Below, in pieces: positions 1-32,746 of a stretch of DNA of 32,746 nt. The stretch lies in assembly GCF_018613235.1 (NCBI RefSeq), contig NZ_JAGGQP010000004.1, positions 1-32,746 of the forward strand, in the 5' to 3' direction. The position numbers and the translations under genes are program-made. Positions within the stretch are counted from its first letter, which is position 1. Each line of letters starts with the position of its first letter. A model generated the notes under the pieces. It was given only the letters and a program-made list of their open reading frames with translations. It did not search any database and was not told the origin of the DNA. The DNA comes from Bacillus sp. ISL-41 (GTDB taxonomy: Bacteria > Bacillota > Bacilli > Bacillales > Cytobacillaceae).

Positions 1-118
1 AGTGAAGGCGTTCTTTGACTTCAATGGCAGGACCGAAGCGTCTCGAGGAGTTAGGAGGCGAAACTAGACAAGCGACTCGAGGGGCTAGGCGCTGGAGCTG
101 GCCAATGCTCGAAGTTGA
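1..118. repeat. Degenerate ~33-bp direct repeats in non-coding DNA
   Basis: No open frame is credible here. The motif CTCGAGG occurs at 42 and 76 and as CTCGAAG at 108, each followed by related G-rich sequence (GAGTTAGGAGGCG, then GGGCTAGGCGCTGG), giving spacings of 34 and 32 bp. GC content is clearly above the flanking intergenic DNA. From memory, closely similar GC-rich strings (reverse strand: CTCCAGCGCCTAGCCCCTCG) recur between genes in many Bacillaceae genomes, so this is probably one copy, cut by the window edge, of an interspersed repeat family. That recollection has not been checked. Confidence 0.5.
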
Positions 119-142
119 AGTTGTATAAATTCGAATATTAAT

Positions 143-172
143 AAAAAAAGAGACTGCACGATCGCAATCTCT
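143..172 (-). terminator. Rho-independent terminator of the coiled-coil gene
   Basis: Read on the minus strand, AGAGATTGC and GCAGTCTCT pair (one G-T wobble) around a 6-nt loop and are followed by a run of seven T. It lies just beyond the stop codon at 180. Confidence 0.85.
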
Positions 173-179
173 AAAAAAA

Positions 180-533
180 CTATTTTTCCTGCTGGACCAT
201 CAGGATTTCTTCCTCGACCCTCCCCAATTTCAACAGATGGGAATCAAGGCGTTTATGGATCGTGCTGAATTCTGTATTGTTTTTCATTTCTGCTTTGCTT
301 AGCAATTCTTTTAACATATTTTCGATTTTTGCACTTTGTGCTTCTTCCATTCTTTCAAGTGCTTCTTTAATATCAGTTATATCGATCTGGTTTGATGTTA
401 CACGATGTTCAATGCTATCGACTTTTTCGAGTCGGTCAAGTCTTTTTTCAATGTTTTCGGTCCTTTTATTCAATGAGTCAATCGAACTTTCAATACCTTT
501 TAAGAGATTGATGATTTCAGATATCCCTTCCAT
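180..533 (-). CDS. Small coiled-coil protein of unknown function
   Basis: A 117-residue soluble protein rich in Glu, Lys and Leu, without membrane segments or signal peptide. Residues of about 5-75 show heptad spacing of Ile/Leu (for example LDRLEKVDSIEHRV), which predicts long coiled coils; the tail (about 80-117) is also helical and charged. There are no cysteines and no catalytic motif. The ATG at 533 follows AAAGGGGAG with about 9 nt spacing; an upstream ATG is immediately closed by TGA. It is monocistronic, with its own terminator. I do not recognise a family; coiled-coil scaffolds of this size are common in Bacillaceae. That it is a real gene is well supported; its role is unknown. Confidence 0.75.
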   Translation of the reverse strand: MEGISEIINLLKGIESSIDSLNKRTENIEKRLDRLEKVDSIEHRVTSNQIDITDIKEALERMEEAQSAKIENMLKELLSKAEMKNNTEFSTIHKRLDSHLLKLGRVEEEILMVQQEK

Positions 534-593
534 TTCACATGGCTCCCCTTTATTTGGCTTAAGGTTATTTTAACATCATTATTCACATCGATA

Positions 594-627
594 TGTTACA
601 AAACTGGTAACAAAGCCGGCCTTTGTT
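594..627. repeat. Two adjacent inverted repeats downstream of the DUF4153-like gene
   Basis: TGTTAC (594-599) and GTAACA (607-612) form a 6-bp dyad around 7 nt. It is followed by a short palindrome-like segment around GCCGGCC (about 612-627). They sit 25-55 nt beyond the stop codon at 650 and may end that transcript, but no long T run follows. They could equally be an operator for the gene starting at 533. Confidence 0.35.
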
Positions 628-649
628 TTCATTTTTGCCATATTCATTG

Positions 650-2113
650 TTACTGCATCTCCAGGTCCATTAACGCTTTTTCAGCGCTTCTTCTGGACAT
701 ATTTATTGAATTCCAACTTTCTTCTGAATTCAGGAATTCCCTCTTCCTTTGCAGCAGCAAGTCCGAGAGACCTGGATATCCTGGATTAAGCTTATACAGC
801 TCCACCAGTCCTTCTACACCTTCATAAGACAGCGAATTCAAATAGTAAATATCAATTTTTCCGGTTTCTGAGTAACGCTCCAAATTGCGGTCAACAACAT
901 ATCGATCAAGCTGAATTGTGTTGATCAATGTATAAAAAAGAATGGCAGATATGATATAAAAGCGCACAAGTGAGAGCCTTTCCATCCATATCCTCATAAA
1001 GGAATAACATAATATCACAAGCAAGAAAACCATGAATGAATGGGCCAGAACCCTGGCAAAGGTAAACCCATAAGCCTCTTCATACATGAATAGTCGTATA
1101 AAAGCTGAATACAGCATCACTCCGGTAAAGATAACGAGGAGAGATAAAAGAGCTCGAATGAAAAGCCTCATAATTTTGGAAGTCTTATCAACATACGTAA
1201 CAATAGTGGAGATGATCAACAAATTCAGCATGGTCACAAAAAGAAGTTCGAAGAATCCCCTGCGCGCAAATTCCGCATACGTATATCCAGCCTTTAAAGT
1301 CTCACTGAAAAAGTATTGGAATTGGACAGCGACAAATAGAAGGTACACTATATTCAATAAAGTGAGCACTGTCAGGATGATCACGCTATCCCATGACATC
1401 TTTTCTTTTGGCTGCGGGAATTCAGCAGGCACATGCTGCTTAGTCCTTAGCACCTGAAGTAAGCCAAAGATCATCAATGTAAAAATAATGACTGCAATCG
1501 TTCGCAGCACCTCTTCCTCTATCTTCAATCCCAAAAGCCAGCGAGGGAAGGCGCCTAAAAGGTTACCGAATTGCTGGTCGGCAGAGACAAGCAGGTTGAC
1601 AATCACAAACAAAAGCGGGACTGAAATAGCCATTCCAATCAGTACTTTTCTGATTGTTGCACTCTTGCTCTCTTCAAGCCCTTTGAAAGCCAATTTAGCA
1701 GTTTGCATTAAAAACCTGAAAACATAGGCAATTGCTGCTCCTACTGTCAAAAAGAGCTTTTGGACGAATGGCCATCTATGCCATTGGTTATGAAGCGGGT
1801 AGGTAATGAGCACAAGTTGGATGAGGACCATCACTGGAATCAACAGGAAGTTCAATACATACAAAATCATATTCGACTTCAGGAAAAAACTTGTTGAAAG
1901 AAGCCATATTGAAGCAATCATCAAAAGTCCAAGCTTTTTATTAGCAAAAGAAAAGGAACGATATCTCCAAAAAAATACAACATAAAACACTGTAATAAAC
2001 ACAGGATAGGACAAGCCAATTATTCCATGCAAGAAAGACCTTTCAGCCAAGATCCCAAGAGCAAGACATACCAGGAAAAATATCCAGTCCTCTTTTTTCA
2101 ATTTCATTTCCAT
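650..2113 (-). CDS. DUF4153/DUF4173-like polytopic membrane protein
   Basis: About 487 residues with roughly eleven or twelve hydrophobic segments spread over the first 400, then a C-terminal soluble part. The segments around AYGFTFARVLAHSFM and the tail motif NSLSYEGVEGLVEL are what I associate with DUF4153/DUF4173 membrane proteins; biochemical function is unknown. The frame opens earlier with GTG at 2131, but GGAAGGGGAG lies inside that stretch with correct spacing to the ATG at 2113, so the shorter start is preferred. It follows the PadR and HAAS-domain genes on the same strand after an 83-nt gap that contains its own dyad at 2131-2145. It probably belongs to the same regulatory unit, likely an envelope-stress or signalling module. 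Confidence 0.8.
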   Translation of the reverse strand: MEMKLKKEDWIFFLVCLALGILAERSFLHGIIGLSYPVFITVFYVVFFWRYRSFSFANKKLGLLMIASIWLLSTSFFLKSNMILYVLNFLLIPVMVLIQLVLITYPLHNQWHRWPFVQKLFLTVGAAIAYVFRFLMQTAKLAFKGLEESKSATIRKVLIGMAISVPLLFVIVNLLVSADQQFGNLLGAFPRWLLGLKIEEEVLRTIAVIIFTLMIFGLLQVLRTKQHVPAEFPQPKEKMSWDSVIILTVLTLLNIVYLLFVAVQFQYFFSETLKAGYTYAEFARRGFFELLFVTMLNLLIISTIVTYVDKTSKIMRLFIRALLSLLVIFTGVMLYSAFIRLFMYEEAYGFTFARVLAHSFMVFLLVILCYSFMRIWMERLSLVRFYIISAILFYTLINTIQLDRYVVDRNLERYSETGKIDIYYLNSLSYEGVEGLVELYKLNPGYPGLSDLLLQRKREFLNSEESWNSINMSRRSAEKALMDLEMQ

Positions 2114-2130
2114 TTCACTCTCCCCTTCCA

Positions 2131-2145
2131 CCTAGAATAACTAGG
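2131..2145. promoter_or_regulatory. Perfect dyad, candidate PadR operator 2
   Basis: CCTAGAATAACTAGG has 5-bp arms CCTAG/CTAGG around AATAA. It lies 17 nt upstream of the preferred ATG at 2113 and resembles the dyad at 3194-3212 in front of the PadR gene (shared CCTAG followed by AATAA). Confidence 0.45.
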
Positions 2146-2181
2146 CATTAATTCATAAAAATATCACCTATTAATTCTATA

Positions 2182-2200
2182 TACATAGATATTCTATGTA
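2182..2200. repeat. 8-bp perfect inverted repeat between operon genes
   Basis: TACATAGA and TCTATGTA flank TAT. It sits 14 nt beyond the stop of the HAAS gene and upstream of the DUF4153-like gene. No T run follows in either direction, so an operator or mRNA-processing hairpin is more likely than a terminator. Confidence 0.45.
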
Positions 2201-2214
2201 ATAGACTAAAAAAA

Positions 2215-2856
2215 TTAGATGGAAGCCTTTTTCCCCCATCTATAACCAACCCAACAAATGGGATACAATAGTGCTGTAAAAAAAATACAAATAAAAATGA
2301 ATACCGGGTTCAGCAACGGCTGGAACCAGTCATGCGGGATCAGCTTGAACAACGTCAGGTTCATGAGAATAATATTAGGCAGGATGGACAGGATAAACGT
2401 TTTTTTCATCAATCTTCGTCCCTTATGGCCAAACCCCTTGCCGATTTCATACCCAAGCAGTGCCCAAAAGAAGAGGTAAAGCAAAATGATCACAGCTGGT
2501 ATCGATGTCAGGCTTCTCCAGGCCATGTCAATAAGAGGGAAATCAAATAGATTATGCACGAGGGTTAGGATCGTGCCGCCAACGAAGAATATCAGGTTGG
2601 CCAAAATAAAAATCCATTGAGTTTTCACTGGGGTCGTTGACAGTTCTTCCTTCCAGATATCTGCAATCTCTTCCGGGGTCCCCAATCTGGAATAAATTTC
2701 AGATCTAATATCCGCCTCTTCTCTTTCATTGCCGTTAGACTCTTCAAGCATTTCTGTGATATGGACTTCATATTCAGCTAAAATTTGTTCTTTGTCCGTA
2801 TGCTTCCCTAACTGCCTGCCAAGCTCGTCGAGAAATTCAGTCTTTAACTGGATCAT
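2215..2856 (-). CDS. HAAS-domain (DUF1700-like) membrane protein
   Basis: 213 residues. Residues 1-75 form a soluble helical domain ([12 protein letters not shown], then [10 protein letters not shown]) typical of the HAAS signalling domain that is normally encoded next to PadR regulators. Four hydrophobic segments follow (about 80-105, 112-135, 148-170, 178-205). The ATG at 2856 has AGGAGA seven nt upstream. The gene overlaps the end of the PadR gene by 20 nt, so the two are translationally coupled. From the family context the protein probably works with the PadR regulator as a membrane-linked sensor or partner; the signal is unknown. Confidence 0.85.
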
Positions 2857-3184
2857 TTTTCGTTCTCCTGATCACTTTGTTCATGACATTGACGAACTGC
2901 TGCCACTCTTCCGTTTTCTCAATGAGGACCTCTTTGCCTTCATCAGTAATCCGGTAATATTTCCTTGCCGGGCCTTTTTCCTGCTCCTGCCAATAAAATT
3001 CAATGTATTCCTGCTTTTCGAGCTTATGCAATGCCGGATAAAGGGTGCCTTCCTTTACCTGCAGACTGTGGTCACTGCGCTTATCCAGTTCTTTAACTAG
3101 CTCGTAACCATACATATCCCGTTCATTCAAAAGCTGAAGCAGCACAAGGGATGTGCTCCCTTTTAAAAGTTCACGATTAAACAT
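2837..3184 (-). CDS. PadR-family transcriptional regulator
   Basis: 115 residues with the PadR winged-helix layout: an N-terminal helix with [19 protein letters not shown], the recognition helix and wing around [19 protein letters not shown] and [17 protein letters not shown], then a C-terminal dimerisation helix. It is a dimeric DNA-binding repressor that usually controls its own operon. It is the first gene of a PadR-HAAS-DUF4153-like unit, with a good sigma-A promoter (3222-3250) and a dyad between the transcription start and the start codon, consistent with autorepression. The effector cannot be deduced. Confidence 0.93.
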
Positions 3185-3193
3185 CCTATCACC

Positions 3194-3212
3194 TACCTAG
3201 TAATAAAAGGTA
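3194..3212. promoter_or_regulatory. Imperfect dyad, candidate PadR operator 1
   Basis: TACCTAGTAATAAAAGGTA has outer arms TACCT/AGGTA. It begins about 3 nt downstream of the predicted transcription start for the PadR gene and ends just before its ribosome binding site, a typical repressor-roadblock position. Confidence 0.45.
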
Positions 3213-3221
3213 CCTATCGGC

Positions 3222-3250
3222 ATCATAATATATATTGGTGGAAATTTCAA
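3222..3250 (-). promoter_or_regulatory. Sigma-A promoter of the PadR operon
   Basis: On the minus strand, TTGAAA (3250-3245), a 17-bp spacer and TATGAT (3227-3222). Predicted start of transcription is near 3215. Confidence 0.7.
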
Positions 3251-3260
3251 ATTAAATTTC

Positions 3261-3286
3261 AAAAAAGCAGACTGCACTTTTCTGCT
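3261..3286 (-). terminator. Probable terminator of the SMR exporter gene
   Basis: Minus strand: AGCAG and CTGCT pair around an 11-nt loop and are followed by six T. The stem is short but well placed, about 20 nt beyond the stop at 3307. Confidence 0.6.
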
Positions 3287-3306
3287 AGCCTGCTTCCTGA
3301 ATATAA

Positions 3307-3630
3307 TCAATTGCTTCCGGATGTTGCTTTCAGACCAATGATCCCAACCAGAATGAAGGCAACGAACATCAGTCTCATGAGGTTGCGCGGCTCTCCAAAC
3401 AGGACAATCCCGAGTATAACTGCCCCTGCAGCTCCAATTCCAGTCCAGATGGCATATGCAGTACCAATTGGCAATGTTTTTACTGCCATGGACAAAAAAT
3501 AAAAGCTTATGGCCATGCCTGCCAGTGTAATCAGCGATGGGACTGCTTTGGTGAAACCTTCTGTATACTTCAGGCCAATCGCCCAAACGATTTCAAATAT
3601 ACCGGCAATCACTAAATATAACCAAGCCAT
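3307..3630 (-). CDS. gdx: SMR-family guanidinium exporter (Gdx/SugE type)
   Basis: 107 residues with four transmembrane helices, the standard SMR length when the ATG at 3630 is used. AAAGGAGAG sits seven to nine nt upstream of this ATG; the earlier in-frame TTG has no such site. The essential Glu13 and nearby Trp16 are present in helix 1 (GIFEIVWAIGLKY), followed by the family signature AIWTGIGAAGA in helix 3. Gdx proteins work as small dual-topology dimers in the membrane that exchange guanidinium for protons. The gene lies directly behind a guanidine-I riboswitch and its terminator, which supports guanidinium rather than generic quaternary ammonium as substrate. It is monocistronic, with its own promoter at 3811-3839. 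Confidence 0.93.
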   Translation of the reverse strand: MAWLYLVIAGIFEIVWAIGLKYTEGFTKAVPSLITLAGMAISFYFLSMAVKTLPIGTAYAIWTGIGAAGAVILGIVLFGEPRNLMRLMFVAFILVGIIGLKATSGSN

Positions 3631-3679
3631 ACTTGTTAACTCTCCTTTCATTATAAAGCGCAAGCGCTGTGCTGGAATA

Positions 3680-3716
3680 AAAAAACCCGGGAGATATCAA
3701 TGATATCTCCCGGGTT
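3680..3716 (-). terminator. Riboswitch-controlled intrinsic terminator
   Basis: Minus strand: CCCGGGAGATATCA and its exact 14-nt complement (3714-3686), one base between, then seven T. The 5' arm is also the conserved 3' CCCGGGAGA segment of the aptamer, so aptamer folding and terminator folding exclude each other. Confidence 0.9.
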
Positions 3717-3801
3717 TTTATCCCTCCGTGTACACAGACAATGCCTGTGCGCCCTCTCTCGGACCAGTCCAGCAAAAGCTGCGGAACCCTAGAGGACTTT
3801 T
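3686..3801 (-). promoter_or_regulatory. Guanidine-I (ykkC-yxkD) riboswitch
   Basis: Read on the minus strand, the conserved ykkC landmarks occur in order: CTAGGGTTCCG (about 3793-3783), ACTGGTCCGAGAGA (about 3768-3755), ACACGGAGGGATAAAA (about 3731-3716) and CCCGGGAGA (3714-3706). These match the guanidine-I aptamer as I know it. The 3' aptamer strand is shared with a strong terminator, so guanidine binding should prevent termination (an ON switch), as in B. subtilis ykkC. The controlled gene is the SMR exporter immediately downstream. Confidence 0.93.
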
Positions 3802-3810
3802 CATAAAAGA

Positions 3811-3839
3811 ATAGTAACATATTCCACGAAGCCAGTCAA
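3811..3839 (-). promoter_or_regulatory. Sigma-A promoter of the riboswitch-gdx transcript
   Basis: Minus strand: TTGACT (3839-3834), 17-bp spacer, TACTAT (3816-3811). Transcription would start about 3804, right at the 5' edge of the aptamer. Confidence 0.75.
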
Positions 3840-3847
3840 AACACCCG

Positions 3848-6205
3848 TCAGGTCTCCTGAAGCTCCCTGTTCATCATCGTTTCATATTCATTTGATGGCA
3901 ATGGCGGTGAGTAGAAGTATCCCTGTACTTCCTGGCAGCCCAATGATTTTAACAGGTCAATCTGCGACTCCGTTTCTACTCCCTCGGCAATTACTTTTAA
4001 CTTTAAATTCGTTGCCATAGAGACGATTGTGGAAATGATTTCGCGGTTTTCCTGGGAGTGTGAAATGAAGCTCTGGTCAATTTTCAAACGATCGACCGAA
4101 AGCTTGCTTAAATAACTCAATGAACTGTATCCTGTGCCAAAATCATCAATGCTGACCTCAATACCAATTTCCCTTAAAGCCTGGAGCTGTGCATTAATGC
4201 TGTCCTCCTTCTTAATCATGATACTTTCAGTTACTTCGATTTCGATCAATTCACCATAAAGTCCGTATTCTTTAAGTGTTTGCCTCATGAATTTCACGAA
4301 ATCCTCCTGATAAAAATGGATGATCGAGATATTGATCGAAGTGCGGGGAACCTCATAACCCTGTCCCTTCCATTGTACAAGCTGGCTGAACACTTTCCTG
4401 ATGATCAATCTCTCGAGAGGGACGATCAAGTTCGCTTCCTCAGCAATCGGGATGAACACACCTGGAGGAATCATTCCATGGCGTGCATGCTTCCACCTAG
4501 CCAGTGCTTCAGCCCCTGTAATTTCATTTGTTGCAGCATTGTACTTAGGCTGGTAAAAAACCGTGAGAGAATCACTATTTATAGCGTTCCGCAATTCATT
4601 CTCAAGTTCAAACTTATTCAGGTTGTGATCCACCATGCTTTGGTCAAAAAACTGAAAGTGGTTCGCACCGTTTTCTTTTGCTTTATACATTGCCATATCA
4701 GCAAACTTCAGCAATAATTCAAGATTATCTGTATCTTCTGGATACCTTGAGATCCCAATACTAGCCGTGATCAGAAATTCCATTCCCTCCGCAAAAAGCG
4801 GACTCTGGAATGCCTGCACAATCTTGTTTGCAACCCCGTCTGGCTTATTCCCTCCAGTAACAAGAATCGCAAATTCATCTCCGCCTATTCTTGCAACAAG
4901 GCATTCCTCCGGCACAACTTCTGAAAGCTTCCTGCCGATCTCTACCAAAATCTTATCACCAAATGAATGCCCAAATGTATCATTGATTCTTTTAAAACGA
5001 TCAAAATCAAGATATATCAAGGAAAACCCTTCATCCTTAATAAATTGCGCTGCCATGACTTTCTCTAGATTCCGTCTGTTAGGCAAATTAGTCAGTTCAT
5101 CATGATAGGCCAGATACTCAATCATTTTGTCTGCTTTTTTCTGTTCTGTTATGTCCCTGACTATTCCAAAGACACCAACTGTTGTATTTTTAACGATGAT
5201 TCTCACCGCTGTGATTCTCACGTCAGCATAAGTTGAATCCGCCCTTTTCAGAGTGGTTTCAATCAATTTCGTCTCACCGCTGAGCACTTTCATGAAATAT
5301 TTCCTTATTTTCTTTTCTTCCTCGCTGCCCCCGATCAAATCGATAAAATGGAGGCCAGCTAATTCATTGGCCATATAGCCTGTCAGTTCTACTGCCTCTT
5401 TATTGACATTTAAAATATACCCTTGCAAGTCGACCCTGAATACAGAATCGGGGTTATGGGTGAACAAGGATAAATGAGACTGGACGTTCTTCATGATCAA
5501 TTTTTCGCCAAAAAGGTCCGGTACGAGCATGAATAATAAATTTGCTGTTGCCATATAAGCGAACGGCGCCAGGTAAGAATGTATGCCGCTTCCATCTGTA
5601 ACGTCCATCATTGAAGTCAGGACAATATACGGGATACCTCCCATTGCCATGCCGCCAAGGACACTGCCTGTATACTTATACTTTTTTACAAACTCATAAA
5701 TATCTTCGTTCGTAATCTGCATCAAAAACCTGATGAGCGAAAATGAAGTGACCAATATCATCAGAAACGAAATAATGGATAAAATTGGCTGGATTTCGAT
5801 AGCTTCCCTGAAGATTATATAAAATGCCGTATATTCAGCCGCCATAATGCTGGCAGCGATTAATAGACTAGTGAATACGTACTGAGCAGTATTCGCAATA
5901 TCCCTTTGCGCCAGACTCAAAGCTGCGTAAGATCCAAGTCCGCAAATTCCATAAAATATCAGGAAAAATAAATAAAAATTGCTTGTCGAAAATGGAACGC
6001 CTGCAGAAATAATCACAAATAGATGTGTCAGAAAGAATGTGAGAGCCAAAAGAAGCGAATACAGGACCATTTTACGTCTTTTTCTATCCACCGTTTTTTT
6101 GATTTGCCTGCTGAATTCAACTGCCATTATAGAAGAAATGATTAAAAAAACGACGGTCAATGCTATATTATTCAAGTCAAATATGTACATATGGGGAATA
6201 TCCAT
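3848..6205 (-). CDS. Membrane PAS-GGDEF-EAL cyclic-di-GMP protein
   Basis: 785 residues. Residues about 10-235 hold seven or so transmembrane segments. A PAS domain follows (about 243-355), then a GGDEF domain (365-525) with an intact GGDEF at 441-445 and DELTNLPNRR, and an EAL domain (530-780) with EAL at 566-568, EVTES, DDFGTGYSS at 687-695 and EGVET. Both synthesis and hydrolysis of cyclic di-GMP look possible, and I see no RxxD inhibitory site just before GGDEF. The order is that of B. subtilis YkoW (MHYT-PAS-GGDEF-EAL). Here the membrane part looks like an MHYT domain that has lost its motifs (AEYT at 123-126, IPYIV at 191-195). The start at 6205 has GAGGGG upstream. Likely monocistronic. 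Confidence 0.93.
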   Translation of the reverse strand: MDIPHMYIFDLNNIALTVVFLIISSIMAVEFSRQIKKTVDRKRRKMVLYSLLLALTFFLTHLFVIISAGVPFSTSNFYLFFLIFYGICGLGSYAALSLAQRDIANTAQYVFTSLLIAASIMAAEYTAFYIIFREAIEIQPILSIISFLMILVTSFSLIRFLMQITNEDIYEFVKKYKYTGSVLGGMAMGGIPYIVLTSMMDVTDGSGIHSYLAPFAYMATANLLFMLVPDLFGEKLIMKNVQSHLSLFTHNPDSVFRVDLQGYILNVNKEAVELTGYMANELAGLHFIDLIGGSEEEKKIRKYFMKVLSGETKLIETTLKRADSTYADVRITAVRIIVKNTTVGVFGIVRDITEQKKADKMIEYLAYHDELTNLPNRRNLEKVMAAQFIKDEGFSLIYLDFDRFKRINDTFGHSFGDKILVEIGRKLSEVVPEECLVARIGGDEFAILVTGGNKPDGVANKIVQAFQSPLFAEGMEFLITASIGISRYPEDTDNLELLLKFADMAMYKAKENGANHFQFFDQSMVDHNLNKFELENELRNAINSDSLTVFYQPKYNAATNEITGAEALARWKHARHGMIPPGVFIPIAEEANLIVPLERLIIRKVFSQLVQWKGQGYEVPRTSINISIIHFYQEDFVKFMRQTLKEYGLYGELIEIEVTESIMIKKEDSINAQLQALREIGIEVSIDDFGTGYSSLSYLSKLSVDRLKIDQSFISHSQENREIISTIVSMATNLKLKVIAEGVETESQIDLLKSLGCQEVQGYFYSPPLPSNEYETMMNRELQET

Positions 6206-6657
6206 CCTGCCCCTCGTTTCTGTCTGGTTTATTTGCTTTCATGGACTAGCGGTTCTGATATAAATAATCGTTGCCAGCGAGTTCGTATGACAATTTTCGA
6301 AAAAAAGAAGGAAGCTTTCTAATTATTATACAATATCCAACAATATAATTGACCGGTTTCTAAGGTAATTTTCATAATATTCAAAACCAACCCATACCAA
6401 TCATGAAGAGAATTTAATATAATATAAGTAGAAACTGATCCGCTTTTTTATCCCGTCCCGACCCTTGCTTCAATCACCTAGTTGAACTCTTCCCAAAATA
6501 CCACAAAAGCACAGACTCTTACTTTTATATCGACAAAACCAACATTATCTTAAGTTCAGTATGATTATAAGCCTTCACACATATATGGCGACCCCTATAC
6601 TGTCAAGGGATTATGGTGTAATAAAGGCATTTCCTGCCTTGGAAAGGAGGGTTTAAG
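6206..6657. other. Intergenic region with divergent promoters
   Basis: 452 AT-rich bases between the divergent genes at 6205 (minus) and 6658 (plus). For the minus gene a TATAAT box lies at 6330-6325 with a weak -35. On the plus strand TTGACC (6349-6354), an 18-bp spacer and CATAAT (6373-6378) form a possible promoter, though 280 nt upstream of the next start. I see no further coding frame, tRNA or known riboswitch. Confidence 0.4.
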
Positions 6658-7305
6658 ATGCAAACGGAGAAAGAAAGGAGAAGTAGCAGACGCTTAATTT
6701 CTGAAACAGCCATAAAAGTTACAGCTGCACTCGTCTGGCCAATCATCGGTTGCCTGTTAGACCTCATGTTCGATTTATTTCCGTATTTGACTATACTGGG
6801 ATCCGCCGCAGGATTGGCCCATTTTATTATGCTCCATGCTAGTGCGGGAAAAAAGACAAAGGAAACCACCTGGCCAATTATTGAGGCAAGCGTTGACGAG
6901 ATAAAAAAAGCAGTACGCACATATTCAGAACATCTGCCTAAAGGCGTATACCGAACTATTCTCGTCAAGGAAGACAACCGGATCGATATGGAACAACTTG
7001 CCCCCCTCCTGAAAGGAATGCCATCACGAAAATTTTATATGTCAAAAGAAACATACGATATTTTCACTGAGGAAGAAAAAGATCTCGCAATAACGATTGA
7101 TAAAGTCCAAAAGGCAGTAGACCTTTATGTTAAGGAGCATAAGGAATACCCTGTGCTTCCATATGACCCACTGCACAGAGTGAATTATTATCAGCTGTTG
7201 AATGCCCACTGCCTCGATATCCAGCCGGAGATTGAGCTATATATCACCAATTACGATGGTCTCATAACACATAAAAAACCAGAGCAAAACAGCACCGACA
7301 ATTGA
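6658..7305 (+). CDS. Conserved membrane-anchored protein, DUF3939-like
   Basis: 215 residues. A short basic N-terminus is followed by two hydrophobic segments (about 20-38 and 43-60) and then a soluble domain. Recognisable blocks include EIKKAVRTYSEHLPKGVYRT, FYMSKETYDIF and a C-terminal ELYITNYDGLITHKKP. These recall Bacillus proteins labelled DUF3939, but I am only moderately sure of the family, and no function is known to me. The start is supported by GGAAAGGAGGG eight nt upstream of the ATG. The gene is monocistronic, and its last codons form part of its own terminator. Confidence 0.82.
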   Translation: MQTEKERRSSRRLISETAIKVTAALVWPIIGCLLDLMFDLFPYLTILGSAAGLAHFIMLHASAGKKTKETTWPIIEASVDEIKKAVRTYSEHLPKGVYRTILVKEDNRIDMEQLAPLLKGMPSRKFYMSKETYDIFTEEEKDLAITIDKVQKAVDLYVKEHKEYPVLPYDPLHRVNYYQLLNAHCLDIQPEIELYITNYDGLITHKKPEQNSTDN

Positions 7306-7329
7306 TAGTACCGTTGCTCTGGCTTTTTT
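7279..7329 (+). terminator. Terminator overlapping the end of the DUF3939-like gene
   Basis: CCAGAGCAA (7279-7287) pairs with TTGCTCTGG (7314-7322), followed by C and seven T. The left arm is inside the coding sequence. Confidence 0.85.
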
Positions 7330-7408
7330 TCCGCCAATGGCCTAAAAGAAGCTTGGAAGTCCCCTGAAAAAAATTCTCGATGAAAATCCGAATTATCAAT
7401 ATGACATT

Positions 7409-7777
7409 TCAAAATAGAATGCTGATTAAATAAATACCGAGTAACAGAAAGATCAAAAAAATGATCCCCGTGGAAATTTTTATCAGGTTGCTGGCTGATT
7501 CGAAGGTTTGCCTGTTAATTTTTTTCCGCACCGAGAAATAATGTGTGGTCGCAAAAAACAGGATGATCAAACCAATCAACAAAGAAAATATGCTGACAAA
7601 AACAGCAATCGTGTCTGCAGCCTGGCTTACTGACCTGATATTATTAAAATGCAAACTCGATGCCAGAAAACCAATCCCTATTATGGCGATTGATGTCCGG
7701 ACCCAGGCAAGGTATGTACGCTCATTTGCAAGGTGCTGCTGGATATATTTTGATTCATTTGTATAGTTCTCGTCCAC
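7409..7777 (-). CDS. DUF202 (YidH-type) small membrane protein
   Basis: 122 residues with the DUF202 signature LANERTYLAWVRTSIAIIGIG at the first membrane segment and two more transmembrane helices (about 55-78 and 95-120). It is an inner-membrane protein of unknown role. The frame starts with GTG at 7777, preceded by AGGTGAAGAG; no ATG is available before the conserved region, so GTG is taken. No close partner gene lies on the same strand. Confidence 0.88.
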   Translation of the reverse strand: MDENYTNESKYIQQHLANERTYLAWVRTSIAIIGIGFLASSLHFNNIRSVSQAADTIAVFVSIFSLLIGLIILFFATTHYFSVRKKINRQTFESASNLIKISTGIIFLIFLLLGIYLISILF

Positions 7778-7933
7778 CTCTTCACCTGCTTCCTGCCTCT
7801 ATTAACTAAAGTTTATCATCCGGTTATAATAATTCCTGTTCATTTGCTCATCCTCATCACTATTTGCATGTTTTATATTTCCACCTCAACAGGAATAGTT
7901 ATTCATACTAATGTTAAGAGGTTGGGATTTTCG

Positions 7934-8015
7934 TTCAGACGCTGATGGACTCTATTTTCCAATCAGAAATCTCGTCTGAATTTACAACCGTGATTTCACT
8001 GTCTTAAGGTATAAT
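7934..8015 (+). promoter_or_regulatory. Promoter region of czrA with an inverted repeat
   Basis: TATAAT at 8010-8015 is a consensus -10 box, 21 nt ahead of the TTG start; the -35 is poor at normal spacing (TTTACA lies 23 bp upstream). TTCAGACG (7934-7941) and CGTCTGAA (7973-7980) form an exact 8-bp inverted repeat farther upstream. It does not resemble the zinc operator found before the CDF gene. Confidence 0.4.
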
Positions 8016-8036
8016 AGAAGCAGGAGGCTGATTAAC

Positions 8037-8357
8037 TTGGAAGAAAAGAAAAAGAACACGCCTGAAATGGATTTGGATGAGGAAACATTATTCATGGTTT
8101 CCCAGACCTTCAAAGCCCTTTCAGATCCGACGCGGCTCAGAATCCTCCATCTGCTGCTACAGGGGGAACATTCGGTTAATGAAATAGCAGAAAAGCTCAA
8201 CTTGCTGCAATCGACCGTTTCACATCAGCTGCGCTTTTTAAAGAATCTCAGGCTCGTCAAATTCAGGAGAGAAGGCACTTCGCTCTATTATACTCATGAC
8301 GACGAACATGTCATTGACCTGTTAAAGCAAAGCATAGAACATGCCAGCCATCATTGA
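8037..8357 (+). CDS. czrA: Zn/Co-sensing ArsR-family repressor, CzrA type
   Basis: 106 residues, ArsR/SmtB winged helix: [17 protein letters not shown], then the recognition helix around [18 protein letters not shown] and wing RREGTSLYY. The C-terminal alpha-5 metal site of CzrA is complete, with Asp89, His91, His102 and His105 in the diagnostic D-x-H then +11 and +14 spacing. The cysteine sites used by CadC or ArsR are absent. The protein should release DNA on binding zinc or cobalt. Translation starts at TTG 8037, with AGGAGG nine nt upstream. It is convergent with a CDF zinc exporter whose promoter carries a matching dyad, so that exporter is the probable target. Confidence 0.93.
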
Positions 8358-8391
8358 GGGGAATGCCCATCAATATTGGCTGGCACGTTTT
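8343..8391 (+). terminator. Terminator of czrA
   Basis: GCCAGCCA (8343-8350, inside the gene) pairs with TGGCTGGC (8377-8384); inner ATTGA/TCAAT adds to the stem. ACG and five T follow. Confidence 0.75.
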
Positions 8392-8425
8392 TATGCATAT
8401 GGCCCCTTGTAATTGATCCTATAAA

Positions 8426-9343
8426 TTAATTGCAAGGCCCATGGGCGCATGGGCATCCATGTTCCTCCCCTTCTACCTGAAGTGTACTATGATCAATCCC
8501 AAAGCGGTCATGCAACAGCTTCTGGGCTTTGTGAAGAACTCTGTCATGCGCTCCTTCCCCTTTGACGGCAATATGCCCGCTAAGCATCAGCACGCCTGAA
8601 GTAATCGACCAGATGTGGACATCGTGCATATCCTTCACTTCGGGAATCTTCATTATTTCATCTTTCACTTCATTCACGTCAATCTGCTCAGGTGTGCCTT
8701 CCATCAATACATGAAAGCTCTCCTTCGTCACTCTCCAGCCGCTTATGATGATAAGAATGGCAACTGCCACGCTCGCGATGGGATCTGCAAGTCCCCAGCC
8801 AAAGAAGTTTATCAGCAATGCTGCTGTGATTGCTCCAACTGAACCAAGCATATCTCCCAACACGTGAAGGAAAGCGCTTCTTACATTCAAGTTTTCATCC
8901 TTATCTCCACTCATCAGAATCCACGCTGCAATGATATTGACAATCAGCCCAATAACGGAAATCGTCAGCATTCCCATGCTTTGAACTTGCGGAGGATCTG
9001 TAAAACGATGGTATGCTTCAACAAATATATAAATTGAAATAATAATTAAGGTAAGACCGTTTAAAGCTGCTGCGATGATTTCGAATCTTTTATAGCCATA
9101 CGTCTTTGATTGTGTGGCCTTTCTTTCGCCAAGCTTCATCGCGAACAAGCTCAAGCCAAGTGCAGCTGCATCGCTCAGCATATGGCCTGCGTCCGAAAGC
9201 AAAGCAAGGCTGTTTGTGATCACCCCGCCAATCACCTCAACAACCATGAAAGTCGCGATTAGAAGAAAAGCCCAGAATAAAGCCTTTTTATTGTTTGTAT
9301 GGGCATGGCCATGGCTGTGGCCATGCGAATGATTATGTCCCAT
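8426..9343 (-). CDS. czcD: CDF zinc/cation exporter, CzcD type
   Basis: 305 residues. A His-rich N-terminus (HNHSHGHSHGHAH) precedes six transmembrane helices with the CDF metal sites: Asp51, His54 and Asp58 in helix 2 (SDAGHMLSD), and His160 and Asp164 in helix 5 (HVLGD). A cytoplasmic domain of about 90 residues follows, ending in a Cys/His-rich tail (GCPCAHGPCN). It exports Zn(II) or similar divalent metals in exchange for protons. AGGGAGGG lies five nt before the ATG at 9343, so the earlier in-frame ATG at 9400, which would overlap the operator, is rejected. The promoter at 9389-9417 and operator at 9362-9385 suggest repression by the convergent CzrA. Confidence 0.93.
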   Translation of the reverse strand: MGHNHSHGHSHGHAHTNNKKALFWAFLLIATFMVVEVIGGVITNSLALLSDAGHMLSDAAALGLSLFAMKLGERKATQSKTYGYKRFEIIAAALNGLTLIIISIYIFVEAYHRFTDPPQVQSMGMLTISVIGLIVNIIAAWILMSGDKDENLNVRSAFLHVLGDMLGSVGAITAALLINFFGWGLADPIASVAVAILIIISGWRVTKESFHVLMEGTPEQIDVNEVKDEIMKIPEVKDMHDVHIWSITSGVLMLSGHIAVKGEGAHDRVLHKAQKLLHDRFGIDHSTLQVEGEEHGCPCAHGPCN

Positions 9344-9361
9344 ATGATCCCTCCCTGACTT

Positions 9362-9385
9362 ATATATGAATATATGCTCATATAT
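9362..9385. promoter_or_regulatory. Candidate CzrA operator
   Basis: ATATATGA (9362-9369) and TCATATAT (9378-9385) are exact complements around 8 nt. Minus-strand core is TGAGCATATATTCA, the AT-rich TGA/TCA dyad typical of ArsR/SmtB zinc sensors. It covers the predicted transcription start of czcD. Confidence 0.75.
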
Positions 9386-9388
9386 ATA

Positions 9389-9417
9389 ATTATGACTCAT
9401 CTTTGAAATTGGTTCAA
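9389..9417 (-). promoter_or_regulatory. Sigma-A promoter of czcD
   Basis: Minus strand: TTGAAC (9417-9412), 17-bp spacer, CATAAT (9394-9389). The operator begins 4 bp downstream of the -10 box. Confidence 0.7.
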
Positions 9418-9473
9418 GAAAAAGCTCGTCTTTATTTTAATTACCTTATTATTGTAGTTTTTACACAAAAAAA

Positions 9474-9501
9474 TAAAAAACCGCTGGAAATCAGCGGTTT
9501 T
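9474..9501 (-). terminator. Terminator of spoVR
   Basis: Minus strand: ACCGCTG and CAGCGGT pair around five nt, followed by a T-rich run. It lies a few bases beyond the stop at 9507. Confidence 0.85.
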
Positions 9502-9506
9502 CTTGA

Positions 9507-10916
9507 TTATAAATATTTGCGATGGATCCCTTTTCCATCATAGGTGTATAGCATAGTCCTGCTTTCGACCATTGTTTCGATATGGCATTTCCTGCCCCAT
9601 AGCTGATGGACATATGGGAGTACTTTTTCCAAATATTTAATGTCGAGTTCAATTCCCTCAAAGCTGTGCGTGATATACAGCTCCCCATTCTTCAGATAAT
9701 CGCCGTCTGTTACAGTCAAATACGGAAATCCTCCATTGACTCTCATGCTGACAAGCTGGTCACGAACCTGTTCCCACGCTTTATCGACGACTTTATATTC
9801 ACGTCCTTGCTTTTGGAAAAGGTACATATCTTCACGCATGACCAGATCCTTCGTTAAATAATTACGTAAAAATGAAATATCCGATTCGATTTCGCGCACT
9901 TCAAACATTTTTTCCCGGCCTGAACCCGGCTTTACTCCTCGCCGTTTCATTTCCTCAGTAGGATTATCATAGCGCTCCTCGATATCTTCAAAAATTTTGA
10001 TTCCTAAATAATATGGGTTGATGCCCGTCTTTGATGGCTGCACGACTCCGGCATTCAATTTTGCGAACTCGATTGCTTCGCCGCTCGTCAGGTCCATTTC
10101 CCTGAGAATCCGTTGATGCCAGTAAGAAGCCCAGCCTTCATTCATGATTTTCGTTTCAAGCTGCGGCCAAAAATAGAGCATTTCCTCACGCATCATTGTC
10201 AGGATATCCCGCTGCCAATCCTCCAGCTCGCGGCTATAACTTTCAATGAACAATAGCAGATCCTTCTCTGGGCGCGGCGGAAATTTCTTCTTCTTTATCT
10301 TATCTGTTGAATCTGTCTTTATGGATTCAAGATCCCAAAGATCATCATACGGAGTCGCTATTGTCGTTGGTTCGTCCTCAAAATCATCTTCGGCCGACCA
10401 TGCTAGCTTCGGCCTCATCAACGATGGATCAATGTGCTCTTCGATGGCTAGCACCGCATCAAGGAAAGACTCCACCGCTTGTTTCCCATGCTGTATTTCA
10501 TATTTACGGATTCTCTCCGCTGTTGCTGCCATGCTTTCAACCATATCCCGCTTTGTATTCTGAAAACGGACATTGTTCTTGAAGAAATCACAGTGGGCAA
10601 GGACGTGGGCAACGATTAACTTGTTCTGAATCAGCGAATTAGAATCTAACAAAAAGGCATAACATGGATTAGAATTGATAACCAGCTCATAAATTTTCGA
10701 GAGGCCTAAATCATAATGAAGCTTCATTTTATGAAACTGCTTCCCAAAGCTCCAATGGGAAAATCTTGTTGGCATTCCATAGGCACCAAATGTATAGATG
10801 ATTTCTGCAGGACATATTTCATACCTCATCGGATAAAAGTCCAACCCAAACCCTTTAGCGATTTCGGTAATTTCAGAAATGGCATATTCCAGCGACTTTT
10901 GATCTTCCGACACCAT
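9507..10916 (-). CDS. spoVR: Stage V sporulation protein R (SpoVR)
   Basis: 469 residues, the usual length for SpoVR. The highly conserved family text is present: [24 protein letters not shown]-like [33 protein letters not shown] and [17 protein letters not shown]. SpoVR is a soluble protein made in the mother cell and needed for normal cortex formation in B. subtilis; its biochemistry is unclear. The frame begins with GTG at 10931, but AGGGGGAG sits right before the ATG at 10916 and conservation begins just after it, so this start (or the adjacent GTG) is preferred. A sigma-E-like promoter lies upstream. The neighbours yhdC and yhdB match the B. subtilis gene order. Confidence 0.95.
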
Positions 10917-10941
10917 CTCTCCCCCTTTCACCTCTTACAAC

Positions 10942-10972
10942 AATGTATGAGAAAAAAAGGAGAATGATGAAC
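10942..10972 (-). promoter_or_regulatory. Candidate sigma-E promoter of spoVR
   Basis: Minus strand: CATACATT (10949-10942) matches the sigma-E -10 consensus CATACA-T, with GTTCATC (10972-10966) about 16 bp upstream as a partial -35. spoVR is known to be mother-cell expressed in B. subtilis. Confidence 0.5.
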
Positions 10973-10984
10973 AGGTTAGAAACT

Positions 10985-11308
10985 TTACTGCCGGTGTTGC
11001 TCAGTAATCGTAAGACTCAATAACCTTTCATTTTTTAAATCGTGTGCAACTTGCACTGTCATAATAACAGGTTTTCCATCGACACTGACCTTGTATTGAA
11101 ATGAGTCGAGTACCTGGCGATCATCCATTTGCTTTCTGCCCTTATATTTATAATCCTGGACAGCTTCTCCTGGATATTCCTCCTTGATTACAGCAGTAGC
11201 GATCCGGCCATATTTTTCATAATCCGGCCTTTGTGCTTGAATATCAACTCTTTGGATTCCCAGTAACAAAATCAACAATACAGCCATGGTGAAAAAATAC
11301 TTTTTCAT
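10985..11308 (-). CDS. yhdC: Small exported protein, DUF3889 (YhdC-like)
   Basis: 107 residues with a clear signal peptide (MKKYFFTMAVLLILLLG) and probable cleavage near residue 24, then a compact soluble domain: RPDYEKYGRIATAVIKEEYPG, DYKYKGRKQ and a beta-rich tail. This is the DUF3889 pattern of B. subtilis YhdC/YqzG, function unknown, probably outside the membrane. The ATG at 11308 has AAGGAGTG four nt upstream; the longer frame from 11347 lacks a site. It sits between spoVR and yhdB, as in B. subtilis. Confidence 0.8.
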   Translation of the reverse strand: MKKYFFTMAVLLILLLGIQRVDIQAQRPDYEKYGRIATAVIKEEYPGEAVQDYKYKGRKQMDDRQVLDSFQYKVSVDGKPVIMTVQVAHDLKNERLLSLTITEQHRQ

Positions 11309-11498
11309 CGTACACTCCTTTTTGTATACCAGCTTAGTGATTCCCACTTCGAAATATAGTCAATCCCGATCATTTTTACGCACTAATATACAGGTAAAAC
11401 TTGAAAACCCCAGTAAACAGGGTCGTCCAACATTTTCTGAGGAAGTTCCGGCGTCAATTCCATATAATATTATCAACTCCTCATAAGGAGGATTGGAT

Positions 11499-11753
11499 AT
11501 GAATAAAACGGATTACGATCGGGCTTTGTATTACACGCACCGATCCCAATGGGATAACTTGCTTATCCTTATGGTCAGGACAGAGGACCAGTTCCTGGCC
11601 AAAAAGATCGAACATTTTCTCCACGCTTACAACTTTGAAAAAGATTATGCTGTCATTGAAAAGCGCCTGTACTCCCTGCTCAGATATATCGACCACGCAA
11701 ATGAAGCCGCCGGCGATGACTACCTGGAAACCGCTGTAACCGGCTCGATTTAA
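11499..11753 (+). CDS. yhdB: YhdB-like small conserved protein
   Basis: 84 residues, soluble and mainly helical, with the conserved opening DYDRALYYTHRSQWDNLLIL, MVRTEDQFLAKKIEHFLHAY and YSLLRYIDHANE. I recognise it as YhdB of B. subtilis, of unknown function. AAGGAGG lies seven nt before the ATG at 11499, which is preferred to the in-frame TTG at 11493. It is monocistronic, with a strong downstream terminator. Its position next to yhdC and spoVR supports the identification. Confidence 0.85.
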   Translation: MNKTDYDRALYYTHRSQWDNLLILMVRTEDQFLAKKIEHFLHAYNFEKDYAVIEKRLYSLLRYIDHANEAAGDDYLETAVTGSI

Positions 11754-11777
11754 CAAGAGAATTCCACCAAAAAAAAT

Positions 11778-11820
11778 AACACGGCCACCTATATTAAGGT
11801 GCCGTGTTTATTATTTTTTA
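11778..11820. terminator. Bidirectional terminator between yhdB and the SDR gene
   Basis: AACACGG-C-CACCT pairs with AGGTGCCGTGTT (one bulged C) around ATATTA. A T-rich run follows on the plus strand and an A-rich run precedes it, so it can also serve the convergent gene ending at 11878. Confidence 0.8.
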
Positions 11821-11877
11821 TGCTGATTTTTACTGGTAATTATTTGGTCTGAACTCACTTGCTAAATCGCCACTTGA

Positions 11878-12600
11878 TCAGGCAATCGGGTAATTCTGCA
11901 CAAGCGGATGGATGACGATTTCATCAATCAGCATATGTTTAGGGGCTGACGCCATGTAGACAACTGCGTTCGCGATGTCCTCCACCTTCAGCCAGTCATG
12001 TTTTTCCGGAAGCCCCTGTTTTGAGTCAGCGAAATAAGTATCAACCATTCCCGGATTGATGGTGCCGACGCGAATTCCAAACTCCCTCACTTCCTGGGCA
12101 AGTGCCCCGCTGAAGCCCTGGACAGCATACTTTGAAGCTGTATAAGCACTGCCATTAGGAATCGTGTATCTTCCTACATCAGATGAGATTGTAATGATGG
12201 TGCCTGATTTACGTTCCTTCATATGTGGAAGTACGGCTTTGGCGCCAAGGAATACACCTTGTACATTTACTTCAAATAGCTTTTTCCATTCCTCAACCGT
12301 GACTTCCTCTGCCAGTTTAAAAAAGCCGATTCCGGCATTATTGACAAGTACGTCAACCTGGCCAAATGCTTCCACTGTTTTTTCAACAAGGTTCTTCACC
12401 TGCTGCTCATCGCTGACATCGGTCTGGACCGCAATGACATCTGAAAAACCTTTCTGCTTCATTTCATCCGCTGTCTGATTGATTTCTTCTGAGCTGCCTG
12501 CAATCGCGAGCTTCATTCCCTGCTCAGCCAATTTCACGGCGATTTCCTTGCCAATTCCTCTCGAAGCACCTGTGACGATAGCTACTTGTTCTTTTAACAT
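11878..12600 (-). CDS. Short-chain dehydrogenase/reductase
   Basis: 240 residues, classical SDR fold: the NAD(P) motif TGASRGIG at 10-17, NNAG around residue 86, and the catalytic Ser (ISSDVG), Tyr and Lys (YTASK). An oxidoreductase of the 3-ketoacyl-reductase-like group; the substrate cannot be deduced. AAAGGAAG precedes the ATG at 12600. The gene follows pgcA by 40 nt on the same strand with no terminator between them, so the two are probably cotranscribed. Confidence 0.9.
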   Translation of the reverse strand: MLKEQVAIVTGASRGIGKEIAVKLAEQGMKLAIAGSSEEINQTADEMKQKGFSDVIAVQTDVSDEQQVKNLVEKTVEAFGQVDVLVNNAGIGFFKLAEEVTVEEWKKLFEVNVQGVFLGAKAVLPHMKERKSGTIITISSDVGRYTIPNGSAYTASKYAVQGFSGALAQEVREFGIRVGTINPGMVDTYFADSKQGLPEKHDWLKVEDIANAVVYMASAPKHMLIDEIVIHPLVQNYPIA

Positions 12601-12640
12601 TTGAATACTTCCTTTCTTGCTGAAGTTCTAAGGTTGTGAT

Positions 12641-14386
12641 TTACAAGTTCTTTGCAGCTTCCATTCTCTTTTCAACTGCTACCATGAAATCCTGTTCGAT
12701 CTTTTGGAGCTTCTGCTTGCTTTCAGCCAGGCTCTTGTCGTTCACTCCAAAGTAAAATTTGATCTTTGGTTCCGTTCCAGACGGGCGCAGGCACACCCAT
12801 GTACCATCCTCAAGATAGTACTTGATAACATTAGAAGAAGGAAGCTGGATTTTTTCTTCCTCATTGCTTTCATTCAGCCTTACACCTGTTAAATAATCTT
12901 CCACTGTGGTTACTTTCAATTCACCAAGCTGTTTAAGAGGTTCCTGGCGGAAGACTCCGAGCGTTTTCTGGATTAATTCCGCGCCCTCTTTTCCTTTTAG
13001 CGTCAGGGAACGCAGCCCTTCCTGATAATAACCGTATTGTTCAAAAACACTGAGGAGAGCTTCGTACAGGGACATGCCCTTCTTTTTATAATATGCGCAA
13101 ACCTCGACAGCAAGCATCGCCGCCTGGACTGCGTCTTTATCACGGGCAAAGTCTCCGATTAAGTATCCATAGCTTTCTTCATAGCCAAACAGGAACTTAT
13201 ACTCACCTGATTCTTCATATTGCTTGATCTTTTCAGCAATGAACTTGAAGCCAGTCAGGACATCGATTGTCTCAACCCCGAAAGAAGAAGCGATTTTGCG
13301 TCCAAGTTCGGAAGTGACGATTGTCTTGAACACTGCACCATTGGCTGGGAGTGTTTCCTTTTCCTGTTTTTGAGTAAGGATATAATGCAGCAGCAGGGCT
13401 CCTGTCTGGTTTCCTGTCAGCACAATATATTCCCCATCCGGGTCTTTTACAGCGATACCGAGCCTGTCTGCATCAGGGTCCGTTGCAATGAGTACATCAG
13501 CATCGATTTTCTTCCCTTCACGGATCGCAAGCTCAAATGCGGCAGGCTCCTCAGGGTTCGGGCTCTTAACTGTTGAAAACTCAGGATCCGGAAGCTCCTG
13601 CTCTTTTACGACCGTGACGTTCTGGTATTTCAGGTTCGTCAGGATATTGCGCACAGGCATATTGGCAGTGCCATGCAATGGTGTGAAAACCACTTTCACA
13701 TCGGCTTCATCCGAGAGTGTTGGATTTTCGGAAATCGTCATCAGCTTCTCAAGATACGCGCGGTCCACTTCGGACCCAATCATTTTGATCAAACCTTTTT
13801 CCTTCAGTTCCTGCTCGTCCATCACCTCGATTGAAAGTTCATTTTCAATCTCGTTTACCTTAGTGATCACTTCATCCGCACTATCTGGAGGCAGCTGGCC
13901 GCCATCTGGGCCATATACTTTATAGCCATTATACTCAGGCGGGTTATGGCTGGCAGTAATGACGATTCCTGCGTATGCATGCAAGTGCCGTACTGCAAAT
14001 GAAAGCTCTGGTGTTGGCCTTAATTCTTCAAAAACATATGTCTTAATGCCGCGAGTTGCCAATGTCTTTGCAGCTTCCATTGCGAATTCAGGTGACTTAT
14101 GACGGGAATCGTAGGCAATTGCCACGCCACGCTGCTTCGCTTCATTTCCTTGCTCATCTATGTATGCTGCCAGGCCTGCAGATGCCTTGCGGACAGTATA
14201 TAAGTTCATCCGGTTTGTACCCGCGCCAATTTCACCGCGCATTCCGCCAGTGCCGAATTCCAGATCTTTATAAAATACTTCCTCTAATTGCTTCTCATTA
14301 TCCTTTAATGAATCAAGTTCGGCTTTCAGTTCCGGATCCAATCCAGCAAAACCAAGCCACTTGTCGGCTTTCTTCTTCCAATCCAT
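12641..14386 (-). CDS. pgcA: Alpha-phosphoglucomutase / phospho-sugar mutase
   Basis: 581 residues with the four signature loops of the alpha-D-phosphohexomutase family: the phosphoserine loop TASHNP (Ser146), the metal loop DPDADRLG, the sugar loop GYEESYGYL and the phosphate loop [12 protein letters not shown]. It interconverts glucose 6-phosphate and glucose 1-phosphate through glucose 1,6-bisphosphate, feeding UDP-glucose for glycolipids and wall polymers; this long form matches B. subtilis PgcA (YhxB). AGGAGG sits seven to eight nt upstream of the ATG. The promoter region is separated from yhcX by a terminator and by the 52-bp repeat array. The SDR gene follows. Confidence 0.95.
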
Positions 14387-14426
14387 TGAATGACCTCCTG
14401 AAAATAAGATTTGAATCTTACAGCTA

Positions 14427-14455
14427 ATTATAAAACAAGATGAAGCTTTATTGAT
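14427..14455 (-). promoter_or_regulatory. Candidate pgcA promoter
   Basis: Minus strand: consensus TATAAT (14432-14427) with a weak ATCAAT (14455-14450) at 17-bp spacing, about 40 nt upstream of the ATG. The repeat array therefore lies upstream of the promoter and not in the leader. Confidence 0.45.
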
Positions 14456-14517
14456 AATTTTTGTTTATTTATTTGATGGAACATGGATACAGGACAAGAA
14501 CTCATTTTTAGAGCATT

Positions 14518-14985
14518 ATTGGTGACCACTTTTTCTAGTTTTTCGGATTTTAGGGCACCAATGGGCTCTATTGGTGACCTCTTTTTCTAGTTTTTGGATT
14601 TTTAGGGCACCAATGGGCTCTATTGGTGACCTCTTTTTCTATTTTTTGGGTTTTTAGGGCACCAATGGGCTCTATTGGTGACCTCTTTTTCTATTTTTTG
14701 GGTTTTTAGGGCACCAATGGGCTCTGTTGGTGACCTCTTTTTCTATTTTTTGGGTTTTTAGGGCACCAATGGGCTCTATTGGTGACCCCTTTTACCATAT
14801 TTTGTAATCAAATGACTTTAATACGCTTTATTGGTGACCACTTTTACCGGTTTTTGGAATTCTAAGACACCAATACGCTCTATTGGCGCCCGCTTTTTCC
14901 AATTTTTAGAATCCCACGGTATCAATACGCTTTATTGGTGACCACTTTTACCGGTTTTTGGAATTATAGGGCATCAATATCCAAA
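14518..14985. repeat. Tandem array: nine units of exactly 52 bp
   Basis: Units begin ATTGGTGACC (or a one- or two-base variant) at 14518, 14570, 14622, 14674, 14726, 14778, 14830, 14882 and 14934, every interval being 52 bp. Units 1-6 are nearly identical; units 7-9 diverge toward the yhcX side. Most junctions carry an inverted repeat, CACCAAT and ATTGGTG around a 7-nt loop (first copy 14556-14576), separated by T-rich DNA. No ORF spans it. It fills most of the 678-bp gap between yhcX and pgcA. Confidence 0.97.
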
Positions 14986-15015
14986 TCCCAAATTGAAATG
15001 ACAGTTCACCGCAAA

Positions 15016-15052
15016 GAAAAAACACCTGGGAATCAGCGCTTTCTCCCAGGTG
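15016..15052 (-). terminator. Terminator of yhcX
   Basis: Minus strand: CACCTGGGA and TCCCAGGTG pair perfectly around 12 nt and are followed by TTTTTTC. It lies 13 nt beyond the yhcX stop codon. Confidence 0.92.
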
Positions 15053-15064
15053 CTTCACCTGTTC

Positions 15065-16603
15065 CTACTTCTTATACTGAATGCGGTAAATGTCATGTCT
15101 GCGGTCCTTCAGCTGGCGGACTGTACCGTCCTGGCGCTGGCGGCGGAGGATTTCCAGGTCGACATCGCCGATCATGACCATTTCGATGTTCGGGTTCGTT
15201 TCGCCGACGATCCCATCCCTGGCGAATTCAAAATCAGATGGAGCAAATATCCCTGACTGGGCATATTGGATATCCATGTTTTCTGTTTGCGGCAGGTTGC
15301 CAACCGTACCCGAAATGACCGTGTACACTTGGTTCTCGACCGCTCTCGCCTGGGCACAGTAGCGAACCCGCAGGTAACCCTGGCGATCTTCGGTACAAAA
15401 TGGGGTGAAAATGATTTTGGCTCCCATATCAGTGGCGATCCTCGCAAGCTCAGGGAATTCGATATCATAACAAATTTGAATCGCGATTTTGCCGCAGTCT
15501 GTATCGAACACCTTTAATTCATCGCCGCGGCTGATGCCCCACCATCTGCGCTCATTTGGCGTGATATGCAGCTTGTATTGCTTATCAATTGTCCCATCCC
15601 GACGGAACAGATAGGAAATATTATAGATCTCATCATTATCCTCTTTTACCAAATGCGAGCCGCCGATGATGTTGACATTGTAGCGGACAGCCAGGTCGGT
15701 GAACAGCTCGATGTACTGCTCTGTATATTCCGTAACCCTGCGCACCGCGAGCGAGGGTGATTTCTCATCCATGAATGACATAAGCTGTGTCGTGAAAATT
15801 TCCGGGAACACGGCAAAATCCGAACCGGCATCAGATGCAACATCCGTAAAGTATTCAACCTGGTGAGCCAAATCTTCAAATGACTTGATTTGTCTCATCA
15901 TATACTGGACAACGCATATCCGGACAGGATTGCTGGTTTTATAGAATCTTTTCGATTTTGGCTGATAATCGACATTATTCCATTCCATCAATGTGGCGTA
16001 CTTATTCGACTGGAGATCATCCGGCAAATAGTTCGGGTTGATCCTCATCAGAATGAAGTCGTTCCTCAGCTGGAATGAGAGAACCGGATCATAGATTTTA
16101 TGCGAAGCGACCTGCCGGACATATTCTCTCGGTGACATTTCTTCTGCGTGCAGGTGGTAATTGGGGATCCTCCCGCCAATAATGATACTTTTCAAGTTCA
16201 TCTGCCTTGCGAGGTCCTTCCTTGCTTCATACAAACGGTAGCCTACTTTCATCCTCCTGAATTCAGGATGGGTCATGACTTCTATTCCATATAAGTTATA
16301 TCCATCAGGGTTGTGGTTAGTAATATAGCCTTCATCTGTGACATCATCCCAGCTGTGGCGATCATCGTATTCATCAAAGTTTATGATCAGACTCGAACAG
16401 GAGCCAACTACTTTCCCATCATATTCAGCAACAAATTGGCCTTCAGGGAAAATTTCAAGATGGCTCTGAAGCTGGTCCCGCTTCCACGGGTCCATTCCAG
16501 GAAAGCAGCTGTTCTGCATCTTGATAATCTCATCAATATCCTCTTGCTTCGTGTTGCGGATGATCATTCTTTTTTCAAATTTGGACAAATCCAATTCACT
16601 CAT
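15065..16603 (-). CDS. yhcX: Fused GNAT acetyltransferase-nitrilase protein YhcX
   Basis: About 512 residues. The N-terminal 200 residues form a GNAT acetyltransferase (RNTKQEDIDEIIKMQNSCFPG, then GIEVMTHPEFRRMKVGYRLYEARK). A carbon-nitrogen hydrolase domain occupies about 225-480, with the Glu-Lys-Cys triad at Glu268 (FPEIFTT), Lys344 (YKLHITPNE) and Cys378 (QICYDIEFPE). The sequence follows B. subtilis YhcX closely in memory. The substrate is unknown; amide hydrolysis coupled to acyl transfer is plausible. The frame opens at 16627, but that start lacks a ribosome binding site and YhcX homologues begin close to MSELDLSKFEKR, so the ATG at 16603 is preferred. Confidence 0.93.
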   Translation of the reverse strand: MSELDLSKFEKRMIIRNTKQEDIDEIIKMQNSCFPGMDPWKRDQLQSHLEIFPEGQFVAEYDGKVVGSCSSLIINFDEYDDRHSWDDVTDEGYITNHNPDGYNLYGIEVMTHPEFRRMKVGYRLYEARKDLARQMNLKSIIIGGRIPNYHLHAEEMSPREYVRQVASHKIYDPVLSFQLRNDFILMRINPNYLPDDLQSNKYATLMEWNNVDYQPKSKRFYKTSNPVRICVVQYMMRQIKSFEDLAHQVEYFTDVASDAGSDFAVFPEIFTTQLMSFMDEKSPSLAVRRVTEYTEQYIELFTDLAVRYNVNIIGGSHLVKEDNDEIYNISYLFRRDGTIDKQYKLHITPNERRWWGISRGDELKVFDTDCGKIAIQICYDIEFPELARIATDMGAKIIFTPFCTEDRQGYLRVRYCAQARAVENQVYTVISGTVGNLPQTENMDIQYAQSGIFAPSDFEFARDGIVGETNPNIEMVMIGDVDLEILRRQRQDGTVRQLKDRRHDIYRIQYKK

Positions 16604-16784
16604 ATAATCCTGCATCCTTTCTGTCATAAAAAAAATCGTTATATTAGCATTTACTTACTATGTATGTAAAAAACAAACAAGAATCAAAATCATCATCATA
16701 TTCCTATACCCTAAATTCATCGGTTATAACTCTTTAATTAGCTTCTCCCTTTGTATTGGGAAAAATTATTTCACATAATGTTAA

Positions 16785-16818
16785 TTGAAATATTTTATTA
16801 CATTCCTTAAGATGTAAT
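16785..16818 (+). promoter_or_regulatory. bdbC promoter with overlapping perfect dyad
   Basis: TTGAAA (16785-16790), 17-bp spacer and TAAGAT (16808-16813) form a plausible sigma-A promoter. ATTACAT (16797-16803) and ATGTAAT (16812-16818) are exact complements around 8 nt and cover the spacer and -10 box, a typical repressor position. Confidence 0.5.
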
Positions 16819-16884
16819 GAGAGATAAGTGTTTCTTTTATAAAAAATGTTTAAATAGAGATTATCTAGCTTAGGGGAGATTAGC

Positions 16885-17322
16885 TTGAAAGAGACGAAAA
16901 AAGATTCTAGGGAGTCGTATTTATTTGCGGCCTGGGCTGCATCGATCATTGCCATGTTCGGCAGTCTGTATTTTTCAGAAATCCGGCAGTATGAGCCTTG
17001 TCTCCTGTGCTGGTATCAGCGAATCCTGATGTATCCTTTTGCCTTGATACTCGGGATTGCAGTTGTTAGAAAAGATTATAAGATTACCTTTTATACGATG
17101 ATTATGTCAGCTGTCGGCGGATTGATCTCGCTGTACCACTATTCATTGCAAAAGGTGCCATTCATGGCTGACAATGCTGTTACTTGCGGAAGGGTTCCAT
17201 GTACAGGCCAATATATCAACTGGCTTGGTTTTATTACCATCCCATTCCTGGCACTAACTGCATTCATCATTATTTTTTCATTAAGCCTGCTGGTCTGGAA
17301 GAAATCGAAGGAGGAAGCGTAA
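16885..17322 (+). CDS. bdbC: DsbB-type thiol-disulfide oxidoreductase BdbC
   Basis: 145 residues with four transmembrane helices and both DsbB cysteine pairs: Cys39-x-x-Cys42 (CLLCWYQR) at the end of helix 1, and Cys100/Cys105 in the second external loop (CGRVPC). DsbB proteins pass electrons from an extracytoplasmic thioredoxin-like oxidase to quinone. The TTG start at 16885 has GGGGAG six or so nt upstream. The gene is followed immediately by a membrane-anchored thioredoxin-like gene with a CPHC site, its obvious partner, giving a complete disulfide-forming pair. Confidence 0.93.
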   Translation: MKETKKDSRESYLFAAWAASIIAMFGSLYFSEIRQYEPCLLCWYQRILMYPFALILGIAVVRKDYKITFYTMIMSAVGGLISLYHYSLQKVPFMADNAVTCGRVPCTGQYINWLGFITIPFLALTAFIIIFSLSLLVWKKSKEEA

Positions 17323-17323
17323 C

Positions 17324-17794
17324 TTGAAAAAGGTCATTGTTTTTCTATTAATTATCATTGCATTATTCGCAGCATTATTTTTTCTAAATAAGGCGCAAAA
17401 TGAGGAAAAAGCTGAGGGAAATCCTTACGGGAAAGACACTTTGCATCCTGAAACCGTCAAACAGCTGGATGATCCGAACTATCAAAATATCATCCTGCCT
17501 GAAGAGCTGGAGAAAAAAATTGAAAACGGCGAGGATGTTACCGTCTATTTCCACAGTCCGACATGCCCTCACTGCGTTCGCACTACTCCGGTTGTTGCAC
17601 CTTTGGCAGAGGATATGAATGTAGACCTGGTTCAATACAACCTCTTGGAGTTTGAACAAGGTTGGAATGATTACGGAATCGAATCGACTCCAACCATTGT
17701 ACAGTACAAGGATGGAAAAGAAGTAAACAGGATCGTCGGCTATCAGGAAGAAGCAACTTTCGAAAATTGGTTCAATGAGAATACTTTAAAATAA
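17324..17794 (+). CDS. Membrane-anchored thioredoxin-like oxidase (CPHC)
   Basis: 156 residues. One N-terminal signal anchor (residues 3-21), then a thioredoxin fold with active site Cys81-Pro-His-Cys84 and cis-proline at Pro123 (ESTPTIV). CPHC is the DsbA-type dipeptide and favours an oxidase outside the membrane. The start is TTG at 17324 with AAGGAGG upstream, one base after the bdbC stop, so translation is coupled. It functions most likely as the substrate-oxidising partner of BdbC, comparable to the BdbA/BdbD partners of B. subtilis; which substrates is not visible. Confidence 0.92.
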   Translation: MKKVIVFLLIIIALFAALFFLNKAQNEEKAEGNPYGKDTLHPETVKQLDDPNYQNIILPEELEKKIENGEDVTVYFHSPTCPHCVRTTPVVAPLAEDMNVDLVQYNLLEFEQGWNDYGIESTPTIVQYKDGKEVNRIVGYQEEATFENWFNENTLK

Positions 17795-17796
17795 AT

Positions 17797-17826
17797 GGAA
17801 AACGCCTGCAATCGCAGGCGTTTTCA
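17797..17826. terminator. Bidirectional terminator between the bdbC operon and yhcU
   Basis: AACGCCTGC and GCAGGCGTT pair around four nt, with A-rich sequence to the left and TTTTCATTTT to the right. It can end both convergent transcripts. Confidence 0.88.
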
Positions 17827-17849
17827 TTTTGCATTATTTGTTGAACAAT

Positions 17850-18248
17850 TTACAGCAAAAGTCTGTTGGCGGCTTTTGTATAAGTACTGATATAATCTAG
17901 ATGAACATGCTTGGAATCACAAAATTGATTGTAATTAAACGGGAAGCAAATTCCGTAGTCTGTCAATGTCTGGACATTTTTACGGAACATCGACTGATAT
18001 TTTTCAGGAATATGGCCAGACTCCAAAATAGAGATCAATGTCTGCATGCTTGTGATCACCTGGTATGCATCGCCCAGTGTACTAAATCTCTCGAACTGTT
18101 CGGGTCTCGTATGTAATACTTCAAGCCTTTCGAATTCATGAATGTCTTCATCCGTAAAGTACAATGGAAAAATATCAGTGTAAAAATATCTTGCCAGTTC
18201 TACCACTTTCTCTTCTTGTCCGGGTGTAGACGCAAATACAATTTTCAA
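17850..18248 (-). CDS. yhcU: YhcU-like protein (DUF5365)
   Basis: 132 residues, soluble, helical, with no membrane segment or catalytic motif. The text KIVFASTPGQEEKVVELARYFY, EVLHTRPEQFERFSTLGDAYQVI and LQTLISILES-like blocks match B. subtilis YhcU as I recall it. The function is unknown. The frame opens at GTG 18260, but AAGGTGG lies seven nt upstream of the TTG at 18248, and this start gives the family length (131-132). It lies between yhcT and yhcX homologues, as in B. subtilis. Confidence 0.82.
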   Translation of the reverse strand: MKIVFASTPGQEEKVVELARYFYTDIFPLYFTDEDIHEFERLEVLHTRPEQFERFSTLGDAYQVITSMQTLISILESGHIPEKYQSMFRKNVQTLTDYGICFPFNYNQFCDSKHVHLDYISTYTKAANRLLL

Positions 18249-18352
18249 TGATCGACCCACCTTTTTATACCCTTTGTAATCTATTCGTAATATATATACC
18301 TAGAATAACATATTCATTCCAATTAACTGGGTGGTAATTATGTCCATGCATG

Positions 18353-18407
18353 CGGTAAAAGTTGACAGGCTCTTCTTCAATGCAAACAAGTTTTTTACCG
18401 TCAACTT
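18353..18407 (+). promoter_or_regulatory. Leader with two mutually exclusive stems before yhcT
   Basis: CGGTAAAA (18353-18360) complements TTTTACCG (18393-18400), and AAGTTGAC (18359-18366) complements GTCAACTT (18400-18407). The order A-B-A'-B' means both 8-bp stems cannot form as nested hairpins; they are alternatives or a pseudoknot. It ends 30 nt before the yhcT ATG. A TTGACA at 18362 has no good -10. Confidence 0.4.
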
Positions 18408-18437
18408 AGTAAAAATTTATGAAGACAGGAGATCAAT

Positions 18438-19358
18438 ATGATACATACAAATAAAAAAGGCGAATGGTGTGAACTTGTCATTCCCGCTGAATGGGAAAAG
18501 CACACTCTTGAAACACTTTTCAAGGATTTTTGGAAAGCTCCGAAAAAAGTGGTCCATCTTTTGAGGATGGAAAAAAACGTCCTGATTAACGGACAAGTTC
18601 CCGATTGGACAACTCTCCTTAAAAAAAATGACCGCTTAAGCTTGAAACTTTTTACTGAAGAAGAACAGACTGTCCATCCTGAATACTTGGATGTTGATGT
18701 CCTGTATGAGGATGACCATCTGATTGTATTCAATAAACCGTCAGGCATGGATACCCATCCAAACGTGAGTGGCCAAGGCGGTACTTTGGCGAATGCTGCT
18801 GCTTTCCATATGGAGTCAAATGGAGAACTTACCCGGCCGCGTCATATACACCGACTTGACCGCGAGACAACAGGCGCCGTGCTTTTTGCGAAAAACCCGC
18901 TCATAACAGCCATTCTCGATAAAATGCTGGAGGAACGCGCAATTAAAAGAACCTATTTGGCTTTGGCTGACGGCATCATCAAACAGAAAAAAGGAACTAT
19001 CAATAAACCTATCGGCCGGGACCGGCATCACCCAACGCGAAGAAGAGTTTCAGAGACAGGCCAGCAGGCCATCACTCACTTCAAAGTATTAGATAAAATA
19101 AAACATAAAAACCTTACCCTTGTTCAATGCTCACTTGACACCGGCAGGACCCACCAGATCCGGGTGCATTTCAGCGCGATTGGGCATCCGCTTGCTGGGG
19201 ACACCCTTTACAGCGGAAGCGATACATTTCACAGGCAAGCGCTGCATGCAGTAAAAATGGAATTCACCCACCCGTTCACACAGGAAAAAATAATATGCCA
19301 TGCACCTTTTATCGACCAACCGCCGATATTTTTTAACATTGATCCTAATGAGATTTAA
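18438..19358 (+). CDS. yhcT: RluA-family RNA pseudouridine synthase (YhcT)
   Basis: 306 residues. The catalytic segment is clear: HRLDRETTGAVLFAKN (the Asp of HRLDxxTTG is the catalytic residue), preceded by FNKPSGMDTHP and followed by DTGRTHQIRVHFSAIGHPLAGD. The N-terminal 75 residues resemble a degenerate S4-like RNA-binding segment. It converts specific uridines in rRNA or tRNA to pseudouridine; the target is unknown. AGGAGA precedes the ATG by five nt. It is divergent from yhcU and matches the B. subtilis yhcT-yhcU order. Confidence 0.93.
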   Translation: MIHTNKKGEWCELVIPAEWEKHTLETLFKDFWKAPKKVVHLLRMEKNVLINGQVPDWTTLLKKNDRLSLKLFTEEEQTVHPEYLDVDVLYEDDHLIVFNKPSGMDTHPNVSGQGGTLANAAAFHMESNGELTRPRHIHRLDRETTGAVLFAKNPLITAILDKMLEERAIKRTYLALADGIIKQKKGTINKPIGRDRHHPTRRRVSETGQQAITHFKVLDKIKHKNLTLVQCSLDTGRTHQIRVHFSAIGHPLAGDTLYSGSDTFHRQALHAVKMEFTHPFTQEKIICHAPFIDQPPIFFNIDPNEI

Positions 19359-19388
19359 TTTTTTTATGAGGACGCGTAAATTTCCGCA

Positions 19389-19425
19389 AAAAAAAAATCC
19401 TTCCGAACTCGGAAGGATTTCTTTA
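19389..19425. terminator. Bidirectional terminator between yhcT and the GlsB-like gene
   Basis: AAATCCTTCC (19395-19404) and GGAAGGATTT (19411-19420) pair around six nt, with nine A on the left and a T-rich right side. Confidence 0.9.
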
Positions 19426-19427
19426 TA

Positions 19428-19685
19428 TTAGTCAGCTTTACGCATGCTCTTCATGACAAGGCTGACGATGAATACCAATGCAATCGCACCAATTAATGCC
19501 GGGACAATCGCAAAGTCAGCAACTACAGGTCCCCAGTTTCCTAAGATCGCTTGTCCAATCCAAGCACCCACGAAACCAGCGATGATGTTACCGATGATGC
19601 CGCCAGGAATATCTCTTCCCAAGATTAATCCTGCTAACCACCCAATAATACCACCGATAATTAATGCCCAAAGAAAACTCATCAT
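19428..19685 (-). CDS. GlsB/YeaQ/YmgE-family small membrane protein
   Basis: 85 residues, three transmembrane segments full of glycine: IIGGIIGWLAGLILG, GGIIGNIIAGFVGAWIG and a last helix near ALVFIVSLVMKS. This is the signature of the transglycosylase-associated (GlsB/YeaQ/YmgE) family, general-stress membrane proteins of unknown mechanism; B. subtilis YwzA is similar. AAGGAGG stands about 9-12 nt before two adjacent ATG codons at 19685 and 19682, so either could be used. A sigma-B-like pair, GTTTGA and GGGTGT (minus strand, 19770-19748), lies upstream, but its 11-bp spacing is short. Confidence 0.9.
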   Translation of the reverse strand: MMSFLWALIIGGIIGWLAGLILGRDIPGGIIGNIIAGFVGAWIGQAILGNWGPVVADFAIVPALIGAIALVFIVSLVMKSMRKAD

Positions 19686-20046
19686 AATGTTATTCCTCCT
19701 TAAAAAGTAGATGTATTTTACAAGTAGTAATAGTGCTAAGGGGTTTTACACCCTTTTAAAGAGTTCAAACTGCAGCGAAGTAAAATTAGTCTTGCTGATT
19801 TTAGTTGCTTCCCGGGAGCTAACCAGCTTGCTCTAACAATATCTTACCTCAAATATCATGGTGTTAAACCAGTCTGTTCTGCAGTCGGACAAGCAGCAAA
19901 TCTAAGATGTTAAATCGTGTTGTTTTCTGCTTGTACACCTACATTACCACCCAAAGATTATTTTAAAACCTTCCGGGATTTAATTAACCCTCTAACACCT
20001 GTCAGCACGCAGTTTTCTCTTTCCTTTTAATGTATCCATTTTCACA
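19686..20046. other. Long non-coding gap with inverted repeats
   Basis: About 360 bases with no convincing reading frame. ACAAGCAG (19889-19896) and CTGCTTGT (19927-19934) are exact complements around 30 nt. A palindrome-like GCTTCCCGGGAGC lies near 19806-19818. The first 100 nt should hold the promoter of the GlsB-like gene. I see no match to a riboswitch or tRNA I know; an uncharacterised small RNA or decayed sequence are both possible. Confidence 0.35.
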
Positions 20047-20084
20047 AATAAAAAACGGACTGAGTGTAATTCAGTCCATTTTTT
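20047..20084 (-). terminator. Terminator downstream of the aldo-keto reductase
   Basis: GGACTGA (20057-20063) and TCAGTCC (20071-20077) pair around seven nt; minus strand continues GTTTTTT. T and A runs on both sides make it potentially bidirectional. Confidence 0.82.
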
Positions 20085-20146
20085 CCAAGAAAATTCATTT
20101 TTTTGGATTCGCTTGTGCCAGGCATCATCCTGCTTATTTAGCTCTT

Positions 20147-20971
20147 TTAAAAATCAATATGGTCTGGATCGGCACCAAAACGATGGTCCTTATTGAGCCC
20201 ATTGATCTCTTCCAGTTCTTTTTGATCTAGCTTGAAATCAAATATATCTGCGTTTTCTCTTAACCTTGACGGTGTGACTGATTTAGGAATCGGGATAATT
20301 TGATTTTGCATGTGCCATTTTAAAATAACCTGAGCAGGAGTCTTGGCGTGCTTTTCCGCAATCTTCCCCAGCACAGGATCATCAAGGAATCTTCCTCTGG
20401 ACAATGGAGACCAAGCCTCTACTTTGATGTCATGTTCATGACAGAAATTTCGCAGTTGTGCCTGCGACAGCAGAGGATGGAGTTCGACTTGATTGATTAC
20501 TGGCTTTTCTTTGCAATGGCTTAGAAGATCCTCCAAATGGTGTATTTTAAAATTGCTGACACCAATTGCCTTCACCTTGCCTTCCCTATACAACTGCTCA
20601 AGAGCACGCCATGTGTCCAGATATTTGCCTTTTACTGGCCAGTGGACGAGATATAAATCTAGATAATCCAGCCCTAACCTGTCCATGCTTTCATTAAAGG
20701 CTTTAAGCGTATTGTCATAACCCTGTTCTGAATTCCAGACCTTCGTTGTGATAAATAAATCTTCCCTCGGTATACTGCTGTTGCGGATCGCTCTTCCTAC
20801 ACCTTCTTCATTCTGGTAAAAAGAAGCTGTATCTATCAGCCGATATCCGAGTTCAAGCGCCGTCTGGATTGTTTCCTCGATTTGTTCTCCCTCCTCGACC
20901 TTATAGACACCGAGGCCAAAAGCCGGTATTTTCACACCGTTATGTAATGTATGCGTATCAAAAATGCTCAC
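20147..20971 (-). CDS. Aldo-keto reductase (glyoxal/2,5-DKG reductase type)
   Basis: 274 residues, complete AKR barrel with the catalytic tetrad Asp47 and Tyr52 (LIDTASFYQNE), Lys77 (TTKVWN) and His110 (LVHWP). The family segments GVSNF, NQVELHPLL and the NADPH site IPIPKSVTPSRLRENADIF are all present. It reduces aldehydes and ketones with NADPH; closest in my memory to B. subtilis YvgN/YtbE. The start is GTG at 20971 with AGGAGG nine nt upstream. A strong sigma-A promoter lies at 20996-21024. Monocistronic. Confidence 0.93.
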   Translation of the reverse strand: MSIFDTHTLHNGVKIPAFGLGVYKVEEGEQIEETIQTALELGYRLIDTASFYQNEEGVGRAIRNSSIPREDLFITTKVWNSEQGYDNTLKAFNESMDRLGLDYLDLYLVHWPVKGKYLDTWRALEQLYREGKVKAIGVSNFKIHHLEDLLSHCKEKPVINQVELHPLLSQAQLRNFCHEHDIKVEAWSPLSRGRFLDDPVLGKIAEKHAKTPAQVILKWHMQNQIIPIPKSVTPSRLRENADIFDFKLDQKELEEINGLNKDHRFGADPDHIDF

Positions 20972-20995
20972 AATGAGCCGCCTCCTTTTTAGTCC

Positions 20996-21024
20996 ATTTT
21001 ATCCCTCGGCAAAGATTAAGACAA
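20996..21024 (-). promoter_or_regulatory. Sigma-A promoter of the aldo-keto reductase gene
   Basis: Minus strand: TTGTCT (21024-21019), 17-bp spacer, TAAAAT (21001-20996). Confidence 0.72.
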
Positions 21025-21052
21025 ATCAAAACGGCTGCCATCCTGACAGCCG
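21025..21052 (-). terminator. Second terminator-like hairpin upstream of the AKR promoter
   Basis: Minus strand: CGGCTG and CAGCCG pair around nine nt and are followed by TTTTGATTTG. It stands just ahead of the AKR -35 box and would block read-through from the DUF302 side. Confidence 0.5.
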
Positions 21053-21182
21053 CCAAATCTATATAAACGGCTCAACGGCCGAAATTTTTTTGAATTAGTG
21101 TTTTAGTTCCCGGCAAAAATTTGTCCTAAACAGCCGGACAATACTTTTTCTGAAAATGGGCTTATCTTTATTTTTTCGACGA

Positions 21183-21208
21183 AAAAAAGCCCGGGATTGC
21201 CTCCCGGA
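21183..21208 (-). terminator. Terminator of the DUF302 gene
   Basis: Minus strand: CCGGGA and TCCCGG pair (flanking G-C extends it) around five nt, then GCTTTTTTT. Confidence 0.85.
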
Positions 21209-21227
21209 CCTCAGTTACAGTTAAAAT

Positions 21228-21611
21228 TTATTTAATATTATCAATTGCTCCGATCAACCTTTTTTCAATGTCGGCCGCAATAGCTTGCAGGTCATCATTT
21301 TCAACAAATTTAATCAATTCAGTTGGCTTTGGCAGACCGACCTTGGTCGTACCGTTCTCTTTATATACTACAATTTTACAAGGGAGAAAATAGCTTACGA
21401 TAGGATTCTTTTCAAGTACTCTTTTCGCTTCATGCGGATTGCATACTTCAAGGATGATATAGTCACCGTCAAGTTCCACACCTTTTCCCGCCAGTGTCTC
21501 CTTCATATTAAGGGACCAAAGGACACCAAATTTCTCCTCTTTCAAGCTTGCCTCAAGTGCAGATACTGCCTCATTCATTGACTTGTCCACTTCGATTGTA
21601 TGATGGAACAT
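21228..21611 (-). CDS. DUF302-domain protein
   Basis: 127 residues, a small soluble alpha/beta domain: the N-terminal strand FHHTIEVDKSMNEAVSALEASLKEEKFGVLW, then LEVCNPHEAKRVLEKNPIVS-like text and FLPCKIVVYKENGTTKVGLPKP, typical of DUF302. The function is unknown; these proteins are sometimes near metal or redox genes. AAAGGAGA is too close to the first ATG (21617) but well spaced for the ATG at 21611, which is chosen. The frame is intact, with its own terminator. Confidence 0.88.
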   Translation of the reverse strand: MFHHTIEVDKSMNEAVSALEASLKEEKFGVLWSLNMKETLAGKGVELDGDYIILEVCNPHEAKRVLEKNPIVSYFLPCKIVVYKENGTTKVGLPKPTELIKFVENDDLQAIAADIEKRLIGAIDNIK

Positions 21612-21693
21612 TTTCATCTCTCCTTTCGATTTTAAAAAATACCTCTCTTATTCAGCGGATAAACCACTATAGGTATTATAAATATTGTGCCAT

Positions 21694-21733
21694 AGAGAAA
21701 AACCGCCGTACACTATTTTGCATTCCGGCGGTC
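21694..21733 (-). terminator. Terminator of the first sspH gene
   Basis: Minus strand: ACCGCCG and CGGCGGT pair around 17 nt, followed by TTTTTCTC. Confidence 0.8.
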
Positions 21734-21767
21734 TACGGTCCTATAGTCTCTATAAAAGGGATGATGC

Positions 21768-21950
21768 TTAAGATCTCTCGTGCAGCTCAGTAATTTCGAC
21801 AGTTGTCCTTTCTTCCAGCGGGCCGCGCAGGTGGACAGTGGCGGTGCGCCCATCTTCATTCAAATGATCAATCCACACAGATGCACCGTTGTAAGTGACA
21901 TCTATTTCCGCAGACGATGAGAGTATTTGTTTTACACGATTCAAATCCAT
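21768..21950 (-). CDS. sspH: H-type small acid-soluble spore protein (copy 1)
   Basis: 60 residues with the SspH plan: MDLNRVKQILSSS, then VTYNGASVWIDHLNE, and an acidic tail VEITELHE. SspH-type SASPs are minor spore-core proteins made in the forespore. GGAGGT precedes the ATG at 21950; the longer frame to 21971 covers that site and is rejected. A good sigma-G promoter (21985-22014) supports forespore expression. A second paralogue lies at 29912-30091. Confidence 0.9.
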   Translation of the reverse strand: MDLNRVKQILSSSAEIDVTYNGASVWIDHLNEDGRTATVHLRGPLEERTTVEITELHERS

Positions 21951-21984
21951 GTTTGTTACCTCCGCAATCAATTTTTTCTCCCCT

Positions 21985-22014
21985 ATTTTAGCTTGAAGTA
22001 TTTCTTTTTATTCA
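21985..22014 (-). promoter_or_regulatory. Candidate sigma-G promoter of sspH copy 1
   Basis: Minus strand: TGAATA (22014-22009), 17-bp spacer, CTAAAAT (21991-21985). The -35 fits the forespore consensus exactly; the -10 is approximate. Confidence 0.6.
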
Positions 22015-22099
22015 ACCTTGAGAATTAAATGGGCTATCTGTCCCGGAAATGATAAGGTACGATAGAATAAAGGTAATGCCATAAAATCTGGAGGTCATT

Positions 22100-23920
22100 A
22101 TGCCTGATTGGTCCTATCAACCATTATTTAAACCATGGCTGTCTATTTTACCCGGGAACACAGGACGGGAATTCATCCATCGCGGGATGTCCCTCCTCTC
22201 ACAGCTACCCGGCGGCAGGCCGTTCATCGAATTTCTTGGGCATATGTCTCCGTCGGAAAAATTGTCGCGAAATCTTTTTGGACTTCATTTTAACAGTCCG
22301 ATTGGATTAAGCGGGAAGATTGACCCGAGATTGTCAGGGATCAAAGCTTTCCCGAATCTGGGCTTTGGTGCAATTGAGGTTGGACCGATCACCGAATTCC
22401 CGAGTGAGCCGTACTCAGCAGCATGTCTTTCAGAAACACAAGATACGTTGGTCCTGCCAGAACATGCCGAAACGATAGGACTTAATGCAGCGAAAGAAAA
22501 ATTAACAAATTCACGGACAGTACCTATCCTGATTCGGCTCAAGGAACCGCTCATCATCGCTGAGCATTTAAAAGATGCTGGCGATATCTTTATAATCGAA
22601 ATTGATTCATTTGAAAGCCTTAATGATCTCACACATATAAAAATGGTTCTTGAAAACAAGCCCGTCCTTCTAGCAATCAGGCATTCGATGGTAGCCGACA
22701 ATCTCTTGAAGCTTAAATCAGCCAGCCAATTTTCGGACGGAATTATGATTGAAGAAGACCGTATGGTAATTGCCGAAAAACAGGTATTGCCTATTCAACA
22801 GACAGATGGTATGGTTCATGCTTTAAACTTAATAAAAAGCGAAATTGATTTGCCTGTCATCACTTCCGGAGGAGTTGCACAGCCTGCCGATGCGCTCGTT
22901 CTGTTTGAAGCGGGTGCGGAGTTAGTCTTCCTATCCGGAGGCTATGTAGCCTCAGGACCCGGTTTGCCAAAAAGAATCAATGAGGCGCTAATGGACGAAC
23001 TGGGAGGCGAGCAAAAAGTGCTTACAGGCTGGATCTGGTATTGGCTGTTCGGGCTATTTATCCTGCTTGGAGGAGCCGCGGTCTTATTCTTCAGTCTCAC
23101 AAAGGTGATCCTCTTCTATGATGAAGCATTCATGCAAATGACCAGGCTTGAATTGATGGCCTATAACCCAAATCTATACAAATTCATGTCACATGACCGG
23201 ATGACACTGGCCGGAACGATGATTTCGGGCGGGTACATCTATATGCAGCTGGCCAGGCATGGCGTTAAATACGGCATCCACTGGACACGAAAAGCTTTCA
23301 ATATCGGGGCGATTACCGGATTCCTTGGCATTTTGCTATTCCTGGGATTTGGTTATTTTGACTGGCTGCACGGTTTGTTCTGGCTCATCCTGCTTCCTTT
23401 TTACGTCGCCGGGTTCGTAAAGACACGCAAGGCAAACCAGTCGCCCATTTCCAAAAATCGCGAAAACTCACCTTCCTGGAAAAAAGCAGTGTATGGCCAG
23501 CTTCTGTTTGTCATTCTTGGTTTCTCTTTTGTGCTCGGCGGGATTGTGATATCAACAATTGGGGCGACATCTGTCTTTGTCGATACCGACCTGAAATATA
23601 TTTGCATGACACCTGAGCAATTGAATGCAATGAACGAAAAACTGATTCCCGTCATCGCCCATGACCGCGCTGGCTTTGGCAGCGCACTCTTCAGCGTTGG
23701 TCTGCTTGTACTTACCCTGTCGTTATGGGGATTCCATGAAGGTTCTGCCTGGGTATGGAGAACCTTCATGATTGGTGGGATTCCAGCGTTTGCAGCAGGA
23801 ATTTTCACACACTTCTATATCGGTTATATTGATTTTATCCACCTGCTGCCTGCTTACTTCGCACTAGCGCTTTACATTGGGGGCTTGCTGCTGACGAAAG
23901 ATTATTTTAATAAAAGGTGA
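22100..23920 (+). CDS. DHODH-like barrel fused to a duplicated membrane domain
   Basis: 606 residues. Residues 1-300 resemble class 2 dihydroorotate dehydrogenase: SPIGLSGKIDPRLSG, NLGFGAIEVGPIT, and a C-terminal flavin-phosphate segment ITSGGVAQPADALVLFEAGA. The catalytic NxSxPN-type loop and the usual Asn/Lys contacts are not recognisable, so normal orotate formation is doubtful. Residues 308-600 hold about eight transmembrane helices arranged as an internal duplication: HDR at 365-367 and 521-523, and GY-D-x-x-H at 418-424 and 575-581, an offset of 156-157. The start has GGAGGT before the ATG. Monocistronic with a strong terminator. Many databases would call it dihydroorotate dehydrogenase, which I think is misleading. 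Confidence 0.88.
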   Translation: MPDWSYQPLFKPWLSILPGNTGREFIHRGMSLLSQLPGGRPFIEFLGHMSPSEKLSRNLFGLHFNSPIGLSGKIDPRLSGIKAFPNLGFGAIEVGPITEFPSEPYSAACLSETQDTLVLPEHAETIGLNAAKEKLTNSRTVPILIRLKEPLIIAEHLKDAGDIFIIEIDSFESLNDLTHIKMVLENKPVLLAIRHSMVADNLLKLKSASQFSDGIMIEEDRMVIAEKQVLPIQQTDGMVHALNLIKSEIDLPVITSGGVAQPADALVLFEAGAELVFLSGGYVASGPGLPKRINEALMDELGGEQKVLTGWIWYWLFGLFILLGGAAVLFFSLTKVILFYDEAFMQMTRLELMAYNPNLYKFMSHDRMTLAGTMISGGYIYMQLARHGVKYGIHWTRKAFNIGAITGFLGILLFLGFGYFDWLHGLFWLILLPFYVAGFVKTRKANQSPISKNRENSPSWKKAVYGQLLFVILGFSFVLGGIVISTIGATSVFVDTDLKYICMTPEQLNAMNEKLIPVIAHDRAGFGSALFSVGLLVLTLSLWGFHEGSAWVWRTFMIGGIPAFAAGIFTHFYIGYIDFIHLLPAYFALALYIGGLLLTKDYFNKR

Positions 23921-23926
23921 CTTTAG

Positions 23927-23976
23927 AGACTGCAGACAAAACCTGAAAATGGTGCCTTGTCTGCAGTCTTTTTTTC
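23927..23976 (+). terminator. Terminator of the DHODH-membrane fusion gene
   Basis: AGACTGCAGACAA (23927-23939) and TTGTCTGCAGTCT (23957-23969) are exact complements, followed by a run of T. Confidence 0.95.
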
Positions 23977-24002
23977 ATCCACTGTAAGTTGATTCTTCTG
24001 TG

Positions 24003-24108
24003 AAGAACGGTACCCTTATAGAGAAGCATTTCGTAGCATAAGCGTATCTTTCCGCAAGAACGGTACCCTTATAGAGAAGAGAATCGGTGCATAAGGGCAT
24101 CTTTCAGT
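24003..24108. repeat. Two tandem 53-bp units
   Basis: AAGAACGGTACCCTTATAGA followed by GAAG starts at 24003 and again at 24056. GCATAAG-G-ATCTTTC recurs at 24036 and 24089, the same 53-bp offset. Each unit has CCCTTAT near its start and ATAAGSG later, so a weak dyad is built in. Non-coding. The period is nearly that of the 52-bp array at 14518, although the sequence differs. Confidence 0.88.
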
Positions 24109-24224
24109 TCGGTTCCTTTTGTTGATAAACTCTCTCGCATTAGGAAACAATACAGCTCATGATAGTAACCCTATAAAAAATAACCTATCTAACCTTAACT
24201 ATTAGATTTTCTTCAAATTCCCCC

Positions 24225-24253
24225 TTGTAAATCTCTTTAAAAACGAATATTAT
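24225..24253 (+). promoter_or_regulatory. Sigma-A promoter of the purine permease gene
   Basis: TTGTAA (24225-24230), 17-bp spacer, TATTAT (24248-24253); transcription would start about 24260. Confidence 0.65.
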
Positions 24254-24283
24254 ATTTATTGTGTTTAAAAATCGTTCGTATTT
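24239..24283. promoter_or_regulatory. Candidate pair of inverted PurR boxes
   Basis: AAAAACGAATATT (24239-24251) and, inverted, ATCGTTCGTATTT (24271-24283) each match 11 of 13 positions of the PurBox consensus AWWWCCGAACWWT. They flank the transcription start, the first overlapping the -10 box. The 19-nt gap is slightly longer than the 16-17 I recall for B. subtilis. Confidence 0.5.
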
Positions 24284-24296
24284 TTGGAGGAAAATC

Positions 24297-25598
24297 ATGT
24301 TTAAATTAAAAGAAAACAACACGAATATAAAAACAGAAATGATGGCTGGGATAACAACCTTCTTTACAATGGTGTATATCGTAGTTGTCAATCCTATTAT
24401 CCTTGCTGATGCCGGTGTTCCCTTCGAACAAGTTTTCACAGCGACAATCATCGCTGCGGTGATTGGTACGCTTTGGATGGCCTTATTTGCTAATTATCCA
24501 ATCGCAATCGCTCCGGGTATGGGGCTGAATGCTTACTTTGCCTATTCTGTTGTCGGCAATAACCAGAACATAACATATGAGACTGCGTTCGCTGCTGTTT
24601 TCATCGCTGGCTTAATATTTGTCATCTTATCCCTGACGCCTTTCCGCGAAAAATTGATTGAAGCAATTCCAGCCAACCTAAAGCATGGTATAACGGCAGG
24701 TATTGGCCTTTTCATTGCTTTTATCGGTTTGCGTCTTACAGGAATCATTACCGATCATCCGTCGAACCTGGTCGGCCTTGGGGATCTGCATTCTCCATCC
24801 GCACTTCTGGCATTAGCTGGACTTGCCGTTACACTCGTCCTAATGGTGCTAAAAGTGAATGGAGCATTGTTCCTAGGAATGGTCGTTACTGCATTGATCG
24901 CCTTCTTCACAGGCCAACTGGATTTCAAGGAAGGTTTTATGTCGATGCCATCGCTCCCTGAAGGCATGATTGTCCTGAATCCGTGGACAGCATTGATGGA
25001 TGTTATACAGAACAGCTTATACGCTGTCGTCTTCTCTTTTATCCTGGTGACAATATTTGATACTACCGGAACAATGATCGGTGTAGCCCACCAGGCTGGA
25101 TTGATGAAAGGAAATTCTATGCCCCGCGCAAGAGAAGCATTGCTGTCTGACTCGATCGCGACTGCTGCGGGTGCCATGTTCGGAACAAGCCCGACGACGG
25201 CTTACATTGAATCATCCTCAGGAGTTGCTGCGGGAGGACGTACTGGTCTTACCTCGCTGACGGTGGCAGGACTGTTCATCGCTGCTGCTTTCTTTGGTCC
25301 TCTTGTAAGCGCGGTTTCCGGTTTATCGGCTATTACTGCTCCGGCATTGATCATTGTCGGAAGCCTGATGATGGGAAGCATCTCTCAAATCAGCTGGGAT
25401 GAACTTGATGAAGCCTTCCCTGCTTTCCTGATCATCCTGAGCATGCCGCTTACATCAAGCATCGCAACCGGAATCGCGCTTGGATTCATTTCCTATCCTT
25501 TACTCAAAGTTGTAAAAGGACAATGGCGTGATGTCCACCCGCTGCTTTACGTTTTTGCAGTGCTGTTCTTTTACCAGCTCGCATTTCTGCCACACTAA
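24297..25598 (+). CDS. pbuO: NCS2-family purine permease (PbuO/PbuG type)
   Basis: 433 residues with 12 or so membrane segments. The AzgA-type NCS2 text is complete: TMVYIVVVNPIILADAGVP, ANYPIAIAPGMGLNAYFAY, FDTTGTMIGVAHQAG and GTSPTTAYIESSSGVAAGGR, the last two being substrate-site segments. It imports hypoxanthine, guanine or adenine by proton symport. The opening MFKLKENNT and overall text are nearer B. subtilis PbuO than PbuG. GGAGG lies seven nt before the ATG at 24297; the longer frame to 24261 is rejected. No purine riboswitch is visible; inverted PurR boxes are. Monocistronic. Confidence 0.92.
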   Translation: MFKLKENNTNIKTEMMAGITTFFTMVYIVVVNPIILADAGVPFEQVFTATIIAAVIGTLWMALFANYPIAIAPGMGLNAYFAYSVVGNNQNITYETAFAAVFIAGLIFVILSLTPFREKLIEAIPANLKHGITAGIGLFIAFIGLRLTGIITDHPSNLVGLGDLHSPSALLALAGLAVTLVLMVLKVNGALFLGMVVTALIAFFTGQLDFKEGFMSMPSLPEGMIVLNPWTALMDVIQNSLYAVVFSFILVTIFDTTGTMIGVAHQAGLMKGNSMPRAREALLSDSIATAAGAMFGTSPTTAYIESSSGVAAGGRTGLTSLTVAGLFIAAAFFGPLVSAVSGLSAITAPALIIVGSLMMGSISQISWDELDEAFPAFLIILSMPLTSSIATGIALGFISYPLLKVVKGQWRDVHPLLYVFAVLFFYQLAFLPH

Positions 25599-25614
25599 GA
25601 TCTTGATACCCTAG

Positions 25615-25643
25615 AGAACCTGCCGATCGCGGGTTCTTTTTTT
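25615..25643 (+). terminator. Terminator of the purine permease gene
   Basis: AGAACC-TGC pairs with GCG-GGTTCT around a short loop and is followed by seven T. Confidence 0.88.
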
Positions 25644-25770
25644 ATCTACACGATGGATTTCTTGTTGGGCAGGTCCATTCAATGCTGAATATTACGTTTT
25701 TTACTCTGAGTTCTAATGCTTGTCTTTTTACATAGAAATAATGGGAGAAGGACAAGGCTGGTGATTTCGG

Positions 25771-26346
25771 ATGACAGGAAAAGTTCTTGCTGTACTTGTG
25801 GGAAGCATACTGCTTGGAGTAGGGGTGAATGGTTTTCTCGTCCCACACCATCTCCTGGACGGCGGCATGATTGGCATTGGGTTGATCATTCACTATTTTT
25901 ATGGATTTCCTACAGGCCTTACGATGATCCTCCTGAGTATCCCTCTATACGTATTGGCTTGGATATTGGAACGGAAATACTTTTTTCATAGCTTGAATGG
26001 TTTATTGGTATCAAGCTTTTTCATTGATTTATTCGCTCCTGTTGAGAAAGGAATCCACATGGGCATCCTCCCAAGCGCAATCTTGGGAGGAATATTGGTC
26101 GGATGCGGAATCGGCTTGATGCTCCGCTACGAAACGAGCACTGGCGGGACAGATTTATTAGCCCAATTGGTTCATAAATTTTTTCCTGTTAATGTCGGAA
26201 TCTTGATTTTCCTAATAGATGGAATAGTAGTTTTATCGGGGTTGAAGATAATTGGAATGGAAAAATTCATCTATTCGTTGCTTACGATTACCTGCGTGGG
26301 ATTGATGACGTCATTGTGTGTGATTAAACGGGATATAATTCATTGA
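25771..26346 (+). CDS. YitT-family (DUF161) membrane protein
   Basis: 191 residues, about five or six transmembrane helices. GILVGCGIGLMLRYETSTGGTDLLAQL is the hallmark of the YitT/YczE-like DUF161 domain. Typical YitT proteins of about 280 residues add a C-terminal DUF2179 domain, which is absent here, so this is the short form. Role unknown. The ribosome site is weak (GGTGA six nt before the ATG at 25771). Convergent with tcyP. Confidence 0.85.
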   Translation: MTGKVLAVLVGSILLGVGVNGFLVPHHLLDGGMIGIGLIIHYFYGFPTGLTMILLSIPLYVLAWILERKYFFHSLNGLLVSSFFIDLFAPVEKGIHMGILPSAILGGILVGCGIGLMLRYETSTGGTDLLAQLVHKFFPVNVGILIFLIDGIVVLSGLKIIGMEKFIYSLLTITCVGLMTSLCVIKRDIIH

Positions 26347-26368
26347 TTTTCGAAAAAAAAAGTAGAAA

Positions 26369-26400
26369 GCCAGCCAAAGTTTCTTGGCTGGCTTATTATC
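26369..26400. terminator. Bidirectional terminator between yitT-like and tcyP
   Basis: GCCAGCCAA (26369-26377) and TTGGCTGGC (26384-26392) pair around six nt. A T-rich stretch follows to the right, and an A-rich run precedes it on the left. Confidence 0.82.
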
Positions 26401-26404
26401 ATTC

Positions 26405-27793
26405 TTATGCTTCTGCTTCAATTTTTTGATTCATATCTGTATAGGTGGATGAATCAATTTCTTTTGTGATTCTGCTTGTGAGGATACCCGAAGTCATCGA
26501 GCCGCTCACATTTACAGCGGTACGACCCATATCAATCAATGGTTCGATGGAAATCAGCAACCCAGCAAGGGCAACCGGCAGGTTCAACGCTGAAAGTACT
26601 AGTAACGCCGCAAATGTTGCACCGCCACCGACTCCGGCAACTCCGAATGAGCTGATAGCTACGATCGCGATCACGGTTGCGATGAATGATGGTGTCAATG
26701 GGTCAACACCAACCGATGGTGCTATCATGACTGCCAGCATCGCAGGATAAATCCCGGCGCAGCCGTTTTGCCCGATCGATAAGCCGAATGAACCGGCAAA
26801 GTTTGCAATCCCTTCAGGTACTCCAAGGGAGCGCTGAGTTTTGATATTTAATGGCAATGCCCCGGCACTCGTTCTTGAAGTGAAAGCGAACGCGAGAACA
26901 GGAAATGCTTTTTTAACATATGTGACTGGATTCAAACCAGCAATCGTCAGTAATAACAAATGGATGATGAACATGATTGCAAGCGCAACATATGAAGCTG
27001 CTACGAATTTACCTAGTTTTAAGATTGCGTCGAAATCACTTAAGGCAACGGTCTTTGTCATGATGGCAAGAACTCCATATGGAGTCAGGCGCAGGATCAG
27101 CGTGACCACCCTCATGATGACCGCATAGAATGCATCGACAATCTTGGCGAAAAGCTCTGCCTGGTCTGGAGACTTTCTCCTGACTCCTAGGAATGCAATT
27201 CCCAAGAATGCCGCGAAAATAACGACAGATATTGTAGATGTTGGTCGTGCCCCGGTGAAGTCTAGAAATGGATTGGCTGGCAAGAGATCAAGAATTTGCT
27301 GTGGCATTGTGCGCCCTTCAATTCCTCCATACGTTTCCTCAAGCTTCTCAGCACGTGCTTGTTCCGCCTCACCCTGTGTAATTTGCACCGCTTCAAGGTC
27401 GAAACCAACCGCAGTAGCAATCCCGACCGCTGCGGCAACAGCTGTTGTACCCACCAGCAAGCCGAGGATCAATGTACTGATTTTACCGATGTTATTGGTC
27501 AGCTTAAGCTTCGTAAAAGCAGCCAAAATCGATATGAATACTAGCGGCATAACAATCATTTGCAAGAACTTTACATAACCGCTTCCCACAATCGAGAACC
27601 AGTCAGCACTCTTCATAATTACTTTGGATCCCGCTCCATAAATGAATTGCAATGCAAAACCGAAAACAATCCCTATTCCAAGTGCAATGAATACTCGTTT
27701 AGAAAAAGATACATGTTTTTTTTGCATATAAAAAAGAACAGCAATGATGCCAAGCATAACTGCAATATTTAAAATAACAAGTCCAGTGGTCAC
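26405..27793 (-). CDS. tcyP: L-cystine:cation symporter TcyP
   Basis: 462 residues of the dicarboxylate/amino acid:cation symporter family. Diagnostic parts are QMIVMPLVFISILAAFTKL, the re-entrant loop TSRTSAGALPLNIKTQ, NGCAGIYPAMLAVM, and GVAGVGGGATFAALLVLSAL near the C-terminus. The length and text fit B. subtilis TcyP (YhcL, 463 residues), a high-capacity cystine importer. The start is GTG at 27793, with GGGGGG about seven nt upstream. A sigma-A promoter lies at 27826-27854. I found no S-box; CymR control is known for tcyP in B. subtilis, but I could not identify its box with confidence. Confidence 0.93.
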   Translation of the reverse strand: MTTGLVILNIAVMLGIIAVLFYMQKKHVSFSKRVFIALGIGIVFGFALQFIYGAGSKVIMKSADWFSIVGSGYVKFLQMIVMPLVFISILAAFTKLKLTNNIGKISTLILGLLVGTTAVAAAVGIATAVGFDLEAVQITQGEAEQARAEKLEETYGGIEGRTMPQQILDLLPANPFLDFTGARPTSTISVVIFAAFLGIAFLGVRRKSPDQAELFAKIVDAFYAVIMRVVTLILRLTPYGVLAIMTKTVALSDFDAILKLGKFVAASYVALAIMFIIHLLLLTIAGLNPVTYVKKAFPVLAFAFTSRTSAGALPLNIKTQRSLGVPEGIANFAGSFGLSIGQNGCAGIYPAMLAVMIAPSVGVDPLTPSFIATVIAIVAISSFGVAGVGGGATFAALLVLSALNLPVALAGLLISIEPLIDMGRTAVNVSGSMTSGILTSRITKEIDSSTYTDMNQKIEAEA

Positions 27794-27825
27794 TGTCTTT
27801 CCCCCCTAATTTATCATTCTCGAAT

Positions 27826-27854
27826 AATATAATACATGTATTCATATAAGTCAA
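27826..27854 (-). promoter_or_regulatory. Sigma-A promoter of tcyP
   Basis: Minus strand: TTGACT (27854-27849), 17-bp spacer, TATATT (27831-27826). Confidence 0.65.
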
Positions 27855-27955
27855 CTCGGAATTAAATTGTTATCCTCCTTCTTTATAGGATTATATATTA
27901 TAACTTATGTTGGTCCAGAAGGTTCCATGTCAGAGAAAATTTTTCCTCAACAGAA

Positions 27956-27986
27956 AAGAGGCTCCGAATTTATCACTCGGACCCTC
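27956..27986 (-). terminator. Terminator of the UGA-containing thioredoxin-fold gene
   Basis: Minus strand: GAGG-G-TCCGA and TCGGA-G-CCTC pair (one G-G mismatch) around nine nt, then TTTTC. It sits 11 nt beyond the stop codon at 27997. Confidence 0.75.
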
Positions 27987-27996
27987 ACCTGTCTTT

Positions 27997-28278
27997 TTAC
28001 TGCTTTAATTTTTCGGCAAGTTTTTCTATTTCGCTCCTGTTATTTTCGAATCCGATCAGTACCTTCTTGTCTTTCATAAAAAAGAGCTTCGTGCTTGTAA
28101 AAATAAACGCTGGTACAATCGCTGTACCTGTCTGCTCTTTAAGTTTTTTCTCCTGTTCAGGCTCGCCCTGGACATTGATTTCTTCATACGGTATATGATT
28201 CTGCGAAAGAAACTCCTTCGCTTCCTGGCAATCTGTTCACATTGGCCGGGTGAAAAGGGTTAATGAGCTTTTGGTCAT
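27997..28278 (-). CDS. Thioredoxin/glutaredoxin-fold protein, candidate UxxC selenoprotein
   Basis: The frame from ATG 28278 to TAA 27997 codes for 93 residues with a single internal stop, UGA at 28239-28237 (codon 14). Read as selenocysteine (U), the start is MTKSSLTLFTRPM-U-TDCQEAKEFL: a first beta strand and then U-T-D-C exactly where glutaredoxin-like proteins have CxxC. The rest is a normal thioredoxin fold with a cis-proline (TAIVPAFIF) and a charged C-terminal helix. AGGAGGT lies four nt before the ATG, and a terminator follows, so gene signals are intact. A small hairpin (28203-28221) 15 nt after the UGA could be a bacterial SECIS. Alternative: a pseudogene created by one TGC/TGT-to-TGA change, or a sequencing error. 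No other stop or frameshift is present. The gene needs selA, selB, selC and selD elsewhere in the genome. Confidence 0.75.
28203..28221 (-). promoter_or_regulatory. Candidate bacterial SECIS hairpin
   Basis: Minus strand GCGAAGGAGTTTCTTTCGC: arms GCGAAGGA and TCTTTCGC form 8 bp (one G-U) closed by the triloop GUU. The stem begins 15 nt, and the loop G lies 23 nt, after the UGA, inside the spacing known for bacterial SECIS elements, whose loop requires G and U. Confidence 0.5.
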
Positions 28279-28621
28279 TTTTACCTCCTGCAGTATGTTG
28301 TAAAATTAGTATAACGCCAAGTTATGAAGCGTATCCAATAATCCGCTTTTAGCTGTCTGGATTAGCCCAAGAATGTTAATGCTTGGCACTTTTTGTTATG
28401 AATCCTTGTGATTACCTTTAGATTATACCGTCGCACAACTAAAACAGTTGGCAATCAGTGAACTCCTGGAATAACACTAGACATCCACTTTCAGATAAAA
28501 TAAAAGCAACTATGATCAATTTTGTGTTAAAGTAAAAGTAATATATTTGAATAATTTGTCTTTTTGCAGAACTATCTTTTTGATGGAGCAGGTGGCTCCT
28601 TGTCGACTGGAGATTAAGACT
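28279..28621. other. Divergent promoter region of the UGA gene and kinB
   Basis: 343 AT-rich bases without a credible frame. CCAAG/CTTGG with a 10-nt loop followed by CACTTTTT (about 28369-28395) looks like a weak terminator or attenuator on the plus strand, and CAACT/AGTTG (28436-28450) is another small hairpin. Promoters for both flanking genes must be here, but no hexamer pair is convincing. Confidence 0.35.
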
Positions 28622-29896
28622 ATGGATCAATTAACAATTCTTGTATTGAATCTGATCTTCATCCTGATTACTACATTTGTGTTCCAATACATTATCGTCA
28701 GCAAATTTCCAAACTTATATCGAAAATACGCCAAGATCCTCATTGTTATACTAGGCGGTATTCAAATCCTGTTTTGTATGTCTTTTACGGTGATTGGCAG
28801 TCCTGATTTCATCTTCGACCTCCGATTGATCCCTGTTGTTGTAGGGGGGTTGTATGGAGGTCCGGTCGTAAGCATCATGCTTTTCATCATCGTTGCAGCC
28901 GCAAGAGTTCCCTTTGGCGGCAGCGGTGTATGGATTAATTTTTTCAATATGCTCACGATCACCATTTTAACCGTTTACCTGTCCGGAAAGTTTAAGTCCT
29001 TCCCGTTATCAAGGAAGTTATATACTGTTGTGGCCGTCGCGCTTTCCTATACTGTCCTCATCTTCCTGATGAAGGCGACCGTGTTTAAAGATCCGTCCGA
29101 TTTTCAATTCATGATCTTATATGGACTGACCCTTTCCGCCGGGATATTTATCGTCACTTATTTTATTGAAATCATGATGCAAAACCAGCTTTTACATAAA
29201 GCAGTAATCAAATCTGATAAGATTGAAGTCGTATCACAATTGGCTGCCAGTGTCAGTCATGAGGTCCGAAACCCGCTTACAGTCACACGAGGGTTTTTAC
29301 AAATGTTAAAAGATCCAAGCATAGATGAGAAAAAGAGGCTTTATTACTTGAATACAGCAATTGATGAACTCGACCGTGCAGAAACAATCATCAAGGATTA
29401 CCTGAATTTTGCAAAACCACAATCGAATATGGCATCATCCATCTGTGTTAAGGAAGAAATTGAAAAAGCTCTTGAATTAATCCTGCCTTATGCCAATCAC
29501 TTTTCGGTAAATATTAAAAAGGATTTGATGGCAGGAATGAATATCTCCGGAGAAGCTGTCAAATTCCATCAATGCATACTAAATATCATCAAAAATGGTA
29601 TTGAAGCAATGCCAAACGGCGGTGATCTTGTGATCAGCTGCCGCGAGTTGGCAAATAACCATGTATCCATAACCATCGAAGATACTGGATGCGGCATGTC
29701 TCCACAGCAATTAGCAAAAATCGGCGAACCCTACTTTTCCACCAAGGCTGAAAAAGGTACAGGTCTCGGGATGATGGTCGTTAATAAAATCATTCAAGAA
29801 ATGGGTGGTACGGTGGAAGTAAAGAGTAAACTAAACGAGGGCACTCAATTCAGGATCACCTTGCCGCTTTATGATATAGAAAAACGGGAGATTTAA
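28622..29896 (+). CDS. kinB: KinB-like sporulation sensor histidine kinase
   Basis: 424 residues, close to KinB (428). Residues 1-190 hold about six transmembrane helices, with a 5TMR-LYT-like segment (DLRLIPVVVGGLYGGP). Then come HisKA with the H-box SVSHEVRNPLT (His213) and a HATPase domain: NIIKNGIEAM, DTGCGMS and GTGLGMM. This plan and the EVVSQLAASVSHEVRNPLTVTRGF text match KinB, which feeds phosphate to Spo0F in the sporulation phosphorelay. GGAGAT sits seven nt before the ATG at 28622, preferred to the longer frame from 28547. I see no kapB lipoprotein gene beside it. No response regulator is adjacent, as expected for a phosphorelay kinase. Confidence 0.88.
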   Translation: MDQLTILVLNLIFILITTFVFQYIIVSKFPNLYRKYAKILIVILGGIQILFCMSFTVIGSPDFIFDLRLIPVVVGGLYGGPVVSIMLFIIVAAARVPFGGSGVWINFFNMLTITILTVYLSGKFKSFPLSRKLYTVVAVALSYTVLIFLMKATVFKDPSDFQFMILYGLTLSAGIFIVTYFIEIMMQNQLLHKAVIKSDKIEVVSQLAASVSHEVRNPLTVTRGFLQMLKDPSIDEKKRLYYLNTAIDELDRAETIIKDYLNFAKPQSNMASSICVKEEIEKALELILPYANHFSVNIKKDLMAGMNISGEAVKFHQCILNIIKNGIEAMPNGGDLVISCRELANNHVSITIEDTGCGMSPQQLAKIGEPYFSTKAEKGTGLGMMVVNKIIQEMGGTVEVKSKLNEGTQFRITLPLYDIEKREI

Positions 29897-29911
29897 TATT
29901 CTCCCGTTTTT
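29881..29911. terminator. Bidirectional terminator between kinB and sspH copy 2
   Basis: AAAACGGGAG (29881-29890) and CTCCCGTTTT (29901-29910) pair around ten nt; TT follows on the plus strand, and AAAA on the left gives a T run for the minus strand. The left arm is the end of kinB. Confidence 0.92.
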
Positions 29912-30091
29912 TCATTCCTCTATTAGATTCAAGACTGGCACGTCTCTTTCTACTTCCGGTTCTGATTTAGAATAAATCCTCGCCATTTTGCTTTTCTCAT
30001 CTACATGCTGGATAATGACTGGCGTCCCATCATACGTTACATTGATCATATCTGCTGACTCAACGATTTCTTTTGCCCGGCCTACATTCAT
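29912..30091 (-). CDS. sspH: H-type small acid-soluble spore protein (copy 2)
   Basis: 59 residues, easily missed because of its size: MNVGRAKEIVESADMINVTY, then DGTPVIIQHVDEKSKMARIY and an acidic tail ending NLIEE. This fits SspH closely, with the conserved RAKEIVES and VTYdGxPVxIQHVdE blocks, and better than copy 1. AAGGAGG lies ten nt before the ATG at 30091. The stop is one base from the shared terminator. A possible sigma-G promoter is at 30125-30153. Confidence 0.92.
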   Translation of the reverse strand: MNVGRAKEIVESADMINVTYDGTPVIIQHVDEKSKMARIYSKSEPEVERDVPVLNLIEE

Positions 30092-30124
30092 TCCTTTAGT
30101 TCCTCCTTCTTGGTAACAAACATA

Positions 30125-30153
30125 ATTTATGCTTAATCATGTTCTGCTATCCA
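30125..30153 (-). promoter_or_regulatory. Weak candidate sigma-G promoter of sspH copy 2
   Basis: Minus strand: TGGATA (30153-30148), 16 bp, CATAAAT (30131-30125). The -35 deviates at one base from the forespore consensus and the spacing is one or two short. Confidence 0.35.
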
Positions 30154-30171
30154 AAAAAAGCGGCCTAAATA

Positions 30172-31203
30172 TTAAATCTTGAAATTGAGCCGGATAACAT
30201 TTGCTTTTCTCAAAGTGTCGTAGATAATCACGACGATTGGACCGATAAAAATTCCGGCTAGCCCCAGAAGCTTGAGTCCGATATACATGCTGACCAGGGA
30301 GGCAAGCGGCGATATGCCAAGGTTCGTTGAATAAATCTTTGGTTCGATCACCCTTCGGACAACAGTGATGACCAGGAACAGTATGATTAATCCGATTCCC
30401 AAAAAGTGATTATCCTGCAAAATGGTAATGACAGCCCAGGGCACAAGAACAGACCCTGTTCCAAGGATCGGCAGTATATCGACAATGACAATCAATAATG
30501 ACAGCAGTCCTGTATATTTCACCCCAAGAATGCTAAGCCCAGCCATTGCCATGATAAAGGTGACGGCACTAAGGATCACCTGGGCTTTTAAAAAGCCTAT
30601 CCCCGCCTTGTTTAACTGGCTTCCAACAAGGAAAACCTTCTGCCGGGTCTCTTCCCTCAAATGAGACTCCAGCTTCATTTTAAGATTAGGAAGTTCAAGA
30701 CTGAACAAGAATAACGCAATAAGATAAACCAGAAATTCAATCATAAAACCGGGTATGGCCGTCAGCAAATTGATTGTACCGGCAATGAATTGCTGCAAAA
30801 GAGAATCAAGTGTATTGATATTCGTTTCAATCGTCGTCTCGATCTGGTCAGTGACTTCATCCGGGAAGTTCTTTGAATAAAATTCCCACTTGCCCATCAT
30901 TGGAAGAATTGCCGTCCTGTAAATATCCCTGACGAATGTAGGAGTTCGCTCAGATAAGGATACCGCCTGATGGGCAATCATCGAGACAAGATTGTACCCT
31001 ATCACACCTAGGAAGATCACATAGCTGATAAAAACACCAAGCACTGCTTGAAGACGCTTAAATGAAAATCTTTTGATAATCCATTGAACCATTCCTTCGA
31101 GCATAACTGCTGTTAACATAGCAAAAATGAGCGGAAGGCTATAAGGTACAAGGAAAAAAATGATTACAGCAATCACTGAAATCGATAGCCATTTTTTCCA
31201 CAT
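30172..31203 (-). CDS. AI-2E-family permease, YtvI-like
   Basis: 343 residues with seven or eight transmembrane segments and the AI-2E-family signature IVDILPILGTGSVLVPWAV plus EPKIYSTNLGISPLASLVSMYIGLKLLGLAGIFIGP. Family members include sporulation membrane protein YtvI and Na+/H+ or AI-2 related permeases; the substrate is unknown. AAAGGGAG precedes the ATG at 31203 by about ten nt. Length agrees with YtvI (about 370), if slightly short. Monocistronic; no clear terminator toward 30170. Confidence 0.87.
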   Translation of the reverse strand: MWKKWLSISVIAVIIFFLVPYSLPLIFAMLTAVMLEGMVQWIIKRFSFKRLQAVLGVFISYVIFLGVIGYNLVSMIAHQAVSLSERTPTFVRDIYRTAILPMMGKWEFYSKNFPDEVTDQIETTIETNINTLDSLLQQFIAGTINLLTAIPGFMIEFLVYLIALFLFSLELPNLKMKLESHLREETRQKVFLVGSQLNKAGIGFLKAQVILSAVTFIMAMAGLSILGVKYTGLLSLLIVIVDILPILGTGSVLVPWAVITILQDNHFLGIGLIILFLVITVVRRVIEPKIYSTNLGISPLASLVSMYIGLKLLGLAGIFIGPIVVIIYDTLRKANVIRLNFKI

Positions 31204-31298
31204 AATATTGATACTCCCTTTAAGGAAATTAAAACAACAGAGCTTTAAAGATACTATATACCATCTTTAGATTCTCCGCTAATTTTTTCATTAGGTCT

Positions 31299-31401
31299 TT
31301 TGGGCAAGGCTTTTTTCTCAAACAATTACTTTATAATCGGCTTTAGGATTTTAACAACAATCTTTACGAAAACAACCATACGAAAAACAGCCTTGCGCAA
31401 A
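31299..31401. repeat. Long imperfect inverted repeat upstream of the glycosylase gene
   Basis: Left arm TTTG-G-GCAAGGCT-TTTTTC (31299-31317) pairs with right arm GAAAAA-C-AGCCTTGC-G-CAAA (31382-31401): 18 pairs with one G-G mismatch and one bulged C, around about 64 nt. A TATAAT box (31332-31337) lies in the loop. It could be a leader structure, an operator pair or a small palindromic repeat. Confidence 0.55.
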
Positions 31402-31463
31402 AATAATGGATGACTCTTTCATCTGCAGGGTATAGAGGTTAAAAACAGTTAATAGGAGGTTTT

Positions 31464-32108
31464 ATGGCAGATCATATGAGGAACTTCCAGGCACTTAACA
31501 ATGATTTTTTCCAACAGCCCACCCTTGAATTGGCTGTTTCGCTGCTTGGATGCACTTTAGTAAAAGAATCTGAAGAAGGAATAGCTGCAGGAATGATCGT
31601 GGAGACGGAAGCCTATATTGGCCCGATCGATCAGGCGGCACACAGTTATAATAACCGCAGGACAAAAAGGACGGAGGTCATGTTTCACCAGGCAGGTCTT
31701 GCTTATACTTATGTCATGCACACGCATACACTCTTCAATGTTGTCAGTGGAAAAGAAGGCAATCCAGAAGCTGTGCTGATTCGGGCAGTGGAACCCCTGG
31801 AAGGCTTGGATCTGATGGTCAGGCGGCGAGGCATGCCGGAATCCCCCAATCTCACCAATGGTCCCGGGAAGCTGACAAAAGCGATGGGCATAAAGATGTC
31901 GGATTATGGGCATCCCTTAACGAAGAAACCACTTTTCCTCACACAAGGAATTGTGCCAGACAGCATTTCCTCAGGCAAGAGAATCGGTATCGATAATTCA
32001 GGGGAAGCGAAAGACTACCCATGGCGTTTCTGGATCACCGGCAACCGCTATGTTTCCCGGCATCAGAATGCTGAAAAAATCATCGTGAACAAAGGGGGAT
32101 CGAAATGA
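31464..32108 (+). CDS. 3-methyladenine DNA glycosylase (AAG/MPG family)
   Basis: 214 residues, the full length of the MPG/AAG family. LAVSLLGCTLVKE, then VETEAYIGPIDQAAHSYNNR (the catalytic Glu is in ETEAY), GLAYTYVMHTHTLFNVVSG and LTNGPGKLTKAMGI are all typical. The enzyme removes alkylated purines such as 3-methyladenine and hypoxanthine from DNA by base flipping. AGGAGG precedes the ATG at 31464. Its stop overlaps the start of the HAD phosphatase gene in ATGA, so the two are cotranscribed and translationally coupled. Confidence 0.93.
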   Translation: MADHMRNFQALNNDFFQQPTLELAVSLLGCTLVKESEEGIAAGMIVETEAYIGPIDQAAHSYNNRRTKRTEVMFHQAGLAYTYVMHTHTLFNVVSGKEGNPEAVLIRAVEPLEGLDLMVRRRGMPESPNLTNGPGKLTKAMGIKMSDYGHPLTKKPLFLTQGIVPDSISSGKRIGIDNSGEAKDYPWRFWITGNRYVSRHQNAEKIIVNKGGSK

Positions 32109-32632
32109 AGAAAAAAGCCATATTTCTGGACAGGGACGGGGTCCTTAATGAAGTACTGTCCCACCGGGTAAAATTCGTCAACCAGCCGGAAGATCTTTAC
32201 TTGCTTGAAGGGGCAGCTGAAGCTGTCGCAGAATTGAGCAAAGCCGGCTATGAGATTTTTGTTGTCACCAATCAAGGAGGCGTAGGCCTTGGATTCCTGA
32301 AGGAAAAGCGCCTCCATGAAATCCATGACCACATGGTAAAAATGATCAAGGAACATGGCGGCCATATCAAGGAGGTTGCATACTGCCCGCATAAACCTAA
32401 GGCAGGATGCGAATGCCGCAAGCCAAATGCCGGAATGCTCACTCACCTTGCTAGCAGACACGATATCGAATTGACCGGAAGTGTAATGGTTGGGGATCAC
32501 GAACGCGATATCGAAGCCGGAAAAAAGGCAGGATGCAAAACGGTCTTCATTGGGACCGAAGAAACAGCTGCAGATGAGAAGGCTCCCTCGCTGCAGGCAG
32601 CCGTTCCGTTGATTTTAGAGCTTTTGAAATAA
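32105..32632 (+). CDS. HAD-IIIA phosphatase, GmhB/histidinol-phosphatase type
   Basis: 175 residues. The HAD nucleophile motif is FLDRDGVLN (Asp9, Asp11), motif 2 is VVTNQGG, and the metal Asp pair is in MVGDHERDIEAG. A zinc loop of the GmhB group, CPHKPKAGCECRKP with Cys94, His96, Cys102 and Cys104, is complete. Such enzymes dephosphorylate heptose 1,7-bisphosphate or histidinol phosphate; with no heptose or his genes nearby the substrate is open. AAAGGGGG precedes the ATG, which overlaps the glycosylase stop. Confidence 0.92.
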   Translation: MKKKAIFLDRDGVLNEVLSHRVKFVNQPEDLYLLEGAAEAVAELSKAGYEIFVVTNQGGVGLGFLKEKRLHEIHDHMVKMIKEHGGHIKEVAYCPHKPKAGCECRKPNAGMLTHLASRHDIELTGSVMVGDHERDIEAGKKAGCKTVFIGTEETAADEKAPSLQAAVPLILELLK

Positions 32633-32654
32633 GGAATTTTATCCTTTAATAAGA

Positions 32655-32693
32655 AGAAAAAAACGCTGCCAGAAGAACTGGCAGCGCTTTTCG
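32655..32693. terminator. Strong bidirectional terminator
   Basis: CGCTGCCAG (32664-32672) and CTGGCAGCG (32678-32686) pair around five nt. CTTTTC follows on the plus strand; seven consecutive A on the left give an even better T run on the minus strand, which implies a minus-strand gene ending just to the right. Confidence 0.9.
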
Positions 32694-32723
32694 ATTCAGG
32701 CTTGACGCTTTTTTCGGAATTAG

Positions 32724-32746
32724 TTACTTTTCGTGTCTCCATCACC
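32724..32746 (-). CDS. Possible C-terminal end of a minus-strand gene (partial)
   Basis: On the minus strand the window edge reads GDGDTKSN and then TAA (32726-32724), 31 nt before a terminator with a strong minus-strand T run. Too short for any identification; the alternative frame through this end runs into the terminator and is not credible. Confidence 0.3.

Follow-up and report, generated by a model that had tools for sequence, protein, structure and literature searches.

The window analysed here, a stretch of 32,746 nucleotides from the genome of Bacillus sp. ISL-41, carries on its minus strand a small glutaredoxin-like gene whose frame is interrupted by one TGA (Table 1). An earlier reading of the window from its letters alone (the sequence-only reading) had proposed a candidate selenoprotein in which the TGA takes the place of an active-site cysteine in an otherwise intact frame of 93 codons, with start signal and terminator preserved. 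These particulars are borne out by the present analysis. The TGA falls on codon 14 in the context RPM-TGA-TDC and is the sole internal stop in the frame; a Shine-Dalgarno-like motif precedes the start codon, and a terminator-like hairpin follows the gene. A purine-rich stretch upstream of the start occurs also in the orthologues examined. With selenocysteine (Sec) at codon 14, the predicted protein would begin with MTKSSLTLFTRPM-U-TDCQEAKEFLSQ.

Table 1. Features of the candidate selenoprotein locus (positions refer to the window)
Feature	Position	Strand	Basis
Candidate Sec-glutaredoxin gene, 93 codons + TAA	27997..28278	-	frame, translation, PF00462
Start codon ATG	28276..28278	-	frame
Stop codon TAA	27997..27999	-	frame
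In-frame TGA, codon 14, presumably read as selenocysteine	28237..28239	-	TGA/Cys comparison
Codon 17 TGC, second active-site residue (presumed resolving Cys)	28228..28230	-	C17 invariant in 30 aligned members
Shine-Dalgarno-like AGGAGG, 5 nt upstream of ATG	28284..28289	-	sequence
Hairpin of 8 pairs with GUU loop, putative bacterial SECIS	28203..28221	-	covariation, covariance model, dS
Putative terminator-like hairpin 3' of the gene	27963..27981	-	consensus scan only
Next gene, Sodium:dicarboxylate symporter family	26405..27793	-	PF00375, 320.8 bits

Gene, selection and protein family

With C written for U, the translation matches PF00462 (Glutaredoxin) at 47.2 bits, against a gathering cut-off of 22.9. 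Residues R11, P12, D16, C17, G51, V55, F77, and N80 are invariant among 30 aligned members, and the predicted fold, the U14-x-D-C17 motif, and the other invariant residues fit a redoxin. Among 19 orthologues of the genus, dN/dS is 0.08 in codons -11 to -1 relative to the TGA and 0.10 in codons +1 to +76, which indicates that selection at the protein level acts on either side of the TGA. A pseudogene is ruled out by these ratios of about 0.1 on both sides. A sequencing error at the TGA was likewise dismissed, because the same TGA is carried by 18 other genomes of the genus, which makes a read error very unlikely.

Sec glutaredoxins, such as that of Clostridium (Alkaliphilus) oremlandii, are a known kind of protein, as are the UXX-star redoxins. 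The former have PF00462 and the U-x-x-C arrangement in common with the window protein, and the similarity to 4tr0, which we take to be the Sec glutaredoxin of C. oremlandii, is remote (phmmer E 0.015 with the single protein and 6e-8 with the family profile). The window family differs from the C. oremlandii protein in its occurrence in Bacillales, in a C-terminal G-F-E-x-N motif of its own, and in its proximity to copper genes. A UxxC motif is given for selenoprotein Grx in passages of PMC9312934 and PMC13188914. The closest selenoprotein models are those of UXX-star, which are Grx-like and place Sec equivalently within the fold; the window family, by contrast, retains a cysteine three residues past Sec, and the window protein scores 43.5 bits against 66 for NF041212 (seven other members: 41.0 to 50.0 bits).

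All NCBIfam cut-offs shown were missed by the eight members scanned. Membership in UXX-star (NF041212, NF041211, NF041114, and NF047338) was rejected because the scores of these members remain below the curated cut-offs, and so was membership in the YruB family of glutaredoxins (TIGR02196), which gives the best or near-best NCBIfam score of the window protein (47.7 bits) and ranges from 47.1 to 60.9 bits in the eight members, against a cut-off of 88.55. A "glutaredoxin family protein" encoded on a staphylococcal plasmid aligns with the window protein over its full length (37% identical) and shares the D-C motif, but it has Cys where the window protein has Sec, and its match to the SECIS model described below does not exceed 13.7 bits. 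A literature search at the level of titles and abstracts yielded no Sec glutaredoxin of Bacillaceae, nor one located beside copper genes.

Selenocysteine machinery and the putative SECIS hairpin

The host genome (4.62 Mb, 99.98% complete), in which the window is contig 44, encodes the entire set of Sec genes that the sequence-only reading had suggested looking for, all above curated cut-offs: SelA (563.1 bits; cut-off 267.9), SelB (359.6 bits; cut-off 242.25), SelD (394.1 bits; cut-off 125), and tRNA-Sec (67.4 bits; cut-off 47). The selD gene of the host (L016, 1501-2427; contig 48) is probably a selenoprotein gene itself, since it contains an in-frame TGA within KAGUGCK. This agrees with the UxxK motif given for Sec-containing SelD in a passage of PMC9312934.

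A hairpin with a GUU loop had been noted 15-23 nt past the UGA, and its geometry is as described: the stem begins 15 nt and the loop 23 nt downstream of the UGA. It consists of GCGAAGGA / GTT / TCTTTCGC, that is, GCGAAGGA/UCUUUCGC in RNA form, with eight pairs that include one G-U. In the bacterial SECIS model described in a passage of PMC13188914, the loop has 3-9 nt and the stem 4-16 bp, a G occurs among the first two bases of the loop, and the distance from UGA to loop is 16-37 nt. Aside from the energy criterion of that model, the window hairpin, with its loop of 3 nt, stem of 8 bp, G in first position, and distance of 23 nt, agrees with this geometry in every respect.

The hairpin is conserved among relatives. 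Its cells are paired in 95.3% of cases among 37 distinct TGA sequences of the family and in 95.7% of cases when 10 sequences from other families are added. In these 47 sequences, 46 of which have a G in the loop, one stem pair takes the forms C-G, G-C, and U-A, and a second one the forms G-C, U-A, and U-G. There are 18 double-change cells, compared with 3.8 in shuffled alignments, and the covariation score is 0.216, compared with 0.108; none of 500 shuffles reached such values. Two further measures of covariation are no better than shuffles: 367 of 500 shuffles have as many pairs with double changes, and 233 of 500 have as many pair types. For 7 of the 37 family sequences (L027, L028, L060, L066, L069, L071, and L072), moreover, the lowest-energy structure predicted for the 48 bases differs from this hairpin; both points count against Sec insertion.

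Synonymous sites are constrained in the same region. Among the 19 genus orthologues, dS is 0.11 in codons +4 to +11 and 1.37 in codons +12 to +76, and synonymous codons are almost fixed among 38 TGA sequences (Ala +6 as GCG in 31/31, Glu +8 as GAG in 37/37, and Leu +10 as CTT in 37/38). The 37 family sequences, including that of the window, were used to build a covariance model, which scores 74.5 bits at the window site, where the next best match has 10.6 bits. Applied to 41 further loci, it assigns 31.0-65.5 bits to the 10 held-out TGA loci and at most 21.7 bits to the Cys loci, except for one (L067, 44.7 bits). We therefore regard the hairpin as a putative SECIS element.

Selenocysteine and cysteine forms among relatives

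In 193 genomes of the same family, 44 homologous loci were recovered. The equivalent of codon 14 is TGA in 42 of them, including one truncated copy (L073 in G139), and TGC in the remaining two, which supports the claim that the TGA sits at the position of an active-site cysteine. Within the genus, the gene is present in 19 of 21 genomes and has TGA in every case; the same search found no match to it in G079 (66% complete) and G089. The latter is a complete genome; its selA match is split in two and has a weaker E-value (1.7e-116), and selB and tRNA-Sec are over the cut-off. Near relatives with TGC, for which the sequence-only reading had asked, are thus absent among the 19 genus loci, and the two TGC loci of the family share no more than 43% and 45% identity with the window protein. 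None of the three findings that this reading had named as contrary to a selenoprotein (missing Sec genes, a read error at the TGA, near-identical strains with TGC) was made, and its proposal stands supported.

When a profile was run against 397 genomes of the order (16 of which belong to the family), TGA forms turned up in 10 more genomes, all of which have selA, and close Cys forms in 21 (25 if a more divergent group is included). A search at E <= 1e-14 across 398 sampled genomes of the phylum returned, besides two genomes of the genus, two weak matches, one of which has an internal TAG. The presence of selA over the cut-off differs strongly between genomes with TGA forms (48 of 49) and those with close Cys forms (11 of 23, with G041 and G050 counted; Fisher p 9.5e-7, kinship ignored), and also when the divergent Cys group is counted (12 of 27; p 8e-8, kinship ignored). 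The weight of this association as evidence for Sec insertion is limited by its disregard of kinship and by the general frequency of selA in the family (172 of 193 genomes). The search for selB and tRNA-Sec covered 11 further genomes; both are over the cut-off in the TGA-form genomes G139, G063, G186, and G092, and none of selA, selB, and tRNA-Sec is over it in G041, which has a Cys form. The broken copies in G424 and G503, genomes without selA over the cut-off, are Cys forms and therefore uninformative about the loss of Sec.

In a tree of 82 rows in which the TGA/Cys codon was masked, at least five changes between Sec and Cys are required; the tree is based on 92 columns and leaves 33 of its 76 inner branches open. 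One Cys form (L067 in G050) groups with the Sec forms, its hairpin is broken at the base of the stem, and selA, selB, and tRNA-Sec are all over the cut-off in its genome. Because of this grouping, the retained machinery, and the partly broken hairpin, L067 apparently represents a recent change from Sec to Cys.

A second, divergent TGA form occurs in L141, L142, and L143 (G034, G056, and contig 2 of G048, respectively). The surrounding DNA is nearly identical (100% over 19.8 kb between L142 and L143; 99.2% over 11.3 kb between L141 and L143), and the copy of L143 is located on a plasmid, for which reasons this gene seems to travel between genomes.

G171 presents an exception that speaks against Sec insertion: it possesses a TGA form with the hairpin, yet selA, selB, and tRNA-Sec are not over the cut-off. 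The gene lies in the last 40 kb of contig 10 (60001-99900; L127, L130), whose tetranucleotide composition correlates weakly (0.22-0.74) with four stretches of other contigs of G171, whereas the first 60 kb of the contig correlate at 0.81-0.89 with two of the same four stretches. The gene-bearing piece correlates at 0.87 with a stretch of G130. Composition shifts gradually along the contig, and C15, one of those four comparison stretches, is unlike all others. The likeliest explanation is a recently acquired island whose Sec gene would now be unreadable; contamination or mis-assembly is a possible alternative.

Taken at the level of sequence comparison, the evidence makes it highly probable that the locus encodes a glutaredoxin-fold selenoprotein with Sec inserted at codon 14. 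We infer that the hairpin downstream of the UGA recruits SelB and Sec-tRNA-Sec and that Sec enters as the first residue of the U-T-D-C active site. It is very unlikely that the UGA instead terminates translation, leaving a short peptide or, after an internal restart, a product that lacks both Sec and the first strand. The gene copy of G171, in a genome where no machinery was found, would behave in this way, and RefSeq annotates downstream fragments in three plasmid records, where the gene starts past the in-frame TGA (6043 vs 6040 in L074, 6070 vs 6025 in L075, and 4136 vs 4040 in L077); such Sec genes are evidently annotated from after the Sec codon. However, the dN/dS of 0.08 ahead of the TGA, the conservation of both TGA and hairpin, and the full Sec machinery of the host genome argue against termination. 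The chance that ordinary readthrough, without Sec, places Trp or some other amino acid at the UGA is close to nil. Although the frame continues past codon 14, all 31 non-TGA rows of the tree (28 order rows and L048, L067, and L076) have a Cys codon, so that the alternative residue at this position is Cys, which rules out Trp; moreover, UGA also stops translation in the genus, because two orthologues (L025 and L036) end in TGA.

Copper-homeostasis genes and the proposed role of the redoxin

Among loci outside the genus, 23 of the 33 with TGA and 23 of the 25 with Cys have a homologue of copper-homeostasis genes within 5 kb and on the same strand; these are raw counts without a random-locus baseline, in which heavy-metal P-type ATPase, CsoR, or CopZ homologues were scored and five rows of the divergent group were left out. 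The counts depend on queries of which some were taken from the counted loci themselves (L063, L090, and L116), the CopZ query matches also the metal-binding domains of ATPases, homology to an ATPase alone does not name the metal, and the counts for L172 and L176, both Cys loci close to the end of a contig, rest on short CopZ-type matches. Staphylococcal plasmids carry a Cys member, whose neighbours in the one record examined are copZ and the genes for a heavy-metal ATPase and a metal-sensing repressor. Another recurring neighbour (L046, L063, L090, and others), at most about 1 kb downstream of the TGA form, encodes a protein of about 207 residues whose sole domain is PF01077 (nitrite/sulphite reductase 4Fe-4S).

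In the favoured reading, the 93-residue product would act as a selenol/thiol oxidoreductase in which U14 attacks the disulfide of a partner and C17 resolves it. Throughout the family, its task might be to keep the thiols of copper-handling or copper-damaged proteins reduced. Because both Sec and Cys forms outside the genus are found mostly near copper-homeostasis genes, this reductase role under copper stress is the favoured one, but its assignment is tentative and falls somewhat short of an even chance. Arguments against a copper role are the absence of copA, csoR, and copZ homologues from the window, which contains only a cation-diffusion transporter about 19 kb off, the lack of copper neighbours at 10 of the 33 TGA loci (L141-L143, L151-L153, L160, L165, L170, and L173), and the scarcity of CsoR at the Cys loci outside the genus, 7 of 25 of which have it nearby (22 of the TGA loci have it, on either strand). 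The host genome has four csoR-type genes, all on other contigs.

The same copper-gene neighbourhoods would suit a protein that mainly binds or relays Cu(I), with U-x-D-C as a soft metal site for copper buffering or hand-over rather than as a disulfide reductase. A passage of a 2026 review (PMC13188914) considers Sec a possible metal ligand in UXX-star and Sao selenoproteins. Redox chemistry, however, suits both the fold and the Grx-type motif, and the window copy is not close to copper genes, which renders Cu(I) binding rather unlikely. Within the genus, another partner is suggested by the gene context: a PF00375 symporter gene, probably encoding what we take to be the cystine importer TcyP, lies downstream on the same strand at 18 of 19 loci, so that the redoxin might reduce imported cystine or related disulfides in partnership with this transporter. 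This role ranks behind Cu(I) binding and is improbable, as the two genes are separated by the terminator-like hairpin and promoter-like sites (consensus matches only), and no tcyP match was found in the searched flanks of 24 family loci outside the genus or beside the order loci. Elsewhere in the window, on the plus strand, two adjacent frames (16885-17322 and 17324-17794) resemble, by eye, DsbB/BdbC-type and thioredoxin-type proteins and may form another thiol-redox pair.

A reductase of copper-linked thiols thus remains the preferred role. More broadly, it is conceivable, if doubtful in its full extent, that Bacillales possess a redoxin family that is encoded mostly in copper-resistance clusters and switches between Sec and Cys, with a selenolate that acts on or binds Cu(I)-exposed sites.

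With this locus, Bacillales gain a selenoprotein family that has no curated model; an early survey had credited the group with few selenoproteins (three for Firmicutes/Bacillales in a table of PMC1794560). The apparently recent change from Sec to Cys in G050 and the Sec gene without machinery in G171 offer a natural setting in which to follow how Sec is gained and lost. If the proposed role is correct, copper handling in these bacteria would be partly selenium-dependent, which links selenium with copper homeostasis in a testable form.
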